Origin: an uncultured Actinomycetes bacterium
Lineage (GTDB): Bacteria > Actinomycetota > Acidimicrobiia > Acidimicrobiales > RAAP-2
Reading direction: 5' to 3'
Length of the DNA: 64,000 bases
Assembly: GCA_903825305.1 (NCBI GenBank)
Contig: CAIKAC010000012.1
Span: 124,001 to 188,000, forward strand
Position numbers and translations under genes: made by a program. The notes below the pieces were generated by a model. It was not told the origin of the DNA. It made no database searches and saw nothing but the letters and a program-made list of their open reading frames with translations. Shown here in pieces: positions 1 through 64,000 of the stretch. Position 1 is the stretch's first letter. The number at the start of each line of letters is the position of its first letter.

Positions 1-7
1 CTGCATC

Positions 8-118
8 ATGAATTACGTCTACGCGGGCTACCTCATCTCCGTTGTGGTGCTCGGCGCCTATTCGGTGTCGTTGCTGCTTCGCCGTCGGCGTATGCGTAAA
101 CAGCGAGGCGTGAGATGA
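8..118 (+). CDS. ccmD: CcmD-like small membrane protein of heme exporter (System I cytochrome c maturation)
   Basis: A 36-residue protein (ATG at 8, TGA at 116-118). It has one hydrophobic helix at about residues 5-24, followed by a strongly basic tail with four consecutive arginines. This size and layout fit CcmD, which helps CcmC and the CcmAB transporter release holo-CcmE. Its stop overlaps the ATG of the ccmE gene in an ATGA junction, the position expected for ccmD. Sequence identity of CcmD is intrinsically weak, so the call rests on length, topology and neighbourhood. ccmA, ccmB and ccmC would be expected just upstream of the window. An earlier start outside the window cannot be excluded. 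Confidence 0.72.
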   Translation: MNYVYAGYLISVVVLGAYSVSLLLRRRRMRKQRGVR

Positions 119-621
119 GCGAATCGACCAATTCCGGTACTTCCCAAGAAATGAAGCCAGAGCAAGGGGCACCACAAATCGCCACAGGGTCGAAAGTTCG
201 CCCGCGTCTCCGCCTTGCCATGGTGGGCGTGATTTTGTTGCTGGCGGTGGGATTCTTACTCGTGAAAGGTCTTGGAAGTTCGCTTGACTATTTCAAGACC
301 GTCAAGGAAGCCAAGGCATCTGAAACCCAATTGGGAACGTCAGTTTTCCGGCTTGAAGGGGTCGTTGAATCGGGAACGATTTCGCAGACCACCCTGGGTG
401 CTCGATTCACGCTGACCCAAGGTACCAGCTCTATCCGCGTCGTTAATCAAGGTTCGCCACCGCAGCTGTTCAAAGCAACGATGCCGGTAATTGTGGTTGG
501 GCATTTTGCCGCGAATGGCTCGGGAGTATTTGAGTCGAATCAAATCATGGTCAAGCACTCTGCGTCATACATCGCACAACACCCGGGTCGCGTGACCGCA
601 GGGGATGGGTCGAAGAACTAA
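115..621 (+). CDS. ccmE: Cytochrome c-type biogenesis protein CcmE (heme chaperone)
   Basis: A 168-residue protein with a cytoplasmic N-terminus, one membrane anchor (about 35-51) and an extracytoplasmic OB-fold beta domain. CcmE binds heme covalently through a histidine and passes it to CcmF/CcmH. The heme-binding motif is visible near the C-terminus as VKHSASY (His148, Tyr152), equivalent to the KHDENY-type motif of the family. The gene overlaps ccmD by 4 nt and is followed directly by ccmF, which starts at the base after the stop, so the genes are almost certainly co-transcribed. The N-terminus is longer and more polar than in proteobacterial CcmE. Confidence 0.9.
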   Translation: MSESTNSGTSQEMKPEQGAPQIATGSKVRPRLRLAMVGVILLLAVGFLLVKGLGSSLDYFKTVKEAKASETQLGTSVFRLEGVVESGTISQTTLGARFTLTQGTSSIRVVNQGSPPQLFKATMPVIVVGHFAANGSGVFESNQIMVKHSASYIAQHPGRVTAGDGSKN

Positions 622-2646
622 ATGAAAGCACACCTCGGGCAGTTCGGTATTTGGCTCTGCCTCTTGGCGTCGATTGGCGCAACCATCTTGGTGGTCATTG
701 AGCAACTCCGCCGGGCTCGGGGTAAATCAGTAGCTCGCTTGTTTGATGGTCGCTGGCTCATCCCGTTCGCTGTTCTCGGCGCCGGGCTTTCGGTAGGTGC
801 GATGCAATGGGCATTGATTACCCACGATTTTTCGATTGCTTACGTAGCCGCGAACAATGCCTCGGTTACCCCCTTGATTTATTCAATCACGGGTATGTGG
901 TCAGCCTTGGCCGGATCGATACTGCTCTGGGGAACGATTTTGATGCTGCTCATTCTCTCGGTGTTATGGCGCTATCGCCATGAACGCGATGACAGCGTGG
1001 TGGGGTGGGCGACGGCCATCATGCTCGGCGTAGCCGTCTTTTTCTTTGGCCTCATGGCCGGGCCTGCTAATCCCTTCGTGCTTACTCAAGGGGTCATCCC
1101 TACTCAGGGCGCAGGGCCTAATTCCTTATTGCAGAACAACCCACTTGTCGCCATCCACCCACCCTTGCTGTATCTGGGCATGGTCGGATTCACGGTGCCC
1201 TTTGCCTTTGCCATGGCCATGTTGATTACCGGCAGGGTGGATGAGCGCTGGTACGTAGCAACGAGACGCTGGGCGTTGTTTAGCTGGACAGCCTTAAGTG
1301 TGGGGATCGTACTGGGGGCGTGGTGGAGTTACCAAGTTTTGGGATGGGGTGGCTTTTGGGGTTGGGATCCCGTTGAGAATGCAGCACTGATGCCGTGGCT
1401 TTTGGCAACGGCGTATGTCCACTCCATTGTGGTGGAAGAACGAAGGGGTTTGCTGCGCGTCTGGAATTTGAGTTTGGCAATTTCGATTTTCGCGGCGACC
1501 ATTCTCGGAACCTTTTTCACCCGATCGGGAGTTGTTGAATCGGTTCACGCGTTCAGTTCCTCAACCGTTGGACCCTTGTTGCTTGGGTTCTTTGCCCTAA
1601 TTGTGTTTGCTTCGCTGGGCCTGATTGCGTGGCGCGCTGATTCGCTTCGGTCACAAGTTGGACTCGACGCAGCCTTTTCGCGCGAGGGTGCCTTCGTGCT
1701 CAACAACATGCTGCTCGTCGCATTTTGTCTGGTGGTTCTTGCCGGTACTGTTTTCCCCTTGCTCTACGAGGCAATCAAAGGGGGAGTGGTCACGGTCGGT
1801 CCGCCCTATTTCAACGCCATCGGTGGCCCTATTGGCATAGCCCTTTTGGTACTGATGGCGGTTGCACCTCTATTGAGTTGGAGAGTTGCCTCGGGCTCGG
1901 TCGTCATGAAAAGGGTAGAACTACCGGCTTGGATTGCCACAGCGGTGATCGTCATTCTTGTGATCTGCGGCGTGCGCGGCGTGATGCCTCTGTGCGCCTA
2001 CTTCCTTGGGACCCTGGCTGCCGCTACCGCAGTAAGGGCACTCGCCCTCGAGTTCCTCGCGCGTCGTCGTCGCGGTGAATCGGGGTTCCGTTGTCTGTTG
2101 GGCCGAACTGGGGGAGGGATGATCGTGCACATCGGCGTAGTGGTGGTGGCAATTGGCCTCGTCACCTCAACGTCGTATCTTGCCCGGTCTGAAATTGTGT
2201 TCGCTAAAGGCGAAACCGTGGTCTTTCACGGCCACAGCCTCCAATACCTTGGCTTGTCCACCACAACGTCCGCATACAAGACGACGACGTCGGTTGATTT
2301 GCTCATTGACGGATCCCGGGTTTTTAAACCTGGAGTCTCTGAGTTCACGGGAAGAAGTTCCGATCCGGTGGGAACTCCAGCCATCGATTCGAGCTGGAAA
2401 GGTGACGTCTACCTGACCTTTGACGCCATTGGTGGAAGCGGCGGCACCTCAGGTGCTTCTGTCGCAAGCAATCTCAAACCAGGCTCCGTAGCTATTGGTG
2501 TCATCGTGGAGCCACTCTTACCTTGGCTGTGGATCGGCGGATTGATTATTGGTATGGGTGGTCTCTTGGCACTCGTTCGCGATAAGCGACGCCGAAGCAC
2601 AGCGGCACCACGCACCACCGTTCACGACGAATTAGTAGACTCATGA
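622..2646 (+). CDS. ccmF: Heme lyase CcmF/NrfE family
   Basis: A 674-residue polytopic membrane protein that attaches heme from CcmE to apocytochrome c at the outer face of the membrane. The signature WWD domain is seen at about residues 241-260 (GWGGFWGWDPVENAALMPWL). It is preceded by a conserved His179 in AIHPPLLYLG that likely helps ligate heme. Many hydrophobic segments follow, with a large soluble loop at about 530-620 and a final transmembrane helix before a basic tail. The length matches the family (about 640-690). It starts immediately after the ccmE stop and overlaps the next gene by 4 nt (ATGA). Confidence 0.95.
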   Translation: MKAHLGQFGIWLCLLASIGATILVVIEQLRRARGKSVARLFDGRWLIPFAVLGAGLSVGAMQWALITHDFSIAYVAANNASVTPLIYSITGMWSALAGSILLWGTILMLLILSVLWRYRHERDDSVVGWATAIMLGVAVFFFGLMAGPANPFVLTQGVIPTQGAGPNSLLQNNPLVAIHPPLLYLGMVGFTVPFAFAMAMLITGRVDERWYVATRRWALFSWTALSVGIVLGAWWSYQVLGWGGFWGWDPVENAALMPWLLATAYVHSIVVEERRGLLRVWNLSLAISIFAATILGTFFTRSGVVESVHAFSSSTVGPLLLGFFALIVFASLGLIAWRADSLRSQVGLDAAFSREGAFVLNNMLLVAFCLVVLAGTVFPLLYEAIKGGVVTVGPPYFNAIGGPIGIALLVLMAVAPLLSWRVASGSVVMKRVELPAWIATAVIVILVICGVRGVMPLCAYFLGTLAAATAVRALALEFLARRRRGESGFRCLLGRTGGGMIVHIGVVVVAIGLVTSTSYLARSEIVFAKGETVVFHGHSLQYLGLSTTTSAYKTTTSVDLLIDGSRVFKPGVSEFTGRSSDPVGTPAIDSSWKGDVYLTFDAIGGSGGTSGASVASNLKPGSVAIGVIVEPLLPWLWIGGLIIGMGGLLALVRDKRRRSTAAPRTTVHDELVDS

Positions 2647-3200
2647 GCCGGCCACGTCGACTTCGGTTCGTCACCCTAGGGTTGACGGGATTCATCGCAA
2701 TCGTAGTTATCGCCCTCATTGCGTTGCTGGCCTCGCGTGGGCCGGCGTCTGCAATTCCTTTTCAGAGCCCTCTCTTGGGTCAGCAAGCACCTCAGGCCAT
2801 GGCAACCAATCTCTCGGGTGGAACCGTTTCGCTGCGTGCCTCCAATGCACAACCTCTCGTTGTGAATTTCTTCGCGTCGTGGTGTGCCCCGTGTCGAGCA
2901 GAGGCGCCAGAGCTCAATGCCTTTGCCTACGACCAGTCGCTCAAACACCATGGAGCCAAGTTGATTGGGGTGGTGTTCAACGATGCTGATTCTGCCGCAC
3001 AGTCTTTTGCCCGGAGTGAGGGAATTTTGTATACCTTGGTGTCTGACAGTGGGGGGACGATTGCCTCTGCTTACGGCGTGACGTCGCCGCCGACGACGTA
3101 TTTGATCAACACCTCAGGCAAAGTAGTCGAGGCATGGGTTGGCCCCATCAGTGCATCACAACTCGACAAAGCGGTGGCGGCCAAGGGATATAGCTCGTGA
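2643..3200 (+). CDS. ccmG: Thiol:disulfide interchange protein CcmG/DsbE (thioredoxin fold)
   Basis: A 185-residue membrane-anchored thioredoxin (transmembrane helix about 10-31). It reduces the apocytochrome CxxCH motif, or CcmH, before heme attachment. The redox motif FASWCAPCRAEAP contains Cys81 and Cys84, and the cis-proline loop TSPPTTYL lies near residue 149. It overlaps ccmF and ccmH by 4 nt each, so translation is probably coupled. The WCAPC active site flanked by an acidic/Pro stretch (AEAPEL) is typical of CcmG rather than general DsbA proteins. Confidence 0.92.
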   Translation: MSRPRRLRFVTLGLTGFIAIVVIALIALLASRGPASAIPFQSPLLGQQAPQAMATNLSGGTVSLRASNAQPLVVNFFASWCAPCRAEAPELNAFAYDQSLKHHGAKLIGVVFNDADSAAQSFARSEGILYTLVSDSGGTIASAYGVTSPPTTYLINTSGKVVEAWVGPISASQLDKAVAAKGYSS

Positions 3201-3622
3201 CAAAGATCCCGACATGGTTGCGATGGACAACGTTGGTTCTGCTGCTTTGCGGTTCCCTGCTTGTGGGCTCGAAGGTGTTCGATGCCACGCCGCCAACCCT
3301 GGCTCAGCGAGCCACGGCACTTGAGTCTCGGCTGAAATGCCCCAGTTGCCAAGACCTGTCGGTGGCTCAATCCACCTCAGCATCATCACTTGCAGTGCGT
3401 GCTTACGTCGTTGAGCATCTCAATCAAGGATGGAGCGACGACCAAATAGTGGCTGCCTTGGAGTCGCGCTACGGCAATGCCATTTTGCTGACGCCTCCAG
3501 GGGGTGGGCTGAGCAATGTTCTCTGGCTTGTACCGCTTTTGCTGGGGGTTGCCATGATTGGCGTCATCGCTATGTTCATCATTCGCCAACGTCGCCCAGC
3601 GTCGCAGGTGAGCCATGAATGA
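3197..3622 (+). CDS. ccmH: Cytochrome c-type biogenesis protein CcmH (CcmL)
   Basis: A 141-residue protein with an N-terminal membrane helix (about 9-25), an extracytoplasmic helical domain and a C-terminal membrane helix (about 108-130). The family motif LKCPSCQDLSVAQS holds the redox pair Cys48/Cys51, which keeps the apocytochrome cysteines reduced for heme ligation by CcmF. GTG start in a GTGA overlap with ccmG. The 3' end overlaps the following TPR gene by 8 nt. Length and motif are standard for the short, bacterial-type CcmH. Confidence 0.92.
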   Translation: MTKIPTWLRWTTLVLLLCGSLLVGSKVFDATPPTLAQRATALESRLKCPSCQDLSVAQSTSASSLAVRAYVVEHLNQGWSDDQIVAALESRYGNAILLTPPGGGLSNVLWLVPLLLGVAMIGVIAMFIIRQRRPASQVSHE

Positions 3623-4355
3623 TGTCAGTCACATCATGGATGAGATTTCGCTGCTCGAGCGATCCATCGAAGACGCCCGTGTCGAGTTCGAGCGCGGTGA
3701 ACTAGACGAGCTTCGCTACACACAATTGTTGGAGCGGGACCAAGCATCTATCGAGCGTTTGCGTGACGAGCTTCGACGCCTTGAATCGCCGGCATCGTCT
3801 GAGCAAGATCAAGACTCCAATGTCGGGGCACCTCACCATGAGCATGTGGGTCGCTCTCTTTCCCGCGGGTTTGTTTTTTCGGTGGCTGCAGTTGTGGTGA
3901 TCATTGGGGCGCTTGCCATTTGGTTGTCACTCGGATCAGGAAGCTCACCACGTTCTCAACGCGACACCATTGTGTCTTTGCTTAATCGGGCTGATGCAGA
4001 AGTCCAAAACAACAAACCGGCGGAAGCCTTGGTGTTGTACAACCAAGTTTTGAAGATAGATCCCACGCAAAGCCAAGCTCTGGCAGAGTCAGGCTGGCTC
4101 ACGTTCGAAGCCGGAATGGTCGCAGGCTCAAAGCCGCTCATTGCCCATGGAGAATCCCTCGTCCGTGAGGCTTCGAGCGTTGACCCCAGTCTTTATGCCG
4201 CCCATCTCTACCTCGGCGTCATTGAATTGGTGGCCAATCGCGACCCCAAAGCGGCCTTGGCGCAATTCAAGATATTTGAATCACTGCATCCTCCTGCTAA
4301 ATGGCTTTCGCTAGCAACGCCTTATATTTCACAAGCAATGAAAGACCTTACATAA
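3615..4355 (+). CDS. CcmI-like TPR protein, last gene of the ccm operon
   Basis: A 246-residue protein: an N-terminal acidic coiled-coil-prone segment (about 5-58), a single membrane helix (about 85-106), and an extracytoplasmic part with tetratricopeptide-like helices (about 115-240). CcmI proteins chaperone apocytochrome c through a TPR domain and deliver it to CcmF/H. The position directly after ccmH supports this role. The long soluble coiled coil before the membrane helix differs from the two-helix CcmI of proteobacteria, so the symbol is withheld. It ends the operon, and an AT-rich intergenic stretch follows. Confidence 0.75.
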   Translation: MNDVSHIMDEISLLERSIEDARVEFERGELDELRYTQLLERDQASIERLRDELRRLESPASSEQDQDSNVGAPHHEHVGRSLSRGFVFSVAAVVVIIGALAIWLSLGSGSSPRSQRDTIVSLLNRADAEVQNNKPAEALVLYNQVLKIDPTQSQALAESGWLTFEAGMVAGSKPLIAHGESLVREASSVDPSLYAAHLYLGVIELVANRDPKAALAQFKIFESLHPPAKWLSLATPYISQAMKDLT

Positions 4356-4516
4356 GTAAATATTTGGCCAAAAGCCAAGCAATACATAGGTGTTTGGCCA
4401 ATAGTGAAAGTAATTATTTGACTATAAAAAAGCAAATACTGTTGATGTTTATTCCCTAAATAGGGATACCTTGAAGGGGCTCGGTAAGAGCACGAAGTCC
4501 AGACAAGGGAGACATC
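4356..4516 (+). promoter_or_regulatory. AT-rich leader with paired TTGGCCAA palindromes and a CCCTA-AA-TAGGG palindrome
   Basis: A 161-bp spacer, clearly richer in A+T than its surroundings, ahead of the giant secreted protein gene. The 8-bp palindrome TTGGCCAA occurs twice (4364-4371 and 4394-4401), 30 bp centre to centre, about three helical turns. A second palindrome CCCTA-AA-TAGGG lies at 4454-4465. A TTGACT hexamer at 4418-4423 could be a -35 element, but no well-placed -10 is obvious. GGGAG at about 4507-4511 is a reasonable ribosome-binding site. These look like operator sites; no regulator can be named. Confidence 0.45.
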
Positions 4517-7500
4517 ATGTTGCGTCGTCGATTTGCGCTTGGCATTTCCGCGATACTGCTCGCAGTATCAGGAACACTCGTAGGCCTCGGAGCAGGTGAG
4601 GCTGGTGCGGTCGCTGCGCCCAATGATTCTTCTGCGACGTTTAGCTATGCAAGCAGCGCCATTACCTACGGTCAAAATGTTGCCGTAGCTGCCCAAACCT
4701 CAAGTGTGGTCATTGCGGTTACCCCATCGCAAGGTTGTAGCGCAACGGTGGCATTCATTGCGAGTAACGCCTCGGGTTCTCCAGTAAGTGACGCTGGGCT
4801 CTCTGGTTCGGTTGGTCCCTGTGTTGCTGGCACCTACAACGTGACGGTGTCTGCACTGACGACCGGTGGCAACTCCGTAGTGATCCAGGTTACGGCGTCG
4901 GACACCACATCGCTTACGCGCACGCCATTCACCTTTACCGTCCACAATTCAACGCCAGATTCCAATGTCTTCATTCCGCTCCAGGCGCCCGACACGTCGT
5001 GTGGATCAAGTCCCCAGCCCCCCACGGCACACCGACTCAACCCTTCGATCCACCTGGCCGCATTGACGAACCCTTGCTACTCGGGAACATGGGGAACCCC
5101 TATGGGCGTGCTTGCACAAACTGATGCAAACAACCCATCGAGTACCGACTCAATGTCCACCACCTTGGGTGGCGGTTCCGTTTCTTATTTCATCGACACT
5201 GGCTCGAATGGGAATACCTCAGACAGTGGTTGTAGTTTCTCGAACTCCAGCCAATACATCAACGAGACGAACACAGGACACTGCTATGTATACGCGGTGT
5301 ACGACCCCAGCACGACGGGATACAACAGTTACACCACGGTCGACACTGACTATTACTTTGGGCCTATAGATCAGGGATCACTGAGTTTGAGTGGCTCCAC
5401 GCAGGAATGGGAAGTGCCCGTCACCTTGGGGAGCAAGCTCAGCGGCGGCTCGGGTTCAGGAAGTGTGACCTACACCTTGACTGACGCCTCAGATCAGTAC
5501 TGCAGCATCACGAATGGTGTACTCACCGAGCTTGAGCCTGGCACTTGCTATGTCTATGCGGTGAAGGGCAGCGACCCGAATTACAACGAACAGACGTCGA
5601 ACACGGCGACCTACACCTTCACGATTGCAGCGCAAAACCCATCCATTTCAAACAGCGTTCCGCAAGATGTGTGGTGGAACTCGCAAATCCACCTGACTTC
5701 AAATGAGCTTCAGACCACCAATCCGAGCGCTTGGATGACTGGCCAACTGAACTTCGCTGGTTATGGCGATCAATACTGGAACAGCATTTACACCGGACTC
5801 GACAACTTGGGCAGTTACGCGAACAATGTGTTCTCATACGGAACGCCTCAGACCGTGCAGTTTGCTTTGGACACTTGCTACACCGGGATGAGTCCCAATG
5901 GCAATGGTTTGTGCGGGAGCATTGGAAACCTGGAGTCGGCTTCGGATCCGGGCTGCTCCTTGACAGGTGGTGTGCTGACCTATGCGTCGACACCGGCTTC
6001 CTTCATTTGGGCCGCCGACAATGTTGACGGCAAGCCACAAGGCACCTGCGCGGTCTACGCCTATGCCAGCGGCAACAATCTCTACAGCCAATACACGACT
6101 AACGACTACAACATCACCTTCGGGGTTCCTAACACCTACGTCCCGTTTGCGATTCAGGGTACGGACAACCAGTTCTCGAACAACACCTCGTCGGCCTACA
6201 CCTGGAACGTCAACCCCATGTCGGTCGATGTGAGCTCTAGCGTTACCTTGAGTGCGCCGACCACCAATGCTGGTCCCTTGGGAACAGGTCAAACGCTGAA
6301 CTTTGGGCAAAGTGATGGCAGCATCGACTGCGCGGTTCAGGGTAATCAAGTAGTCGATAACTCGTACAACACAGATGGCAGTTTGAAGACTGGTTGGTGT
6401 GAATTCGTTGGTTACTACGACTACCAAACTGGCTGCAACCTTGGCTGTTCGCACCGCATCCATGCATCAAACTCAACGGGCAACGGCTACTGGGAGTCTG
6501 ACGACGCGGTCATTATCTTCTTCGGCGCCGAAACGAACAACTTCAGCGTGGTTGCCAATGCATCACTCGTCACCCCAGAGCCCGGTGCGCACGTTCACGC
6601 CTCGGTGGGCAATGGGAGTTACTACGTTGCCAACTGGGGTCAGGGCGTGAGCTTGGATCCTCAAGGGACCTTTGACACCACGAGTGGCAGTGGAGGCGAC
6701 TACTTCCCATGCTTCCCGGCATGGATTTGGTGTGCGGCAGGTGAGAACCCAACCACGGCGTTCAACACGTGGCCCAATGAAGGGGCGATGCAGTATCAGC
6801 TAGTCACCACGCAGACTGTTCCACAATGCTCGTCTACCAATTCAGGTATCCCATTCATTCCCTGCTCTGACCCGAGTTGTCAATTGACGGGTCGAACGGT
6901 TACCTCCAATGAGCCAGGCACCTGTTTCGTCTATGCCTATCTCAACGGAAACGAGCAGACAGGTCCGGCGCGCTCTTCCAACATCATTCAAATCAACTTC
7001 CAGAACTACCTGTCGCTCTACGCCAATGCCGACAATTACATTTCCAATGACGTCTATGGGTCGAGTCTGGCTGATTCTCCAACGCTCTATACCTATGGCT
7101 TCTGGGGCAACGGGAACAATGTCAGCTTCAGCGTGACATCGGGGTCGTGCACCATCGGCATGCCGAACGTGAACACCAATGTGAGTGGCCCCGGCTCTAG
7201 TGCGTGGGGGACTTCAGGAGTGAGTGCCTCGGTGGCTTCGGGGGGAACCGTCAATAATTGTGTGATTACGGCGTCTTATGTTGATCCGCAGACGGGGAAT
7301 ACGGTGGCATCGAACGAGATCACCATCCAATTCCGACAACCACAGGCAAACCAGCTTGCCCTCACGGGAAATCAGAACCCGGGACCATGGAATACCTCGA
7401 CGAGCACCCTGTCGGTGGTTCACAAGCTCGGTACTGGTGCTGTCTCCTTCGCCATTGCCAACGGTTCTGACCGAACCTGTGCGGTGAGCTCTGAGGGAGT

Positions 7501-8437
7501 CGTGAGCGCAGGCGAATCAGGCAACTGCTTGGTGACCGCTACCGTCGCTGGCGATTCGAACTACCTTGCAGGTACGACGCCGGCATACGAGGTCACCTTT
7601 ACGACCGGTTCGCAGGCCATCACCGTGGAAAACTCGGCCCATCAAACTGCGAGTTCAGCTTCGGTGACATGGAGTCAAGGCGCCACCTATCAGGTGTACG
7701 CATCGAGCACGGGGGCATCCGTGATCACCTTTGCGGCGACGAACAATGGCGTCTGCACTGTGAATGCCACCACCGGATTGGTTTCGATCAATTCAGCTGG
7801 CGTTTGCTACCTCACGGTATCTGCGAGTGGCAATCCCAACTACACACCCCTGACGGCCACCTTTACCTTGAGCGTGCTGCCAGCGCCGCAGACCTTGACG
7901 CTCTATGGCAACGGCAACAAGGGTCTCAACTGGGTGGCCTCGTTGCCCTACGGCGGCACCTTCGCCATCTCGGCCACGACCAGTGCTCCCGGTGAGACCA
8001 TCGCGTATCACACCACGAGTTGGAACATCTGCCAAGTAGACGGCGTCACCGGTGCGGTGACCTCACGCAATCCTGGAATGTGTTATGTCGTTGTGACCTC
8101 CAACGGCAACTCGAATTTTCAAGCCGCGCAAGCGACTTACAACTTGACCATTCGAATCACGAAGACGGCGAGTCTTCGTTTCCGTGGAGCATCTACCACC
8201 TTGTCGGCGCAACAGCGGGCCTCACTTGCCGCAACTGCGCAAGCCATGGTGGCCCAGCACGGCACACACCTCACGGTGATTGCGAGTGGCCCTCATGCCA
8301 GTGCACGGGTGTTGAGCGTCCGTGCCGCCTTGGCAAAGGTGCTCGGAACTCTTGGCGCCAAGGTCAAGTTTGCTTCTCCTGACAAGGGGAGTGACGCTCC
8401 GGCCAATACGGTGATCGTGAGCTACTGGGTCGGCTAG
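4517..8437 (+). CDS. Giant secreted repeat protein with paired-cysteine Ig-like repeats and OmpA-like C-terminus
   Basis: A 1306-residue protein with a Sec-type signal peptide (basic MLRRR start, hydrophobic helix to about residue 30, Ala-rich cleavage region). The body is Ser/Thr/Asn/Gly/Tyr-rich and built from repeats of one plan: a Cys near a beta-strand start, a turn, then a motif like EPGTCYVYA with a second Cys 13-35 residues on. I count at least seven such units, for example around 5240-5300, 5500-5560, 6870-6960, 7480-7560, 7750-7830 and 8030-8100. The paired cysteines likely form disulfides outside the cell. The last 90 residues resemble a degenerate OmpA-like domain (LSVRAAL near the LSxxRA position). 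No sortase signal is seen. Function unknown; a surface or adhesive role is inference. Confidence 0.85.
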   Translation: MLRRRFALGISAILLAVSGTLVGLGAGEAGAVAAPNDSSATFSYASSAITYGQNVAVAAQTSSVVIAVTPSQGCSATVAFIASNASGSPVSDAGLSGSVGPCVAGTYNVTVSALTTGGNSVVIQVTASDTTSLTRTPFTFTVHNSTPDSNVFIPLQAPDTSCGSSPQPPTAHRLNPSIHLAALTNPCYSGTWGTPMGVLAQTDANNPSSTDSMSTTLGGGSVSYFIDTGSNGNTSDSGCSFSNSSQYINETNTGHCYVYAVYDPSTTGYNSYTTVDTDYYFGPIDQGSLSLSGSTQEWEVPVTLGSKLSGGSGSGSVTYTLTDASDQYCSITNGVLTELEPGTCYVYAVKGSDPNYNEQTSNTATYTFTIAAQNPSISNSVPQDVWWNSQIHLTSNELQTTNPSAWMTGQLNFAGYGDQYWNSIYTGLDNLGSYANNVFSYGTPQTVQFALDTCYTGMSPNGNGLCGSIGNLESASDPGCSLTGGVLTYASTPASFIWAADNVDGKPQGTCAVYAYASGNNLYSQYTTNDYNITFGVPNTYVPFAIQGTDNQFSNNTSSAYTWNVNPMSVDVSSSVTLSAPTTNAGPLGTGQTLNFGQSDGSIDCAVQGNQVVDNSYNTDGSLKTGWCEFVGYYDYQTGCNLGCSHRIHASNSTGNGYWESDDAVIIFFGAETNNFSVVANASLVTPEPGAHVHASVGNGSYYVANWGQGVSLDPQGTFDTTSGSGGDYFPCFPAWIWCAAGENPTTAFNTWPNEGAMQYQLVTTQTVPQCSSTNSGIPFIPCSDPSCQLTGRTVTSNEPGTCFVYAYLNGNEQTGPARSSNIIQINFQNYLSLYANADNYISNDVYGSSLADSPTLYTYGFWGNGNNVSFSVTSGSCTIGMPNVNTNVSGPGSSAWGTSGVSASVASGGTVNNCVITASYVDPQTGNTVASNEITIQFRQPQANQLALTGNQNPGPWNTSTSTLSVVHKLGTGAVSFAIANGSDRTCAVSSEGVVSAGESGNCLVTATVAGDSNYLAGTTPAYEVTFTTGSQAITVENSAHQTASSASVTWSQGATYQVYASSTGASVITFAATNNGVCTVNATTGLVSINSAGVCYLTVSASGNPNYTPLTATFTLSVLPAPQTLTLYGNGNKGLNWVASLPYGGTFAISATTSAPGETIAYHTTSWNICQVDGVTGAVTSRNPGMCYVVVTSNGNSNFQAAQATYNLTIRITKTASLRFRGASTTLSAQQRASLAATAQAMVAQHGTHLTVIASGPHASARVLSVRAALAKVLGTLGAKVKFASPDKGSDAPANTVIVSYWVG

Positions 8438-8460
8438 CAAGCAGAGTACAAGTCATGCAG

Positions 8461-8492
8461 CGAGGGTGTCGGCCGAATGGTCGGCACCCTCG
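8461..8492. terminator. Bidirectional hairpin terminator between convergent genes
   Basis: Inverted repeat of two 14-nt arms (8461-8474 and 8479-8492) with a GAAT loop. Twelve positions are Watson-Crick and two are G-T wobbles; the outer arm is CGAGGGTG/CACCCTCG. It sits between the stop of the giant secreted protein and the converging NifS-like gene. There is no run of T on either side, so termination may rely on the hairpin alone or on Rho. Confidence 0.65.
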
Positions 8493-8506
8493 TGCTGCGT
8501 GTGGGC

Positions 8507-9625
8507 TTAGTGAGTCTTCAGTGATCCGAGTGACAAAGCAACAGCATCGAGTGCTGTGCCAAGGACGCTGACGTCATGGTCGGTCGTGGCCCATCCCACG
8601 CTGATACGCAGCGAATGCAAGCCGTCGTATCCCAAGGCTTGGTGGGTGGCCGAGGGGAGGGGATCTTCTCCACTACAAGCGGAACCAGCATGGACGGCGA
8701 CGCCGGAGCGATTCAGTGCCATCGCAACGGCGCTGGCTTCAAAACCTGGTGTTACGTAACTCGAGAGATAGCCAAGCGTTGGGACCTGTTGGCTCGCTAG
8801 CCGATGTCCGAGGCCACTAGCCAACAGCATCTGGTCGATTGATTGGCAAAATCTGCGAGCCGATTGATCTTCGACTTCGCGTTGCTGTAGATCAGCGAGG
8901 CAGTCAGCTGCTAGTCCAAAGCCGATAATGCCGAGATGGTTCTCGAGGCCCGACCTGCGACCTCGCTCTTGAGCCCCGCCGAGCAGCTGAGCCTTAACTC
9001 GTAGATCGCCTTGGTGAATGAGCGCCACGCTACCCAAAGGGCCACCGAGAAGTTCGGCGCTGACAATACGAAATGCTGACCTCTTGGGGCGCTCGATCGA
9101 GCGACCAAAGGTCAAGGTTTCATCACAAATCACTGAGGCATCCGTTTCTTCGGCGATGTCAAAGATTGCTTCTATATCATTAATGACGCCAATTTCTTGG
9201 TTGGCGTGTTGCGCGACGATGATGGAGCCACGGAACTGTCCCGCCGTGGCTGCAAGGTGGTCGAGGTCGATACGACCTTGCTCATCTAGCTGCACCTGAT
9301 GAACGGTGCTGATGGCGGCGGCATGCTCTAACAGCGAGAGTCGCTCGGCCGCTGAGGTGATGATTGGCACGGAGCGCGCCTCAAGCGAGGAATATGCCGT
9401 CAGCGCAGCTTCGGCTATCGAAGACATGAAGGTCACGGACCGTGCTTCGACGCCTGCGAGGTGCGCTATCGAATTTCGAGCCTGTTCAATGAGATCTCTG
9501 ATAACCAGCGCATCATCGAAGGGCCGACTGGGATCAACCTGGGGCAGATCAAGGAGCTCTTTGAGTCCAGCACGAACGGCCGGCCGCAAGGGGGCGGCGG
9601 TCGCATAATCGAAGTAAACAGCCAC
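8507..9625 (-). CDS. NifS-like (aminotransferase class V) protein lacking the PLP-binding lysine
   Basis: About 372 residues from a GTG at 9625, one base after the stop of the upstream regulator. An ATG at 9682 (19 more residues, overlapping the regulator) is the alternative. The GTG start gives the family-like opening VYFDYATAAPLRP. Cysteine-desulfurase features seen are HANQEIG, a conserved Asp in CDETL, and the sulfur-carrying cysteine in HAGSACSGEDP (Cys317). However, the Schiff-base motif SxHKxxGPKG reads SAELLGGPLG (9032-9061), so the PLP lysine is Leu and the preceding His is Glu. TSGATE is also changed (MSSIAE). It is therefore probably not a normal desulfurase and may be a pseudoenzyme or PLP-independent partner. 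It lies in an operon with a SufR-like regulator. Confidence 0.82.
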   Translation of the reverse strand: MAVYFDYATAAPLRPAVRAGLKELLDLPQVDPSRPFDDALVIRDLIEQARNSIAHLAGVEARSVTFMSSIAEAALTAYSSLEARSVPIITSAAERLSLLEHAAAISTVHQVQLDEQGRIDLDHLAATAGQFRGSIIVAQHANQEIGVINDIEAIFDIAEETDASVICDETLTFGRSIERPKRSAFRIVSAELLGGPLGSVALIHQGDLRVKAQLLGGAQERGRRSGLENHLGIIGFGLAADCLADLQQREVEDQSARRFCQSIDQMLLASGLGHRLASQQVPTLGYLSSYVTPGFEASAVAMALNRSGVAVHAGSACSGEDPLPSATHQALGYDGLHSLRISVGWATTDHDVSVLGTALDAVALSLGSLKTH

Positions 9626-9626
9626 G

Positions 9627-10346
9627 TCAGGCGCTGGTGCGACAGGCTTCGTCTCCGCGTGCCCGAGAGGAGAGCTCAACATGGGTGCTGCCAAGGGCTG
9701 CACCCATGCCGACCAAGAGTCCTTGGACCATGCCTCGGTCAACGGCGCAGAGCACCGGGTGATGGGCGGCCGCTTGTCCAAAAGGGCAGTTCTCGGAGAC
9801 GACAGAGGTGGATTGCTCGCTCACTTCGGCACGGGCTGCAAAGCCATGAGCCGTCAGAACCTCAGCGATCGCAGTCATGGCGGTGCGAACCGAGCGGTTC
9901 GAGTCCTGATTGCCCATTTCTCCGGCCAATTCTTGGCCGTAAGCAATACCAACCTCGGTGGCCATGGCTTCAGCCTGATCGGGCCCCAAAATCTCAAGTG
10001 ATCGCTCAAGGAGGCGAACGAGGAGGGCATCTCGCTGTGAGCCGAAATCAATGGTGCTGGCTTCTTCTTTGCACCGGTACCGCTTGGCCGGACGGCCAGC
10101 CCCAGCGGCCTTCTCCGGGGCTTCTGCAACGATGTGGCCAGCAGCAATGAGGCGGTCAAGGTGGTGGCGGACCACATTGGGGTGCAAGCCAAACGTTTCA
10201 GCCAACTGGGCAACGGTTTGCAAAGGATTGGCCCGCAAACTTAGGAAGATCTCACGCCGGGTTGGGTCGCCAAACGAGCTCGATAACGCAGCCATGGTGG
10301 CTGTGAAATCTGCGTCGCGAGAAGAGACGTCTGCTGTATTCGCCAC
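9627..10346 (-). CDS. SufR-like winged-helix regulator with conserved cysteines
   Basis: A 239-residue protein with an N-terminal winged helix-turn-helix (about 18-95, LGLHPNVVRHHLDRL-type recognition region, GRPAKRY wing). The C-terminal sensor part contains ENCPFGQAAAHHPVLCAVDRG with Cys187 and Cys200 at the 12-residue spacing seen in SufR. A further Cys235 lies in the tail. SufR-type proteins bind an Fe-S cluster and repress iron-sulfur assembly genes. The third cysteine is about seven residues further on than in well-known SufR, so cluster binding is inferred. GTG start; TACACT lies 7 nt upstream of it, suggesting a leaderless mRNA. It is co-transcribed with the NifS-like gene and divergent from mrp. 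Confidence 0.82.
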   Translation of the reverse strand: MANTADVSSRDADFTATMAALSSSFGDPTRREIFLSLRANPLQTVAQLAETFGLHPNVVRHHLDRLIAAGHIVAEAPEKAAGAGRPAKRYRCKEEASTIDFGSQRDALLVRLLERSLEILGPDQAEAMATEVGIAYGQELAGEMGNQDSNRSVRTAMTAIAEVLTAHGFAARAEVSEQSTSVVSENCPFGQAAAHHPVLCAVDRGMVQGLLVGMGAALGSTHVELSSRARGDEACRTSA

Positions 10347-10399
10347 GGTCGGTAGTGTACCAGTGGCCCTGTTTTCTCAGTCGGCCAGAGGAGGAATCG

Positions 10400-11530
10400 G
10401 TGAGCGTTAGCGATCAGGTGCGCAGTGCCGTGGAGTCCGTGGTTGACCCCGAGTTGGAACTCTCGCTCGGCAGCGTCGGCATGGTCGGCACGGTTGAAGA
10501 GCGCAAAGGCGTCTTCGAAGTCGAACTCAAGGTGCCCATGGTCGCCTGGCCGTCAGTGCCGGCATTGAGTGCAGCCATTGAAGCTGCCGCTAAGGCTGCT
10601 GGCGCCAGCAGCGTCGCCGTATCGCGGGTCACGATGAGCGAACCTGAGCGCATGCAATTGAGGAGTGCCCTTCGCGGTTCGATGGTGACGGCTGAGCAGC
10701 ACCCAGGTCACCACCATGGACCTTCTGAAAAGCCCCGGTTCTTGGCCAAAGAATCCAAGACTCGGGTCCTCGGCATCTCTTCGGGCAAAGGCGGCGTCGG
10801 CAAATCGTCCGTTACGGTCAATCTCGGCATTGCCCTTGCTCGCCATGGCGCGCGCGTCGGCATCTTGGACGCTGACGTGTATGGGTTTTCCGTCCCCAAG
10901 ATGATCGGGACAACCCATGATCCGGTCATTCTTGGCGACACGGTTATTCCTACGGCAGTTCATGGCGTTCGTTGCCTCTCGATGGGGTTCTTTGTCCCCG
11001 ACGACAAGCCAGTGATTTGGCGTGGGCCCATGCTTCACAAGGCCATTGAACAGTTTGTGACCGAAGCGCAATGGGGAGAACCGGACTACCTACTCATTGA
11101 TATGCCACCAGGCACTGGTGACGTCGCACTCACCCTTTCTGAAGTGTTGCCCAACGTTGAGATTTATGTCGTGACCACGCCGCAGCCTGCTGCGCAGCGT
11201 GTGGCACAGCGCTCGGCGTGGGCTGCTCGCAAAATGAAGTTGGCGGTTCGCGGAGTGATTGAAAACATGAGTTGGTTTACCGGTGATGATGGCCGGCGCT
11301 ATGAACTCTTTGGGGCCGGCGGAGGCGAAACCTTGGCCACTGATCTTGGAGTTCCGCTTCTCGGTCAGATCCCCTTTGCGCCTGCGTTGCGCGAAGGAGG
11401 AGACGACGGAAATCCTGTAACAGTTGCGGAACCCGATTCAGAAGCGTCAAGGGCTTGCTTTGCGGTGGCGGACAAGATTGCCGCCCAGGGTCCAGCACGC
11501 GTCTATCGCCAAGAACTCACCCTTCGATAA
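10400..11530 (+). CDS. mrp: Mrp/ApbC-family P-loop ATPase (iron-sulfur carrier type)
   Basis: A 376-residue protein from a GTG at 10400 preceded by an AGGAGGA-like ribosome-binding site. The N-terminal MIP18/DUF59 domain (about 1-90) is joined by a His-rich linker to an ATPase domain with the deviant Walker A GKGGVGKSS (about 129-137), DADVYG and a DMPPGTGD switch. Mrp/Nbp35 proteins load or carry Fe-S clusters. The CxxC pair that binds a bridging cluster in ApbC is absent here (ENMSWFTGDDGRRYELFG), which I recall for other actinobacterial Mrp proteins. Divergence from the SufR-like/NifS-like pair fits an Fe-S context. Confidence 0.9.
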   Translation: MSVSDQVRSAVESVVDPELELSLGSVGMVGTVEERKGVFEVELKVPMVAWPSVPALSAAIEAAAKAAGASSVAVSRVTMSEPERMQLRSALRGSMVTAEQHPGHHHGPSEKPRFLAKESKTRVLGISSGKGGVGKSSVTVNLGIALARHGARVGILDADVYGFSVPKMIGTTHDPVILGDTVIPTAVHGVRCLSMGFFVPDDKPVIWRGPMLHKAIEQFVTEAQWGEPDYLLIDMPPGTGDVALTLSEVLPNVEIYVVTTPQPAAQRVAQRSAWAARKMKLAVRGVIENMSWFTGDDGRRYELFGAGGGETLATDLGVPLLGQIPFAPALREGGDDGNPVTVAEPDSEASRACFAVADKIAAQGPARVYRQELTLR

Positions 11531-11539
11531 GGAGCAATC

Positions 11540-12385
11540 ATGGACCAGCTTTCCGGCAAGGTTGCCGTCATCACGGGGGGAGCGAGTGGCATTGGACTCG
11601 CCACAGCGCGGCTGCTTGCTGGTCGAGGCATGCGGATTGCACTTGCTGATATCGAAGCTGATTCGCTTGCTGTGGCCGTGGCCGAGATTCGTGACCTTGG
11701 TGCCGAGGCCATGGGTGTCGTCACTGATGTAAGCGACTACGACTCAGTGGCCAAGCTTCGTGATCAGGTGCTCGATGCGTGGGGCGCTGTCTATTTCTTA
11801 TTCAATAACGCCGGCGTTGGTGGTGGGTCATTGATTGATTCGCCCCCCAAAGTCTGGGAATGGGTACTTGGGGTCAATACCTTTGGCGTCGCCTGGGGCA
11901 TTCATGCCTTTTTGCCAACCATGCTCAGCGCTAACGAAGGACACATCATCAACACCGCATCGCTCGCTGGCCTCGGTGGGGTGCCGGGCATGGGACCGTA
12001 TTCGGCCTCGAAATTTGCAGTCGTGGGAACAAGTGAATCGCTGCTCTATGAACTTGATCAACGCGGGTCGAAAGTCTCGTGTTCGGTCTTGTGCCCCGGC
12101 TTTGTACGCACCAGGATCCACGAGGCCGATCGCAATTTGCCTGACGAGGTTGCAGCATCCATGGATCTCGATGCCTACAAAGCCGGTCAGAGTATTACTG
12201 AAGACATCATCGAAGCGGGACTTGACGTGGATATCGTTGCCAATGCCGTTGTGGAAGCACTCGATGATCGGCGCTTTTGGATTCTGACGCACGAGCGTGC
12301 AGCACTCGGCATGACCAAGCGCCGGCTTGCTTGGATGGAAGGCGGCGACGCCCCGGGACCAAATTTGGAACGGGCTACGCGCTAA
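11540..12385 (+). CDS. Short-chain dehydrogenase/reductase
   Basis: A 281-residue classical SDR. It has the nucleotide-binding TGGASGIG near the N-terminus, NNAG (about 90), a catalytic Ser in NTASLAG and YSASK (Tyr/Lys) around residue 155. An acidic residue after the second beta strand (ADIEAD) favours NAD(H). The substrate cannot be told from sequence. An AAGGAG ribosome-binding site precedes the ATG, and the gene follows mrp by 9 nt, so the two may be co-transcribed. A C-terminal extension after about residue 220 (DIVANAVVEAL) is common in actinobacterial SDRs. Confidence 0.88.
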   Translation: MDQLSGKVAVITGGASGIGLATARLLAGRGMRIALADIEADSLAVAVAEIRDLGAEAMGVVTDVSDYDSVAKLRDQVLDAWGAVYFLFNNAGVGGGSLIDSPPKVWEWVLGVNTFGVAWGIHAFLPTMLSANEGHIINTASLAGLGGVPGMGPYSASKFAVVGTSESLLYELDQRGSKVSCSVLCPGFVRTRIHEADRNLPDEVAASMDLDAYKAGQSITEDIIEAGLDVDIVANAVVEALDDRRFWILTHERAALGMTKRRLAWMEGGDAPGPNLERATR

Positions 12386-12547
12386 ATGAGATGGCTGCTG
12401 GCGTCGCTTGTGGGTTCTGGGGTCGTCGCACTTGCGATTGGAGCACTCAGCGGCCGCGTGAAGGCTCGCTCTTGCTGCTCGCAGTCACCCCTTCGCGAAC
12501 CCGAGGATCAGCGGTCGATACCAACGGGCAGTCGATCCGGATCGTAG
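12386..12547 (+). CDS. Small membrane protein, 53 residues, with Cys-Cys motif
   Basis: The ATG directly follows the stop of the SDR gene (TAA then ATG). The product has a hydrophobic helix (about residues 3-21, WLLASLVGSGVVALAIGAL), then a basic stretch and an RSCCSQSP motif, then a polar tail. The layout, one membrane helix followed by a juxtamembrane Cys pair, looks like a genuine small protein rather than chance. It ends 40 nt inside the 3' end of the convergent dGTPase-like gene. No function can be assigned. Homologues in related genomes would confirm it. Confidence 0.5.
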   Translation: MRWLLASLVGSGVVALAIGALSGRVKARSCCSQSPLREPEDQRSIPTGSRSGS

Positions 12548-13674
12548 TCACAGAGCGCGACCGCTGAACGAAACGCGAAGCGGTCCGTCATGCCAGCAAC
12601 GTAGGCCACCGCAGCGTGGATTGCGGCAGGTTCTCCGCTCAACAAACCGCCCTGGTCAAGTACTCCGGGAATGGTGTTGGGCGAGTCGATGAAGTGATCG
12701 GTCAGGGTTCTGAGCACATCGACCACAGCATCGGCTTGATCTCGTGAAGCTTGGCGCAAGTAAATGTGCTCGTAGTTAAAGCTTCGAAAGGCGGCGAGTG
12801 CCTCTGCGTGTTCCTCGTCCATGCCAATTCGGCCAGTGGAGAGGCCGGTCGCGACCATGGCATCGATGAAGGCACCGAGTTGAGTTCCACGACGGGGCCC
12901 GCAACGCTCAAGCACGAGCTCGGGGAGCCGGTCATGGCTCGCGATACCAGTGGAAACCGCATCTTCGAAGTCGTGGCAGACATAGGCAATGCGGTCTGCC
13001 CAGCTCACGACTTCACCCTCGGGGGTCATGGGGGCGGGACGTGACCAAGAATGGTTTCTGATGCCGTCCAGGGTTTCTGCGCAGAGGTTGAGTGACGCTA
13101 ATGAGACATCGGCACCCCAGGGTGCGTGGTCGAAGCCCCCTTCTACGTAGGGGTCTAACGCTTCTTCACTTGCGTGCCCACCGGGTCCATGGCCACAATC
13201 GTGACCGAGCGCGATAGCTTCGGTGAGGGCGACGTTCAGGCCCAGTGCTCTCGCGATTCCCGTGGCGACCTGTGCGACTTCAAGGGCATGAGTTAACCGG
13301 GTGCGCTGGTGATCATCGGGGAAGACGAAGACTTGGGTCTTGCCGGCCAGCCTCCGAAAGCTTGAGGCGTGAAGAATGCGGTCGCGGTCGCGCTCGAAGC
13401 AGGTGCGCCAGGGATCAGGCTCCTCTTCGCGCACCCGATTCCCCCCGCCAACAGCCTGCGTTGCCCCAACGCTCAAGAGTTCGCGCTCACGTGCTTCTCG
13501 AAGCTCCCGGGTAACACCTGTGGCTGCAAGAGGGAGCGCTCCAATGGTCGCTGTTGAATCAACGTGGGCGGTAATCACGGTCGCGGTGGAGGTCTCTTGA
13601 AGAAAACCGCCCATGGTTGATGCCCAGCGGCGATTGCGTTCTGAGGCAGATTTTGGAGTACTCACGTGTTCCAT
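12508..13674 (-). CDS. dgt: Deoxyguanosinetriphosphate triphosphohydrolase-like protein (HD domain)
   Basis: About 388 residues from ATG 13674; a start at 13614 is also possible because the first 50-60 residues are poorly conserved. It hydrolyses dNTPs to the nucleoside and triphosphate, or is a regulator of that family. Family features are EEPDPWRTCFERDRDRI, SSFRRLAGKTQVF, and the HD-domain metal ligands RTRLTHALEV (His about 129) and GHDCGHGPGGH (His158/Asp159). A second Asp is in VSWADRIAYVCHDFEDA. In actinobacteria the gene often lies near dnaG; primase is not within this window. It is divergent from the DUF3107 gene. Confidence 0.87.
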   Translation of the reverse strand: MEHVSTPKSASERNRRWASTMGGFLQETSTATVITAHVDSTATIGALPLAATGVTRELREARERELLSVGATQAVGGGNRVREEEPDPWRTCFERDRDRILHASSFRRLAGKTQVFVFPDDHQRTRLTHALEVAQVATGIARALGLNVALTEAIALGHDCGHGPGGHASEEALDPYVEGGFDHAPWGADVSLASLNLCAETLDGIRNHSWSRPAPMTPEGEVVSWADRIAYVCHDFEDAVSTGIASHDRLPELVLERCGPRRGTQLGAFIDAMVATGLSTGRIGMDEEHAEALAAFRSFNYEHIYLRQASRDQADAVVDVLRTLTDHFIDSPNTIPGVLDQGGLLSGEPAAIHAAVAYVAGMTDRFAFRSAVALCDYDPDRLPVGIDR

Positions 13675-13744
13675 TCTGCCTTGCGGCTGTATCGTGAGGG
13701 GTGGGAACCATACCGGAGAGCCCTCCGGAAGACAGGAGTGAGTT

Positions 13745-13978
13745 GTGGACGTCCGAATCGGCATCGTGCAGACCGTCAAGGAACTTGAGGTAGATCTGGC
13801 CGAAGAGGCAGACCGCGATGCGGTGCTCGCCGACATTGATGCCGCTCTTTCAGGTGACTCCGTGTTATGGCTCACCGACAAGAAGGGTCGTCGGGTCGGC
13901 ATTCCAGCCGCCAAGATCGCGTGGGTGGAAGTAGGCGCTCCCGATAAGGATCGTCGCGTCGGCTTCGGAGCCCCGTAA
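13745..13978 (+). CDS. DUF3107 family protein
   Basis: A 77-residue protein with a GTG start behind a GACAGGAGTGAG ribosome-binding region. The sequence DVRIGIVQTVKELEV, then a ...LWLTDKKGRRVGIPAAKIAWVEVG end, is characteristic of DUF3107, a small beta-rich, actinobacteria-restricted family of unknown function. It sits divergently from the dGTPase-like gene and 16 bp before two ArsA-type ATPases. I see no catalytic motif. Confidence 0.88.
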   Translation: MDVRIGIVQTVKELEVDLAEEADRDAVLADIDAALSGDSVLWLTDKKGRRVGIPAAKIAWVEVGAPDKDRRVGFGAP

Positions 13979-13994
13979 TTACCGGCACACGTCC

Positions 13995-14945
13995 ATGATC
14001 GGCCCGGTACTGAGTGACCGGCGCCTCCTCTTTGTAACGGGAAAAGGCGGCGTCGGCAAGACCACCGTTGCAGCCGGGCTCGCCCTCATGCTTGCTGAAG
14101 AGGGCAAGCGGGTGCTCGCCGTAGAAATTGATGCCAAAGGTGATCTCTCGGCATCCTATGAAATTCCTCCGGTGGGCTTTGAGCCAGTCAAGGTCACCCC
14201 ACAGCTCTGCGTCATGGCCATGGACACCGAAGCCTCACTTCGTGAATATCTGCGGCTCAATCTGAAGATTCCCGTCGTGGGACGCATTGGTCCGTTGGCG
14301 TCCGCTTTTGATTTCGTCGCCACTGCCGCCCCTGGGGTCAAAGAGATCCTGACGGTGGGAAAGATCTGCTGGGAAGTTCGAGAGCGAAACTACGACGTCG
14401 TTGTCGTTGATGCACCGGCTACCGGCCACATCGTTGCCCAACTCGCGGCGCCTGAATCCATCGCTGAACTTGTCCGAGTGGGCCCCATTCGCAATCAGTC
14501 AAAGTGGATGTCTGAGCTACTCAACGATCCCGCTACCACGGGCGTTGTGATCACGACCACAGCCGAAGAAATGCCCATCACTGAATCACTTGAGTTGATG
14601 ACCAGACTCGATCGTGAGACATCAGTTGATCTTGCTGGGATTGTGGTGAACCGTGTCCTGCCTGAACGCTTTGGGCCCCGTGAAGCGTCGGCCTTTCGCG
14701 CGCTCAGTGACGCCGACCATCTCGAGTGGGTGGCTTCACAATTGCCCCAAGGAGCCTCGGCAGTGGTTGAGGCGACTCGACTAGCGACCCAATTGCGGCG
14801 CAACCGATCGGGGCGCCTTGACGTGCTCCGTGAACGAGTTGGTGCGACGACGCCCCTTTACTACTTACCTGAACTCTTCACGCGAGCGGAAGGCCTTCGT
14901 ATGACTCGCCAGGTTGCGACTCATCTCGCCGAGGAGCTCGGCTAG
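13995..14945 (+). CDS. ArsA/Get3-type ATPase, first of a tandem pair
   Basis: A 316-residue P-loop ATPase of the SIMIBI class. The signature Walker A GKGGVGKTT lies at about 16-24, followed by EIDAKGDLS (switch I-like) and VVDAPATGH (switch II, Walker B). Unlike arsenite-pump ArsA it has a single ATPase domain and no arsenite cysteines. Actinobacteria carry two adjacent single-domain proteins like this (Rv3679/Rv3680 in M. tuberculosis), suggested to form a heterodimer acting on membrane proteins or glycerol metabolism. Its stop is immediately followed by the ATG of the partner. Confidence 0.88.
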   Translation: MIGPVLSDRRLLFVTGKGGVGKTTVAAGLALMLAEEGKRVLAVEIDAKGDLSASYEIPPVGFEPVKVTPQLCVMAMDTEASLREYLRLNLKIPVVGRIGPLASAFDFVATAAPGVKEILTVGKICWEVRERNYDVVVVDAPATGHIVAQLAAPESIAELVRVGPIRNQSKWMSELLNDPATTGVVITTTAEEMPITESLELMTRLDRETSVDLAGIVVNRVLPERFGPREASAFRALSDADHLEWVASQLPQGASAVVEATRLATQLRRNRSGRLDVLRERVGATTPLYYLPELFTRAEGLRMTRQVATHLAEELG

Positions 14946-16106
14946 ATGGGAACCCTTGATCTTGCAACCTTGCTAGAAACCAAAGAGATCATCATCACCT
15001 GTGGACCCGGTGGGGTGGGCAAGACCACGACCGCCGCCGCAGCTGCGGCTATCGCGGCGGCACGCCAAGGCGGCCGCGTCTTGGTACTCACCGTTGATCC
15101 TGCTCGTCGTTTGGCTGATGCGCTTGGCGTGGCGGGTATTGGCAACGACGTGGTGAGCGTGGATCCTGTGCTCTTTAGCCAAGCTGGCGTTGAGCCCAGG
15201 GGATCGCTCAGTGCCGCCATGCTCGACACAAAAAAGAGTTGGGACGAACTCATCACCCGCCATGCTCCGAATGAGGCAACCAAGAACCGAATTCTCACGA
15301 ATCCGCTCTATACGTCCCTGACCACTCGCTTTGTGCAGAGCCATGACTACATCGCCATGGAGCGCCTCTACGAACTTCATGGGACAGGGGAGTGGGATCT
15401 CATCGTCGTCGACACACCACCGACTCGCAATGCCCTCGATTTTCTTGATGCTCCCGCTCGCATGGCGGATTTCTTCTCTTCTCGACTTTTGCGGTGGCTC
15501 ACGATGCCGGCACGTTCGGGTCTCTTAGGGTTAGCGTCACGAGGCTTTGCTCAAGTGGCAGATCGTATTTTGGGCCGGCAGTTCCTCGCAGACATTACGG
15601 AATTCTTCGGCAGCCTTGAGTCCATGTACGAAGGTTTCGTTGAACGCAGCCAAGCGGTGAGTCGACTTCTTGGCGATGAACGCACTGCCTTCATGGTGGT
15701 CTCGAGTTCTGAGTTGGTTCCCCTGCGCGAAGCCACGTTCTTTGTCGATCAACTCCAGCAACGCAATTTCACCTTGGCTGCAGTTGTGCTCAATCGAGTG
15801 CTTCCATCATCGCTGGCAGATTCGGCTGCTGCTGATGCCGCTTCGGCCATCACTGCTGAGCGCGACGCACTCGCCGAAGCACTGAGCAAAGAATGTGATG
15901 TTGATCAAGCCGTTGCATATCGCGTTCTCGATGCCATGGTGGAGAGCTATTCGGACTTGTCCGTCATTGCGCATCGAGAAGCTTTGGCGAGGGCAAATTT
16001 CCCCATTGGTACTGCTTCGTTAGTGGAAGTGCCACTGTTTGATGAGGACATCCATGACTTGGCGGGCTTGCTGCGCCTCGGCGAGTACCTCATCGCCAAA
16101 CGATGA
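14946..16106 (+). CDS. ArsA/Get3-type ATPase, second of a tandem pair
   Basis: A 386-residue P-loop ATPase with Walker A GPGGVGKTTTAA (about 20-31), TVDPARRLADALG, and VVDTPPTRNALDFL (switch II). The GPGGVGKTT variant, Pro in place of the first Lys, differs from the partner GKGGVGKTT. This asymmetry is expected if the two form a heterodimer in which only one carries the intermonomer lysine. A middle helical region (about 165-230) has hydrophobic patches suited to client binding, as in Get3. The start abuts the upstream stop, so the two are translationally coupled. Confidence 0.9.
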   Translation: MGTLDLATLLETKEIIITCGPGGVGKTTTAAAAAAIAAARQGGRVLVLTVDPARRLADALGVAGIGNDVVSVDPVLFSQAGVEPRGSLSAAMLDTKKSWDELITRHAPNEATKNRILTNPLYTSLTTRFVQSHDYIAMERLYELHGTGEWDLIVVDTPPTRNALDFLDAPARMADFFSSRLLRWLTMPARSGLLGLASRGFAQVADRILGRQFLADITEFFGSLESMYEGFVERSQAVSRLLGDERTAFMVVSSSELVPLREATFFVDQLQQRNFTLAAVVLNRVLPSSLADSAAADAASAITAERDALAEALSKECDVDQAVAYRVLDAMVESYSDLSVIAHREALARANFPIGTASLVEVPLFDEDIHDLAGLLRLGEYLIAKR

Positions 16107-16165
16107 CCATGGTGAGTCGCTACGCCTTCTACGATTTGATGATGACGAGGACCACGAGGTAACTC

Positions 16166-17065
16166 ATGCAGGACTATCACCTCCACCTTTGGACGCATGA
16201 GGACCCGTCTACGTGGCTGGTCATCGATCAACTTGCCGAGTACTGCGAAGAAGCACAATCTCACGGGGTAACAGAGATTGCCATTACCGAGCATCTCTCT
16301 CGGTTCACGCGCACGCGCGATCTTGTGGGGCCAATCTGGAACGACAACGACGACAGCCCTGCCCTCAAGCACTCCATGGAGCAATACTTCGACTTCCATG
16401 CACGCGGTGATCTTGATGCCTACGTCGAGCTCGTCTTAGAAGCTAAACGCCAAGGCCTCCCCATCAAGTTGGGGATGGAAGTTGACTACATGCGCGGGAA
16501 GATGGATGCGGTTGCCGAGATGTTGGCTGACTATCCCTTTGACGTATTGCTTGGCTCCGTTCACTGGATGGGATCCTGGATGTTTGACGTGGTGGAAGAG
16601 CCCGTACATCTTGATGAATGGGATCGCCGCACCACCGAGCAGGCATGGGATGCCTATGTCGAGTGCATGGAGGAGTTGGCGGCTACGAGAACCTGTGACG
16701 TACTCGCACACCCAGATGTCATCAAGATCGCCGGAAGAATTCCTGACGCTCCAGAGGAGTGGTGGGACCGTATCGCCGAAGCAGCTGAGAGCTCCGGCAT
16801 GGCCGCAGAGGTGAATTCTTCGGGTTGGCGCAAACCAATTGGAGAGCAATACCCGAACGAACACCTGTTGACTCGTTTTCTCGACCGAGGGGTGGCGATC
16901 ACCACGGCGTCAGATGCCCACCGCTTGCAGCACGTGAGTTTTCGCATGGAAGATGTGGCATCGCTGCTCGACGCCCACGATGTTCACCAACTCGCAAGTT
17001 TTGATGGCCGTCAACGCTCCATGATTGAGCGAAGCGCTGGGGGGCACCATGGCCACACCGGGTGA
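16166..17065 (+). CDS. PHP-domain phosphatase, histidinol-phosphatase (HisJ/HisK) type
   Basis: A 299-residue PHP-fold metal phosphoesterase. Metal-ligand motifs in order: DYHLHLW (His5, His7), ITEHLSRF, GMEVDY, LLGSVHWM, LAHPDVIK and TTASDAHRL near the end. This set matches the Mn/Zn trinuclear site of histidinol-phosphate phosphatases of the PHP type (last steps of histidine synthesis). A TrpH-like 3',5'-nucleotidase cannot be fully excluded, but the extended insert region and overall length (about 270-300) favour histidinol phosphatase. The 3' end overlaps the start of the downstream histidine kinase. Confidence 0.78.
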   Translation: MQDYHLHLWTHEDPSTWLVIDQLAEYCEEAQSHGVTEIAITEHLSRFTRTRDLVGPIWNDNDDSPALKHSMEQYFDFHARGDLDAYVELVLEAKRQGLPIKLGMEVDYMRGKMDAVAEMLADYPFDVLLGSVHWMGSWMFDVVEEPVHLDEWDRRTTEQAWDAYVECMEELAATRTCDVLAHPDVIKIAGRIPDAPEEWWDRIAEAAESSGMAAEVNSSGWRKPIGEQYPNEHLLTRFLDRGVAITTASDAHRLQHVSFRMEDVASLLDAHDVHQLASFDGRQRSMIERSAGGHHGHTG

Positions 17066-18512
17066 GCTGGCGCGCCTGCGCACCCAGCTGAGCCCTGATG
17101 AAGTAGAGCATCTCCAACGATTGCTGGGCTCATGGTCACTGCTGGCTGACCTTTCATTCTCCGACCTTTTGCTTGTGGCTCCTGTGGCGGCTCCTGCCCC
17201 GGGTTCGGGGCCGCAACTTGTCGTGCTTGGTCAGGTGAGGCCAAACAATCGTGCCACCGTGGTTACCCAGGACTTTGTGGGCCAAACGGTTGCGGAGAGC
17301 CGATGGGAATCAACGGCTGAGGCGCTGCACGCAGGCCATCTCGTTGAGGGAACGATTTTCAGTTCTGAATTCAATACCGATTTACGAGTTTGGAATGTCC
17401 CAGTGAGATTTGGCTCCAAGGTGATTGGCGTCATGATGCGCGTCCGAGGACCCGTGGAAGAAGCACCAAGCCCTTATGAGCGGGTGTACCTCGGCGTATT
17501 TGAACGCCTCTGCTCCATGGTGGCTGACTCCACCTTCCCCTACGCCGACATCGACTTTGGCACCCAAGAGACACCGCGGGTGGGTGACGGCTCCATCGTG
17601 GTCGATGGCAGTGGCCGCATTGAGTTTGCTACTCCCAATGCGGTTAATGCGCTTCACCGTATGGGGGCTTATTCGCCACCTGAAGGAAGTCGCTTCGAAG
17701 AAGTTGGTCTTGATGGTTCGCTCATCGCCAATGCGCTCAAAAGCGGATCGCCGGTACTCGAAGAAATTGAACGGCGCCCCGATGTGGCGGTGTTGGTTCA
17801 GGTGCTGCCCCTCTTGGGTGAGGGACGCGTGGCCGGTGCATTGATTTTGCTTCGTGACGTCACCGATTTGCGACGCTTGGGTCGCTTGGTGCTTTCGAAA
17901 GATGCCGCTATTCGAGAAGTGCACCACCGGGTCAAAAATAACCTGCAAACGATTTCTGCCCTCTTGCGGCTTCAAGCGCGCCGAACGGAAGCAGGCGACG
18001 GACGCCTTGCTTTGTTGGAGGCCGAACGTCGGGTGCGCTCAATCGCGATCGTCCACGAAATTTTGTCTCGTGAACCCGGTGATCAGATTCCCTTTGCGGA
18101 AATGATCGCTGCCCTCGTAGCGATGGCTGAAGATTCTGTCGTTGGGGGTTCGGTGGAGATTGTGGTGGACGGTGATCTTGGGGAAGGCACCGTTGATGTG
18201 GCGACACCCTTCGCAGTCGCGCTGGCCGAGTTGCTTCAAAATGCGGTCGAGCACGCCTTTCGAGCACCGGGCCAAGGTGTAGGTCAAATCCTCGTCCGAC
18301 TTCGTCGCAGCAATGCCCACTTGGTGGCCGAGGTGAGAGATTCAGGGCCTGGCCTGCCTGAAGGTTTTGACATCGATGCGTCGCCATCACTGGGATTGAG
18401 CATTGTTAGGGACTTGGTCACGGTGCAGATGGGCGGGTCCCTGACCTTGGCCAACGTGGAGCCTGAAGAAGGCCAGGGGGCGATAGCTCGCATCGAAGTT
18501 CCCTATTCCTAG
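17049..18512 (+). CDS. pdtaS: PdtaS-type sensor histidine kinase
   Basis: A 487-residue cytosolic histidine kinase from ATG 17049 (GGGGGG precedes it); a TTG at 17025 is less likely. Order: an N-terminal GAF-like domain opening with SWSLLADLSFSDLLLV, as in PdtaS, a PAS-like domain (about 180-275), a HisKA_2 helix with EVHHRVKNNLQ (phospho-acceptor His about 293), and an HATPase_c domain with ELLQNAVEHAF, DSGPGLP and GLSI boxes. PdtaS phosphorylates the antiterminator-type regulator PdtaR (ANTAR). No pdtaR gene is adjacent. No membrane helix is seen. Confidence 0.88.
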   Translation: MATPGELARLRTQLSPDEVEHLQRLLGSWSLLADLSFSDLLLVAPVAAPAPGSGPQLVVLGQVRPNNRATVVTQDFVGQTVAESRWESTAEALHAGHLVEGTIFSSEFNTDLRVWNVPVRFGSKVIGVMMRVRGPVEEAPSPYERVYLGVFERLCSMVADSTFPYADIDFGTQETPRVGDGSIVVDGSGRIEFATPNAVNALHRMGAYSPPEGSRFEEVGLDGSLIANALKSGSPVLEEIERRPDVAVLVQVLPLLGEGRVAGALILLRDVTDLRRLGRLVLSKDAAIREVHHRVKNNLQTISALLRLQARRTEAGDGRLALLEAERRVRSIAIVHEILSREPGDQIPFAEMIAALVAMAEDSVVGGSVEIVVDGDLGEGTVDVATPFAVALAELLQNAVEHAFRAPGQGVGQILVRLRRSNAHLVAEVRDSGPGLPEGFDIDASPSLGLSIVRDLVTVQMGGSLTLANVEPEEGQGAIARIEVPYS

Positions 18513-18559
18513 GGATATTCTGCCCTTCTCTCCTTGGAAGAGGGTTCTCGGCGGTCGCC

Positions 18560-18565
18560 TAGACT
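18560..18565 (+). promoter_or_regulatory. Putative -10 box (TAGACT) for a leaderless etfBA transcript
   Basis: TAGACT fits the actinobacterial TANNNT -10 consensus and ends 7 nt before the etfB ATG at 18573, so transcription would begin at or next to the start codon. No Shine-Dalgarno sequence precedes that ATG. A TTGGAA at 18534-18539 is a weak -35 with a long 20-bp spacer. This is a pattern call. Confidence 0.5.
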
Positions 18566-18572
18566 GAACCCT

Positions 18573-19352
18573 ATGAACATTGTCGTGTGCGTAAAGCAAA
18601 TTCCAGACCCTGCGGCGCCGCAATCGCTCGAAGCGGGTTCCCACACCTTGGACCGTTCGGGGAAACTTATCCTCGACGACTCTGACGCGTATGGCGTTGA
18701 GATGGCCCTGCAGTTAGCCGAACAGGCTGGTGGCGGGGAAGTCACGCTCGTCTCCATGGCGCCCAATGGTGAAACTGCCGGCTTGCGCACGGCACTTGCC
18801 ATGGGTGCGGCCAAGGCCATCTTGGTGTCAGACGATGCCTTGAAGGGAAGTGATGCTCTTGGTACCGCCAAAGTCTTGGCTGCCGCGATTGGACGCGTGG
18901 GGGCTGACTTGATCATTGCAGCAACAGAATCATCAGATGGCTACACCGGAACGACGCCGGTCCAAGTCGCTGAGTTGCTTGGCTTGCCGTCGATTACCTT
19001 CGCCAAGTCCGTCGCCATCGACGGTGGCACCGTGAAGGTTGATCGCCAAACCGAAGCTGGTTACGACGAGGTCACCTCGCCACTGCCAGCGGTGGTAACG
19101 GTGACGGCTGGTGTAGTGGAGCCCCGCTACCCCTCGTTCAAGGGCATCATGGCCGCTAAGTCCAAGCCGATCGAAACCTTGAGCGTTGCAGATCTTGGTC
19201 TTGATGGCGGGCAGGTCGGCGCAGCTGGTGGTCGCCAAGTCATAACCTCCGTTGATGAAGCGGAAGCACGCAATGCCGGTGAGATTGTTGTGGATGAAGG
19301 TGACGGTGCTCAGCGCATCGTGACCTTCCTCGAAAACCTCAAAGTCATCTAG
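18573..19352 (+). CDS. etfB: Electron transfer flavoprotein beta subunit
   Basis: A 259-residue EtfB. Start chosen at ATG 18573 because the product opens MNIVVCVKQIPDP, the family N-terminus. The beta subunit binds AMP and, with EtfA, takes electrons from acyl-CoA dehydrogenases to the quinone pool. The signature VEPRYPSFKGIMAAKSKPIE is present at about 190-209, with the ADLG stretch after it. etfA follows after 24 bp behind its own AGAGAGAAGGA ribosome-binding site. The acyl-CoA dehydrogenase at 54.5 kb is a plausible electron donor. Confidence 0.95.
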   Translation: MNIVVCVKQIPDPAAPQSLEAGSHTLDRSGKLILDDSDAYGVEMALQLAEQAGGGEVTLVSMAPNGETAGLRTALAMGAAKAILVSDDALKGSDALGTAKVLAAAIGRVGADLIIAATESSDGYTGTTPVQVAELLGLPSITFAKSVAIDGGTVKVDRQTEAGYDEVTSPLPAVVTVTAGVVEPRYPSFKGIMAAKSKPIETLSVADLGLDGGQVGAAGGRQVITSVDEAEARNAGEIVVDEGDGAQRIVTFLENLKVI

Positions 19353-19376
19353 GTCAGCGAGAGAGAAGGAACGCTC

Positions 19377-20342
19377 ATGTCGATTAACAAGATTTGGGTG
19401 GTCGTTGAGCCCGCCGATGCAGGCATCACGACCACGTCACTAGAACTGCTCACGAAGGCTCGCGATCTCGCTTCAACGGTCGAGGCTGTGACCTGGGGAA
19501 CCAACACCGCCGCAAACGCTGCCGTTATCGGTGAATACGGAGCCAGCACCGTTCACGACGTTGGCGACCTCGGTAGTGCCCTTCCGGGAGCCCCCGTGGC
19601 CGCAGCTATCGCTGGCGCCATTGCAGCAGGTAATGGTCCCGATGCAATTCTTATCCCGACGAGCTACGACGGCCGCGACATCGCTGGTCGTCTCTCGGCG
19701 CGTTGTGACCTGCCGGTGCTCACCAACATCACCGACTTGGTGGGTGGCGACAAACTCAGCACCCGCCACCCCGTCTTTGGCGGGACACAAATCGTGAGTG
19801 CCGAGTTCACAGGCCAAGGCCCTGGCATCTTCGTCGTTCGCGCTAAGAGCTTTGCTGCAGAGTCAGCGGGGGGTGCGGCTGCTTCGGTCGCCCCCTTGAG
19901 TGTTGGCGACCTTGGCAACACCAACGCGTCGGCCATTGTGAACCGTCACGTCGAAGAGCGCACTGGACCCAAGCTTGATGAAGCAGAAGTGGTGGTCTCG
20001 GGTGGTCGAGGACTGGGCGAAAAAGAGAACTACGCCCTGATCGAGCAACTCTCGAAGCTGCTCAATGGCGCCGCTGGTGCGAGTCGCGCAATCGTCGATG
20101 CCGGTTGGGTGCCCTACAGCCACCAAGTTGGCCAAACCGGTAAGACTGTGAAGCCAACGGTGTACTTGGCGTGCGGGATTTCCGGCGCAACCCAGCACAT
20201 GGTGGGGATGAAGGGTGCCAAGAACATCATCGCCGTCAACAAGGACCAAGATGCTCCCATCTTCTCGGTCTGCGACCTCGGCATCGTGGGCGATGTCCAC
20301 AAGGTATTGCCGGCTTTGATTGAAGAACTCTCAAAGCGCTAA
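19377..20342 (+). CDS. etfA: Electron transfer flavoprotein alpha subunit (FAD-binding)
   Basis: A 321-residue EtfA. The C-terminal FAD domain shows GASRAIVDAGWVPYSHQVGQ, then GKTVKPTVYLACGISGATQH and VNKDQDAPIFSVCDLGIVGD, all canonical FAD-contact elements. The N-terminal half is the adenine-nucleotide-hydrolase-like fold shared with EtfB. It is the second gene of the etfBA operon and is closed by a strong hairpin terminator. Confidence 0.96.
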   Translation: MSINKIWVVVEPADAGITTTSLELLTKARDLASTVEAVTWGTNTAANAAVIGEYGASTVHDVGDLGSALPGAPVAAAIAGAIAAGNGPDAILIPTSYDGRDIAGRLSARCDLPVLTNITDLVGGDKLSTRHPVFGGTQIVSAEFTGQGPGIFVVRAKSFAAESAGGAAASVAPLSVGDLGNTNASAIVNRHVEERTGPKLDEAEVVVSGGRGLGEKENYALIEQLSKLLNGAAGASRAIVDAGWVPYSHQVGQTGKTVKPTVYLACGISGATQHMVGMKGAKNIIAVNKDQDAPIFSVCDLGIVGDVHKVLPALIEELSKR

Positions 20343-20360
20343 TAACAATTCAGAACAGAC

Positions 20361-20396
20361 AAGAGAGGGGTTCCACTTCGGTGGTGCCCCTCTCTT
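20361..20396. terminator. Strong bidirectional terminator after etfA
   Basis: Ten-bp perfect stem AAGAGAGGGG (20361-20370) with CCCCTCTCTT (20387-20396), continued by an inner CCAC-TTCG-GTGG hairpin capped with a stable TTCG tetraloop. It lies between the converging etfA and SCO1664-family genes. The flanking A and T bases serve weakly as U-tracts on each strand. Confidence 0.85.
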
Positions 20397-20397
20397 G

Positions 20398-21102
20398 CTA
20401 TATCAGCGGCCACGGATAGGGCGGGTAATCACCGTCTTCGTTGGGATATGGCAATGAAGCGAATTCAACGAGATCTTGGATGCGCGTCACCAGCGATCCA
20501 ATTTCAGCGGGGCTGAGCAGTTCTTGAAGCTCTGTGGGCAGAGCCGTTGAGAGTTGCCTGAGTTCAGCTAGAAAGCGTTCGTCGATGGGATCGCCGGCAT
20601 AATCCCAAATAACGGTGCGAAGTTTCTCGTCTTGGTGGAAACATAAACCATGGTCAATGGCGGCGATGCCCTCGGGTGTGAGCAAGACGTGGCCTGATTT
20701 GCGATCAGAGTTATTGGCAATCACGTCAAAGACCGCTAAGCGCTTCAAGGTGTCAACGTGGGTCGGATCGTCGCGCAAGGTGAAAAAGTGTGCCTCCTCG
20801 TCTTCGTCTACGAATACCTGAAGAGAGCCGGGGCCGAGTGGCAGATCTTCTCTCGAGATCGTTGGTGGCACGAGGCCCAAACCCAAGGCCTGGTCTAGAA
20901 CATATGCAGCAACTTCTCGTCGCCAAAGGCCCGGTGGAAAGTCCCAGAGCGGGCGTTCGCCTGACTCAGGCTTATAAACGGCGTATCTGGTCTCTTCGCC
21001 AAGACTCAGCGTCACCAACAAGGTGGTATTCGAACTGTTGGTGAAGCGTGCTTCGATCTCGACGTCTGCGTGACGTAGAAAATCGAGCTCCGCGAAACTC
21101 AT
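20398..21102 (-). CDS. SCO1664 family protein (kinase-like fold)
   Basis: A 234-residue member of the actinobacterial SCO1664 family, which resembles PI3/4-kinase catalytic domains. Visible are a nucleotide-site-like YAVYKPESGERPLWDFPPGLWRREVAAY block (20398-21102, about residues 37-68), LAVFDVIANNSDRKSGHVLL with the catalytic Asp/Asn, and AIDHGLCFH, equivalent to the DFG-type metal motif. The substrate is unknown. It is the last gene of a conserved trio with DUF3090 and a histidine phosphatase, each overlapping by 4 nt. In mycobacteria this trio is near mshC, hinting at a link with mycothiol metabolism. Confidence 0.87.
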   Translation of the reverse strand: MSFAELDFLRHADVEIEARFTNSSNTTLLVTLSLGEETRYAVYKPESGERPLWDFPPGLWRREVAAYVLDQALGLGLVPPTISREDLPLGPGSLQVFVDEDEEAHFFTLRDDPTHVDTLKRLAVFDVIANNSDRKSGHVLLTPEGIAAIDHGLCFHQDEKLRTVIWDYAGDPIDERFLAELRQLSTALPTELQELLSPAEIGSLVTRIQDLVEFASLPYPNEDGDYPPYPWPLI

Positions 21103-21593
21103 CTCAGTGGTGCGCGGTGGCCGTTGGTGCGGGGGCAGTCATGGCCACGTGGATCGAGCGGCAAGCCACAAAGTGGACAGGGAGGTCGACCCGACTCGAC
21201 TAAGCGAATGGCGGCGATGGCAAAGGCAGCGGCTTGCTCTTTGCTCACGGAAATCAGCACGTCATCATCAATTTTGGGATCAATATCCTCCATGACAATT
21301 TCGACGTGCCCCCGCTCTGGGTCTATCGAGACTGAGATTTCACCAGCAGTGATGTCAATGAGGTCGTCGGGGCTCATGATGAGCCCCTCGGGGTCATCAA
21401 GGTGGCCAGGGCGACCAAGACCGTTGATTGCTTCGGCAAGATAATCAGCGAGGGCGCGAAGTTGTTGTTTCTCTACCTTGACGGTTACCGTGCGCGAGCC
21501 GTGGCGGGCCTGAACCAGAAAGGTTCGGTTCCCAACCTCACCGATGGTTCCGGCGGTAAAGACATCTGGATATTCGAAATCATAGGAACTCAT
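21099..21593 (-). CDS. DUF3090 family protein with C-terminal zinc-ribbon-like motif
   Basis: A 164-residue protein opening YDFEYPDVFTAGTIG with FLVQARHGSRTVTVKVEKQQ, typical of DUF3090. The C-terminal CPLCGLPLDPRGHDCPR has a CxxC plus HxC arrangement that could bind zinc. The middle SVSIDPERGHVEIVMEDID is a beta-rich segment. Function unknown. It overlaps both neighbours by 4 nt in the conserved phosphomutase/DUF3090/SCO1664 operon, so a shared pathway is likely. Confidence 0.9.
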   Translation of the reverse strand: MSSYDFEYPDVFTAGTIGEVGNRTFLVQARHGSRTVTVKVEKQQLRALADYLAEAINGLGRPGHLDDPEGLIMSPDDLIDITAGEISVSIDPERGHVEIVMEDIDPKIDDDVLISVSKEQAAAFAIAAIRLVESGRPPCPLCGLPLDPRGHDCPRTNGHRAPLR

Positions 21594-22228
21594 TGGATCA
21601 CCAATTCTGTTAGCGATGAGGTGCTGTTAACACTGAGGACATGGGGACTTCCATGACCGAGGACGACCACGCTTTGTGAACAGGGCGAGATCGTGATGCG
21701 TTGAAAGAGATCAAGGGGAGTGCCAAGGAAACTAGCTAACACTGCCTTGATGGGGTCGGCGTGGCTCACGCAGACCACGGTTTTCCCCGGGTGGCGAGCC
21801 GCAATGGTTGTGACGGCCTGGTGCATTCGCATTTGCATCTCGAGAAATGATTCACCTTCTGGGAAACGAAAGGTCGAAGGGCTATGTTGGACGCTCTGCC
21901 ACTCGGGGAGTTTGCGAAGTTTGTCGAGTTTGGCACCGGTCCACTTTCCAAAGTCACATTCAAGGAGCCCACGAGCAATGTGGGTCCTGAGACCTAGTGC
22001 TTTGGCGATGGGTGCCGCTGTTTCCCTCGTTCGCTCCAAGGGCGAGGCATAGACAGCGACGGGTTTGGTTGTGAGCTCAGCAATACGTTCTGCAGCAGCG
22101 AGGGCTTGGGCTTGGCCGCGTTCCGAAAGGTGGAGAGCCTTGGCCCGTCCTGGCAAAATTGCGCCAGTTGATGGCGTTGTGCCGTGGCGAACGAGAATGA
22201 TGGTGGTGGGCTTGGGGGCTGGTGCCAT
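21590..22228 (-). CDS. Histidine phosphatase family protein (MSMEG_4193-type)
   Basis: A 212-residue histidine phosphatase with the phospho-acceptor motif LVRHGTTP (His about 15), SPLERTRETA (second Arg), GLLECDFGKWTG (Glu) and VSHADPIKAVL (His). These four sites define a complete catalytic pocket. The family is annotated as a putative phosphomutase, but phosphatase activity is as likely. It is the first gene of the trio with DUF3090 and SCO1664 proteins. Upstream, TAGGAT (plus-strand 22237-22242) ends 8 nt before the ATG with no ribosome-binding site, consistent with a leaderless operon mRNA. Confidence 0.88.
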   Translation of the reverse strand: MAPAPKPTTIILVRHGTTPSTGAILPGRAKALHLSERGQAQALAAAERIAELTTKPVAVYASPLERTRETAAPIAKALGLRTHIARGLLECDFGKWTGAKLDKLRKLPEWQSVQHSPSTFRFPEGESFLEMQMRMHQAVTTIAARHPGKTVVCVSHADPIKAVLASFLGTPLDLFQRITISPCSQSVVVLGHGSPHVLSVNSTSSLTELVIQ

Positions 22229-22275
22229 AAGGGCAGATCCTAAGCGAGTTGCTTTGGGCTACGTACGCAGTGGGC

Positions 22276-23397
22276 TTACGCGGAGGTGACGGGAATGCGG
22301 CGAGGCCCTGGGTCGGCCGTTTCCGGCCAACGCTTGCGGCTCAGCTTCGCCAATTTGCGCAGAAGTTCAATGGCCGCGGGGTCATCATCGCCTGGGCGTG
22401 TTTCGACGAGGCCAGCATCTTTCATGGCATTGAGTAAGGCAGCACCTTGCTCAGTTCGCACAATCGTGAGGGTCCAATCTGAGAAGGTCCCGATGCCACC
22501 ACACGAGATATCAGCGTGTTCAGCCGCGAAATCAGGGCAGGATTTGCAACCCTCTCGAGTCCAGGCATGGCATTCCTTCAGAGGAACTTCAACGTAAGAG
22601 CCATCGCGAAGCCACAACTGAAAGACGCCTTTGATGTTCATCTTCACAATGTCATCACGCTTGATGTTGTACTTAGCTTCAAAGAGCTCTTCGAATATTG
22701 CGTCATCAAAGGTCTTGGAACACAGCAAGCCAATGGTGAGGCCGAGACGACGGGCCACTTTTCCTGCTTTGCGGGCCTGCATAGCCCCAGGGGCCGAAGC
22801 TTGGCATCCCATGCCCACGAGAGCAATACGTTCCGCACCACCTTCAATGGCCTCGGCGTAGGCCAAGGTGTTCGCACAATAGGTGTAGCGAGAGCCTGCT
22901 GTGGCCTCAACTTCGGCACGGGTGCGAACAACGGTGGGCTTGGTGCGCCACCCAGCGCCATCGCCTTCAAAACCCGAAACCAGCGCGGCATCAATGTGGT
23001 CATGCTCCAGAGCAAAGGTCAGAAGAGCAGATACGAAACCGCCGTCTTGGCCGCCAGTAGCAAGTTCTGGATCCGTCGCTCGAGCGAGGACGATGTCGAT
23101 GCTGTGGCCAAACACCTGGTCTTCGCTGCGCTCTGCGCCAAAGCGGTGATTGTCGATTTCAGACTCCCACCCTCGGAAGCGAGGACAAGCGCGGGTGCAC
23201 ATCGTGCAGGTCGTATGCGTGCAGTCATCGGGTCCCCCATCGATGTCGAGGTGGAAGGGTTTGTAGCGGCCCTCGGTGGGGTCGTAATCAAGGACGTCGT
23301 GAGGACACACGATGACACACGAGGCACAGCCGGTACACAGGCCCCCTGTCACGACTTCTTCGTAGAGCGCTTTCCAGTGGAGTTTTTCGGGAGCCAT
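22276..23397 (-). CDS. Coenzyme F420 hydrogenase/dehydrogenase beta-subunit family iron-sulfur protein
   Basis: A 373-residue protein from ATG 23397, which gives an MAPEKLHW opening; 51 in-frame codons upstream look non-coding. N-terminal ferredoxin-like clusters: CTGCASCVIVCP (Cys21, 24, 27, 31) and a second set DDCTHTTCTMCTRACPRF. These are followed by FrhB/FdhB N and C domains with GGQDGGFVSALL and GMGCQASAPG. A late Cys set CHAWTREGCKSCPDF may hold another cluster. Proteins of this type move electrons between Fe-S centres, FAD and F420. The partner here is unknown. Confidence 0.86.
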   Translation of the reverse strand: MAPEKLHWKALYEEVVTGGLCTGCASCVIVCPHDVLDYDPTEGRYKPFHLDIDGGPDDCTHTTCTMCTRACPRFRGWESEIDNHRFGAERSEDQVFGHSIDIVLARATDPELATGGQDGGFVSALLTFALEHDHIDAALVSGFEGDGAGWRTKPTVVRTRAEVEATAGSRYTYCANTLAYAEAIEGGAERIALVGMGCQASAPGAMQARKAGKVARRLGLTIGLLCSKTFDDAIFEELFEAKYNIKRDDIVKMNIKGVFQLWLRDGSYVEVPLKECHAWTREGCKSCPDFAAEHADISCGGIGTFSDWTLTIVRTEQGAALLNAMKDAGLVETRPGDDDPAAIELLRKLAKLSRKRWPETADPGPRRIPVTSA

Positions 23398-23448
23398 CTC
23401 CTCATCGTAGTAAGGAGGGCCGCGTGGTGCCGATACCGTGGAGGCACC

Positions 23449-24231
23449 ATGCCTGAGATCTTGGAGATTGAGTACTACCGAATCTTGGCCCAAGGGGCCT
23501 TGATGCGAGAAATTGACGTAGTTGAAGCTGACCAGCTTGCATCCAAGCATCTTGAAACAGGAATAGCCCTCGCCGACATTTTCTCAGGTCTTCGCTTCAC
23601 GGAGATTCGCCGAATCGGCAAACTCCTGATATTTGATACTGAGGGACCATCCTTTGGTATGCGATTTGGCATGACCGGGGGCCTCGTACTCGATGGCACG
23701 GCTGCCATTAAGGGTCTGAGGTATGGACCCGAAGACATTGAGCAGAAGTGGATCCGCGCACGTGTTCGTTTCCAAGACGGCGGCTCTATGGAACTTCATG
23801 ATCCGAGGCGACTCGCCCGCGTCCTTGTCGACCCCGATGAAGATGCCCTTGGGCCCGACGCACTGCATCTCAGCCTTGGTGAGTTCAGAACCGCTCTTGG
23901 CGCAAGAGGGGAAGGTCCAGCGATAAAGGCTCGCTTGCTTGATCAGTCAAAGATTGCAGGGATCGGCAACTTGCTCGCTGACGAGATGCTCTGGCGCGCA
24001 GGCATTTCTCCTTTGCGCGGCTGCGCCACGCTCAGCGACGAGGAGCTACGGCGCTTGCACCGCAACCTCAAAGCCACCTTGACGCAATTGTTGCAACGCG
24101 GAGGCTCACATACCGGCGATCACATGATCGCCCGACACCCTGGCGGGAGCTGCCCGAAAGATGGCCAGGCCCTGTTTCGCCAAAGCGTTGGTGGCAGAAC
24201 AACTTATTGGTGCCCAAAACATCAGCACTGA
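23449..24231 (+). CDS. Fpg/Nei family DNA glycosylase with atypical zinc finger
   Basis: A 260-residue base-excision glycosylase. ATG 23449 is chosen because it exposes the catalytic Pro2-Glu3 (MPEILEIEYYR) after Met removal. The beta-loop lysine is in RRIGKLLIF. The helix-two-turn-helix has IAGIGNLLADEMLWRAGI. The C-terminal finger reads CPKDGQALF...TTYWCPKHQ, a C-x2-D...C-x2-H pattern in place of C4. It may therefore bind zinc differently, perhaps with an upstream His, or not at all. The long reading frame upstream of 23449 lies opposite the F420-type gene and is not real coding sequence. Confidence 0.87.
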   Translation: MPEILEIEYYRILAQGALMREIDVVEADQLASKHLETGIALADIFSGLRFTEIRRIGKLLIFDTEGPSFGMRFGMTGGLVLDGTAAIKGLRYGPEDIEQKWIRARVRFQDGGSMELHDPRRLARVLVDPDEDALGPDALHLSLGEFRTALGARGEGPAIKARLLDQSKIAGIGNLLADEMLWRAGISPLRGCATLSDEELRRLHRNLKATLTQLLQRGGSHTGDHMIARHPGGSCPKDGQALFRQSVGGRTTYWCPKHQH

Positions 24232-24275
24232 GCCTGCGCCACTTTGCTTCGTTCTTAGGCCAAACTAGAGAAACT

Positions 24276-24929
24276 ATGCAACATTTCATCATCACCTACG
24301 GCTACCTCGGTCTGTTCCTCTTTGGCATCGTTGAGTCGGCTTGTATCCCGCTTCCCACCGAAGTTGCCATGCCCCTTGCTGGAGCATTGTGTTCGGCGTC
24401 GTACCTTGCATCAACCGGTTCTCACGACAAGCCGTTGAATTTGGGCCTGGTGATTCTGATTCTGGTGATTGGTGAGTTGATTGGCTCCCTGCTGTCCTAT
24501 GTCGTCGGCCGCACAGGCGGGCGAACCTTGGTGGACCGTTGGGGCAAGTATGTGTTGCTGAGTCACAAAGACTTGGACAAGGCCGAGGACCTCTTCGAGC
24601 GTCGTGGAGCAATTGTGATGCTGTTTGCGCGCATGCTCCCCACGATTCGCTGCTTCATCTCCTTTGGTGCTGGCATCGCCGAAATGCCCGTCGGCATTAT
24701 GGCCTTTTTTAGTTTGCTGGGCTCCATCGTGTGGGTCAGCGCATGGACCTATCTCGGATATCACTTCAGCGCGACCTATGAGCACTACACCAAGAATTTC
24801 AAGTACGTCGGCTACGTGATTGTCGTTGTCGTGGTCATCGTGCTGGTCGCTGGATTCATCCACCGCTACAAGTCAATGAAGAAGCACAACGAATTGCCGC
24901 ATCGCGGCGGCAAGCACCAAAAGCGCTAG
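24276..24929 (+). CDS. DedA-family membrane protein
   Basis: A 217-residue polytopic protein with membrane segments at about 3-22, 28-44, 58-78, 135-160 and 178-200. The DedA/SNARE-associated motif is seen as FARMLPTIRCFISFGAGIA, with a preceding conserved basic/acidic segment (DKAEDLFERRGAIVM). DedA proteins are undecaprenyl-phosphate or phospholipid flippases/transporters. Start at ATG 24276 gives MQHFIITYGYLGLF, the usual N-terminus. The stop overlaps by 4 nt with that of the converging bcp gene. Confidence 0.9.
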   Translation: MQHFIITYGYLGLFLFGIVESACIPLPTEVAMPLAGALCSASYLASTGSHDKPLNLGLVILILVIGELIGSLLSYVVGRTGGRTLVDRWGKYVLLSHKDLDKAEDLFERRGAIVMLFARMLPTIRCFISFGAGIAEMPVGIMAFFSLLGSIVWVSAWTYLGYHFSATYEHYTKNFKYVGYVIVVVVVIVLVAGFIHRYKSMKKHNELPHRGGKHQKR

Positions 24930-25390
24930 GCGCTAACGGCTTCGAGCACCTTGGCGGCGTGGCCGTCTGCTTTGACTGAATACCAGGTGCGCTCAATCTT
25001 GCCTTTTTCGTCGATGATGAAGGTCGAGCGGATGACGCCCACCACCTTCTTCCCGTACATCATCTTTTCCCCGAAGGCCCCATAGGCCTCCATGACCTTG
25101 CGCTCGGGATCACTCAACAGCGACAGCGTGAGACCGTATTTTTCGCGAAAGGCTTGGTGCTTTTCTATGGAGTCGGCTGAGATGCCAAGTACGGTGACGC
25201 CCGCTTTGCTGAATGCGGTGAGGTTCTCGCTGAATTGGCAGGCTTCTTTCGTGCATCCCGGCGTGTCGTCCTTGGGGTAGAAGTACACCACGACCTTGGA
25301 ACCCTTGAAGTCAGAAAGCTTGACGGACTTGCCGTCTTGGTCTTTGAGCGTGAATGCGGGTGCCTTGTCGCCTGCTTCTAGTCGAGCCAT
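24926..25390 (-). CDS. bcp: Thioredoxin-dependent peroxiredoxin, Bcp/PrxQ type
   Basis: A 154-residue peroxiredoxin that reduces hydroperoxides. ATG 25390 is preceded by GGAGAACACC. The catalytic segment YPKDDTPGCTKEACQF carries the peroxidatic Cys46 and resolving Cys51, the five-residue spacing of PrxQ enzymes. SDPERKVMEAYGAFGEK and VIRSTFIID are standard downstream elements. It overlaps the end of dedA. Regulation is not evident. Confidence 0.95.
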   Translation of the reverse strand: MARLEAGDKAPAFTLKDQDGKSVKLSDFKGSKVVVYFYPKDDTPGCTKEACQFSENLTAFSKAGVTVLGISADSIEKHQAFREKYGLTLSLLSDPERKVMEAYGAFGEKMMYGKKVVGVIRSTFIIDEKGKIERTWYSVKADGHAAKVLEAVSA

Positions 25391-25483
25391 GGTGTTCTCC
25401 TCAGGTGATTGTCGATCTGTGCTTGACAATATCGGAGGAGAAGCGAGTTTCGGTCATAAGCCCGGTAGCATGGTGGCTAAGGG

Positions 25484-25503
25484 CACCACCCAGGGGGGTG
25501 GTG
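25484..25503 (+). promoter_or_regulatory. Perfect 8-bp hairpin in leader of DEAD-box helicase gene
   Basis: CACCACCC (25484-25491), loop AGGG, GGGTGGTG (25496-25503), about 70 nt upstream of the helicase ATG. It has no T-run, so it is more likely a leader structure than a terminator. DEAD-box helicase genes are sometimes controlled through structured 5' leaders, but that link is inference here. Confidence 0.35.
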
Positions 25504-25572
25504 ATATCCCTGGGCCCTTCTCCCTCCAACGCTGGTCTTGGGCCCGACCAAGGATCCAAGAAAGTGGACCAG

Positions 25573-26835
25573 ATGAGCGATACTCCCTCAAGCATTGAGG
25601 CTTCACCGAGCGATACCTACGAAACCGAGCACACCTTCGCTGCACTTGGCGTTGACCAACAATTGGTGTCGTGTCTCTCGAGCCAAGGCATCACGACGGC
25701 CTTTCCTATTCAAGCAATGACCATCACCGATGCTTTAGCCGGTCGTGACGTCTGCGGCAAAGCGAAGACCGGTTCGGGGAAAACCCTGGGCTTTGGACTT
25801 CCCATGCTGCAGCGCATCGCTGAGCAACTCACCGATGCTTCGGGCAATCGCATTTCTTTGCCCGGTGGCCCGGCGAGACCTCGGGGCTTAGTGCTGCTTC
25901 CCACTCGTGAGCTCGCTATTCAGGTCTATGACGTATTGAGTGAACTTGGTGACGCCATCAATCTCCGAGTAGTAGCGGTCTATGGCGGTGCAGACATTGA
26001 GAAGCAAATCAAGCAGCTCCAAAAGGGTTGCGAGATCATTATTGCCACGCCAGGTCGACTCATTGACCTTGGCGATCGAGGTGAATTAGTGGTCGATCAA
26101 CTTGACGTCCTCGTGCTTGATGAGGCTGACCGAATGGCCGATATGGGTTTCATGCCCCAGGTGGAATGGGTACTTCGTCGCTTGACGAATCCTCATCAGA
26201 CGTTGCTCTTCTCGGCGACGCTAGATGGAGCGGTTGATCGTCTTGTTTCTCGCTACTTGACGAACCCGGTGTTTCATGAAGTGAAGTCAGATAGTCAAAC
26301 CGTGCTCAAGATGGTGCACCACTTCCTCAATGTTCACCAAATGGACAAGGACAAAGTTGCAGCCAACATCGTGCGCAACTACGACAAAGGCATCATGTTC
26401 TGTCGGACAAAGCGCGGTGCTGACAAACTCGTTGAGAACCTCAACAAGATGAACATCAGTGCCGCTGCCATTCATGGCGACCTAAGACAACAACAACGCG
26501 AGCGAGCGCTCAAAGACTTCACCTCTGGCGAGCTTCACGTACTCGTGGCCACCGATGTGGCTGCTCGAGGTCTGCACATTGATGGTGTTGATGTGGTGAT
26601 TCACTTTGATCCACCCGAAGATGAAAAGGCGTACTTGCACCGATCTGGACGTACCGCTCGTGCTGGTCGCGAAGGTGTGGTGGTCTCGCTCCTGCTCTGG
26701 AACCAGATCGTGGAAGCGGAAGTGATTCAACGCCGGCTTGGGATGCGCCTGCCGATTGTGGAAGTGTTCTCAAACAATCCCCACCTCAACGATTTGGCGA
26801 ACTGGGAGCCTGATATGAGCGAGTCTGTCCTATGA
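25573..26835 (+). CDS. DEAD-box ATP-dependent RNA helicase
   Basis: A 420-residue RNA helicase from ATG 25573, with an acidic N-terminal tail of about 20 residues. Motifs in order: Q-motif region FAALGVDQQL...TTAFPIQ, Walker A AKTGSGKT (64-71), PTRELAIQ, TPGRLID, DEAD in VLDEADRM, SAT in LLFSATLD, then the C-terminal lobe with ATDVAARGLHIDGVD and HRSGRTARAG. There is only a short tail after the core, so it resembles a minimal RhlE/RhlB-type enzyme acting in RNA remodelling or decay. The last 4 nt overlap the PIG-L gene. Confidence 0.93.
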   Translation: MSDTPSSIEASPSDTYETEHTFAALGVDQQLVSCLSSQGITTAFPIQAMTITDALAGRDVCGKAKTGSGKTLGFGLPMLQRIAEQLTDASGNRISLPGGPARPRGLVLLPTRELAIQVYDVLSELGDAINLRVVAVYGGADIEKQIKQLQKGCEIIIATPGRLIDLGDRGELVVDQLDVLVLDEADRMADMGFMPQVEWVLRRLTNPHQTLLFSATLDGAVDRLVSRYLTNPVFHEVKSDSQTVLKMVHHFLNVHQMDKDKVAANIVRNYDKGIMFCRTKRGADKLVENLNKMNISAAAIHGDLRQQQRERALKDFTSGELHVLVATDVAARGLHIDGVDVVIHFDPPEDEKAYLHRSGRTARAGREGVVVSLLLWNQIVEAEVIQRRLGMRLPIVEVFSNNPHLNDLANWEPDMSESVL

Positions 26836-27578
26836 GTAAGAACAAGAGCACGATTGAACTCGTCGATCCGGCTGATGGGATTGCTTCGGCGCTCGTGATC
26901 TGCGCCCACCCCGATGATGTGGACTTTGGAGCAGCTGGAACCGTTGCTCGTATGACACAGCGTGGCGTGAAGGTCACCTACTGCTTGGTGACCAGCGGAG
27001 ACGCTGGAGGGTCTGATCGCACCACGTCTAATGTGCAACGCGCAGCCTTGCGTGAATTAGAACAGACGCAAGCCGCGAGCTGCGTTGGTGTTGAGAATCT
27101 GGTGTTTTTGCGCCACGCGGACGGAACGGTTCAAGCCAATCTCGGCCTTCGGCGGGATTTGAGTCGCGTCATTCGCCAAGTGCGGCCCGACCGCGTGATC
27201 ACCCAGAGCCCGGTTCGCAACCTTGATCGCATCTACGCGTCGCATCCTGACCACTTGGCAGCTGGTGAAGCAGCGATGGCGGCCGTCTATCCCGATGCGC
27301 GTAACCCTTTCGCCTTCACCGAGTTGCTTGATGAGGGTCTTGAGCCTCACACGGTGCCAGAAATATGGCTCATGGGTTCAGCAGAAATGACGGTAGCCGT
27401 TGAGATCACCGATACCTTCGATGCCAAGATCGCCGCGCTGCACTGTCATGACAGTCAACTCGCTGACCCTGAAGCGACGCGAGGTTTCGTGCGCGAGTGG
27501 AACCGCAGTCTGGCCAAGGTTGTTGGTTTGAAGAAACCTCGACTCGCCGAGGGATTCCGTCGCGTTGAAACTCGCTAA
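26832..27578 (+). CDS. PIG-L family deacetylase (LmbE-like; MshB/Mca type)
   Basis: A 248-residue zinc-dependent N-acetylglucosaminyl deacetylase-like enzyme. Metal/catalytic motifs are ICAHPDDVDFGAAG (His26, Asp28, Asp29) and YASHPDHLAAGEA (second His). Actinobacterial relatives deacetylate GlcNAc-inositol in mycothiol synthesis (MshB) or cleave mycothiol conjugates (Mca). The sequence is shorter than MshB/Mca (about 300 residues), so a generic PIG-L enzyme is the safer call. ATG overlaps the helicase stop. It converges on acnA. Confidence 0.87.
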   Translation: MSKNKSTIELVDPADGIASALVICAHPDDVDFGAAGTVARMTQRGVKVTYCLVTSGDAGGSDRTTSNVQRAALRELEQTQAASCVGVENLVFLRHADGTVQANLGLRRDLSRVIRQVRPDRVITQSPVRNLDRIYASHPDHLAAGEAAMAAVYPDARNPFAFTELLDEGLEPHTVPEIWLMGSAEMTVAVEITDTFDAKIAALHCHDSQLADPEATRGFVREWNRSLAKVVGLKKPRLAEGFRRVETR

Positions 27579-27584
27579 GGCCGT

Positions 27585-30260
27585 TTAGCCTTTCGCCAAT
27601 TGGCGAAGGACGAAGGGGATGACGCCACCGTGACGGTAGTAGTCAGCCTCAGTGGGCGTATCGATCCGAACCCGAGCCTCAAAGCTCGTCACGCTGGCAT
27701 CTTCACGCTGTGCCGTAACGGTAACGGTCTTCGGGGTAACACCTTGGTTGAGAACCTCGAGTCCTTCGATGCTCAAGAGTTCGGTCCCATCGAGTCCTAG
27801 GCTCTCGGCACTTTGACCGGGGAGGAACTGCAAGGGCAACACACCCATGCCGACAAGGTTGGAGCGGTGAATACGCTCGAAACTCTCCACGATGACAGCC
27901 TTGGCGCCGAGCAACTTGGTTCCCTTAGCGGCCCAGTCACGACTCGAGCCGGTGCCATATTCGCTACCGGCGATGATGACAAGCGGCGTGCCCTCTCGCT
28001 CGTATTCAAGACTGGCTTCGAAGATCGACATTTCTGTACCTTCTGGCAGGTGGCGCGTCATGCCACCTTCGGTGCCGGGGGCTAACTGGTTGCGAAGTCG
28101 AACGTTGGCGAAGGTGCCGCGCACCATAACCTCGTGGTTGCCTCGGCGGGTCCCATAGGAGTTGAAGTCTTGAATGGCGACGCCGTGGCCGGTCAGGTAC
28201 GTACCTGCAGGTACCGATGGCTTAATGGAGCCCGCTGGCGAAATGTGGTCGGTGGTGACTGAGTTCCCCAATTTGGCAAGGACTCGTGCACCAATGATGT
28301 TTTCCACCTGTGAGGGCTCAGCTGGCACGTTCTCCAAAAAGGTGGGACGACGCACATAGGTCGAATCCGAAGCCCACGCGAAGGTCTCTCCTTCAGCGAT
28401 GTCGATGCTTCGCCAGTGCTCATCACCTGAGAACGCTGATGAGTAGCGTTCAATAAACATCTCAGGCGTCAGGGATGCATTGATAGCTGCGGCAACTTCA
28501 GCATCAGTCGGCCACAGATCAGCGAGCATCACGGGCTTGCCATCGGCATCGACGCCTAGGGGCTCACTCGTCAAGTCAATATCGACGGTGCCGGCGAGAG
28601 CGAAGGCGACGACGAGTGGCGGCGAGGCAAGGTAGTTCTGCTTGATGTCGGGGTGAATGCGGCCTTCAAAGTTGCGGTTGCCGGAAAGCACCGATGAGGC
28701 AGCAATGTCATTACTGGTGATTTCTTCCGAGATGCCCTCAAGGAGAGGTCCTGAGTTTCCGATGCAGGTAGTGCAGCCGTATCCCACAAGGTAGAACCCC
28801 AGCTGGTCAAGGGGCTCCACAAGACCAGCTCGCTCTAGGTAGTCCATGACGACGCGTGAGCCAGGAGCAAGCGAGGTCTTGACCCAGGGCTTCGAGGTGA
28901 GGCCACGCTCGACTGCGCGCTTGGCAACGAGGCCGGCGGCGACGAGAACTGAAGGGTTCGAGGTGTTGGTGCACGAGGTAATCGCCGCTACTGCGATAGC
29001 GCCATCGCGCAGTTTGCCGTCAGGAGAAGTCTTGGGCTCATGGCCCAATGCATTTCGGAATGCGTCGCGCATGCCGGGCAAGGTCACACGATCTTGGGGC
29101 CGCGATGGCCCAGCCAAACTTGGAACAACGGTGGCCAAGTCGAGTTCAACGTACTCAGAGAAGACCGGCTCATGACTTGGGTTGTGCCAGAGTCCCTGTG
29201 CCTTTGCGTAGGTTTCCACCAGAGCGAGATGTTCAGCCGAGCGGCCAGTAAAGGCGAGGTAGTCCAAGGTGACCTGGTCGATGGGGAAGATAGTGCAGGT
29301 GGCGCCAAATTCAGGCGTCATGTTGGCGATAGTGGCGCGCGTTTCGAGACTCAGGGCCGAGACGCCAGGTCCGTAGGCTTCAACAAATTTCGATACGACA
29401 CCCTGCTTGCGGAGCAGTTCGGTAATGGTGAGGACGACGTCAGTGGCGGTCACGCCTTCCTTGGTTGCCCCGGTGAGCTTGAGTCCAACCACGGGCGGGA
29501 TCAACATTGAGGTGGGCTGGCCGAGCATGGCCGCTTCGGCTTCGATACCGCCCACGCCCCAGCCAAGGACTCCAAGACCATTGACCATGGTGGTGTGGCT
29601 GTCGGTGCCGACGACGGTGTCGGGGAAGGCAACGCCATCGCGTTCAAAGACCACGCGAGCCAAGTGTTCAACGTTGACTTGGTGACAGATACCCATGCCG
29701 GGGGGCACCACGCGGAAGCCTTCAAAACTTGTTTGGGCCCAGCGAAGCAGCTGATAGCGCTCAAGGTTCCGTTGGTATTCAATGGCGACGTTCTCGTCGT
29801 AACTGGTGGCTTGGCCGGAGCGCTCCACGATGACGGAGTGGTCGACGACGAGTTCGCAGGGCACGAGAGGGTTGATCTTGGAGGGGTCACCGCCGAGCTC
29901 AGCCATGACATCTCGCATGGCGGCGAGATCGACGACGGCGGGAACACCCGTCAAGTCCTGCATCAACACGCGCTCTGGGGAGAAGGCAATTTCTTGGGCA
30001 TCTTCACCGGCGGCCTCACCGTGGCCACCCGGGTTCTTCGACCACGAAGCCAGGGCGGCAATTTCTTTGGCTGAAACCTTGACGCCATCTTCATGGCGAA
30101 GCAAATTTTCGAGCAGCACCTTGATGGAGAAGGGGAGTGACGCGATGTCGTAATCAGCCAAGCCGGGTGCCGACAGGGAGACGATATCGAGGTTCTTGTC
30201 TCCAATGCTCAAGGTTGTCTTGGCGTCGAAGCTGTTGGGGTGGTGTGAAGGGGTAGCCAT
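27585..30260 (-). CDS. acnA: Aconitate hydratase A
   Basis: An 891-residue aconitase/IRP-type enzyme that interconverts citrate and isocitrate in the TCA cycle. The [4Fe-4S] cluster cysteines are visible in [13 protein letters not shown] and [15 protein letters not shown], with the substrate-site segment [25 protein letters not shown] upstream (29.5-29.6 kb) and the swivel domain's [14 protein letters not shown] near the C-terminus. Length equals the AcnA norm (about 890-940). TAGGCT (minus strand, plus coordinates 30268-30273) ends 7 nt before the ATG with no ribosome-binding site, suggesting a leaderless transcript. Confidence 0.97.
27590..27609. terminator. Hairpin at the convergent PIG-L / acnA ends
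   Basis: Perfect 16-bp palindrome TTCGCCAATTGGCGAA at 27592-27607, extended by one wobble and one G-C pair, giving an 8-bp stem with an AATT loop. It overlaps the last codons of acnA and lies 12 bp after the PIG-L stop. No T-run follows. It could stop readthrough from the plus strand. Confidence 0.4.
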
Positions 30261-30334
30261 GCCTTGTAGCCTACTAAGCCAGAACAGAGGCTAATTTTGG
30301 CCGCTTCCAATCAAAGATGTTTCAAGGAGAAGCC

Positions 30335-30538
30335 ATGGCGCGATACGACTTTCGCTGCACAACCTGTGAGCAAACCTTTGAACTCACCCGGCCTATGGCC
30401 AATGCGGATGATCCGGCTGTGTGCCCTGAGGGACATGAGGGTGCGCGTCGCTTGCTGCCCGTGTTCTCGGCAACCGGGATGGCCGCTATTCCGGCCCCAA
30501 GCGGAGGGGGCTGCTGTGGGGGCGGCTGCTGCGCGTGA
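30335..30538 (+). CDS. FmdB-family zinc-ribbon protein
   Basis: A 67-residue protein (ATG 30335 behind AAGGAGAAGCC) with an N-terminal zinc ribbon YDFRCTTCEQTFEL...CPEGHEGARRLLPVF, i.e. CxxC then CxxxH, typical of FmdB-type regulators or small zinc proteins. The tail GGGCCGGGCC is Cys/Gly-rich, common in this family. The stop overlaps the GTG start of argS. Function beyond metal binding is unknown. Confidence 0.85.
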   Translation: MARYDFRCTTCEQTFELTRPMANADDPAVCPEGHEGARRLLPVFSATGMAAIPAPSGGGCCGGGCCA

Positions 30539-32244
30539 CATCGCTGTACGTCCAAGTTGAAGCGGCGTGTGCCGCTGCATTTGCTTCTGTTCTCGACGGC
30601 TCGGATCCCATTGTTCGGACTTCTGACCACGCTGACTTTCAAGCCAATGGCGCGATGGGCATTGCCAAGTCCTTGGGGAGAAACCCCCGAGAAGTGGCTC
30701 AAGAAGCTGCAGAGGAACTTGCCGCCAATCCTCTCTTTAGTTCGGTTGAAGTTGCGGGCCCCGGGTTCATCAACCTCGAGGTGGCGCCAGAAGCAGTACT
30801 CAAGGGTCTCGAGGCGATGGGAACATCAGAGACCCTCGGCATTGAGACTGCAGCGACGCCCAAGACGGTTGTCATCGACTACTCGTCACCCAACGTTGCC
30901 AAGGAAATGCACGTCGGTCACCTTCGATCGACCGTCATTGGTGATGCACTGTGCCGACTGTTCGAACTCACCGGGAATCGCGTTATCCGGCGTAACCATG
31001 TGGGCGACTGGGGCACCCCGTTCGGCATGCTCATTGAGCACCTCCTTGACTTAGGAGAAAAATCAGCCGTCAGTGAATTAGGGATGGGCGACCTTGACGG
31101 TTTTTACCGGCAGGCACGCGCAAAATTTGAAGCAAGCGATGCCTTCAAAGAGCGCAGTCGTCAACGCGTGGTGCTCCTCCAAGGTGGAGATGAAGAAACC
31201 CTTCGATTGTGGCGGGTGTTGGTAGCGGAATCCATTCGCTACTTTGACACCGTCTACCGGGCCCTTGACGTTGGAATGCAAGAGGCAGATGTCAGGGGAG
31301 AATCGTTCTACAACGATCAACTCGACACGGTGGTCAGTGACCTAGAGGCCAAGGGACTCATTCAATATTCAGGCGGCGCAGCGTGCGTGTTCCCTCCTGG
31401 TTTTACGAATCGAGACGGCGAACCCCTCCCGGTGATCGTGAGAAAGTCAGACGAGGGTTACGGCTATGCCGCTACTGACCTTGCAGCCATCCGTGACCGT
31501 ATTGAAGTGCTGGGCGCAGACCTCATGCTCTATGTCGTTGGCGCTCCTCAAGCCCAGCACTTTGAGATGATTTTCTCGGTGGCCAAGATGGCCGGCTGGC
31601 TCAACGAGCCCGTAGAGGCTGTTCACGTTTCTTTTGGCAATGTCCTTGGGCCCGATCGCAAAATGTTCAAGACCCGTTCAGGTGAGACGGTAAAGCTCAA
31701 GACACTCTTGGACGAAGGTATCGAGCGTGCTCGTGCGGCGTTAGCGCAGCGAGGGGAGCGCGATGACATCGACCACGTCGCCAACCAAGTTGCCATGGGG
31801 GCAATTAAGTACGCGGATCTTGCTACTGACCGTCAGCGTGACTACGTCTTCGATTGGGATCGAATGCTGGCCTTTGAGGGCAACACCGGCCCCTATCTGC
31901 AGTATGCCCACGCAAGAATTCGCTCGATCTTCCGGCGTGTTGAGGATGGAACTGAGCCCGGCGCCATCCTGCTCAACGAGCCACAAGAACGCGCCCTTGC
32001 CATGGCACTGCTTGAACTTCCTGAGGTCATCGCATCGACCATAGAGACTTACAGTCCATCCAAGCTTTGCACCTATCTCTTTGATCTCGCACAGACCTTC
32101 ACAACCTTCTATGAGTTCTGCCCGGTGCTCAAAGCTGACGAGGTAGCGATTCGAGCAAGTCGCCTGAGTTTGTGTGAACTCACCGCGTCCACGCTTCGCT
32201 TGGGGCTCTCCGCACTCGGTATTGAGGCACCCGAACAGATGTAA
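30535..32244 (+). CDS. argS: Arginyl-tRNA synthetase
   Basis: A 569-residue class I aminoacyl-tRNA synthetase. Seen: an N-terminal Add-1-like domain, YSSPNVAKEMHVGHLRST with the HIGH-equivalent HVGH (126-129), MFKTRSGE as the KMSKS-equivalent, and a DALR anticodon-binding C-terminal domain (YLQYAHARIRSI to the end). GTG start in a GTGA overlap with the FmdB-like gene. In most actinobacteria argS is followed directly by lysA. Here lysA is 11.2 kb away, with an accessory block between them. Confidence 0.97.
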   Translation: MTSLYVQVEAACAAAFASVLDGSDPIVRTSDHADFQANGAMGIAKSLGRNPREVAQEAAEELAANPLFSSVEVAGPGFINLEVAPEAVLKGLEAMGTSETLGIETAATPKTVVIDYSSPNVAKEMHVGHLRSTVIGDALCRLFELTGNRVIRRNHVGDWGTPFGMLIEHLLDLGEKSAVSELGMGDLDGFYRQARAKFEASDAFKERSRQRVVLLQGGDEETLRLWRVLVAESIRYFDTVYRALDVGMQEADVRGESFYNDQLDTVVSDLEAKGLIQYSGGAACVFPPGFTNRDGEPLPVIVRKSDEGYGYAATDLAAIRDRIEVLGADLMLYVVGAPQAQHFEMIFSVAKMAGWLNEPVEAVHVSFGNVLGPDRKMFKTRSGETVKLKTLLDEGIERARAALAQRGERDDIDHVANQVAMGAIKYADLATDRQRDYVFDWDRMLAFEGNTGPYLQYAHARIRSIFRRVEDGTEPGAILLNEPQERALAMALLELPEVIASTIETYSPSKLCTYLFDLAQTFTTFYEFCPVLKADEVAIRASRLSLCELTASTLRLGLSALGIEAPEQM

Positions 32245-32250
32245 GGAGTG

Positions 32251-32272
32251 ATTCTCAAGCTTTCTTGAGAAT
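32251..32272 (+). terminator. Hairpin terminator after argS
   Basis: Perfect 9-bp stem ATTCTCAAG (32251-32259) and CTTGAGAAT (32264-32272) with a CTTT loop, 7 bp after the argS stop. It is not followed by a T-run. It separates argS from the accessory block. Confidence 0.6.
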
Positions 32273-32313
32273 GGCGACCGCGCTCCCGAGTTGATGGTCA
32301 CTAGGTTAAAGAC

Positions 32314-33894
32314 GTGATGCGTCGTTTTCTAATCCTGTGCTTCGGCGTTGTATGCCTGGGCGTGACTGCCCTTCCACTTCGTGCGCTTGCGAGTTCGCCG
32401 AGCCACAGTCTCGGCTCTCTCACAACCTCTTGGGGCGTTTCCCTTGGTATTTATGATGCAGGCCATCCCATTGCGCAATCGTCACCGGTGGAAGTAACGG
32501 CGCCCAACGGCAGTTCGAGTGTGGTGGTGGGCGACCGTGCGGGGAACCTTTATGAAATGGATATCGCCAGTGGGTCACCAACTGTCGGAAGTTCCCCCGT
32601 GATCTTCCACTCATCGGTACCCATTGATTCGACCCCCTCGTCGTGGCGTCTCAATGGCACTATGTCCACCATGTTCGTAGGACTTGGCAACCGAGCTGTT
32701 GCGTGCAAGGCAAAAGACGGATCGCTCGGTGGGTATCTCGCTATCGGGGCAAACGGTCAAGTGAAGTGGATGCGCTTGGCCAACAACCCTGCGGCGGTCA
32801 CTTTTTGCCCACATCCGAGTGTCATGGCCGGCCTCACGCTGGGAAAGCTTGATGGATCCTTAGACGTCCTTGGATCGAGTCTTGGCCAAAGTGAAATGGC
32901 CTTTCATGCCGGCTCCGGAACCCCCGTCAAGGGTTGGAATCCATGGTTTCAAGCGGATTCGTCAGAATCCACAGCCGCGTTAGCAAGCGTTGGTACTGGC
33001 AGCACTGCCAAAAGCTACGTGGTCGAAGGCGGCGACTCGACGGCGGGAATGGGCTATGGCCGCACCTACCAAGACGGTGGTCATATTCGCGTGATCGCGG
33101 CGGCAGGCAACAAGGGTGTGGCTGGCAGTGGAGGCCAAGTATGCAGTTTTGACACAGCTCGAAATGGTGGTCAGATCGTCCAAAGCTCGCCAGCGATCGG
33201 TCCAATCTTCGCCAATGGCGCCTTGGGAATTGTTTCGGGAGTTGGCTACTACCCAAATCGTGGACCCCAAGGTCCCTACGATGGCCCGAGCAATGTGGTG
33301 TACGCCTTGTCGATGAATTGCAAATTGATGTGGAGCCAAAGTACTGACTACGAAACGTCGTCGCCGATTGTGGCGGACGTAACGGGAACTGGACATCTTG
33401 CTGTGGTTGTAGGGACCCAGAACGTTTCCATGCACGGCGATGTTGCCGGTGGTTCGGTCTATGCCTTCGATGCAGCAACGGGACATCTCTTGTGGAAGGT
33501 GGCAACAGGGGCTGTCATGGGTTCACCCGTGGCCGCTGATCTCACTGGCGCAGGGTACGCAGACATTGTGATTGGATCGACCGATACGGCTCGTGGCGGC
33601 ATGCAAATTATTGACGGCCGTAGTGGCCTTGTGGTGGCCCACACGTCGGGCTTTTCATCGCAGAATGCACCCTTGATCACGGCAGACCCCAATGGTCGTA
33701 TCGGCATCACCATGGCGGGATACAACACCGGAACCTGGGGTGCGGCGTGCAATACGGCCAATGGGCGTTGTTTTGCGGGCGTTGTGTATCACTATGAAAT
33801 TGCAGGTTCTTCAAAAGCATGGCTGGCATCGAAGACAACGTCTTGGTTGCAGTTCCATCACGACCAAGCACTGACGGGCAATATCAGTAGCTAA
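32314..33894 (+). CDS. Secreted beta-propeller protein (FG-GAP / PQQ-like repeats)
   Basis: A 526-residue exported protein. Signal peptide: MMRRFLILCFGVVCLGVTALPLRALA. The body contains repeated blade motifs such as SSPVEVTAPNG...VVVGDRAGNLYEMD, SSPIVADVTGTGHLAVVVG, YAFDAATGHLLWKVATG and GSPVAADLTGAGYADIVIGS, which look like FG-GAP and PQQ-enzyme-like blades of a seven- or eight-bladed propeller. The catalytic residues of true PQQ dehydrogenases are not evident. Start GTG 32314 or ATG 32317. TAGGTT ends 6 nt before the GTG. It lies next to the NDMA-type alcohol dehydrogenase, but a joint role is only a guess. Confidence 0.82.
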   Translation: MMRRFLILCFGVVCLGVTALPLRALASSPSHSLGSLTTSWGVSLGIYDAGHPIAQSSPVEVTAPNGSSSVVVGDRAGNLYEMDIASGSPTVGSSPVIFHSSVPIDSTPSSWRLNGTMSTMFVGLGNRAVACKAKDGSLGGYLAIGANGQVKWMRLANNPAAVTFCPHPSVMAGLTLGKLDGSLDVLGSSLGQSEMAFHAGSGTPVKGWNPWFQADSSESTAALASVGTGSTAKSYVVEGGDSTAGMGYGRTYQDGGHIRVIAAAGNKGVAGSGGQVCSFDTARNGGQIVQSSPAIGPIFANGALGIVSGVGYYPNRGPQGPYDGPSNVVYALSMNCKLMWSQSTDYETSSPIVADVTGTGHLAVVVGTQNVSMHGDVAGGSVYAFDAATGHLLWKVATGAVMGSPVAADLTGAGYADIVIGSTDTARGGMQIIDGRSGLVVAHTSGFSSQNAPLITADPNGRIGITMAGYNTGTWGAACNTANGRCFAGVVYHYEIAGSSKAWLASKTTSWLQFHHDQALTGNISS

Positions 33895-33952
33895 GGCGTG
33901 ATGGCTGAGTCCTTGGGCGATACGATCGGCCAACACAACGAGGGGGCGACCA

Positions 33953-35101
33953 ATGAAGGTCAGAGCATCACTGTGCACGGGAATCAACGAACCGTGGACG
34001 ACACACGAAATCGATATTGACGAACCTCGCGCCAAAGAAGTGCAAGTTCGCATGGTCTATGCGGGGATGTGCCACTCCGACGAGCACCTGCGAACTGGCG
34101 ACATGTCGGCAGATCCTTTTACCTTGGAACTGCTTGGCGCGAACTCGATGTTCCCTTGCGTGGGCGGCCATGAAGGTGCGGGCATCATTGAAGCGGTAGG
34201 CCCAGGGGTCACCTCAGTAGCCGTCGGCGACCATATTGCGACCTCATTTATCCCATCGTGTGGAACCTGCTTTTGGTGTGCAAGCGGACGTGGGCACCTC
34301 TGCGATCTCGGCATCACGACCTTGGTGGGTCCAATGATTTCAGATGGCACCTACCGGCATCACCTCAACGGTATGGTTCTCAATCGCATGACCCAACTGG
34401 GCACCTTTGCCGAGCGCATGGTGGTCAATGAAGCATCGGTGATCAAAATTGATCCTGAGGTCAACTTGAAAGCAGCAGCCCTCATTAGTTGTGGCGTCTC
34501 GACGGGCTTCGGCTCAGTCGTTGATCGCGCGCAAACACGACCCGGTGAAGTGGTCGTCATCATTGGGGCAGGTGGCGTGGGCTCCGGCGCTATTTACGGT
34601 GCCCGATTTGCAGGAGCACAGGCAATTGTGGTGATCGACCCACTCGAATTCAAACGCGATCATGCCTTGAGTTTGGGGGCGACCCATGCCGTGGCCAGCA
34701 CACTCGATGCGCACTTCTTGGTATCTGAGTTGACGAGAGGCCGCATGGCTGATGTGGTGGTGCTGACGCCAGGCGTGATGACCGGAGACCTCGTGAAACC
34801 GTCGTGTGCCATGGCCTCAAAGGACGGACGCATCGTATTGACGGGACTCGGCAAATTCGACGATGAGGCCGTCACAGCGAGTCTCTACAACATCACCGTG
34901 TTTAATCAGACCTTGATGGGATCCATTTTTGGCTCCACGTCCCCCCGGGTGCAGATTCCTCGGCTCTTGAGTCTCCACGAGGCGGGCAAACTCGATGTGG
35001 AACGCTTGATCAGCGCTGAATATGCATTGGACGATATCCAGCGCGGTTATGACGATCTGGCCGCGGGAAAGAATATTCGCGGCATCGTCACCTTCATTTA
35101 A
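33953..35101 (+). CDS. NDMA-dependent alcohol dehydrogenase (mycofactocin-associated MDR family)
   Basis: A 382-residue zinc medium-chain dehydrogenase. Catalytic zinc ligands are in MVYAGMCHSDEHL and GGHEGAG; the structural-zinc loop CGTCFWCASGRGHLC has four Cys. The nucleotide site is GAGGVGSGAIYGA with VVIDP for NAD. Members of this subfamily keep NAD(H) tightly bound and re-oxidise it with the artificial acceptor NDMA in vitro, and genetic work places mycofactocin as the natural acceptor. The adjacent mft genes strongly support that. The stop overlaps the convergent mftF by 4 nt. Confidence 0.92.
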   Translation: MKVRASLCTGINEPWTTHEIDIDEPRAKEVQVRMVYAGMCHSDEHLRTGDMSADPFTLELLGANSMFPCVGGHEGAGIIEAVGPGVTSVAVGDHIATSFIPSCGTCFWCASGRGHLCDLGITTLVGPMISDGTYRHHLNGMVLNRMTQLGTFAERMVVNEASVIKIDPEVNLKAAALISCGVSTGFGSVVDRAQTRPGEVVVIIGAGGVGSGAIYGARFAGAQAIVVIDPLEFKRDHALSLGATHAVASTLDAHFLVSELTRGRMADVVVLTPGVMTGDLVKPSCAMASKDGRIVLTGLGKFDDEAVTASLYNITVFNQTLMGSIFGSTSPRVQIPRLLSLHEAGKLDVERLISAEYALDDIQRGYDDLAAGKNIRGIVTFI

Positions 35102-36540
35102 CGCTTGGCTCTCCAAGTCAAGCGGGGAGTTAACGCCTTGAGTGAACGCGATTGGATGGCCCCTGCGCTCAATCCAATGGCGTAGGAAAGATCGTCAAGG
35201 GTGGAGATGGCGACATATCGCGGCGGGTCGAGGTTGCGTTCAGAACGCCACCAGCGCTCGAGACCGCCACACATCATGGCGACCATGCAGAACCTCCGAA
35301 TGCGCTTCGACACCAATGCTCCGAGGAGTAAACCGGGGCCATAGGTGCGAATAAGTTGACGAGCCAGCCGTGGTCCGGGCTCAATCACTGCTTTCGCAAA
35401 AATTCGTGCTGTCGCTGCTTGGTCATCAAGGTGCTCGAGCGAGTCTTCAAGGCGACGCTTGGCCGACGTGAAAAGCGAAAGCGCGGTGATCGGTGATCCG
35501 CTCATCAGCGCCACCCAAGCACCGATGCTCACTGCCGATCCTCGAAGTGGCGCGGCGGCTTCCTCGTGGCGTGTAGCCAGTGCCGCAGCTGAGGACGCAT
35601 AGCGATATCGCTGCAGCATCCATGAGGACCATCGCGCTCTAGTGCGGTGAGCTACGACATGTTCGGGCCGATAGAGCAGCGTCCACCCCGCTTCATCGAG
35701 TCTCCATGCAAGATCAACGTCTTCGCCGATCTTCAGCGTTTCGTCGAAGGGTATGTCTACCGCGTTGCGGCGAAGGAGCATCACGGCGCTCGGCACAAAG
35801 GGGATGGATTTTCGCGCTCCGATGCGCCCTGGTTCTCGGCCGAGATCGAGCGGGCCACTGCATTCATCAAAGCGTTCACGAAGCGATGTCCCAACGTGTC
35901 CCTTGACGCGGGGCGCAACGAGGGCAACATCGTCGCGCTCACACCAGACCGAAAATTGCCCAAGGTCAAAGTCTTGGACATCGACATCGCTGTCAACAAA
36001 GAGCACCCAAGGAGTTGCCGCAGCGGCAAATCCGCTATTGCGCGCGGCCGCTGGACCGAGGGCCTGCTCGTGCCTGATCACGTTCGCTCGAGGAGCAAAG
36101 CGTGAGACATCAAGTGCGGGTGAAGAACCGTCGTCAACGATGATGACCGAGACTTGGAAGCGTTCGCAGTAATTAAGGAGTGCGGGGAGTCCGACGTCGT
36201 CATTGTGGACGGGGATCACCACCGTGATATCGCTGAGATGCTGTTGCGTCGATGGAGGGCCATCAATCACAATTCCTAAGCGCAAGAGATGGACAGCGAG
36301 TCGCTGTGATTGGGGGGAAGCGCCGACGGATCCACCCTTGAGCCACTGCTCTACTTCCGCCATGCTTGGAGCATTGAGTTTGGCGATACGCAACGGCTCG
36401 GGGCTGATCGCAAGGTGTCCATCATGAAAGCTGGCCCCGGTGGCCATCGTGACTCGCTGACCCGGGGGGAGGAGCGGTTCGGCCGGAGGCGCTGCTGGTT
36501 TGAGGCCCTTGCGGTCATGGGACAATGCGGGCTGCGCCAT
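35098..36540 (-). CDS. mftF: Mycofactocin system glycosyltransferase MftF
   Basis: A 480-residue GT2-family glycosyltransferase. Known MftF proteins add glucose chains to premycofactocin. The N-terminal part (about 25-105: LPPGQRV..., QRLAVHLLRLGIVID) is the MftF-specific lead. The GT-A fold follows: ITVVIPVHNDD, IIVDDGSSPA, VLFVDSDVDV (metal-binding DxD), ARKSIPFVPSAVMLLRR and ETLKIGEDVDLAWRL. Hydrophobic segments toward the C-terminus suggest membrane association. It is transcribed away from mftA across a 96-bp divergent promoter region, whereas in mycobacteria mftF is the last gene of a colinear operon. Confidence 0.93.
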   Translation of the reverse strand: MAQPALSHDRKGLKPAAPPAEPLLPPGQRVTMATGASFHDGHLAISPEPLRIAKLNAPSMAEVEQWLKGGSVGASPQSQRLAVHLLRLGIVIDGPPSTQQHLSDITVVIPVHNDDVGLPALLNYCERFQVSVIIVDDGSSPALDVSRFAPRANVIRHEQALGPAAARNSGFAAAATPWVLFVDSDVDVQDFDLGQFSVWCERDDVALVAPRVKGHVGTSLRERFDECSGPLDLGREPGRIGARKSIPFVPSAVMLLRRNAVDIPFDETLKIGEDVDLAWRLDEAGWTLLYRPEHVVAHRTRARWSSWMLQRYRYASSAAALATRHEEAAAPLRGSAVSIGAWVALMSGSPITALSLFTSAKRRLEDSLEHLDDQAATARIFAKAVIEPGPRLARQLIRTYGPGLLLGALVSKRIRRFCMVAMMCGGLERWWRSERNLDPPRYVAISTLDDLSYAIGLSAGAIQSRSLKALTPRLTWRAKR

Positions 36541-36636
36541 CTCCCTATTCTCTCAAAGCTTCCCGGATTCGCTCGACAGGGCGCTTTGGGCTAGACAGTA
36601 GAGAGCACGTAAGCCTTCGAACAAAAGGAGTGACTC
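36541..36636. promoter_or_regulatory. Divergent promoter region mftF / mftA
   Basis: A 96-bp spacer between the starts of mftF (minus) and mftA (plus). A TAGACA hexamer at 36592-36597 with TTCGCT at 36568-36573 (18-bp spacer) is a weak plus-strand promoter candidate. AAAGGAG at about 36624-36630 is a good ribosome-binding site for mftA. No clear operator palindrome is visible, and no MftR-type TetR gene is nearby. Confidence 0.4.
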
Positions 36637-36738
36637 ATGGAGCCAACCACACTCGAAATTGATGACGTTCTGGTTGAACAAGTTGAAGACTTGCTCGTCG
36701 AAGAAGTTTCCATCGACGGCATGTGCGGCGTTTACTAA
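36637..36738 (+). CDS. mftA: Mycofactocin precursor peptide MftA
   Basis: A 33-residue peptide with an acidic leader (rich in Glu/Asp/Val/Leu) and the diagnostic core ending IDGMCGVY. MftC, with the chaperone MftB, decarboxylates the terminal Tyr and crosslinks it to the penultimate Val, and that dipeptide becomes the redox cofactor. The core is complete and the stop follows Tyr directly. ATG 36637 has a strong ribosome-binding site. It overlaps the likely start of mftB by 16 nt. Confidence 0.97.
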   Translation: MEPTTLEIDDVLVEQVEDLLVEEVSIDGMCGVY

Positions 36739-37019
36739 ACACTGCTGAAGTTTTGACCACGTTTAATCCGGAGCAACCGTGGACCTTGAGTTCCAAGGTT
36801 GCGCTTAGGGATGAGTCTTTTGGGGCCTTGGCCTATCACTACGGGAATCGCCGTTTGGTGTTCTTGAAGTCGAGAGATCTCGTTGATCTTGTTCGAGATC
36901 TCGAGCACCACGACAAAGCGGCTGATGCCATTGTGGCAACCGTCGGCCCAGAGCGCTTTGACACCTACGTTCGAGCACTCGATGCGTTAGTTGAATCTGA
37001 GGTGATTTGTGAGCGTTGA
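36723..37019 (+). CDS. mftB: Mycofactocin chaperone MftB
   Basis: A 98-residue RiPP-recognition-type protein that presents MftA to the radical SAM enzyme. The family core is clear: PEQPWTLSSKVALRDESFGALAYHY (spanning about residues 17-41), then RRLVFLKSRDLVDLVRDLE. The start is uncertain: GTG 36723 inside the mftA coding end is used here, while TTG 36753 would remove ten residues that do not look conserved. The 3' end overlaps mftC by 11 nt. Confidence 0.93.
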   Translation: MRRLLNTAEVLTTFNPEQPWTLSSKVALRDESFGALAYHYGNRRLVFLKSRDLVDLVRDLEHHDKAADAIVATVGPERFDTYVRALDALVESEVICER

Positions 37020-38127
37020 ATCCATGAAGTTAACTGATCGCTTCAAGTCAGGTCTAGGCGCTCCTATTTGTTTGACGTGGGAGTTGACCTATGCGTGCAA
37101 CTTGGCTTGCGTGCATTGCCTGTCAAGTTCTGGCGTTCGTGATCCCCGGGAACTCACCACGCAAGAGGCCATGGCTTTGATTGATGAAATGGCCGCAATG
37201 CAGATTTTCTACGTGAACATTGGTGGGGGAGAGCCAATGATTCGCAGCGACTTCTTCGACCTCGTCGACCATTGTGTCGCCAAAGGCGTAGGCGTCAAAT
37301 TTTCAACCAATGGCACCCGCCTCACCTTTGAAAAAGCCCAACGTCTCGCTGCTAGCCCCATGGTCGATGTTCAGATTTCACTCGATGGCGCTGATGCCGC
37401 CACGAACGATGCGGTTCGTGGCGAAGGTTCCTACGCCGCATCCATCGCCGCGATGGACAATTTGATGGCAGCAGGATTTGGCGAGTTCAAGATTTCTGTC
37501 GTGATGACACGACACAACATCCCCCAAATTGGCGAGCTCTATGCGCTGGCTCAACACTATGGCGCCCAATTGCGACTCACACGATTCCGACCCTCGGGCC
37601 GCGGCGCCGATTCATGGGAAGCGCTCCACCCCACCCAAGCACAGCAGCGTGAACTCTACGCCTGGCTACTTGAGCACCCCATGGTTCTCACCGGAGATTC
37701 GTTCTTTCACCTCAGCGCCTTGGGCAATCCACTGGAGGGCCTCAACCTTTGCGGTGCGGGGCGAGTGGTGTGCTTGATTGATCCCATTGGTGACGTCTAC
37801 GCCTGTCCCTTCGTTATCCATGACGATTTCTTGGCGGGCAATGTGCGCGAAGAGGGTGGCTTCGGCTCCATTTGGCGAGACTCAGCGTTATTTACTGAGC
37901 TGCGCGAACCCACGAGCGCCGGGGCCTGCGCCTCGTGTGGGAGTTATGACGCTTGCCAGGGCGGCTGTATGGCAGCAAAATTCTTTACTGGCCTGCCTCT
38001 CGATGGCCCTGATCCTGAGTGTGTGTTTGGCCATGGCGAAGCACAACTTGCCTCCCAAGCAGTAAGCATCCGTCCCGCTGCTCGTAGTGATCATTCCAAA
38101 CGAAGCCCACTGACCATCTCGTCATGA
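37009..38127 (+). CDS. mftC: Mycofactocin radical SAM maturase MftC
   Basis: A 372-residue radical SAM/SPASM enzyme. The AdoMet-cluster motif is TYACNLACVHCLSS (Cys30, Cys34, Cys37, CX3CX2C), followed by GGGEPMIRSDF and FSTNGTRL. The SPASM region for auxiliary clusters holds CGAGRVVCLIDPIGDVYACPF, CASCGSYDACQGGC and a late DPECVFGHG. It performs the oxidative decarboxylation and Val-Tyr crosslink on MftA. GTG start overlapping mftB; the stop overlaps the SDR start by 4 nt. In most known clusters mftD would follow here, but a dehydrogenase takes its place. Confidence 0.96.
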   Translation: MSVESMKLTDRFKSGLGAPICLTWELTYACNLACVHCLSSSGVRDPRELTTQEAMALIDEMAAMQIFYVNIGGGEPMIRSDFFDLVDHCVAKGVGVKFSTNGTRLTFEKAQRLAASPMVDVQISLDGADAATNDAVRGEGSYAASIAAMDNLMAAGFGEFKISVVMTRHNIPQIGELYALAQHYGAQLRLTRFRPSGRGADSWEALHPTQAQQRELYAWLLEHPMVLTGDSFFHLSALGNPLEGLNLCGAGRVVCLIDPIGDVYACPFVIHDDFLAGNVREEGGFGSIWRDSALFTELREPTSAGACASCGSYDACQGGCMAAKFFTGLPLDGPDPECVFGHGEAQLASQAVSIRPAARSDHSKRSPLTISS

Positions 38128-38909
38128 ATCGCGTTGCCATCGTCACCGGGGCGGCGAGAGGCATTGGCGCCGCGTGCGTTGACGCGCTCGTCGCAGACGG
38201 ACTCAATGTGGTGGCAGTGGATCGCTGCCGCGACGATGAAGTCGTTCCCTATGCGCTTGGCACCAAGGCGGAACTCGATGCTGTTGTGGCACGGCATGAT
38301 GCGAAGGTGTTGGGACTCGTAGGGGACGTGAGAAGTAGCGACGACATGGAGCTCGCAGTTGCTACTGCAGTTGAACACTTTGGTCGCCTCGACGTTGTCG
38401 TCGCTGCTGCAGGCGTTGTGATTGGTGCTCCGGGTCTGTGGGCCATGAGCGACGAGGCGTATGACACCGTGATGGATGTGAATCTCGGCGGGGTAAGAAG
38501 ACTATTTAGTGCTGCGGTGCCCGCCATGCTGGACCAGGAAATCCCGCGATCTGGGCGCTTGATCGCGATTTCATCGGCTGCGGGCAAGAAGGGCCACGAC
38601 CAATTGGCCGCATACTGTGCCGCCAAGCACGCGGTACTTGGCTTGACGAAAGCGATGGCGGCAGAACTCGGCCCTGAGGGGATCACGGTCAATTCGGTTT
38701 GTCCGGGCTCGACACGAACCGCCATCTTGGAAGCCTCGGCAAAGGTCTATGGGCTCGAGTCGGGCGAGGAGTTCGTCATTCACCAGCCCCTCGGAAGACT
38801 CCTCGAGCCGGGCGAAGTTGCCGCCATGGTTGCGTGGATCGCCTCGCCTCAGGCCAGTGGCATTACCGGCGACGCCATCAGCGTTGACGGTGGCATGACG
38901 GCAATTTAG
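38124..38909 (+). CDS. Mycofactocin-coupled SDR family oxidoreductase
   Basis: A 261-residue SDR. VTGAARGIGAACV is the nucleotide-binding motif. VVAVDRCRDDEVVPYAL resembles the distinctive VDRCxDDPxxPY insert I recall for the mycofactocin-coupled subfamily. AAAGVV (in place of NNAG) and YCAAKHA (Tyr/Lys) follow, with the C-terminal VDGGMTAI. Such enzymes hold NAD(H) non-exchangeably and use mycofactocin for turnover. It is translationally coupled to mftC, so it is very probably a client. The substrate is unknown. Confidence 0.9.
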   Translation: MNRVAIVTGAARGIGAACVDALVADGLNVVAVDRCRDDEVVPYALGTKAELDAVVARHDAKVLGLVGDVRSSDDMELAVATAVEHFGRLDVVVAAAGVVIGAPGLWAMSDEAYDTVMDVNLGGVRRLFSAAVPAMLDQEIPRSGRLIAISSAAGKKGHDQLAAYCAAKHAVLGLTKAMAAELGPEGITVNSVCPGSTRTAILEASAKVYGLESGEEFVIHQPLGRLLEPGEVAAMVAWIASPQASGITGDAISVDGGMTAI

Positions 38910-39472
38910 AGACCCGTCGTTCCCGCTACCACGGGATAGACCGTCAGTCCGGGGCACGACGGCATCGAAGTTGGTACTTGTGCGTAATTCTTAGTGTTGG
39001 GTGGCGTGACGTAGAACACGCTGAAGTTGCCACAGGTGCTTTGATTTCCACTCGGCACATTGACCGCGACCACCAACGCCGAAGCACTTTGCCCAGGCTG
39101 CAAGGTCACTGTCGATACCGTCGCACCAGAGGCGCGGCCAGCGCTTTCCGAGAGCGTATGGGCTGCATTGCCTCCATCGAGGCCAGGGTAGCCACGCATG
39201 ACACATACTGCACTGCTGGTGTTTTTGAAAATCAATGGTGATGTGACGTGGCCTGCGCCTGCCGAACCTTGGCCAAGTGAAATTGCCAAGGTGGACACAC
39301 TACAAACGGTGATGCTCTTGGTCGTGGTGGTCGTCGACGAATTCGGTGTCGTGGTCGATGTCGGGGCAACGGTCGTTGGCGTGCTCGAATTCGAATGCGA
39401 TCGAACTTCAATCACGAGAGCGGCAGCGAGTGCAACTACGGCAACGAGCAAGAGAATCACAATTTTCTTCAT
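38906..39472 (-). CDS. Secreted DUF4232-domain protein
   Basis: A 188-residue exported protein. A hydrophobic signal/anchor (about 3-22) is followed by a Ser/Thr-rich linker of about 35 residues. A DUF4232 beta domain then begins CSVSTLAISLGQGSAGAGH and contains NTSSAVCVMRGYPGLDG, VTLQPGQSASALV and a late Cys pair (STCGNF, PSCPG). The four cysteines suggest disulfides outside the cell. DUF4232 is common in actinobacterial lipoproteins, but there is no lipobox Cys here. The stop overlaps that of the mycofactocin-coupled SDR by 4 nt (convergent). Confidence 0.83.
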   Translation of the reverse strand: MKKIVILLLVAVVALAAALVIEVRSHSNSSTPTTVAPTSTTTPNSSTTTTTKSITVCSVSTLAISLGQGSAGAGHVTSPLIFKNTSSAVCVMRGYPGLDGGNAAHTLSESAGRASGATVSTVTLQPGQSASALVVAVNVPSGNQSTCGNFSVFYVTPPNTKNYAQVPTSMPSCPGLTVYPVVAGTTGL

Positions 39473-39519
39473 GAATCTGAACCTAGTTCCCCAACGACTC
39501 GAGGCGGTGGCAGCTAGAT

Positions 39520-40743
39520 CTAGGGTCCAGCGAGGACGACAACCGAGCCGGGTTGACTGTCGTTGGTAATAAGGAGCGAACCGTTAGCCAATTGGACCAA
39601 CCCGTAGGCTCCAGCAGGTTGCAAGAGGCGTGAAAGTCCGCTGTTGCGTGGATTGATCCGCACAGGCGTCAATGGCTTCACACTTTGGCCGAAGAGTGAA
39701 TGGGTGCCTGCTCCAGGAACCGCGACTAGGACGCCTTGGTTGTAGGCAACCGTGAGCATGTCGCCAGCCTTCGTAAAGACAATCTGGCCGCCGCCTCCGG
39801 CCCCCAGGGCACTGGTGAGTGCGCCGTGGCTGCCAGGGTCCAACATCGTCAAGGTATTGGCAATGAACCGCTGACCGAAGAGTTTGTGGGTAGTCGACGC
39901 AAGAACGCCAATGCGACTCGGCTGTTGAGGATTCGCGGGATTGTTGTCTTCCGTGATGATCAGATCTCCGGTGCTGTCGAAACCCAATGCATCAATCGAG
40001 AACAGGCCATTGGTCGCATTAGTCAACACCGCAGGCACATTGGCAGTTACGTGCTGGCCGAAGACAGTTTCAGACGTCTTGGGGATAACGATCACTTCAT
40101 TGGGACCTTGAACGGCAACGAAGAGATTGCCTGCCTTGTCCTCACTGACTTGATCGGGCTCCCCCGGATAGGGCGACGGGTTCTGAGGGCTTGAGGTCGG
40201 CGTGGCAGTCAAGAGTCGAGCCAGTGTTCCCGATAAACCCGGGTTAAAGGCAACTGGTACGTCGGCGGTTACGTGTTGTCCAAATAGGACTTCATTTGCA
40301 GACGGAATGACGATGATCTGATTGTTAGTCCACGTAGAGATATAGAGGTTCCCCTTGCGGTCAAACGAAGTGCCGTCGCATTGTCCAACTTCTTGATTGA
40401 ACGCAGAGGGCGAGAACGCGCCACTTGGCACGAAGGAAATTGCTTGATTCGCCCGTACCGAAACACCGAAAAGGCGCTCATTCTTTGCCGGCACAGCAAT
40501 CAAGTTGCCTGACAATGTGCAGGTCCAGTAGGTCCCATCAGGACCAACAGCTGAGAGCCCCACGCCACCAACGGCAAGGCCCAAGAGCGTGTTGTTGCCA
40601 CCAGGGTTAAAGATGGCGGCGAGGTGATTTGTGGTGCGCTGACCATAATTGACTTGCGAAGTCGGCAACTTGGAGGCTCCGGCCGTCGTCGCTCCTACAA
40701 TCAAGGCACTGAGCGTTGTGATGGCGACTATTCGCTTTTTCAC
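39520..40743 (-). CDS. Secreted NHL-type beta-propeller with FGQ repeats
   Basis: A 407-residue exported protein (signal peptide about 1-24, ending GATTAGA). The rest is a repeat array in which each unit of 50-75 residues carries a motif like IVIPxxxxxLFGQxVxAxxPxxFNPG. Six FGQ/FGV turns can be counted (YGQRTT, LFGVSV, LFGQHV, VFGQHV, LFGQRF, LFGQSV). Strand segments such as DKAGNLFVAVQGPNEVIVIP and DRKGNLYISTWTNNQIIVIP match NHL/SMP-30 blades. A six-bladed propeller is likely. No catalytic residues are assignable. It is divergent from the next secreted protein. Confidence 0.8.
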   Translation of the reverse strand: MKKRIVAITTLSALIVGATTAGASKLPTSQVNYGQRTTNHLAAIFNPGGNNTLLGLAVGGVGLSAVGPDGTYWTCTLSGNLIAVPAKNERLFGVSVRANQAISFVPSGAFSPSAFNQEVGQCDGTSFDRKGNLYISTWTNNQIIVIPSANEVLFGQHVTADVPVAFNPGLSGTLARLLTATPTSSPQNPSPYPGEPDQVSEDKAGNLFVAVQGPNEVIVIPKTSETVFGQHVTANVPAVLTNATNGLFSIDALGFDSTGDLIITEDNNPANPQQPSRIGVLASTTHKLFGQRFIANTLTMLDPGSHGALTSALGAGGGGQIVFTKAGDMLTVAYNQGVLVAVPGAGTHSLFGQSVKPLTPVRINPRNSGLSRLLQPAGAYGLVQLANGSLLITNDSQPGSVVVLAGP

Positions 40744-40930
40744 GGGCTATCTCCTCTGGTTCTTTCACGATCACAATAAGCGAGATTCGATGCATTTTTG
40801 ATTCGCTTGATTCTGAACTCTTGCTGAAATCGAACGCGCGACATAAGACTTTTGCTTAGCCGTGTTGCCTGAATCAGTCTAAGTTCAGGTGCGGCGCAAT
40901 TTCATACGGACGCGTAAATAGGGGGTCACG
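40744..40930. promoter_or_regulatory. Divergent intergenic region between two secreted-protein genes
   Basis: 187 bp separating the NHL-type and the beta-helix genes, locally A+T-rich. An inverted repeat CCTGAA (40868-40873) / TTCAGG (40884-40889) lies on the plus-gene side. AGGGGGTCACG directly precedes ATG 40931 and can serve as its ribosome-binding site. I see no convincing -35/-10 pair. Confidence 0.4.
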
Positions 40931-43240
40931 ATGACAGGAATCCATGCAAGGCGACTCCGCGCGTGGCTGCGTTCGAGTCTCACGGTGGTTCTCCTGATGG
41001 TGACCATGCTCGCTGGTGGCTTGATTCGTATTTCGCCAGCAAGTGCAACACAGGGGTTTAACAATGTGTACTACGTCAATGACCACCTCAATAATGCTTT
41101 CTACGTAAGCGACTGCACCTCTTCGAGTAATACCGACTGCACTTTTACTCAGGCACTAGATGCGTTCAATACAGACACCAATGCTGGCCACCAAGACGAG
41201 ATCGTTTTTGACTCCACGGATCATGTGTTCTACACGGGTGCAACGGTAACGATCAATAATGCTGATGCGTCGCTGACCATTGAAGGCAATGGAGCTTCTG
41301 AGACCGCTATTGATGGCGCTGGGGCGGACGGAATCCTTGCCGCCTCGACCGGGGTGAATCTTTCGATTGGTGATCTCACGATGCAACATGGCGACGCATC
41401 TGGGACTGGCTGGAGCGGCGCTGGCGGTGCAATTTTGTTCTACGGCGCAACGCTTACCGTTAACAATGCCGCATTTAGCGATAACAGCTCTGCAGGTTCG
41501 GGTGCTGCTATCAATTTGAACGCTGGTTGGCTCGTCGTCTCGGATTCAACTTTTTCTGGTAATCAGTCGGGCGCATTCGGAGGTGCCATCCTCGCCAATA
41601 CTGGGTCGATAGCGACGATCTCCAATTCGACCTTTTCGGGAAACTCGGCAACGGACGCAGGTGGAGCTATCTTCAACCAAGGCATCCTCACGGTCATTGC
41701 GAGCACGCTGGCATCGAACACTTCGGCCAACTCGGCCGGCGCTGAAGATATTGCCAGCAGTTACCAAGCCAATGTTGCGGCCAGCATTCTGGCTCACGCC
41801 ACCGGACCAAGTTGTACCGGAACGATCACTGACCTCGGTTACAACATTGATTCGGATGGAACGTGTGGCTTGTCAACGACGGGAAGTATTTCCAGTTCGG
41901 CTGCATTGACCGACTCTTTGGGTACCCTTCAAAACAATGGAGGGTCAACGTCGACGATTATGCCTGACGCGACCAGTCCTGCTTTATTTGCCATTCCGAA
42001 TGGGACCACCGTGAGCGGGATGCCGCTATGCCCCACGACCGATCAGGTGGGTAATGCATCGCCGAGTCAAGGACCATGCAGCATTGGCGCACTTCAACCT
42101 GCGCTGCAAAGTTCGCTATCGATTACCAACGCAACGCTCACTGGTACCGCTGGCACGCCGATCACTTTGACGAGTAGTGGCGGATCGGGAACAATCGCCG
42201 TCACTTATTCGGTTTCAGGTAGTGGTTGCTCCATTACTAATACCGACCACCTATCAGCCTCTGGCGCCGATGCGTGCAGTGTGACGGCGGAGAATCCACA
42301 AAATGGCATCTACGAAGCCATCACCTCCGTACCGAAGGTTTTCGTTTTCTCACTTGCGAGTCAAGCAGCCCTCACCGTTAGCAATACAACGCTCACTGGT
42401 ACTGCAGGCACACCCATTACCTTGGCGAGTTCTGGGGGGTCAGGAACCCTCGCAGTGACCTATCTTGTTGTCGGGCCTGGCCTTTGTGGTGCTCACCGAG
42501 ACTCAATGAAGTCTCGAGCTCTTGCCTGTTCTCCGCCGTCAGTACCCGGTTGCACGATTAACGGGGACCAATTGCTAGCTACTCAGGTTCACGCCTGCGA
42601 TGTAGAGGCATACAACCCGGCTAATGGCATTTACGGTGATGCCTTTTCAGCACCTGTGGCATTTTCGTTCTCTGCAGCCGCACAGGCCCCGCTAACTATC
42701 TCGAATGCACTGAGGAATCTCACGGTAGGTACGCCAGCCACCCTTTCCACCTCTGGGGGTTCGGGCTTGGGGTACGTCTCGTTCCGCGTTTCAGGGGCAG
42801 GATGTTCCCTTCATGCCAACCATCTGAGCGCCTCGATGCCGACGACATGTCGGATCACTGCAACGAAGGCAGCAAATGGCATCTATGGTGCTGCAACTTC
42901 GTCGGCTGTGGTATTTACGTTCGCGGCGGGCTTGCCGAGCGTGAGCATTCGTTTCACTTCGAACTCCTCCGCCTTAACGAGTGCTTCAAAGCAACATCTG
43001 AGCACATTGGTCGCGGCCATGAAGCGTCTCCATCTGAACTCTCTTACCGTGACTGCAGCGCTTGGCCGCAGCGATCACGGCAAGCATCTGGACGCCTTGA
43101 ACACAAAGAGGGCCAGCGTGGTAACGACGTATCTCAAGTCACTGCTGAGCAAGCTCAAGATGCACCACATATCGATTGCTGTGCATCGGTCCTCGGTGGC
43201 ATCGAACCAAGCAGGGTCAGCGACTATTTCTTCTCGCTAG
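40931..43240 (+). CDS. Secreted beta-helix protein with Ig-like repeats and OmpA-like C-terminal domain
   Basis: A 769-residue protein. Signal peptide about 1-40 (ending PASAT). Residues about 75-320 are a right-handed beta-helix of the polymorphic-membrane-protein type (SGNQSGAFGGAI, STFSGNSATDAGGAIFN). About 385-650 hold three tandem repeats opening LTxxNxTLTGTAGTPITL and closing with NGIYxxA; the second repeat carries an insertion with extra cysteines. The last 100 residues (VSIRFTSNSSALTSASKQHL...NTKRASVVTTYLK) resemble an OmpA-like peptidoglycan-binding domain. The plan matches the giant protein at 4.5-8.4 kb: export signal, Cys-containing repeats, OmpA-like end. A cell-wall-bound surface role is inferred. 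Confidence 0.84.
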   Translation: MTGIHARRLRAWLRSSLTVVLLMVTMLAGGLIRISPASATQGFNNVYYVNDHLNNAFYVSDCTSSSNTDCTFTQALDAFNTDTNAGHQDEIVFDSTDHVFYTGATVTINNADASLTIEGNGASETAIDGAGADGILAASTGVNLSIGDLTMQHGDASGTGWSGAGGAILFYGATLTVNNAAFSDNSSAGSGAAINLNAGWLVVSDSTFSGNQSGAFGGAILANTGSIATISNSTFSGNSATDAGGAIFNQGILTVIASTLASNTSANSAGAEDIASSYQANVAASILAHATGPSCTGTITDLGYNIDSDGTCGLSTTGSISSSAALTDSLGTLQNNGGSTSTIMPDATSPALFAIPNGTTVSGMPLCPTTDQVGNASPSQGPCSIGALQPALQSSLSITNATLTGTAGTPITLTSSGGSGTIAVTYSVSGSGCSITNTDHLSASGADACSVTAENPQNGIYEAITSVPKVFVFSLASQAALTVSNTTLTGTAGTPITLASSGGSGTLAVTYLVVGPGLCGAHRDSMKSRALACSPPSVPGCTINGDQLLATQVHACDVEAYNPANGIYGDAFSAPVAFSFSAAAQAPLTISNALRNLTVGTPATLSTSGGSGLGYVSFRVSGAGCSLHANHLSASMPTTCRITATKAANGIYGAATSSAVVFTFAAGLPSVSIRFTSNSSALTSASKQHLSTLVAAMKRLHLNSLTVTAALGRSDHGKHLDALNTKRASVVTTYLKSLLSKLKMHHISIAVHRSSVASNQAGSATISSR

Positions 43241-43298
43241 GCACACAGGGCAAGTCGGACTGGGTCAACTGGCGATCTGGCCAGCGAATCTCTGGAGT

Positions 43299-43373
43299 TG
43301 GTGCCCCCGGCAGGATTCGAACCTGCGCACATGGCTTCGGAGGCCAATGCTCTATCCCCTGAGCTACGGGAGC
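43299..43373 (-). tRNA. tRNA-Arg (anticodon CCG), CCA encoded
   Basis: Read on the minus strand, the acceptor arms GCTCCCG and CGGGGGC pair with one G-T wobble, the D-arm is GCTC...GAGC, and the T-arm is GCAGG-TTCGAAT-CCTGC. The anticodon loop CTCCGAA gives anticodon CCG (plus-strand 43338-43340), reading CGG codons. The 3' CCA is encoded (43299-43301 plus strand TGG). The outermost anticodon-stem pair is a T-T mismatch. In other actinobacteria a tRNA-Arg gene often lies beside argS-lysA. Here it sits antisense between the accessory block and lysA. Confidence 0.93.
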
Positions 43374-43427
43374 GCTCGGGCAACCATGGTACCGGTGACG
43401 GTGGCAGTCGCCGCTCCGATGCCGTCC

Positions 43428-43433
43428 TAGGCT
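43428..43433 (+). promoter_or_regulatory. Putative -10 box (TAGGCT) for leaderless lysA
   Basis: TAGGCT matches TANNNT and ends 6 nt before the lysA ATG (43440). A start site at the ATG would follow. No good -35 hexamer is visible at 16-18 bp. Confidence 0.45.
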
Positions 43434-43439
43434 CGAGGG

Positions 43440-44723
43440 ATGGCTGCCGCTGACCCTCTTGAATTCAGTCTCCTCCCGTTGACATCAACGATTAACGAGC
43501 AGGGCCATCTTGAAATTGGCGGTTGTGATGTCGTCGAGCTGGCGCACACTTACGGCACGCCGCTCTTTGTCTACGACGAACGGCATCTCCACATTCGTTG
43601 CCAAGAAGCGGTTGCCGCATTCGATGATGGGGTGGCGTTTGCCTCCAAATCCTTCCTGTGTCGGGCCATGGCATCACTGGCTGCCTCAGAGGGTCTGTGC
43701 ATTGACGTGGCGTCAGGGGGAGAACTCGCGGTCGCCTTGGCTGCTGGAGTACCGGCCGATCGCATTGTGTTTCATGGAAACAACAAATCCATGGAAGAAC
43801 TGATTACGGCACTTGAGGTCAAAGTCCGTCACATCGTGATTGATTCCTTTGATGAAATCAATCGGCTGGAGCGTTTGGTGAGTGATCAGGCTCCGGTGTC
43901 AGTTCTGGTTCGAGTAACCCCTGGAGTGGAAGCTCATACCCACGAGTTCATCCAGACGGGTCAAGAGGACTCAAAGTTCGGACTCTCCGTGGCATCGGGT
44001 GCAGCGTTGGCGGCCATAGAGCGCCTCCGAGCAATGGCTGGGATTCACGTGGCGGGAATTCATGCACATATCGGTAGCCAAGTATTTGATGTTGAATCTT
44101 TCGCCAAAGCGGCCACCATCTTGGCGGAATTTTTCATCCCTCTTGGCCTTGAAGAGCTCTGTGTTGGCGGCGGACTAGGCGTCGCGTACGTCAACGGAGA
44201 GCATGCTGCAACCATTGGGGAGTGGGGGGCAGCAATTCGCAGCGCACTCAAAGAAGCTGGCGTGCCGGATTCAACGGTGGTCACCGCAGAGCCCGGACGA
44301 GCCATCGTCGCCTCAGCTGCAGTCACCATCTATCGAGTTGGCACGATCAAGCGCCTGCCTGATATTCGAACCTATGTAGCCGTTGACGGTGGCATGAGCG
44401 ACAATCCTCGGCCCATCCTCTATGGCTCGGGTTATGAGGCTTTCGATCCGGCTCGAGTATCGGCACCACGACCGGAAACGGTGCGGGTTGTAGGGAAACA
44501 CTGTGAAAGCGGTGACGTGATTGTGCCTGACGCCCAGGTCCCAGAAGGTATTGCGGTGGGCGACCTTCTTGCCACGCCAGTCACCGGGGCTTACGGGTAT
44601 TCCATGGCTTCGAATTACAACCGGGTTACCCGTCCCGCGGTGGTTTTCGTGGCTGACGGCACGGCACGGCTAGTGCTGCGTCGAGAGACCGATGCCGATC
44701 TGCTGACCCTTGAAGTTGAGTAA
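43440..44723 (+). CDS. lysA: Diaminopimelate decarboxylase
   Basis: A 427-residue fold-type III PLP enzyme for the last step of lysine synthesis. The PLP lysine is in VAFASKSFLC (about residue 63). Further motifs are DVASGGELAVAL, HGNNKS, HAHIGSQ, GGGLGVAY and EPGRAIVA. The second active-site part is GKHCESGDV (Cys and Glu/Asp of the partner site) with YGYSMASNYN near the end. Length is normal (about 420-450). It is followed by hom and thrC, giving an aspartate-family amino-acid operon. Confidence 0.96.
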   Translation: MAAADPLEFSLLPLTSTINEQGHLEIGGCDVVELAHTYGTPLFVYDERHLHIRCQEAVAAFDDGVAFASKSFLCRAMASLAASEGLCIDVASGGELAVALAAGVPADRIVFHGNNKSMEELITALEVKVRHIVIDSFDEINRLERLVSDQAPVSVLVRVTPGVEAHTHEFIQTGQEDSKFGLSVASGAALAAIERLRAMAGIHVAGIHAHIGSQVFDVESFAKAATILAEFFIPLGLEELCVGGGLGVAYVNGEHAATIGEWGAAIRSALKEAGVPDSTVVTAEPGRAIVASAAVTIYRVGTIKRLPDIRTYVAVDGGMSDNPRPILYGSGYEAFDPARVSAPRPETVRVVGKHCESGDVIVPDAQVPEGIAVGDLLATPVTGAYGYSMASNYNRVTRPAVVFVADGTARLVLRRETDADLLTLEVE

Positions 44724-44763
44724 CTGAGCCAGGGGACCTCGAGTCGCGGACTAGCGTTGGTGC

Positions 44764-46086
44764 GTGGCAAACGCTGAGAAGACTTCCATTCGCATTGGCC
44801 TGCTCGGCTGCGGCAATGTCGGCGCTGCATTGGCCTCACTGCTCGTTGACCCTTCAGCGCATGAGACCTTGGTGCGACGCGCGGGGGTCGAACTCGAACT
44901 CGTTGCCATTGGGGTGAATGACCCCAATAAAGTACGGTCCCAAGAGTCGTGGTTCCCTATCCACTTGTTGACTGACAACGTGGACGCCATCGTTGACCGC
45001 GATGATATCGATCTCGTGGTCGAACTCATGGGCGGATTGGAGCCTGCTGGGACGCTGATCGCCAAGGCGCTTGCTTCTGGCAAAGCAGTAGTCAGTGCCA
45101 ATAAGGCGCTGCTAGCTCAGCGAGGTAAAGATCTTGAGGAGCTCGCCCAAGCTCAAAGGCGCGACTTGGCCTATGAGGCAGCAGTGGCCGGCGCCATCCC
45201 CGTGATTCGGACGCTACGAGAATCACTTGCTGGCGAAGCGATTTACCGGGTGATGGGCATTGTTAACGGTACGACCAACTTCATCTTGTCGAAAATGACT
45301 GCAGAAGGCTTGGCCTATGACGAGGTCATCGCCGAAGCTCAACGCCTGGGATATGCCGAACGCGATCCGAGCGCAGATGTTGAAGGCTATGACGCAGCCG
45401 CAAAGGCAGCCATTCTCGCCGGTCTTGCCTTTGATACGAGCATTGATCTTGAGGCTGTTCATTGTGAAGGCATCACCAAACTTCGCAGCGTGGATTTGGC
45501 CTATGCCGCGAAGATGGGGTACTGCGTGAAACTCCTCGCCATTGCTGAACGCATCGGTGATGGAATTTCGGTTCGGGTCCACCCAGCGATGGTTCCCCTT
45601 CACCACCCCTTGGCTTCGGTCGACGGAGCGATGAACGCGGTGTTCATTGAGGGGGCGGCATCGGGGCCAATCATGTTGTACGGACAAGGTGCCGGTGGGC
45701 TCCCCACGGCTTCGGCCGTGCTTGGCGACGTTATTGATGTCGCTCGTAATTTGGTCGCATCGACGTATCAACAACCTCCCCGTCGCCACGCAAGCTTGGC
45801 GATGAAAGCCACCACGGACTTGGTGTCGGAGTTCTATCTCTCCATCGAGGTGCTGGATGAACCAGGTGTCCTCGCGAAAGTGGCCGATGTCTTTGGCACC
45901 CACGGGGTCTCGATTCGCTCCATGGAACAAACTGGCCTTGGGGACGAAGCACGTCTGGTATTCGTCACCCATCTCGCCCTTGAGCATGCTGTCGCCGCCA
46001 CCATTGCGGATTTGAAAAACCTTCGTGAAGTTGAAGCGGTGGGCGGGATAATTCGGGTCGTCGGCAATGATCAGGAGGCTCAATAA
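44764..46086 (+). CDS. hom: Homoserine dehydrogenase
   Basis: A 440-residue enzyme reducing aspartate semialdehyde to homoserine. The nucleotide-binding [19 protein letters not shown], and the signature [14 protein letters not shown]...[11 protein letters not shown] are present. The catalytic Lys/Asp region is [19 protein letters not shown]. An ACT domain (about 355-435, [14 protein letters not shown]) would give threonine feedback control. GTG start; TAGCGT ends 6 nt upstream (44752-44757), suggesting its own leaderless start in addition to readthrough from lysA. Confidence 0.96.
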
Positions 46087-47126
46087 TGGCGTGGCGTGGT
46101 TTGATCGAGGAGTATCGCGAATACCTCCCCGTCACCGAGGCGACGCCAGTGGTCACCTTGTTGGAAGGCGCAACACCTTTGCTTCCGGCCCCTCGCATTT
46201 CTGAGATGGTCGGGGCCAACGTCTACGTAAAGATCGAAGGGGCAAACCCAACGGGTTCATTTAAGGACCGCGGCATGACAATGGCCATCTCGAAGGCAGC
46301 CGAAGAAGGCGCGCAGGCAGTGGTGTGTGCCTCGACTGGCAATACATCAGCTGCTGCGGCCGCTTACGCCGCTCGGGCTGGGATGAGCTGTGTGGTGCTC
46401 ATCCCTGAAGGTGCCATTGCCCTCGGGAAATTGGCGCAGGCGTTGATTCACGGGGCCACCGTGTTGCAGATCGAAGGCAACTTTGATGAGGCCCTTGACA
46501 TCGTCCGGGTGTTGCCCGACCATGCTCCGATCACCGTGGTGAACTCCATTAACCCTTACCGCATCGAGGGCCAAAAGACCGGTTCGTTCGAAATCATTGA
46601 CGCCCTGGGCGACGCACCTGACTATCACTTCATTCCCGTAGGTAACGCGGGAAACATCACGGCGTATTGGCGTGGATACGAAGAGTTTCACGCCTTGGGC
46701 CGATCGACCAAGCTTCCGAAAATGATGGGCTTCCAAGCCGCAGGTGCCGCCCCCATCGTGCTCGGCCACAAAGTCGATGCCCCCGAAACCATTGCCACCG
46801 CAATCCGAATCGGCAACCCTGCGAGCTGGCAGTCAGCACTTGATGCCCAGAATCGTTCCGGGGGAGCAATTGACTCGGTAACAGATGAGGAAATTTTGGC
46901 GGCCTATCGCCTCTTGGCCACCAAAGAATCAGTTTTTTGCGAGCCAGCCTCGGCGGCGTCAGTGGCGGGCTTGCTCAAAGCTGGTGTGGAGCCAGGATCA
47001 ACGGTGGTGTGCGTGTTGACGGGCAATGGCTTGAAAGACCCCGATCGTGCCATCAGCCAAATCAAAGTTCCAACCGCGATTCCAGCGACTATGGAAGCCA
47101 TTGTGGGGTCGCTGGGCCTTTCTTAG
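46086..47126 (+). CDS. thrC: Threonine synthase
   Basis: A 346-residue fold-type II PLP enzyme that converts O-phosphohomoserine to threonine. The PLP lysine is in [14 protein letters not shown]. Also seen are [19 protein letters not shown], the phosphate-cup [12 protein letters not shown], and a C-terminal [10 protein letters not shown]. The ATG overlaps the hom stop by one base. Homoserine kinase (thrB), which makes its substrate and normally follows thrC in actinobacteria, is absent: rho comes next. Confidence 0.96.
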
Positions 47127-47358
47127 CCCTGCGTTGCGCATTTAGCCCGCGAGGCGCTACGATACAGAGTGTTCCGGCCGGCGCCCCTCAGAGGCGCCGA
47201 AGACGAGGAACGATCCGGTACTGAATATCTCGCTGAGATCGTCCTGAGCCTACGGAGCAGCGTGCGACGAAATCTCGAGCACGGTCTCAACTTGGGCCCA
47301 CCCCGCCACGAGGGTATTTGGTGGACCCACCCTCTGAGAAATAGGAGGCAGGAAGCAG
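47127..47358 (+). promoter_or_regulatory. Promoter and long leader of rho
   Basis: 232 bp without a credible gene. TTGCGC (47134-47139) and TACGAT (47158-47163), 18 bp apart, form a plausible promoter, giving a leader of about 190 nt. A GGCGCC/GGCGCC stem with a 7-nt loop lies early in the leader (about 47177-47195). AGGAGG at about 47343-47348 precedes ATG 47359. A long leader is common for rho, which is often autoregulated by Rho itself. That mechanism is not demonstrated here. Confidence 0.5.
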
Positions 47359-49020
47359 ATGACTTCCGATGTTCAATTTGGCCGCAATGTCCTTGAGTCC
47401 AAGGAGCGTGCCGAACTACAAGCCATCGCTGAGCAACTCAGCGTCAAGACCACGACTCGCATGAAAAAGGGCGAGATCATCGATGGCATTCTCTCGGCTG
47501 CTGGCGTTGGAGAGCAAAGCGCTGAGCCAACTGCGCCTAAGCGGTCCGGTCGCCCACCCAAGGCAGCGGCCAAGGTCGAAGAGACTCCAGCCGAAGAACC
47601 CACCTCTGGCGCTGCTTCGTCTGAATCCTCAGCACAGAGTTCAGACAGCACAGAGCGACCTGAGCGACCCGAACGCCAAGATCGTCAAGATCGCCAAGGC
47701 GGCCAGCGCCAAGACCGTCAGCGCAATAACCAAAACAACAATCAAAACAACAATCGCCAGTTCAATAATGACGGTGACCCAGGCAATCGTCGAAACGGCC
47801 GACGCCGTCGTGGCCGCGATCGTGATGGCCGTGGTGGCGGAGATCGCGACCTGATGGGTTCCGCTGATCTGCCCTACCAAGGTGAGCTCATTGATTGTCG
47901 AGGCATCCTCGACTTGCGCGATGAGGGATATGGCTTCTTGAGGACCGAGGGCTACCTGCCGAGCGGCAAGGACGTCTATGTCTCAATTTCGCAGGCCCGC
48001 AAATTCTCACTTCGAAAGGGCGACTCCATTGAGGGCGCCTTCCGCCCAGCTGGCTCAAACGAAAAGTACCCGGCCCTCATTCGCATTGACAAGGTTGCAG
48101 GTATGGACTCCGAAGCCGCCAAGGAACGCCGGCGCTTCGAAGACTTGACGCCTCTGTTCCCAGACGAGAAGCTCGCACTCGAGACCCCTGGTGAGCCACA
48201 GAACATGACGACGCGCATCGTCGATTTGTTGAGCCCCATTGGCAAGGGTCAGCGTGGGTTGATCGTCTCGCCGCCCAAGGCCGGTAAGACCTCAGTGGTC
48301 AAGCAAATCGCGAAGTCAATCGAGAACAACAATCCTGAAGTTCACCTCATGATGTTGCTGGTTGATGAGCGTCCGGAAGAAGTGACCGATATGCGTCGCA
48401 GTGTCAAGGGCGAAGTCATTGCCTCGACCTTTGACCGACCGGCTGATGAGCACACCGCAGTTTCGGAGTTGGCTATCGAGCGGGCGAAGCGCTTGGTCGA
48501 GTTGGGCAAAGACGTGGTCATCATCTTGGATGGCATCACGCGTCTTGCTCGCGCGTACAACATTTCAGCGCCAGCATCGGGACGCATTATGTCTGGTGGT
48601 GTCGACTCAGGTGCGCTCTACCCGCCCAAGAAGTTCTTTGGTGCGGCTCGAAACATCGAAGAAGGTGGTTCGCTCACGATCCTGGCCACGGCATTGGTCG
48701 AGACCGGTTCCAAGATGGACGAAGTCATTTTCGAAGAATTCAAGGGCACGGGCAACATGGAACTTCGCCTGGACCGTCGTCTTGCTGAGCGTCGCTTGTA
48801 CCCGGCCATTGACGTCAACGCCTCGTCTACTCGACACGAGGAGCTGCTCTTCGATCGTGGCCAACTCCAGCAGGTCTGGGCGCTTCGCCGCGTTTTGAAT
48901 GCACTCAACCAAGAAGGCAGTGGGGCTGCTGGCCTGGAACTGCTTATGGACAAAATCAAGACCACCGACTCAAACGACGAGTTTTTGGCGGAAATTGCCA
49001 AGCAGCGACCCGCCGGTTGA
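47359..49020 (+). CDS. rho: Transcription termination factor Rho
   Basis: A 553-residue hexameric RNA helicase/translocase. An N-terminal helix bundle (about 10-50) is followed by an insertion at about 55-170, rich in Pro/Glu, then Arg/Asp/Gln, then Asn (RNNQNNNQNNNRQFNNDG) and an Arg/Gly tract. The cold-shock-like RNA-binding domain has LRDEGYGFLRTEGY. The ATPase core has VSPPKAGKTSVVKQ (Walker A), LLVDERPEEVTDM, ILDGITRLARAYN and ETGSKMDEVIFEEFKGTGN. High-GC Gram-positives usually carry an Arg-rich insertion; the Asn-rich portion is unusual. Confidence 0.97.
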   Translation: MTSDVQFGRNVLESKERAELQAIAEQLSVKTTTRMKKGEIIDGILSAAGVGEQSAEPTAPKRSGRPPKAAAKVEETPAEEPTSGAASSESSAQSSDSTERPERPERQDRQDRQGGQRQDRQRNNQNNNQNNNRQFNNDGDPGNRRNGRRRRGRDRDGRGGGDRDLMGSADLPYQGELIDCRGILDLRDEGYGFLRTEGYLPSGKDVYVSISQARKFSLRKGDSIEGAFRPAGSNEKYPALIRIDKVAGMDSEAAKERRRFEDLTPLFPDEKLALETPGEPQNMTTRIVDLLSPIGKGQRGLIVSPPKAGKTSVVKQIAKSIENNNPEVHLMMLLVDERPEEVTDMRRSVKGEVIASTFDRPADEHTAVSELAIERAKRLVELGKDVVIILDGITRLARAYNISAPASGRIMSGGVDSGALYPPKKFFGAARNIEEGGSLTILATALVETGSKMDEVIFEEFKGTGNMELRLDRRLAERRLYPAIDVNASSTRHEELLFDRGQLQQVWALRRVLNALNQEGSGAAGLELLMDKIKTTDSNDEFLAEIAKQRPAG

Positions 49021-49044
49021 GTTTTCCAAAATCTGACCTAGAAT
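49017..49044 (+). promoter_or_regulatory. Putative rpmE promoter
   Basis: TTGAGT (49017-49022), 16-bp spacer, TAGAAT (49039-49044), placed over the end of rho. The mRNA would start near 49051 and include the AGAGGAG ribosome-binding site before ATG 49077. This would let rpmE be expressed independently of rho. Confidence 0.5.
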
Positions 49045-49076
49045 TGTCATCCCGCTAAGAGGAGCGAAGAAACACC

Positions 49077-49292
49077 ATGAAGGCCGACATCCACCCCACC
49101 TACGTTGAAGCAACCGTCACCTGCAGCTGTGGCAACACCTTCACAACCCGCTCGACCAAGGATTCGCTCAGCGTCGAACTCTGCAACGAGTGCCACCCGT
49201 TCTTTACCGGTAAGCAAAAGCTGGTCGACTCGGGTGGTCGCGTCGAGCGCTTCGAGAAGCGCTACGGCGGCCGTAAGACCAAGAAGGCCTGA
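49077..49292 (+). CDS. rpmE: 50S ribosomal protein L31, zinc-binding type
   Basis: A 71-residue L31 opening [20 protein letters not shown], with CSCGNTF and CNECHPF providing the four-ligand zinc site (CxC and CxxC) of the zinc-containing paralogue. [12 protein letters not shown] is the family C-terminal element. It lies between rho and prfA as in other actinobacteria. A zinc-free L31 copy elsewhere would be expected if zinc-responsive replacement operates; that cannot be judged here. Confidence 0.97.
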
Positions 49293-49328
49293 GCCGCTTC
49301 CGCGCGGAGACGCGCGGAGTGATCATCC

Positions 49329-50393
49329 ATGCTTGACGAACGACTCGAATCCATTGAAGCCGAGTTCTCTGACATTGAGACACAGCTCAGCTCGCCTGAT
49401 GTTGCGGCTGACCCAAATCTGCTCCGTGAGCTGAGCAAGAGGCACAAGGAACTTGCCGAAGTCGTCGCAGCGTTCCGCAGACTCAGAACTGCGCGTGAAG
49501 ACCTTGAGACGGCAAGCGAAATGCTCGAAGTCGCTGACGCGTCCGAACGCGATGAGTTGACCCAGATGGCCGACGTGGCGTCAAAGCTCATCGAGGAAAT
49601 TGAAGATGAGTTACAGGGTTTGCTGCTACCCAAAGACCCCAACGACGGACGAAATGTCATCGTCGAAATTCGTGGCGCGGAAGGCGGCGAAGAAGCGAAT
49701 CTCTTCGCGCGTGATCTTTATGACATGTATGTCCGCTACGCACAGCGTCGCGGTTGGAAATTAAAAGTTATTGAGGAAACCGCTTCGGAACGCGATGGCC
49801 TCGATGAAGTGATTTTCACCGTGATCGCACCTGACGCGTGGAGTCGCCTCGAACACGAAGGTGGCGTGCACCGCGTGCAGCGGGTGCCGGTGACAGAAGC
49901 CAAGGGCCGAGTGCACACCTCCTCCGCCACGGTAACGGTCCTGCCTGAAGCTGAAGAGGTTGATGTAGAAATCGATCCAAACGATCTCAAGGTGGACGTC
50001 TATCGCTCGTCTGGCCCTGGCGGCCAAAGCGTGAACACCACCGACTCGGCGGTGCGAATCACCCACATTCCAACCGGCATTGTCGTAGCCATGCAAGACG
50101 AAAAGAGCCAAATTCAGAACCGGGCTAAAGCCATGTTGGTGCTGCGTAGTCGATTGCTCAAAGCGGCTCAAGACGAACAAGCGGCCGAGCTCGGCGACCT
50201 GCGCCGCAGCCAAGTGGGCGGCGGAGGCCGTTCTGAAAAAATTCGAACGTATAACTTCAAAGAATCACGCGTTACTGACCATCGCATCAACTTGACCTTG
50301 TACAAACTCGACGCCATCTTGCAAGGTGACCTCGATGAAATCGTGGATGCGCTGATGGCGGCCAAACGAACTAAGCAACTCACCGAGCAGTAG
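49329..50393 (+). CDS. prfA: Peptide chain release factor 1
   Basis: A 354-residue class I release factor. The stop-codon-recognition tripeptide PxT is seen in RVPVTEAKGRVH (PVT), which marks RF1 (UAA/UAG) rather than RF2. The peptidyl-hydrolysis motif is SGPGGQSVNTTDSAVR, with the GGQ glutamine that the next gene product methylates. An N-terminal coiled helical domain covers about 1-100. A short CCGCGC/GCGCGG inverted repeat precedes the gene. ATG 49329 lacks a strong ribosome-binding site. Confidence 0.97.
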   Translation: MLDERLESIEAEFSDIETQLSSPDVAADPNLLRELSKRHKELAEVVAAFRRLRTAREDLETASEMLEVADASERDELTQMADVASKLIEEIEDELQGLLLPKDPNDGRNVIVEIRGAEGGEEANLFARDLYDMYVRYAQRRGWKLKVIEETASERDGLDEVIFTVIAPDAWSRLEHEGGVHRVQRVPVTEAKGRVHTSSATVTVLPEAEEVDVEIDPNDLKVDVYRSSGPGGQSVNTTDSAVRITHIPTGIVVAMQDEKSQIQNRAKAMLVLRSRLLKAAQDEQAAELGDLRRSQVGGGGRSEKIRTYNFKESRVTDHRINLTLYKLDAILQGDLDEIVDALMAAKRTKQLTEQ

Positions 50394-50408
50394 GGGAAGT
50401 GGGTTCGA

Positions 50409-51242
50409 GTGGATGACGTTTTGCTTGCAGAGCTAACGAGCGAGGTCCACTCCGCAACGGAAGCGAAGTGGATCCTCGAGCGGGCTATGACCGTTGACGA
50501 TGCATCTCGTATCGCGCCAGTTGCTCGCGCGATGGCTGCGCGTCGAGCTGGGGGAGAGCCGCTGCAATACGTGCTCGGCTCCTGGAGTTTTCGAACTCTT
50601 GAACTTCTCGTGGACGATCGAGCGCTGATTCCGCGTCCCGAAACTGAGCAAGTCGTCGAAGCCGCCCTTGAACGGTGGAGGCGAACGCGGCCGGGAGATG
50701 GTGCACTAAGCATCGTTGAATTGGGCTGTGGAACAGGAGCCATCTGCTTGAGTCTGATTTCAGAACTCAGGGCTGAGACGAGATTCGGCGAGTGCGTCAT
50801 GACTGATGTGTCGTCAGAGACTCTTCGCTTGGCAGGAGAGAATGCGTTGGCACTCGGCATCGGCGGATTGACCTTGCGCGTTGGCAACTGGTTCGCAGCA
50901 CTCTCCGAGGGACTGCGTGGTCGGGTCGATCTTTTGATCGCCAACCCTCCCTATGTTTCTGAAGGACTCCGAGGACATCTTGACCCAGTTCTTGATTGGG
51001 AACCCGACATTGCGCTCTATGCACCGATGAGTCGCTCGGGCATCGCCGGCTTCTTGCATGTCGAAACTATCGTGACGCAATCGCGTGAATGGTTGAGTCC
51101 CGGGGGCGTGCTGTGTTTGGAAATGAGTGAACATCATGTGCAAGCAGCCATGGAGCTTGCTTTGCGTGTTGGTTTGGTCGGCGTCGAAGAAATTCGCGAT
51201 CTGGCAGGCATGCCTCGAGGCATCACGGCGGTGGCTCCATGA
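50409..51242 (+). CDS. prmC: Release factor glutamine methyltransferase PrmC (HemK)
   Basis: A 277-residue AdoMet-dependent enzyme that N5-methylates the GGQ glutamine of release factors. The N-terminal helical domain contains RRAGGEPLQYVLGSWSFRTLEL and VDDRALIPRPETE. The AdoMet site is VELGCGTGAICLSL, and the catalytic NPPY is in LLIANPPYVSEG. GTG start 50409, 15 bp after prfA, and a 4-nt overlap with tsaC place it in the prfA operon. Confidence 0.95.
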   Translation: MDDVLLAELTSEVHSATEAKWILERAMTVDDASRIAPVARAMAARRAGGEPLQYVLGSWSFRTLELLVDDRALIPRPETEQVVEAALERWRRTRPGDGALSIVELGCGTGAICLSLISELRAETRFGECVMTDVSSETLRLAGENALALGIGGLTLRVGNWFAALSEGLRGRVDLLIANPPYVSEGLRGHLDPVLDWEPDIALYAPMSRSGIAGFLHVETIVTQSREWLSPGGVLCLEMSEHHVQAAMELALRVGLVGVEEIRDLAGMPRGITAVAP

Positions 51243-51850
51243 AAAGGTTGACCTTGGAAGATCGCCTTGAGATCGACGGGGCGTTAGCTGCGGGTGCGGT
51301 CATTGGTCTTCCCACTGACACGGTCTATGGCCTAGCGTGCCGCCTTGATCGGCCAGAGGCAATCGCCGAGATCTTCCGGTTAAAGGATCGGCCCGGTGAT
51401 GTCGCGCTGCCGATCTTGTGCGATTCCATTGAGACCGCCCGCGGACTGGGCACGCGTTTTAGTCGCGAAGCCATTGCGCTGGCGACCGCATTTTGGCCCG
51501 GCCCCTTGACCTTGGTCGTGGGTTGCTCGGTTGCCCTCTCGAGCTTGGTGGGTGCCGCAGATGAGTCAGTAGGACTTCGGGTTCCCAACGATGAAGGGCT
51601 CCTCGCGCTCTTGGATTTGACGGGACCCTTAGCGGTGACAAGTGCCAATCTCCATGGAGAGCCGCCCTGCGCCACAGCCGATGAGGTTGAAGTTACGTTT
51701 GAAGGTCGGGGTCTAGGGCTAGTGGTTGACGGTGGAGCCCGGCAAAATTTCTCTTCGACGGTGGTGTCACTTGTTGGGCCATCTTTGGAAATCAAACGCA
51801 TCGGGCCCATTAGCCCCACCCAAATAGAAGCGGTACTTAGTCGAGACTGA
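51239..51850 (+). CDS. tsaC: L-threonylcarbamoyladenylate synthase (Sua5/YciO/YrdC family)
   Basis: A 203-residue enzyme making threonylcarbamoyl-AMP for the t6A37 modification of ANN-decoding tRNAs. Family motifs are GAVIGLPTDTVYGLACRL, IFRLKDRPGDVALPIL (the KxR substrate motif), FWPGPLTLVV, VGLRVPNDE and AVTSANLHGEP. It is a single YrdC domain without the Sua5 extension. ATG overlaps prmC by 4 nt. The 3' end overlaps the convergent thiolase-fold gene by 14 nt. Confidence 0.95.
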   Translation: MKRLTLEDRLEIDGALAAGAVIGLPTDTVYGLACRLDRPEAIAEIFRLKDRPGDVALPILCDSIETARGLGTRFSREAIALATAFWPGPLTLVVGCSVALSSLVGAADESVGLRVPNDEGLLALLDLTGPLAVTSANLHGEPPCATADEVEVTFEGRGLGLVVDGGARQNFSSTVVSLVGPSLEIKRIGPISPTQIEAVLSRD

Positions 51851-53324
51851 GGCGGCCTTCGGCGTCAACCGAACAAGGCACGCCGAGGAGGTCTTTGCCA
51901 GAAACGCTGGCGGCGAATTCAGGGTCTCGCGTCCAGGACCAGCATCGCGCTCCTTGAGGAGTGGTGACCGCGGCGATGACTGCCTTTGGGCCCGTATCTC
52001 TGGCATGGGTGACCGTGAACGTTTCAATCGTGCCGCTTCCTACGAACGACTCGTCAACGACTTTGGTGTCAGCCCGATCAACGACGGCTTGTGCATCGAG
52101 AGAGGCAAAAGCTTTGTTCGAAGGATGCGTGCCATAGACACCCAAGCTGTGGGAAGTGGCAAAGTAACTGAGGCCACTAATCAGGCCACGCATCTCGCGT
52201 TGTTCACGCAGCGACGCCACCATGGCGGCCAAAGAGTGCAGCACATAAGAATTGCCGGGGCCTCCAGCGAAGGTCAGGCCACCGGTGAGGGTGAGCGGGC
52301 GCTGAGGGTCGTGCAACGAAAGCCCCAATGCCTGGGCACTTAGTTCCACCGCAACCGGAAAGCAGCTGTAGAGATCAATCAGTCCCATGTCATCACTGCT
52401 CGCATTGACGTATTCAAAGAGCGTGGTACTCGCAGCTTCTAAGGCGATGGATCGTCCAAGGTCGAGGCGATTGGAAACAAACCAAGGATCATTGGCCACG
52501 CTGTGGCCGTGGAAGAACACCATGGCATCGCGAGGAATGCCTGCTGCGAGTGCTGCTTCGTACCGCATTGCGATGACGCATGCCGCTTGATTGACGGGCA
52601 AGTTTGCAACCATGGTCTTGGTGTAGGGCTCTGCGATCATGCGGTTGGCCTCACCGGGCGTCACGATGTCGGCAGCGCTCGGAGCAGATTGAATCCACGC
52701 ATAGGGGTTGGACGCTGCGACCTCGGCAAAGTGTTGCCAGAGTGCACCAAGGACTTCGCGGTGATCGGAAAGTGTGCGACCTTGGCGTGCGCGATAAGCA
52801 GTTTCAAGTAAGGGGTAGATAAAGGCAGGCAAGCGCAATCCGCGAGCAAGCTCGTATCGGGTGAGCGGGGTGCGTTCATCTCCAAACAGGCGAGTTGCCC
52901 CCATATCTTCTTGCTCAGTTGAAGCCTCTGGCACGCCAGCACTTACCCCAGCCATTCGCTCACCGCCGACGATGGCTACGCAATCAAGTGAACCCTTGGC
53001 CATAGCAAGGGCAGCATCAGCCAAGAATTTTTGGGGCATGGTCCCACCGTGGCTCGAAAGGACCAACTCGGTAGGCTGCACCCCAAGTGTGTCGGCAATC
53101 ACCTGAGGAAAATTGTGCGGTGTGGATCCGAAACTTCGCACGACTCGCAACGATTGCAAGAGGGGCAAAACCGATTCCTTGGCACTGGTGTTTTGGTCCG
53201 CCGTGGCAACTGCCTCGAGTATGAGTTCAAGGGGTCCAGTGGGGGATTCGCCACGAGAAATCCGATCAATGCTCTGGCCGGCACCTACCAAAACGCACGC
53301 ATTGGGGTCTACTGCCACAAATCG
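51837..53324 (-). CDS. Thiolase-fold protein (acetyl-CoA acetyltransferase-like) without the nucleophilic Cys
   Basis: About 495 residues from GTG 53324, giving a VAVDPNACVLVGAGQ opening as in homologues; ATG 53375 is the alternative. Thiolase-superfamily segments include LSSHGGTMPQKFLADAALAMAKG at 52.9-53.1 kb. The active-site Cys of true thiolases would fall there but is missing. Further segments are HGHSVANDPWFVS, DLYSCFPVAVE and TGGLTFAGGPGNSYVLHS. The last 80 residues form an added domain. Actinobacterial paralogues annotated as acetyl-CoA acetyltransferase share this plan. It may act on acyl-CoA without Claisen chemistry. Next to beta-oxidation-like genes. Confidence 0.78.
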   Translation of the reverse strand, partial: RFVAVDPNACVLVGAGQSIDRISRGESPTGPLELILEAVATADQNTSAKESVLPLLQSLRVVRSFGSTPHNFPQVIADTLGVQPTELVLSSHGGTMPQKFLADAALAMAKGSLDCVAIVGGERMAGVSAGVPEASTEQEDMGATRLFGDERTPLTRYELARGLRLPAFIYPLLETAYRARQGRTLSDHREVLGALWQHFAEVAASNPYAWIQSAPSAADIVTPGEANRMIAEPYTKTMVANLPVNQAACVIAMRYEAALAAGIPRDAMVFFHGHSVANDPWFVSNRLDLGRSIALEAASTTLFEYVNASSDDMGLIDLYSCFPVAVELSAQALGLSLHDPQRPLTLTGGLTFAGGPGNSYVLHSLAAMVASLREQREMRGLISGLSYFATSHSLGVYGTHPSNKAFASLDAQAVVDRADTKVVDESFVGSGTIETFTVTHARDTGPKAVIAAVTTPQGARCWSWTRDPEFAASVSGKDLLGVPCSVDAEGRLSLD

Positions 53325-53539
53325 AAGCGTAGTGCGCCTCGAGAAACGGGAATTTCCATTCCACACGCCTCCCATGAAACGTAGGACTTGACCACGGGTG
53401 ATTCTTCTCCGAGATATGGCCCACCGTAAGGAAACCCTCGTTCTGCAATCGGTAATGCAAAGAACATGGTTCCTGATTAGTCTGTCTTCAGTTGCAGGCA
53501 TGCTGTAGGGGCCGCAACCTAGAGGGGGTCATTGACATT

Positions 53540-54316
53540 ATGGAACTCAAAGGAACATCCGCAATCGTGACGGGGGGAGCCTCTGGCCTTGGAGAGGCTA
53601 CCGCCAAGCTCCTGGCCAATCGAGGAGTTACCGTTGTCATCGCTGACCTCAATGTCGAGGCAGGTGAATCTCTCGCCAAAGAAATCAACGGCTTGTTCGC
53701 AAAGACTGACGTCACCAAGACTGAAGAGGTGACGGCTGCCGTTGAAGCTGCAAGAAACGCAGCCCCACTTTGGAGCGTTGTCAATTGCGCCGGCATTGGA
53801 CTTGCTCAACGGACCATCGGAAGAGATGGGGAATATACGAGTGCTCACGATCTAGCGACGTATCGACGAGTGATTGAAATCAACCTCATTGGAACGTTCG
53901 ATATGTGCAGATTGGCCGCAACAGTCATGAGCCAAAACACCCCGGACGAAGATGGATGTCGTGGTGCCATCGTGAATACCGCCTCCGTGGCGGCCGAAGA
54001 TGGGCAAATTGGTCAGGTGGCATACTCCTCATCAAAAGGTGGCGTTGTGGGCTTAACGCTTCCCCTTGCACGAGATTTGTCGGCAAGTGGGATTCGAGCA
54101 AACTGCATTTTGCCGGGACTCATTGACACTCCCATTTACGGCCATGGTGAAGCGGCGGACGAATTCAAGGCTCGTCTTGGCGCTGGTGTTTTGTTCCCTC
54201 ATCGCCTCGGCAGATCTGAAGAATTTGCATCGCTAGCGATTGAACTGCTGACGAATTCATACATGAACGCGGAGACAATTCGAATCGATGCTGGCATCAG
54301 GATGCAGCCCAAATAA
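53540..54316 (+). CDS. SDR, 3-hydroxyacyl-CoA dehydrogenase type 2 (HSD17B10)-like
   Basis: A 258-residue SDR from ATG 53540 (MELKGTSAIVTGGASGLGEATA), with AGAGGGGG-like purines upstream. DLN after the second strand favours NAD. The active site includes VNCAGIG, NTASVAAEDGQIGQ and YSSSKGG. LPGLIDTPIYG and the C-terminal RIDAGIRMQPK match the type-2 3-hydroxyacyl-CoA dehydrogenase branch, which oxidises 3-hydroxyacyl-CoA in beta-oxidation and branched-chain catabolism. It is divergent from the thiolase-fold gene and upstream of the acyl-CoA dehydrogenase. Confidence 0.88.
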   Translation: MELKGTSAIVTGGASGLGEATAKLLANRGVTVVIADLNVEAGESLAKEINGLFAKTDVTKTEEVTAAVEAARNAAPLWSVVNCAGIGLAQRTIGRDGEYTSAHDLATYRRVIEINLIGTFDMCRLAATVMSQNTPDEDGCRGAIVNTASVAAEDGQIGQVAYSSSKGGVVGLTLPLARDLSASGIRANCILPGLIDTPIYGHGEAADEFKARLGAGVLFPHRLGRSEEFASLAIELLTNSYMNAETIRIDAGIRMQPK

Positions 54317-54524
54317 CAGCGACACGTTTAGGGATTGCAGTCAGCCGGTCATTGCTGGCACAAGTGATGGACACACCCCTTAGGGCTCGAGAAGTGCGTT
54401 CAGCGGTTGAGGACACAACGGAGTGTTTCACTTGGCACCTGTATTTGTGACCGCTAGGGTGAGGCTCAATTCTTAGGAGTGCTGCCTCGCGTTTTGAAAT
54501 GAGAGCAAGAGCAAAGGAAGTCTT

Positions 54525-55673
54525 ATGAAGCGGAACTTGTTCGAAGACGAACATGAGGCATATCGCGGCACCGTCGCGGCATTCATTGCCAAGGAAGTAA
54601 GTCCTAACTACGAGACCTGGTGCCGAGACGGCATCGTTCCGCGAGAGTTGTTCGCAAAAGGCGGGGAGCTTGGGATGTTCCCAGCGGTGCCCGAGGAATA
54701 TGGCGGATCTGGAGTCACTGACTTTCGCTTCAATGTCGTGCTCTCAGAGGAAGCCGCGAAGGCGGCAGTCACTCCCGCATTGGGCGGTTTCACCCTCCAT
54801 AACGAAATTTGCATGCCGTACTTCTTGGAACTCACCACTGAGGAGCAGAAGCAGCGGTGGTTGCCTGGCATCGCAGCAGGAACGCTGATCACGGCAGTAG
54901 CGATGACCGAACCTGGCACCGGATCGGATCTGTCGGGTATCTCAACCAAAGCAGTAAGGGACGGCGATCACTACGTTGTCAGTGGCGCCAAGACTTTCAT
55001 TACTAATGGCATCAATTCAGATTTGGTGATCGTGGTGACCCGGACGGGAGATGACCCTCACCGTGGCTTGACCTTGCTGGTTCTTGAGCGCGGCATGGAA
55101 GGTTTCACACGCGGACGCAATCTTGACAAGGTGGGGCAGCATGCCCAAGACACCGCTGAGTTGTTCTTTGATGACGTTCGTGTTCCGGCAAGCAACATGC
55201 TTGGTTCTGAAGGAGAAGGCTTCTATTTACTGATGAGAAACTTGGCCCAGGAGCGACTTGGACTTGCGGTCAGCTCGTTGGCTTCAGCGCAGGCAGCGTT
55301 CTCGTGGACTTGTGACTATGTGAGAGAGCGTCATGCATTCGGGAAGGCAATTGGTTCATTTCAAAACACAAGATTCAAATTGGCCGAGATGGCCACTGAG
55401 CTAGACATTGCACAAACCTATGTTGACGCCCAAGTTCTCGAACTTAACGAGGGCACGCTTGATGCGGTTGATGCAGCAAAGTCAAAAATGTGGGTGACGG
55501 AGATGCAGGGAAGAGTGATTGATGCCTGTGTGCAACTCCATGGGGGCTATGGATACATGCTTGAGTATCCAATCGCACAGGCGTACATTGACTCGCGGAT
55601 TAGCCGAATTTATGGCGGCACCAACGAGATCATGCGAGAAATTATTGGTCGTTCTTTGAATCTCAATTCGTAG
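54525..55673 (+). CDS. Acyl-CoA dehydrogenase
   Basis: A 382-residue FAD enzyme that introduces the alpha-beta double bond in acyl-CoA and reduces ETF. Elements seen: LFEDEHEAYRGTVAAFIAKEV, AMTEPGTGSDLSGI (FAD loop), YVVSGAKTFITNG, ERLGLAVSSLASAQAA, and the C-terminal LHGGYGYMLEYPIAQAYIDSR with GGTNEIMREIIGR. The catalytic Glu expected near the end is in GGTNEIM. An AAGGAAG ribosome-binding site precedes the ATG. Substrate chain unknown. EtfBA at 18.6-20.3 kb is the likely electron acceptor. Confidence 0.93.
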   Translation: MKRNLFEDEHEAYRGTVAAFIAKEVSPNYETWCRDGIVPRELFAKGGELGMFPAVPEEYGGSGVTDFRFNVVLSEEAAKAAVTPALGGFTLHNEICMPYFLELTTEEQKQRWLPGIAAGTLITAVAMTEPGTGSDLSGISTKAVRDGDHYVVSGAKTFITNGINSDLVIVVTRTGDDPHRGLTLLVLERGMEGFTRGRNLDKVGQHAQDTAELFFDDVRVPASNMLGSEGEGFYLLMRNLAQERLGLAVSSLASAQAAFSWTCDYVRERHAFGKAIGSFQNTRFKLAEMATELDIAQTYVDAQVLELNEGTLDAVDAAKSKMWVTEMQGRVIDACVQLHGGYGYMLEYPIAQAYIDSRISRIYGGTNEIMREIIGRSLNLNS

Positions 55674-55737
55674 ATTCACCAGTGCCACTGCTGGGACATT
55701 TCGGTTCTGACTCTCACGATCGGGTGCCGACGGCCAT

Positions 55738-55770
55738 AACGGTGATCGTTCGAAGATCCTGATCACTGTT
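55738..55770 (+). promoter_or_regulatory. Inverted repeat upstream of SDR gene
   Basis: AACGGTGATC (55738-55747) and GATCACTGTT (55761-55770): 10-bp arms with one G-T wobble around a 13-nt spacer, 35 bp before the next start. The dyad with GTGATC/GATCAC cores could be an operator or an mRNA hairpin. No regulator gene is adjacent. Confidence 0.4.
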
Positions 55771-55804
55771 GAGGTGATAGCCAGCCAAGAAGAAGGAGTG
55801 AGAG

Positions 55805-56572
55805 ATGAACTTATTTGATTTGTCAGGAAAGACGGCACTCGTCACGGGTGGAAATCGCGGCATCGGACTCATGATTTCCCGAGGGTTACTCGATGCCGGC
55901 GCCCGAGTGATTATTTCGGGACGCAACGAAGCGGTATGCGATGCTGCCGTAGCCGAGCTTTCTTCTTTCGGGACGATTGAGGCTATTCCTGCAGACCTTG
56001 CTGCTGCCGATGCCACCAGCCGATTGGCGCAGATGGTTGCCGAGCGGGTGGATCATCTCGACATTTTGGTAAATAACGCAGGAGCCACGTGGGGCGCTCC
56101 CATCGAGGAGTTCCCAGAGTCTGCGTGGGACAAGGTACTGGGCGTCAATGTGAAAGCGCCGTTCATGCTCATTCAGGCGTGTCTCCCATTGCTAGAACGA
56201 GCTGGTTCAGCGGAGGACCCTGCGCGGATCATCAACATCGGCAGTATCGATGGCCTTCGAGTTCCAAACTTCGACAGCTTTAGCTATGCCGCATCCAAGG
56301 CGGCGATTCACCAAATTACGAAAATGCTGGCAAAGCAGTTTGGGCCTCGCCACATAACGGTCAACGCCATTGCCCCAGGACCGTTCCCCTCCAAAATGAT
56401 GGGGGCCATTCTTGAAGCCTTCGAGGAGCAACTCATTGAGTCATCTCCCCTTGGCCGCATTGGTCGGGCCGAAGATATGGCGGGCGCTGCTGTCTACTTG
56501 TCGTCCAAGGCAGGGAGTTGGGTCACTGGGATCATTCTTCCCGTAGACGGCGGAATTTACACAACCTCGTGA
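55805..56572 (+). CDS. SDR family oxidoreductase (gluconate 5-dehydrogenase/FabG-like)
   Basis: A 255-residue classical SDR. VTGGNRGIGLMIS is the nucleotide site; ISGRNEAVCD after strand 2 (Arg-Asn) favours NADP(H). NNAGATWGAP, NIGSIDGLRVPN and YAASKAAIH supply the catalytic Asn-Ser-Tyr-Lys set. APGPFPSKMM and VTGIILPVDGGIYTT end the fold. AAGAAGGAGTGAG precedes the ATG. It resembles gluconate 5-dehydrogenase-like and RhlG-like SDRs, but the substrate is not predictable. Confidence 0.87.
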   Translation: MNLFDLSGKTALVTGGNRGIGLMISRGLLDAGARVIISGRNEAVCDAAVAELSSFGTIEAIPADLAAADATSRLAQMVAERVDHLDILVNNAGATWGAPIEEFPESAWDKVLGVNVKAPFMLIQACLPLLERAGSAEDPARIINIGSIDGLRVPNFDSFSYAASKAAIHQITKMLAKQFGPRHITVNAIAPGPFPSKMMGAILEAFEEQLIESSPLGRIGRAEDMAGAAVYLSSKAGSWVTGIILPVDGGIYTTS

Positions 56573-56586
56573 GGCGCCGTAGTTAG

Positions 56587-57366
56587 TCAGCGACCTTTCC
56601 AAACTGGCTCGCGCTTTTCTACGAAGGCGTCCGCACCCTCTTTGGCGTCTTCGCTAGCCCAAATCATCTCCTGAACGGGAATTTGTGCTTCCCACACGGT
56701 TTGCGTCGAAGCGCCGGCAGCCAAGCGCATGAGTGAACGAGTCGACTGCACGCCAAGAGGCCCGTTGCTTGAAATCTTGAGTGCAAAGCTTTCGGCAAGC
56801 GGAAGGACTTCTTCTGCCGGAACGACGTAATTCACACAGCCCAATTCTTTTGCTCGTTGGGTCTCAAGGAAGTCACCGGTCATCCCTAGTTCCAGGGCGA
56901 TGGGCAGTGGAATTCGTTGCGGCAAGAGCACGCCGCTACCAGCAGGGAAGAAACCCCGCTTGGCTTCTGGAAGTCCTAACTTCACTCCCTCGGCGACGAT
57001 GATCATGTCACAACACATCAAGAGTTCGAAGCCGCCACCCAACGCGAGGCCTTGGGCCGCACCGATGACGGGTGTTTGGAACCGTTCATGCATGAAACTC
57101 ATGAAACCTTCACGACCGATTTCTTCTTCTTGACTTAGCTCAGGCTGACCTTCTGAGAACATACGCAAGTCCATACCTGCGCAAAAGGCTTTGTCTCCAG
57201 TTCCCGTCAGTATTGACACACGGATGTCTCGGTCAGCATCGGCCGCGATGAGTGCATTGCCGATTCCCGCCATGACCTGTTGGTTGATTGCGTTATACGA
57301 ATCTGGTCGATTGATGCGGATTGTCTGTACATGTCCGTCGCGCGTTACGACTACTTCGTCACCCAT
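56587..57366 (-). CDS. Enoyl-CoA hydratase/isomerase family protein
   Basis: A 259-residue crotonase from ATG 57366, chosen for the GGGGGG ribosome-binding site; ten upstream residues are dispensable. Oxyanion-hole regions are KAFCAGMDLRMF and AAQGLALGGGFELLMCCD. PEAKRGFFPAGSGV stands at the second catalytic position, where hydratases have Glu. GFFPAGSG with Pro-Ala leaves the hydratase Glu164 equivalent uncertain, so isomerase, hydrolase or other crotonase chemistry is possible. It runs opposite to its neighbours, behind an 18-bp palindrome. Confidence 0.86.
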   Translation of the reverse strand: MGDEVVVTRDGHVQTIRINRPDSYNAINQQVMAGIGNALIAADADRDIRVSILTGTGDKAFCAGMDLRMFSEGQPELSQEEEIGREGFMSFMHERFQTPVIGAAQGLALGGGFELLMCCDMIIVAEGVKLGLPEAKRGFFPAGSGVLLPQRIPLPIALELGMTGDFLETQRAKELGCVNYVVPAEEVLPLAESFALKISSNGPLGVQSTRSLMRLAAGASTQTVWEAQIPVQEMIWASEDAKEGADAFVEKREPVWKGR

Positions 57367-57390
57367 GGCCCCCCCTTGGACTCGCGGCGC

Positions 57391-57408
57391 CATCACGAGC
57401 TAGTGATG
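57391..57408. promoter_or_regulatory. 18-bp near-perfect palindrome (operator candidate) upstream of the crotonase gene
   Basis: CATCAC (57391-57396), central GAGCTA, GTGATG (57403-57408). The 6-bp arms are perfect and the AGCT centre is itself palindromic. It lies 25-42 bp upstream of the crotonase start, a usual position for a TetR/GntR-type operator. No regulator gene is in the neighbourhood. Confidence 0.45.
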
Positions 57409-57735
57409 GGCCTTCACTCAGCATAAGTTCACCTACTCGATCGGCCAAGTTGCACTGACGCCACCAGCAAATGCCAGGCCACTGAACGGTGAGTGGGTTC
57501 ACGGTGGGGCAAGGTAAGGGTGATGCGAAGACGGAGATGTTCTTCAAGTTCTTGCTACGAATTATGCCGGCGAAGACTTTTAAGGTCACGAATTGAAAAA
57601 TTTCGGATGGTCGCCGTGAGCGACTCCGAATTTATGTGCATGAATTATTTCTATCAAAAATCAGTTGATGGAATATTTCAACCGAGTTATGGTGGCCAAG
57701 CACAGCATTGACTGTCGAGACCAAGGGGGGGAAGC
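57409..57735 (+). other. Intergenic region with bulged hairpin ahead of the nitroreductase gene
   Basis: About 330 bp with no credible gene; the right half is A+T-rich. The main structure is a hairpin at 57602-57630: TTCGGA, a 2-nt bulge TG, GTCGC, loop CGTGA, then GCGAC and TCCGAA. It has 11 paired bases and is followed by TTTAT. GGGGGGG at about 57725-57731 is the nitroreductase ribosome-binding site. The hairpin could be an attenuator or part of a structured leader. No known riboswitch consensus is recognised. Confidence 0.45.
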
Positions 57736-58416
57736 ATGGAGCTTTCAGATGTAATGAGGAGTCAAAACGCTTGTCGCTACTACAAGAGCGATGACGTTCC
57801 TAACTCAGTGTTGTACAAGGCCATCGACGATGCACGATTCGGTCCACAAGGTGGCAACCGCCAGCCAACGCGATTTGTCATTGTGAAAGATCCCGCCAAG
57901 AAGAAGCGCTTGGGCGAGCTGTACATGATTCCCTGGTCTGCGTATGCAGCCTCGGCTCGTGAAATGAACAAAGCAATTGTCGCTTCTGATGGCACTGAAA
58001 AGGCCACAAACCTCGGCATGAGCAACCCTGAGAAGGCTCTTGACGATGCGGATAACTTCGCAGCCAACTTTGGCAACCACCCGGCGATTGTGGTGGTGTG
58101 CGCCGATATTGCCGAAACTCACCCTACTGACACGGAATTGGGTCGCTTGAGCATTGTCGGTGGCGGTTCTGTATACCCCATCGCTCAGAACTTCTGCTTG
58201 GCGCTTCGCAACCAAGGTGTGGCAACGACCTTCACGACCTTGCTGTGCATGTACGAACCGGAAATCAAAGAATTGCTTGGGCTGCCGGAAGAATGGGCTA
58301 CTGCTGCGTTCATCGTGGCGGGTTACCCGGAGAAGCCATTCCCGACCAAGTTGTTCCGGCACCCGGTCGAGACCATGGCCTACGTCGACACCTGGGGTAA
58401 CTCACTAACCAACTAG
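57736..58416 (+). CDS. Nitroreductase family protein
   Basis: A 226-residue FMN-type nitroreductase fold. The opening MELSDVMRSQNACRYYKSDDVP is the FMN-phosphate region (R-x-Y in place of the usual RRSxRxF). GPQGGNRQPTRFVIVKD forms the FMN pocket and VYPIAQNFCLALRNQGVATTFTT the core helix. VAGYPEKPF is the terminal strand. Members reduce nitro groups, quinones or enones, and some are dehalogenases. Here it sits beside CoA-thioester enzymes and directly upstream of an ABC importer, so enone or CoA-linked reduction is possible but unproven. Confidence 0.88.
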   Translation: MELSDVMRSQNACRYYKSDDVPNSVLYKAIDDARFGPQGGNRQPTRFVIVKDPAKKKRLGELYMIPWSAYAASAREMNKAIVASDGTEKATNLGMSNPEKALDDADNFAANFGNHPAIVVVCADIAETHPTDTELGRLSIVGGGSVYPIAQNFCLALRNQGVATTFTTLLCMYEPEIKELLGLPEEWATAAFIVAGYPEKPFPTKLFRHPVETMAYVDTWGNSLTN

Positions 58417-58449
58417 GTGGGTTCGGGGCAACCTGAACAAATTCTGAAC

Positions 58450-58511
58450 ATGGCTCCGTATATCGGAAGCCATCGGGGTGTTGAATTCGTATTGCGGGGG
58501 CAATCGAATTC
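58450..58511 (+). promoter_or_regulatory. Twin single-base-bulged hairpins in leader of ABC importer operon
   Basis: Hairpin 1: ATGGCT-CCG (58450-58458), loop TATAT, CGG, bulged A58467, AGCCAT (to 58473). Hairpin 2: GAATTCG, bulged T58490, ATTGC (58483-58495), loop GGGG, GCAAT-CGAATTC (58500-58511). All paired positions are Watson-Crick (9 and 12 bp). There is no T-run after either, so simple intrinsic termination of the nitroreductase gene is unlikely. They end 45 nt before the start of the solute-binding protein gene. The regulator or ligand is unknown. Confidence 0.55.
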
Positions 58512-58556
58512 GGTTGGCATCGCAGTCAATATCAAACAAACATAGGGGGGGGACCC

Positions 58557-59744
58557 ATGAATACAGGAAAGACATCACGAGGCATCGTGATGAAGTTGGC
58601 ATCTGCTGCGGCAGCTGCTGCCGTTGTGGGGAGCGCGCTCGTTGGCGTCACCGCAAGTTCGGCGTCAACGGGCAACATCGTTGCTCAAGCCAGAGCGTTG
58701 ACCACGATCATGGACCAAGGCAAATTGATGTGGTCAAGCCAAGGAACGCCGACGTCGCCGGCCAACATTGTTCCTTACGGATCATGGCGCGGTCCAAAGA
58801 CTGCTCCAAAGCCTGCGAAGCACAAGGTTGTTGACATCATTCCTTGCATTTCATCATCGGTGGCATGTGAAGAAGCTGCGCTTGGTGCTGCTGCTGCTGC
58901 GCAGAAGTTGGGTTGGACGACGCACATCTACAGCGGTGGCTTCAACTCGGCTGGTTACCAGACGGCATTTGCCAACGTAACGCCGGACCACGCCAATGCC
59001 GTTATCGGTATTGCTGTTCCGACCGAGCAATTCCAGCCCGAATTGGCATACGCCAACTCTCACCACATCTTGACCATCGCGTTGGGTGACCTTACGCACA
59101 CCACTGGTGTTCGTTATGACTCCTACGTGGACTTCCGCATGCCAGTCATGGAAGCAATGTTGGCCTACAAGATGATTGCCCACCTCAATGGTCAGGTGCA
59201 CGCACTGACGGTTCAAGACAATGGCTTCTCAGTTCTCGAGAACTCGCAGCAGGCTTTTGACAAGGTGCTGAGTCAATGCAGTGGCTGCACCTCTCACCTG
59301 GAGTCATGGGGCCTCGCAACGGTCTTCGGCGGCGGTGTCCAATCAGCCATTGACGGTTGGCTGGTTGCCAACCCGAACACCAACGTTCTGGACCTTCCTT
59401 ACTCCATCGGTGAAAGTTCAGCCGCAGCAGGCGTAGCTCAAGCCAACCTCAACCAGCACGTGTACGTGTTGGCAAAGGACGGCGACGCTGGTGGTCTGGC
59501 TGCTATTCAGGCTGGTCAGTCATACGCCAACGCTGGTACGAGCACCGCATGGTCAGGTTGGGCCGCAATTGACCAGCTGATCCGCGGTTTTGCGGGCAAG
59601 CCCTACCTCAACTTGCAGCAACAGGGCTTGGGCGTCGTGCTCTTCAACTCGGACAACACCCCCGCTAACGGAAACCCCGACAGCATCACGGTGTACCCGA
59701 ACTACCGGCACTACTACGAGAAGGCCTGGGGTCTGATTAAGTGA
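58557..59744 (+). CDS. Sugar-type ABC transporter, periplasmic-binding protein
   Basis: A 395-residue exported solute-binding protein of the type-1 (ribose/autoinducer-2-like) fold. The Sec signal peptide covers about 1-38 (Ala-rich core, ending SSAS). KHKVVDIIPCISSSVACEEAALGAAAAAQKLGW is at 58.8-58.9 kb and marks the first lobe. NAVIGIAVPTEQFQPEL, then KAWGLIK at the C-terminus. There is no lipobox Cys, so it may be released or held by other means. Known ligands of the fold are sugars, but amino acids, nucleosides and aromatics also occur. GGGGGGGGACCC precedes the ATG. It overlaps the ATPase gene by 4 nt. Confidence 0.87.
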   Translation: MNTGKTSRGIVMKLASAAAAAAVVGSALVGVTASSASTGNIVAQARALTTIMDQGKLMWSSQGTPTSPANIVPYGSWRGPKTAPKPAKHKVVDIIPCISSSVACEEAALGAAAAAQKLGWTTHIYSGGFNSAGYQTAFANVTPDHANAVIGIAVPTEQFQPELAYANSHHILTIALGDLTHTTGVRYDSYVDFRMPVMEAMLAYKMIAHLNGQVHALTVQDNGFSVLENSQQAFDKVLSQCSGCTSHLESWGLATVFGGGVQSAIDGWLVANPNTNVLDLPYSIGESSAAAGVAQANLNQHVYVLAKDGDAGGLAAIQAGQSYANAGTSTAWSGWAAIDQLIRGFAGKPYLNLQQQGLGVVLFNSDNTPANGNPDSITVYPNYRHYYEKAWGLIK

Positions 59745-61279
59745 GTTTGAGTAATTCCGAAATGAGTGGTGCCCCGATCTCTTCGGAGATCGGGGCACCC
59801 GCTCTTCGGGTAACTAACGTTGAAAAGGTATACGGCGGCGAGGTTGCGCTTGGTGGTGTCAGTTTTGACGTAGCTCCCGGTGAAATTCACGGGTTGCTTG
59901 GCGCCAATGGAGCTGGCAAGTCAACGCTCATTCGAATCATCTCTGGCGCTGAAGCCCCCAATGGCGGTTCGGTCGAGATTTTTGGCGGCCCAATTCGTAC
60001 CTCAGGTACTGGTTCCGACAAGGGAAACGTCGCCCACATCCACCAGGACCGAGCACTGGCACCAACCTTGTCGGTGACCGACAACATCGCCATGAGTATT
60101 GGCTTTCCCACTCGGTTTAAATTCGTCGACCGCCGACGGGCTGATGAGCAGGCTCGAGCGGCGCTCGAAAGCGTTGGCCTCGATATTGATCCGAGAAAGC
60201 TGGTCGCAGAACTATCGATCGCGGAGCAGACCTTGGTGGCTATTGCCCGGGCGCTTGCGAGTAACGCACAATTGATTTTGCTTGACGAACCAACTGCCAA
60301 CCTTGGGGCCGATGACCGACTTCGACTGCTCGAGCGCCTCAAAACCCTTTCTCGGCAGGGTGTGGCTTCGCTACTGATCACCCACAGCCTGTCCGAGGCA
60401 ATGTCGGTGTGTGACAACATCACGGTATTGCGCAACGGTCTCGTTGCCGAAACGGTTGCCGTGAGTAGCACCGATGAAAATGCTCTCGCTGAGTTGATTG
60501 TTGGTCGCAGCATCGTTACCGAACGTACGAATGAGCGGAGTTTCGACCCCGCCACTACTCCGCGGATTGAAGTGCGAAACCTCCAGGCCGCTGGCATTGG
60601 ACCACTGAAATTCTCATTGGCTCCCGGCGAGATTTTGGGTATTACTGGCCTCGCAGATTCCGGGCACCAGTTGTTGGGTGAGCTGCTCTTTGGATCGCTA
60701 CCCTGCAGCGACGTTGATGTCTTGGTAGATGGCGAGCCCTACGTTCCTACCACGCCAAGAGAAGCGAGGAATCGAGGACTTGGTTACGTGCCTGGAGATC
60801 GTTTGCGCGATGGCCTCGCCATAGACCTGACGCTTGACGAAAATCTCTTTCTCGATGGCATGGTCTACGGAGAGCGAGTTTCGCGGAAGAAAGAACGGGC
60901 ACAGGCATCGGAGGCACTTCGAACCGCGTCAGTAAAGCCGCCAATACCAGAGGCGGTTATGTCGACGCTTAGTGGCGGCAACATGCAAAAAGTGTTAGTA
61001 GCGAAATGGTTGTTCTCAACTCAGAAAATATTGATTCTGAGTGAACCGACGGTCGGTGTTGACATCGGTGCACGAGGTGAGATTTATCGATTGGTTCGAG
61101 AGGCGCGGGAAAAGGGAATCGCCGTGATTTTGGCAAGCTCCGATGTTGACGAAGTTTCGATTCTGGCCGATAGGGCTCTCGTTATGCAAGATGGCCGAGT
61201 GGTGGCTGAAGTGACGAGAGAAGGCCTAACACCAGGACGTCTGACGGCTCTCAGTAGCAGCGCCAGCGTCACCAACTAA
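59741..61279 (+). CDS. Sugar-type ABC transporter ATP-binding protein (two ATPase domains)
   Basis: A 512-residue tandem ATPase as in RbsA/MglA. First domain: Walker A GLLGANGAGKSTLIRI, signature LSIAEQTLVAIARAL (degenerate) and LILLDEPTANLGADD. Second domain: degenerate Walker A region GLADSGHQLLGELLFG, canonical signature LSGGNMQKVLVAKWL and LILSEPTVGVDIG. Loss of the second Walker A lysine is usual in this family, where one site hydrolyses ATP. GTG start overlaps the binding-protein stop (GTGA). It forms an operon with the permease and possibly the mutase downstream. Confidence 0.93.
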   Translation: MSLSNSEMSGAPISSEIGAPALRVTNVEKVYGGEVALGGVSFDVAPGEIHGLLGANGAGKSTLIRIISGAEAPNGGSVEIFGGPIRTSGTGSDKGNVAHIHQDRALAPTLSVTDNIAMSIGFPTRFKFVDRRRADEQARAALESVGLDIDPRKLVAELSIAEQTLVAIARALASNAQLILLDEPTANLGADDRLRLLERLKTLSRQGVASLLITHSLSEAMSVCDNITVLRNGLVAETVAVSSTDENALAELIVGRSIVTERTNERSFDPATTPRIEVRNLQAAGIGPLKFSLAPGEILGITGLADSGHQLLGELLFGSLPCSDVDVLVDGEPYVPTTPREARNRGLGYVPGDRLRDGLAIDLTLDENLFLDGMVYGERVSRKKERAQASEALRTASVKPPIPEAVMSTLSGGNMQKVLVAKWLFSTQKILILSEPTVGVDIGARGEIYRLVREAREKGIAVILASSDVDEVSILADRALVMQDGRVVAEVTREGLTPGRLTALSSSASVTN

Positions 61280-61303
61280 CCAGCTAGCAAGAAATGGGGA
61301 AAC

Positions 61304-62371
61304 GTGAGTCCAACCGAACTAACGAATGATGAGAAGTCGAGCGTGACCGTCGCTCGACCGCGCGAAGGCTTCGCTGTTCAGGCAGGAAAGTATTCACTCC
61401 TAGTCGTGTTCGTACTCGTTCTCATCATCTTCTCGCTCCTGAAGCCAAGTTCCTATGGAACGGTGAGTAACTTCAAATCGTTGCTTGCCATCAACATCCC
61501 AGGCCTCTTTGTCGCGCTGGCTGCGACTTTGCCCTTTATCGTTGGCGAATTCGACTTGTCGGTTGCCAATGTTGCAATTCTGTCGGAAGTGTTATTTGTT
61601 GGATTGATTGAACTTCAACATCTCAATGTTTTTCTCGCGATCGCGATTGCCCTTGTTGCAGCGGCGGCCGTGGGGTTGATCAACGGGATTGCCATTGCGG
61701 TATTTCGCTTCTCCTCGTTCATCGTCACGTTGGCGATGGCAAGTTTGGTCGCTGGAATTTTCCTTGCCTATACGGGCGCGCAGACGATTTATTCCATCGC
61801 CCCACACTCGATGACCGCGTTCACGCGAAGCTCGTTGTGGGGAATTCAGCTGCCGATCTTCTATGGAATTTTTGTCACCATTGTGTTGGCTCTCGTTTTG
61901 GGCAGAACCCCTCTGGGGCGTCGAATGTATGCAACGGGTTCTAACCAGCGTGCAGCCCTTCTGACCGGTATTCCCACTCGGCGCTACGTTATTTGGACCT
62001 TTGTCGTGGGGGCGCTGTTAGCGGGATGTGGTGGGATCTTGTTGGGCTCCACGCTTGGTTCGGCAGCACCTGACACATCTGGAGGCCTTTTGATCCCTGC
62101 GTTTGCCGGCGCTTTCCTCGGTGCTACTGCCTTCATGCCAGGTCGCTTCAATATTCCTGGCACCTTCGTTGCCGTGTACCTTGTCGCGGCGGTACTTACC
62201 GGCCTCGACCAGTTCGGCGCCGCACAGTGGGTAGCGCCCGCGTTCGAAGGGGCAATTCTATTCGTAGCTGTGATTTTGCAGACATGGACTACCAGGGCCC
62301 GCGCACGGGCCGCCGCCGCATCTCGGCTCAAGGAACTTAACGAATTGCAGTCTGCAGACAACCAGTCTTAG
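61304..62371 (+). CDS. Sugar-type ABC transporter permease
   Basis: A 355-residue integral membrane protein of the RbsC/BPD_transp_2 family with about nine or ten membrane segments between residues 25 and 330. Family markers are LLAINIPGLFVALAATLPFIVGEFDLSV near 61.5 kb, GLINGIAIAVFRFSSFIVTLA, and GRTPLGRRMYATGSNQRAALLTGI, the cytoplasmic coupling loop. The tail is Arg/Ala-rich and soluble. Only one permease gene is present, so a homodimer is expected. GTG start 25 bp after the ATPase gene. Confidence 0.93.
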   Translation: MSPTELTNDEKSSVTVARPREGFAVQAGKYSLLVVFVLVLIIFSLLKPSSYGTVSNFKSLLAINIPGLFVALAATLPFIVGEFDLSVANVAILSEVLFVGLIELQHLNVFLAIAIALVAAAAVGLINGIAIAVFRFSSFIVTLAMASLVAGIFLAYTGAQTIYSIAPHSMTAFTRSSLWGIQLPIFYGIFVTIVLALVLGRTPLGRRMYATGSNQRAALLTGIPTRRYVIWTFVVGALLAGCGGILLGSTLGSAAPDTSGGLLIPAFAGAFLGATAFMPGRFNIPGTFVAVYLVAAVLTGLDQFGAAQWVAPAFEGAILFVAVILQTWTTRARARAAAASRLKELNELQSADNQS

Positions 62372-62395
62372 CGAGGTAACGAAAGGTCAGATTTC

Positions 62396-64000
62396 ATGGC
62401 GAGTGGCAAGAAGTACGAGACAGTTTCTGGAATTGAAGTAAAGGCGAGTTATGGGCCTGATGACATTCCTGATGACTATGCCGCCGCCGTTGCGGCACTC
62501 CCTGGTGAGGCTCCGTATCTTCGAGGTGCGCATCGCGAAGGGTACCGTTCTAAGCCATGGCGCATCTTTCAACTTTCGGGATTCGGGAACCCAGAAGATG
62601 AGGCGGAGCGCATTCGTTTTCTACTAAGCAAGGGCGCCACCGGCTTCATCATGGAGCATGATCGAATGACCGGTGATCATCTCTATGACCCTGATCATCC
62701 CGAGGTCGTTGCTCGTCGTGAAGACGTGGGTATTAATGGCGCCGTCATCATGTCAGCCCATGACTACGAATTGGCCCTTGAAGGAATTGATCAAAAGGGT
62801 ACGTATGCTCACGCTGGTGGCGGAGTCGCGCAGCACGCACCGTTCTGTCTTGCCGGGTACTGGAACGTTGCGAGGCGGCGCGGTATCGACCTCAAAGACT
62901 TAAATGGAACTGGTCAATCTGACTTGTTTTTGACTTATGTAGGTTGCCCACCGCTCCAGCAAATCCCACCCGCGGATGCGTTGAAAATTAACTGCGACAT
63001 TGTGGAGTTCACGAATAAAGCAGTGCCCAACTGGGTGCCCATTTCGATGGCCGCTTACAACGGCGCGGACTCAGGACTCAATGCCTACCAAGAGTTGGCT
63101 GCCTTGATGGCCGCCAATGTGGATCATCTCGATGAAGTGAAACGCCGAGGTAATGTGCCGCTTGAGAGTCTGGCTCACGCACTTGGTGGTGTGAGCTTTC
63201 GGGTTGCGATGGATTTCTTCGAAGACATTGCGAAACTTCGCGTAGCGCGGAAAATGTGGCATGACTTGTTGGTCAAGCGTTATGGCATTACTGACGAGCG
63301 AGCGCTTCGCTTGCGAGTGCACATCGTGACGGCGGGTTCGGCAATGACCTATCAAGAACCCATTAACAACATTGTTCGTGGAACCATCATGGGCATGGCA
63401 GCGGTGCTCGGTGGAGTTCAATCAATGGGAATTTCCGCCTATGACGAGGCACTTTCGGTACCAAGTGAACAAGCGCACCAGCAGTCGGTTCGGATTCAGC
63501 AGATCTTGATGGAAGAGACGGGAATCGCTCGAGTGGCCGATCCACTTGGAGGCTCGTATTTCCTTGAAGCCCTCAGTGCTGATCTTGAAGCAAAAGCCTG
63601 GGAATACTTCGACGAAATTCAAGAGCAAGGTGGGTTCATCGCTGCATTGGAGAATGGATTCATTCACCAGACGGCAAGTGCAAATCAAGTTGAACTTGAA
63701 GCCAAGATGATCACCGGCGAGCGATCAATCGTGGGAGTGAATTATTCGCCGAGCGATCATGACCCCTTTGGCATTGATGGCTTTGCCGGCTCTGCTGATG
63801 CTTGGGACAAGGCCATGATTCGACTCGGTGAGCTTCGGAGCGGTCGAGACAGTGCGCTCGCCATGGCCAAACTTCACGAATTGGAATCAATTTGTCGCGA
63901 TGGAGGCAACGTGATGGCCGGCGTATTCGAGGCGGTTGGCGCGGATGCAAGTGTCGGCGAAATCGGAGATGTCTTTAGGGAGGTGTACGGCTCATGGAAG
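62396..64000 (+). CDS. B12-dependent acyl-CoA mutase large subunit, divergent (3' end outside window)
   Basis: The first 535 residues of a methylmalonyl-CoA-mutase-like TIM-barrel subunit, running off the window. ATG 62396 follows GAAAGGTCAG. Alignment by eye: WRIFQLSGFGNPE matches TIRQYAGFSTAE of methylmalonyl-CoA mutase (MCM), so Tyr89 is Leu60. NGTGQSDLFLTYVGCPP matches GTIQNDILKEFMVRN, so the carboxylate-binding Arg207 is Cys184 (or Pro185). ISMAAYNGAD matches ISGYHMQEAG, so His244 is Asn222. Thr172 and Gln174 are kept. It is thus not an MCM and differs from isobutyryl- (Phe, Gln) and 2-hydroxyisobutyryl-CoA mutases (Ile, Gln). The B12-binding small subunit is expected downstream. Substrate unknown. 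Confidence 0.87.
   Translation, partial: MASGKKYETVSGIEVKASYGPDDIPDDYAAAVAALPGEAPYLRGAHREGYRSKPWRIFQLSGFGNPEDEAERIRFLLSKGATGFIMEHDRMTGDHLYDPDHPEVVARREDVGINGAVIMSAHDYELALEGIDQKGTYAHAGGGVAQHAPFCLAGYWNVARRRGIDLKDLNGTGQSDLFLTYVGCPPLQQIPPADALKINCDIVEFTNKAVPNWVPISMAAYNGADSGLNAYQELAALMAANVDHLDEVKRRGNVPLESLAHALGGVSFRVAMDFFEDIAKLRVARKMWHDLLVKRYGITDERALRLRVHIVTAGSAMTYQEPINNIVRGTIMGMAAVLGGVQSMGISAYDEALSVPSEQAHQQSVRIQQILMEETGIARVADPLGGSYFLEALSADLEAKAWEYFDEIQEQGGFIAALENGFIHQTASANQVELEAKMITGERSIVGVNYSPSDHDPFGIDGFAGSADAWDKAMIRLGELRSGRDSALAMAKLHELESICRDGGNVMAGVFEAVGADASVGEIGDVFREVYGSWK

Follow-up and report, generated by a model that had tools for sequence, protein, structure and literature searches.

Organization of the locus

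The window, that is, the whole stretch of 64,000 nucleotides analysed here, contains a gene for a NifS/IscS-like protein that lies directly behind, and is probably co-transcribed with, a gene for a SufR-like regulator, while a gene for an Fe-S carrier ATPase of the Mrp/ApbC type diverges from sufR (Table 1). In a preliminary description of this DNA the nifS-like gene had been taken to run from 8507 to 9682. The GTG start at 9625 is more likely than the ATG, because most relatives start at or next to that column and because the stop of sufR lies at 9627, and all residue numbers given for the NifS-like protein count from this GTG. The mrp frame is open from 10355, and its GTG is preceded by a GAGG-type ribosome site. 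Convergent to the nifS-like gene lies a frame (4517-8437) for a secreted-looking protein of 1306 aa; segments containing Cys recur in it, and it matches no Pfam family.

Table 1. Features of the sufR-nifS-like locus (positions in the window)
Feature	Position	Strand	Remarks
NifS/IscS-like protein without the PLP lysine	8507..9625	-	372 aa; GTG start 9625, alternative ATG 9682
C317 codon	8675..8677	-	Cys of the GSACSGE loop; conserved in 126/126 relatives
L192 and E191 codons	9050..9055	-	L192 (PLP Lys column) 9052-9050; E191 (adjacent His column) 9055-9053
R95 codon	9341..9343	-	column of the PLP-facing/general-base His (IscS His104)
SufR-like regulator	9627..10346	-	239 aa; ArsR-type winged helix with C187, C200 and C235
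Conserved palindrome GTCGGTAGTGTACCAGT	10348..10364	.	proposed (putative) SufR operator; overlaps the -10-like TACACT of a leaderless sufR promoter
Mrp/ApbC-type Fe-S carrier ATPase	10400..11530	+	N-terminal FeS_assembly_P (DUF59) domain; divergent from sufR

The regulator matches HTH_20 (41 bits), and Cys187, Cys200 and Cys235 are invariant in 107/107 of its orthologues, whatever the lysine state of the partner gene. Its score against the NCBIfam model SufR_cyano, 35.1 bits, is well below the cut-off of 178.8, and we therefore call the regulator SufR-like on the winged helix and the three cluster Cys in its sequence. The pairing with a SufR-like regulator that had been proposed for the NifS-like protein thus stands as to adjacency and the invariant Cys, but not as to a match at the level of the family model. 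No second close SufR-like protein was found in the window genome. The order of the divergent mrp and sufR-nifS-like genes is conserved among relatives, often together with a dGTPase and an ArsA pair, and the NifS-like relatives can therefore be regarded as true orthologues.

The palindrome YCGGTAGTSTACCGR was found between sufR and mrp at 92/101 loci, compared with 3/101 in shuffled sequence. It is present at 71 of 81 Lys-bearing loci and at 20 of 21 Lys-less ones. On the sufR strand it contains the -10-like TACACT, which precedes the GTG start by seven bases, and because of this overlap part of its conservation may be that of a promoter. The nifS-like gene is absent beside sufR in five genomes (G010, G044, G030, G039 and G166). 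At four loci that keep sufR and mrp without it the palindrome is missing in every case, although the SufR Cys are kept in all four, and it is also absent from a fifth such lineage, G044; the lineages compared are few and not all independent. The loci with sufR and mrp that have neither the nifS-like gene nor the palindrome are L293, L294, L295, L296 and L299. In the window genome the exact form GGTAGTSTACC occurs once, at the window site. No palindrome was found in the suf cluster of this genome or in the sufS stretches scanned in five genomes, which leaves a role of the SufR-like protein as the SUF regulator of the window genome without support from this site. In the relatives, searches with one mismatch allowed gave no more matches than the control, a level at which a regulon is unreadable.

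Active-site residues and predicted fold

The sequence SAELLGGPLG is encoded at 9061-9032 of the minus strand in an open frame. An alignment that includes the orthologues as well as the paralogues with Lys from the window genome places E191 and L192 in the His-Lys columns of NifS/IscS, and the loop motif GSACSG with C317 is intact. The alignment therefore bears out the preliminary description, in which the PLP lysine was replaced by Leu and the neighbouring His by Glu while the Cys of GSACS was retained. Like E. coli IscS and the class I NifS proteins, the window protein has the fold, the GSAC loop Cys and an active-site Arg and Asp, but it differs from them in lacking equivalents of Lys206, His104, His205, Thr76, Gln183 and Thr243. 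What is retained of the old active site is Asp168, the ring-nitrogen Asp, Asn142, and Arg340, which binds the substrate carboxylate; the roles of IscS residues other than Lys206 and His104 are taken from the general understanding of that enzyme. A further key change, absent from the preliminary description, is at R95, where Arg has taken the place of the general-base or stacking His; in IscS the corresponding His104 is the likely general base (PMC8300815).

Two objections had been foreseen for the loss of the lysine, a sequencing error at 9032-9061 and an equivalent lysine elsewhere in the structure. An error or frameshift is ruled out by the same change (AELLGGPLG) in an independent assembly of a sister species (G001), whose protein is 61% identical to the window protein, and by the loss of Lys in a clade of 15 genomes. 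A lysine shifted to another site is ruled out as well: the window protein has four lysines (22, 181, 211 and 370), and no Lys column is conserved in the Lys-less clade, the best one having Lys in 5/15 members.

Pfam Aminotran_5 matches over the full length with 92 bits against a cut-off of 21.5, while the equivalog cut-offs of NCBIfam are missed (NifS 119 of 531 bits, IscS 90 of 548, DndA 105 of 480). An AlphaFold2 model made from an alignment of 31 rows has a mean pLDDT of 90.9, and its sole segment with pLDDT <50 is 317-319, the loop of C317. In Foldseek the model matched NifS/IscS structures with TM of about 0.86, Archaeoglobus fulgidus IscS being among the best PDB matches. By its sequence and predicted structure, a class V aminotransferase fold with the GSAC loop Cys, the protein is a member of the class I cysteine desulfurase fold family. 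Membership does not extend to the enzyme itself, as the PLP Lys column holds Leu and the His104 column holds Arg95.

Recurrent loss of the lysine in the orthologous family

Orthologues were collected throughout the order, and the named records are nearly all from Acidimicrobiales, Acidimicrobiia or uncultured actinobacterial MAGs. The preliminary description had pointed to relatives as the place to look for the same loss, and it is indeed found there. The 126 non-redundant sequences, three of which are the Lys-bearing paralogues of the window genome, comprise 101 with HK, 24 without the lysine and one too short to type; the sample is biased toward relatives of the window, so that 24/125 should not be read as the frequency in the order Acidimicrobiales. 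The Cys is present in 126/126, Asp168 in 125/125 covering sequences and Arg340 in 125/126; Asp168, Asn142 and Arg340 are kept in nearly all Lys-less members. The motifs QERxRRxGxE and GSxCSSE are characteristic of the family.

The Lys-less states fall into those in which His95 has become Arg (EL, EM, EG, ET and TG; 15 genomes) and those in which His95 is kept (HT, HS, HR, SR and HE; 9). The 15 His-to-Arg members, the window protein included, form one clade (support 99; 100/96) that spans several genera. In a tree of 106 rows from which the trait columns had been removed, the lysine state changes 7 times, with 6 changes forced by starred branches, and in a bootstrapped tree of 40 rows it also changes 7 times (bootstrap range 6-7, 5 forced). 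A single origin of every Lys-less form is not supported, with 7 changes on both trees, and was recovered in 0% of bootstraps. Such counts do not prove direction, but because the canonical enzymes and the great majority of the orthologues have the lysine, loss is the natural reading, and these sequences suggest that the lysine has been lost independently about seven times.

Within the clade of 15, R95 and R306 are found in 15/15 members, E191 in 14/15, and the phosphate-side Thr71 has become Ala in 10/15. The branch to the window pair is long (1.9 changes per site). The frames are nonetheless open in all Lys-less members, the Cys is present in 24/24, and 48 positions that are conserved in the Lys-bearing members are also conserved in the Lys-less clade. 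Purifying selection is seen in dN/dS (NG86) of 0.09-0.29 for close Lys-less pairs, compared with 0.25 for one Lys-bearing pair. In the family as a whole, Lys-bearing members included, the column of IscS Gln183 is usually Ala and that of Thr243 usually Leu or Met. Since these pocket columns are altered even where the lysine is present, the pocket had already changed when the lysine was lost. Desulfurase activity should not be assumed for the Lys-bearing members either (for example L007 and L008), whose pocket columns are unusual.

Other sulfur enzymes of the genome

A second, normal desulfurase, whose presence had been suggested as a point to check, is found more than once. The window genome has a complete SUF system, with SufB, SufC twice, SufD, SufS and SufU, and the NifS encoded beside mnmA and a DndA-like desulfurase encoded beside DUF4007 and HNH genes both keep HK. 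The NifS-like protein as the sole desulfurase of the genome is therefore rejected, SufS, the MnmA-linked NifS and the DndA-like protein all having HK. The paralogues are 27-28% identical to the NifS-like protein and unlinked to it. Among the other genomes without the lysine, those checked also have HK in the MnmA-linked NifS, and SufS is above the cut-off in most of them, being fragmentary in G053 and below the cut-off in G020. As SufS and the MnmA-linked NifS are present, the supply of desulfurase is covered elsewhere in the genome. No separate IscU was found in the window genome, where the only NifU_N protein is the SufU beside SufS on another contig.

The SUF cluster (L075; G000:C11:118-129 kb) is split and partly duplicated, with two SufC-like ATPases: sufB is followed by unrelated genes, sufD and sufC, and then by sufC2-sufS-sufU on the opposite strand. 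The DndA/IscS-like gene (L002; G000:C2:41839-42900) lies between genes for an HNH_2 endonuclease and a DUF4007 protein, which suggests a DNA phosphorothioation locus or a related defence island.

Function of the NifS-like protein

Because the Schiff-base lysine and the general base have been lost, desulfurase activity is very unlikely, and the sequence evidence gives good support to the conclusion that the NifS-like protein is no desulfurase. The PLP-independent desulfurase-like activity that had been envisaged finds no support either, as the general base and the phosphate-binding residues are gone too; the other part of that proposal, a role in handling sulfur or in regulation, is plausible. 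At the same time the gene is unlikely to be dead, because the Cys, most of the conserved positions, the gene pair and the palindrome have been retained. With moderate confidence we infer that the protein is a non-catalytic, Cys-bearing docking or ligand partner in a SufR-controlled cassette beside Mrp/ApbC. PLP chemistry would have been abandoned, and with it presumably the binding of PLP, since the sequence no longer has the Lys of the Schiff base, the His that serves as general base or the His and Thr on the phosphate side. The reason for keeping the protein would lie in its fold, in C317 on the mobile loop and in the surface offered to a partner. The protein is encoded by the second gene of a putative sufR-nifS-like unit facing mrp/apbC. 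If the regulator behaves as SufR does elsewhere, apo-SufR would leave the palindrome when cellular Fe-S is scarce, and more NifS-like protein would be made. C317 might then accept persulfide sulfur from an active desulfurase, or ligate a nascent cluster, and the sulfur or cluster might be passed to a local acceptor, for which Mrp/ApbC, SufU/SufBCD and SufR itself are candidates. The gene is not universally needed, because it has been lost in several lineages that keep sufR.

This deletion also makes slow decay the main rival explanation: a redundant desulfurase, the needs of the cell being met by SufS and the MnmA-linked NifS, would have drifted in its catalytic residues until the gene was finally deleted, as beside sufR in the five genomes named above. 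The roughly seven losses of the lysine, the presence of the redundant enzymes and the long branch to the window pair are all in keeping with decay, but we consider it unlikely, given that every Lys-less frame is open, that dN/dS is low, that the Cys and 48 positions are still conserved and that the new residues R95, E191 and R306 have become fixed across a clade of 15 genomes and several genera. Retained binding of PLP or another ligand, non-covalently and with altered chemistry, is highly improbable. Asp168, Asn142 and Arg340, kept in nearly all Lys-less members, leave room for a ligand, but the equivalents of Lys, His104 and His205 and mostly the phosphate Thr have been lost in the clade, and those of Gln183 and Thr243 are usually changed family-wide.

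Two further explanations give the protein a specific partner. It may pair with SufS or with the MnmA-linked NifS, both Lys-bearing desulfurases, as the regulatory subunit, or the one without a catalytic site, of a heterodimer in the manner of LCB1 in serine palmitoyltransferase or of GcvPA/GcvPB. Active sites of the IscS type are found close to the interface of the dimer, and the loop that bears the Cys can act across subunits, as with IscS-TusA (PMC2854127). Every Lys-less genome that was checked for a paralogue with the lysine has one; these paralogues are, however, distant and unlinked, and we regard a heterodimer as very doubtful. Alternatively, the protein may act on the Fe-S cluster of the regulator with which it is encoded, by loading, stripping or blocking it, and so set the feedback of the cassette. 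It adjoins the only close sufR of the genome, the two being probably co-transcribed, the palindrome has been lost where the nifS-like gene has been lost even though SufR and its Cys remain, and there is a precedent in M. tuberculosis, where WhiB3, an Fe-S regulator, is an interaction partner of IscS (PMC10848736). Adjacency by itself says little, though, only four or five lineages without the gene could be compared, and turnover of the promoter whose -10-like element the palindrome overlaps could explain its loss, so that this too is quite improbable. A bolder speculation, which we think distinctly unlikely, is that repeated, parallel conversions have turned the desulfurase fold into a non-catalytic Cys partner of SufR, the loop Cys reading or setting the cluster of the regulator and the lysine being dispensable since the ancestor worked mainly by binding.

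Comparison with known systems

Taken as a non-catalytic Cys partner, the NifS-like protein is not a wholly new type, as had been supposed, since Lys-less IscS proteins have precedents in Archaeoglobus fulgidus and Methanosarcina (both in the account of PMC7585200). According to that account, which cites Marinoni 2012, Yamanaka 2013 and Pagnier 2014, A. fulgidus IscS has Asp for the PLP Lys, its desulfurase activity is reported absent, and its Cys is a ligand to a [2Fe-2S] cluster on IscU; structures are available (PDB 4eb5, 4eb7 and 4hvk, and 4r5f for the D199K mutant). The two proteins share the class I desulfurase fold, the natural replacement of the PLP Lys and the retained loop Cys. They differ in that the A. 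fulgidus protein is archaeal with IscU as partner, whereas the window gene stands with sufR and mrp in a genome that has only SufU, no separate IscU, and because of this the A. fulgidus pairing is not directly transferable. The window clade has, in addition, lost the general-base and phosphate-side His, and here Lys has been lost repeatedly in a single family of orthologues. Methanosarcina acetivorans IscS1, described in the same account as without the essential Lys, is similar in being a Lys-less paralogue alongside normal IscS copies in the genome, but it is from a methanogen and paired with IscU1, and no link to SufR appears in the passage on it.

The regulator resembles SufR of M. tuberculosis (Rv1460) and of cyanobacteria in its ArsR-type winged helix and three invariant Cys, and its first Cys pair is CX12C, as is C203/C216 of Rv1460, where both Cys are functionally required (PMC6034842). 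The third Cys, however, follows 34 rather than 27 residues on, and unlike these SufR proteins the window regulator is encoded at a nifS-like/mrp locus, its palindrome being absent from the suf genes scanned.

A literature search worded for a lysine-less desulfurase pseudoenzyme found nothing, and the present family is not described in the literature found outside subscription sources. New here are the occurrence in a bacterial family, the setting with SufR and Mrp in place of IscU, the simultaneous loss of further pocket residues and a recurrent, parallel loss of the lysine. With A. fulgidus as the single case, a Lys-less IscS might have been no more than an oddity; in one orthologous family and one genomic setting the lysine has apparently been lost about seven times, while the sulfur Cys is invariant. 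With orthologues of both kinds, with and without the lysine, under one regulator, the family offers a natural experiment for telling apart what cysteine desulfurases contribute to Fe-S biogenesis by catalysis and what they contribute by binding. It is also a warning for annotation, since such genes will be named cysteine desulfurase even though most of the active site is gone. A matter of labelling of another kind concerns a MAG recorded as Bifidobacterium breve (L140, CAMDCC010000018.1), which has an acidimicrobial nifS-like gene and whose organism name looks wrong.
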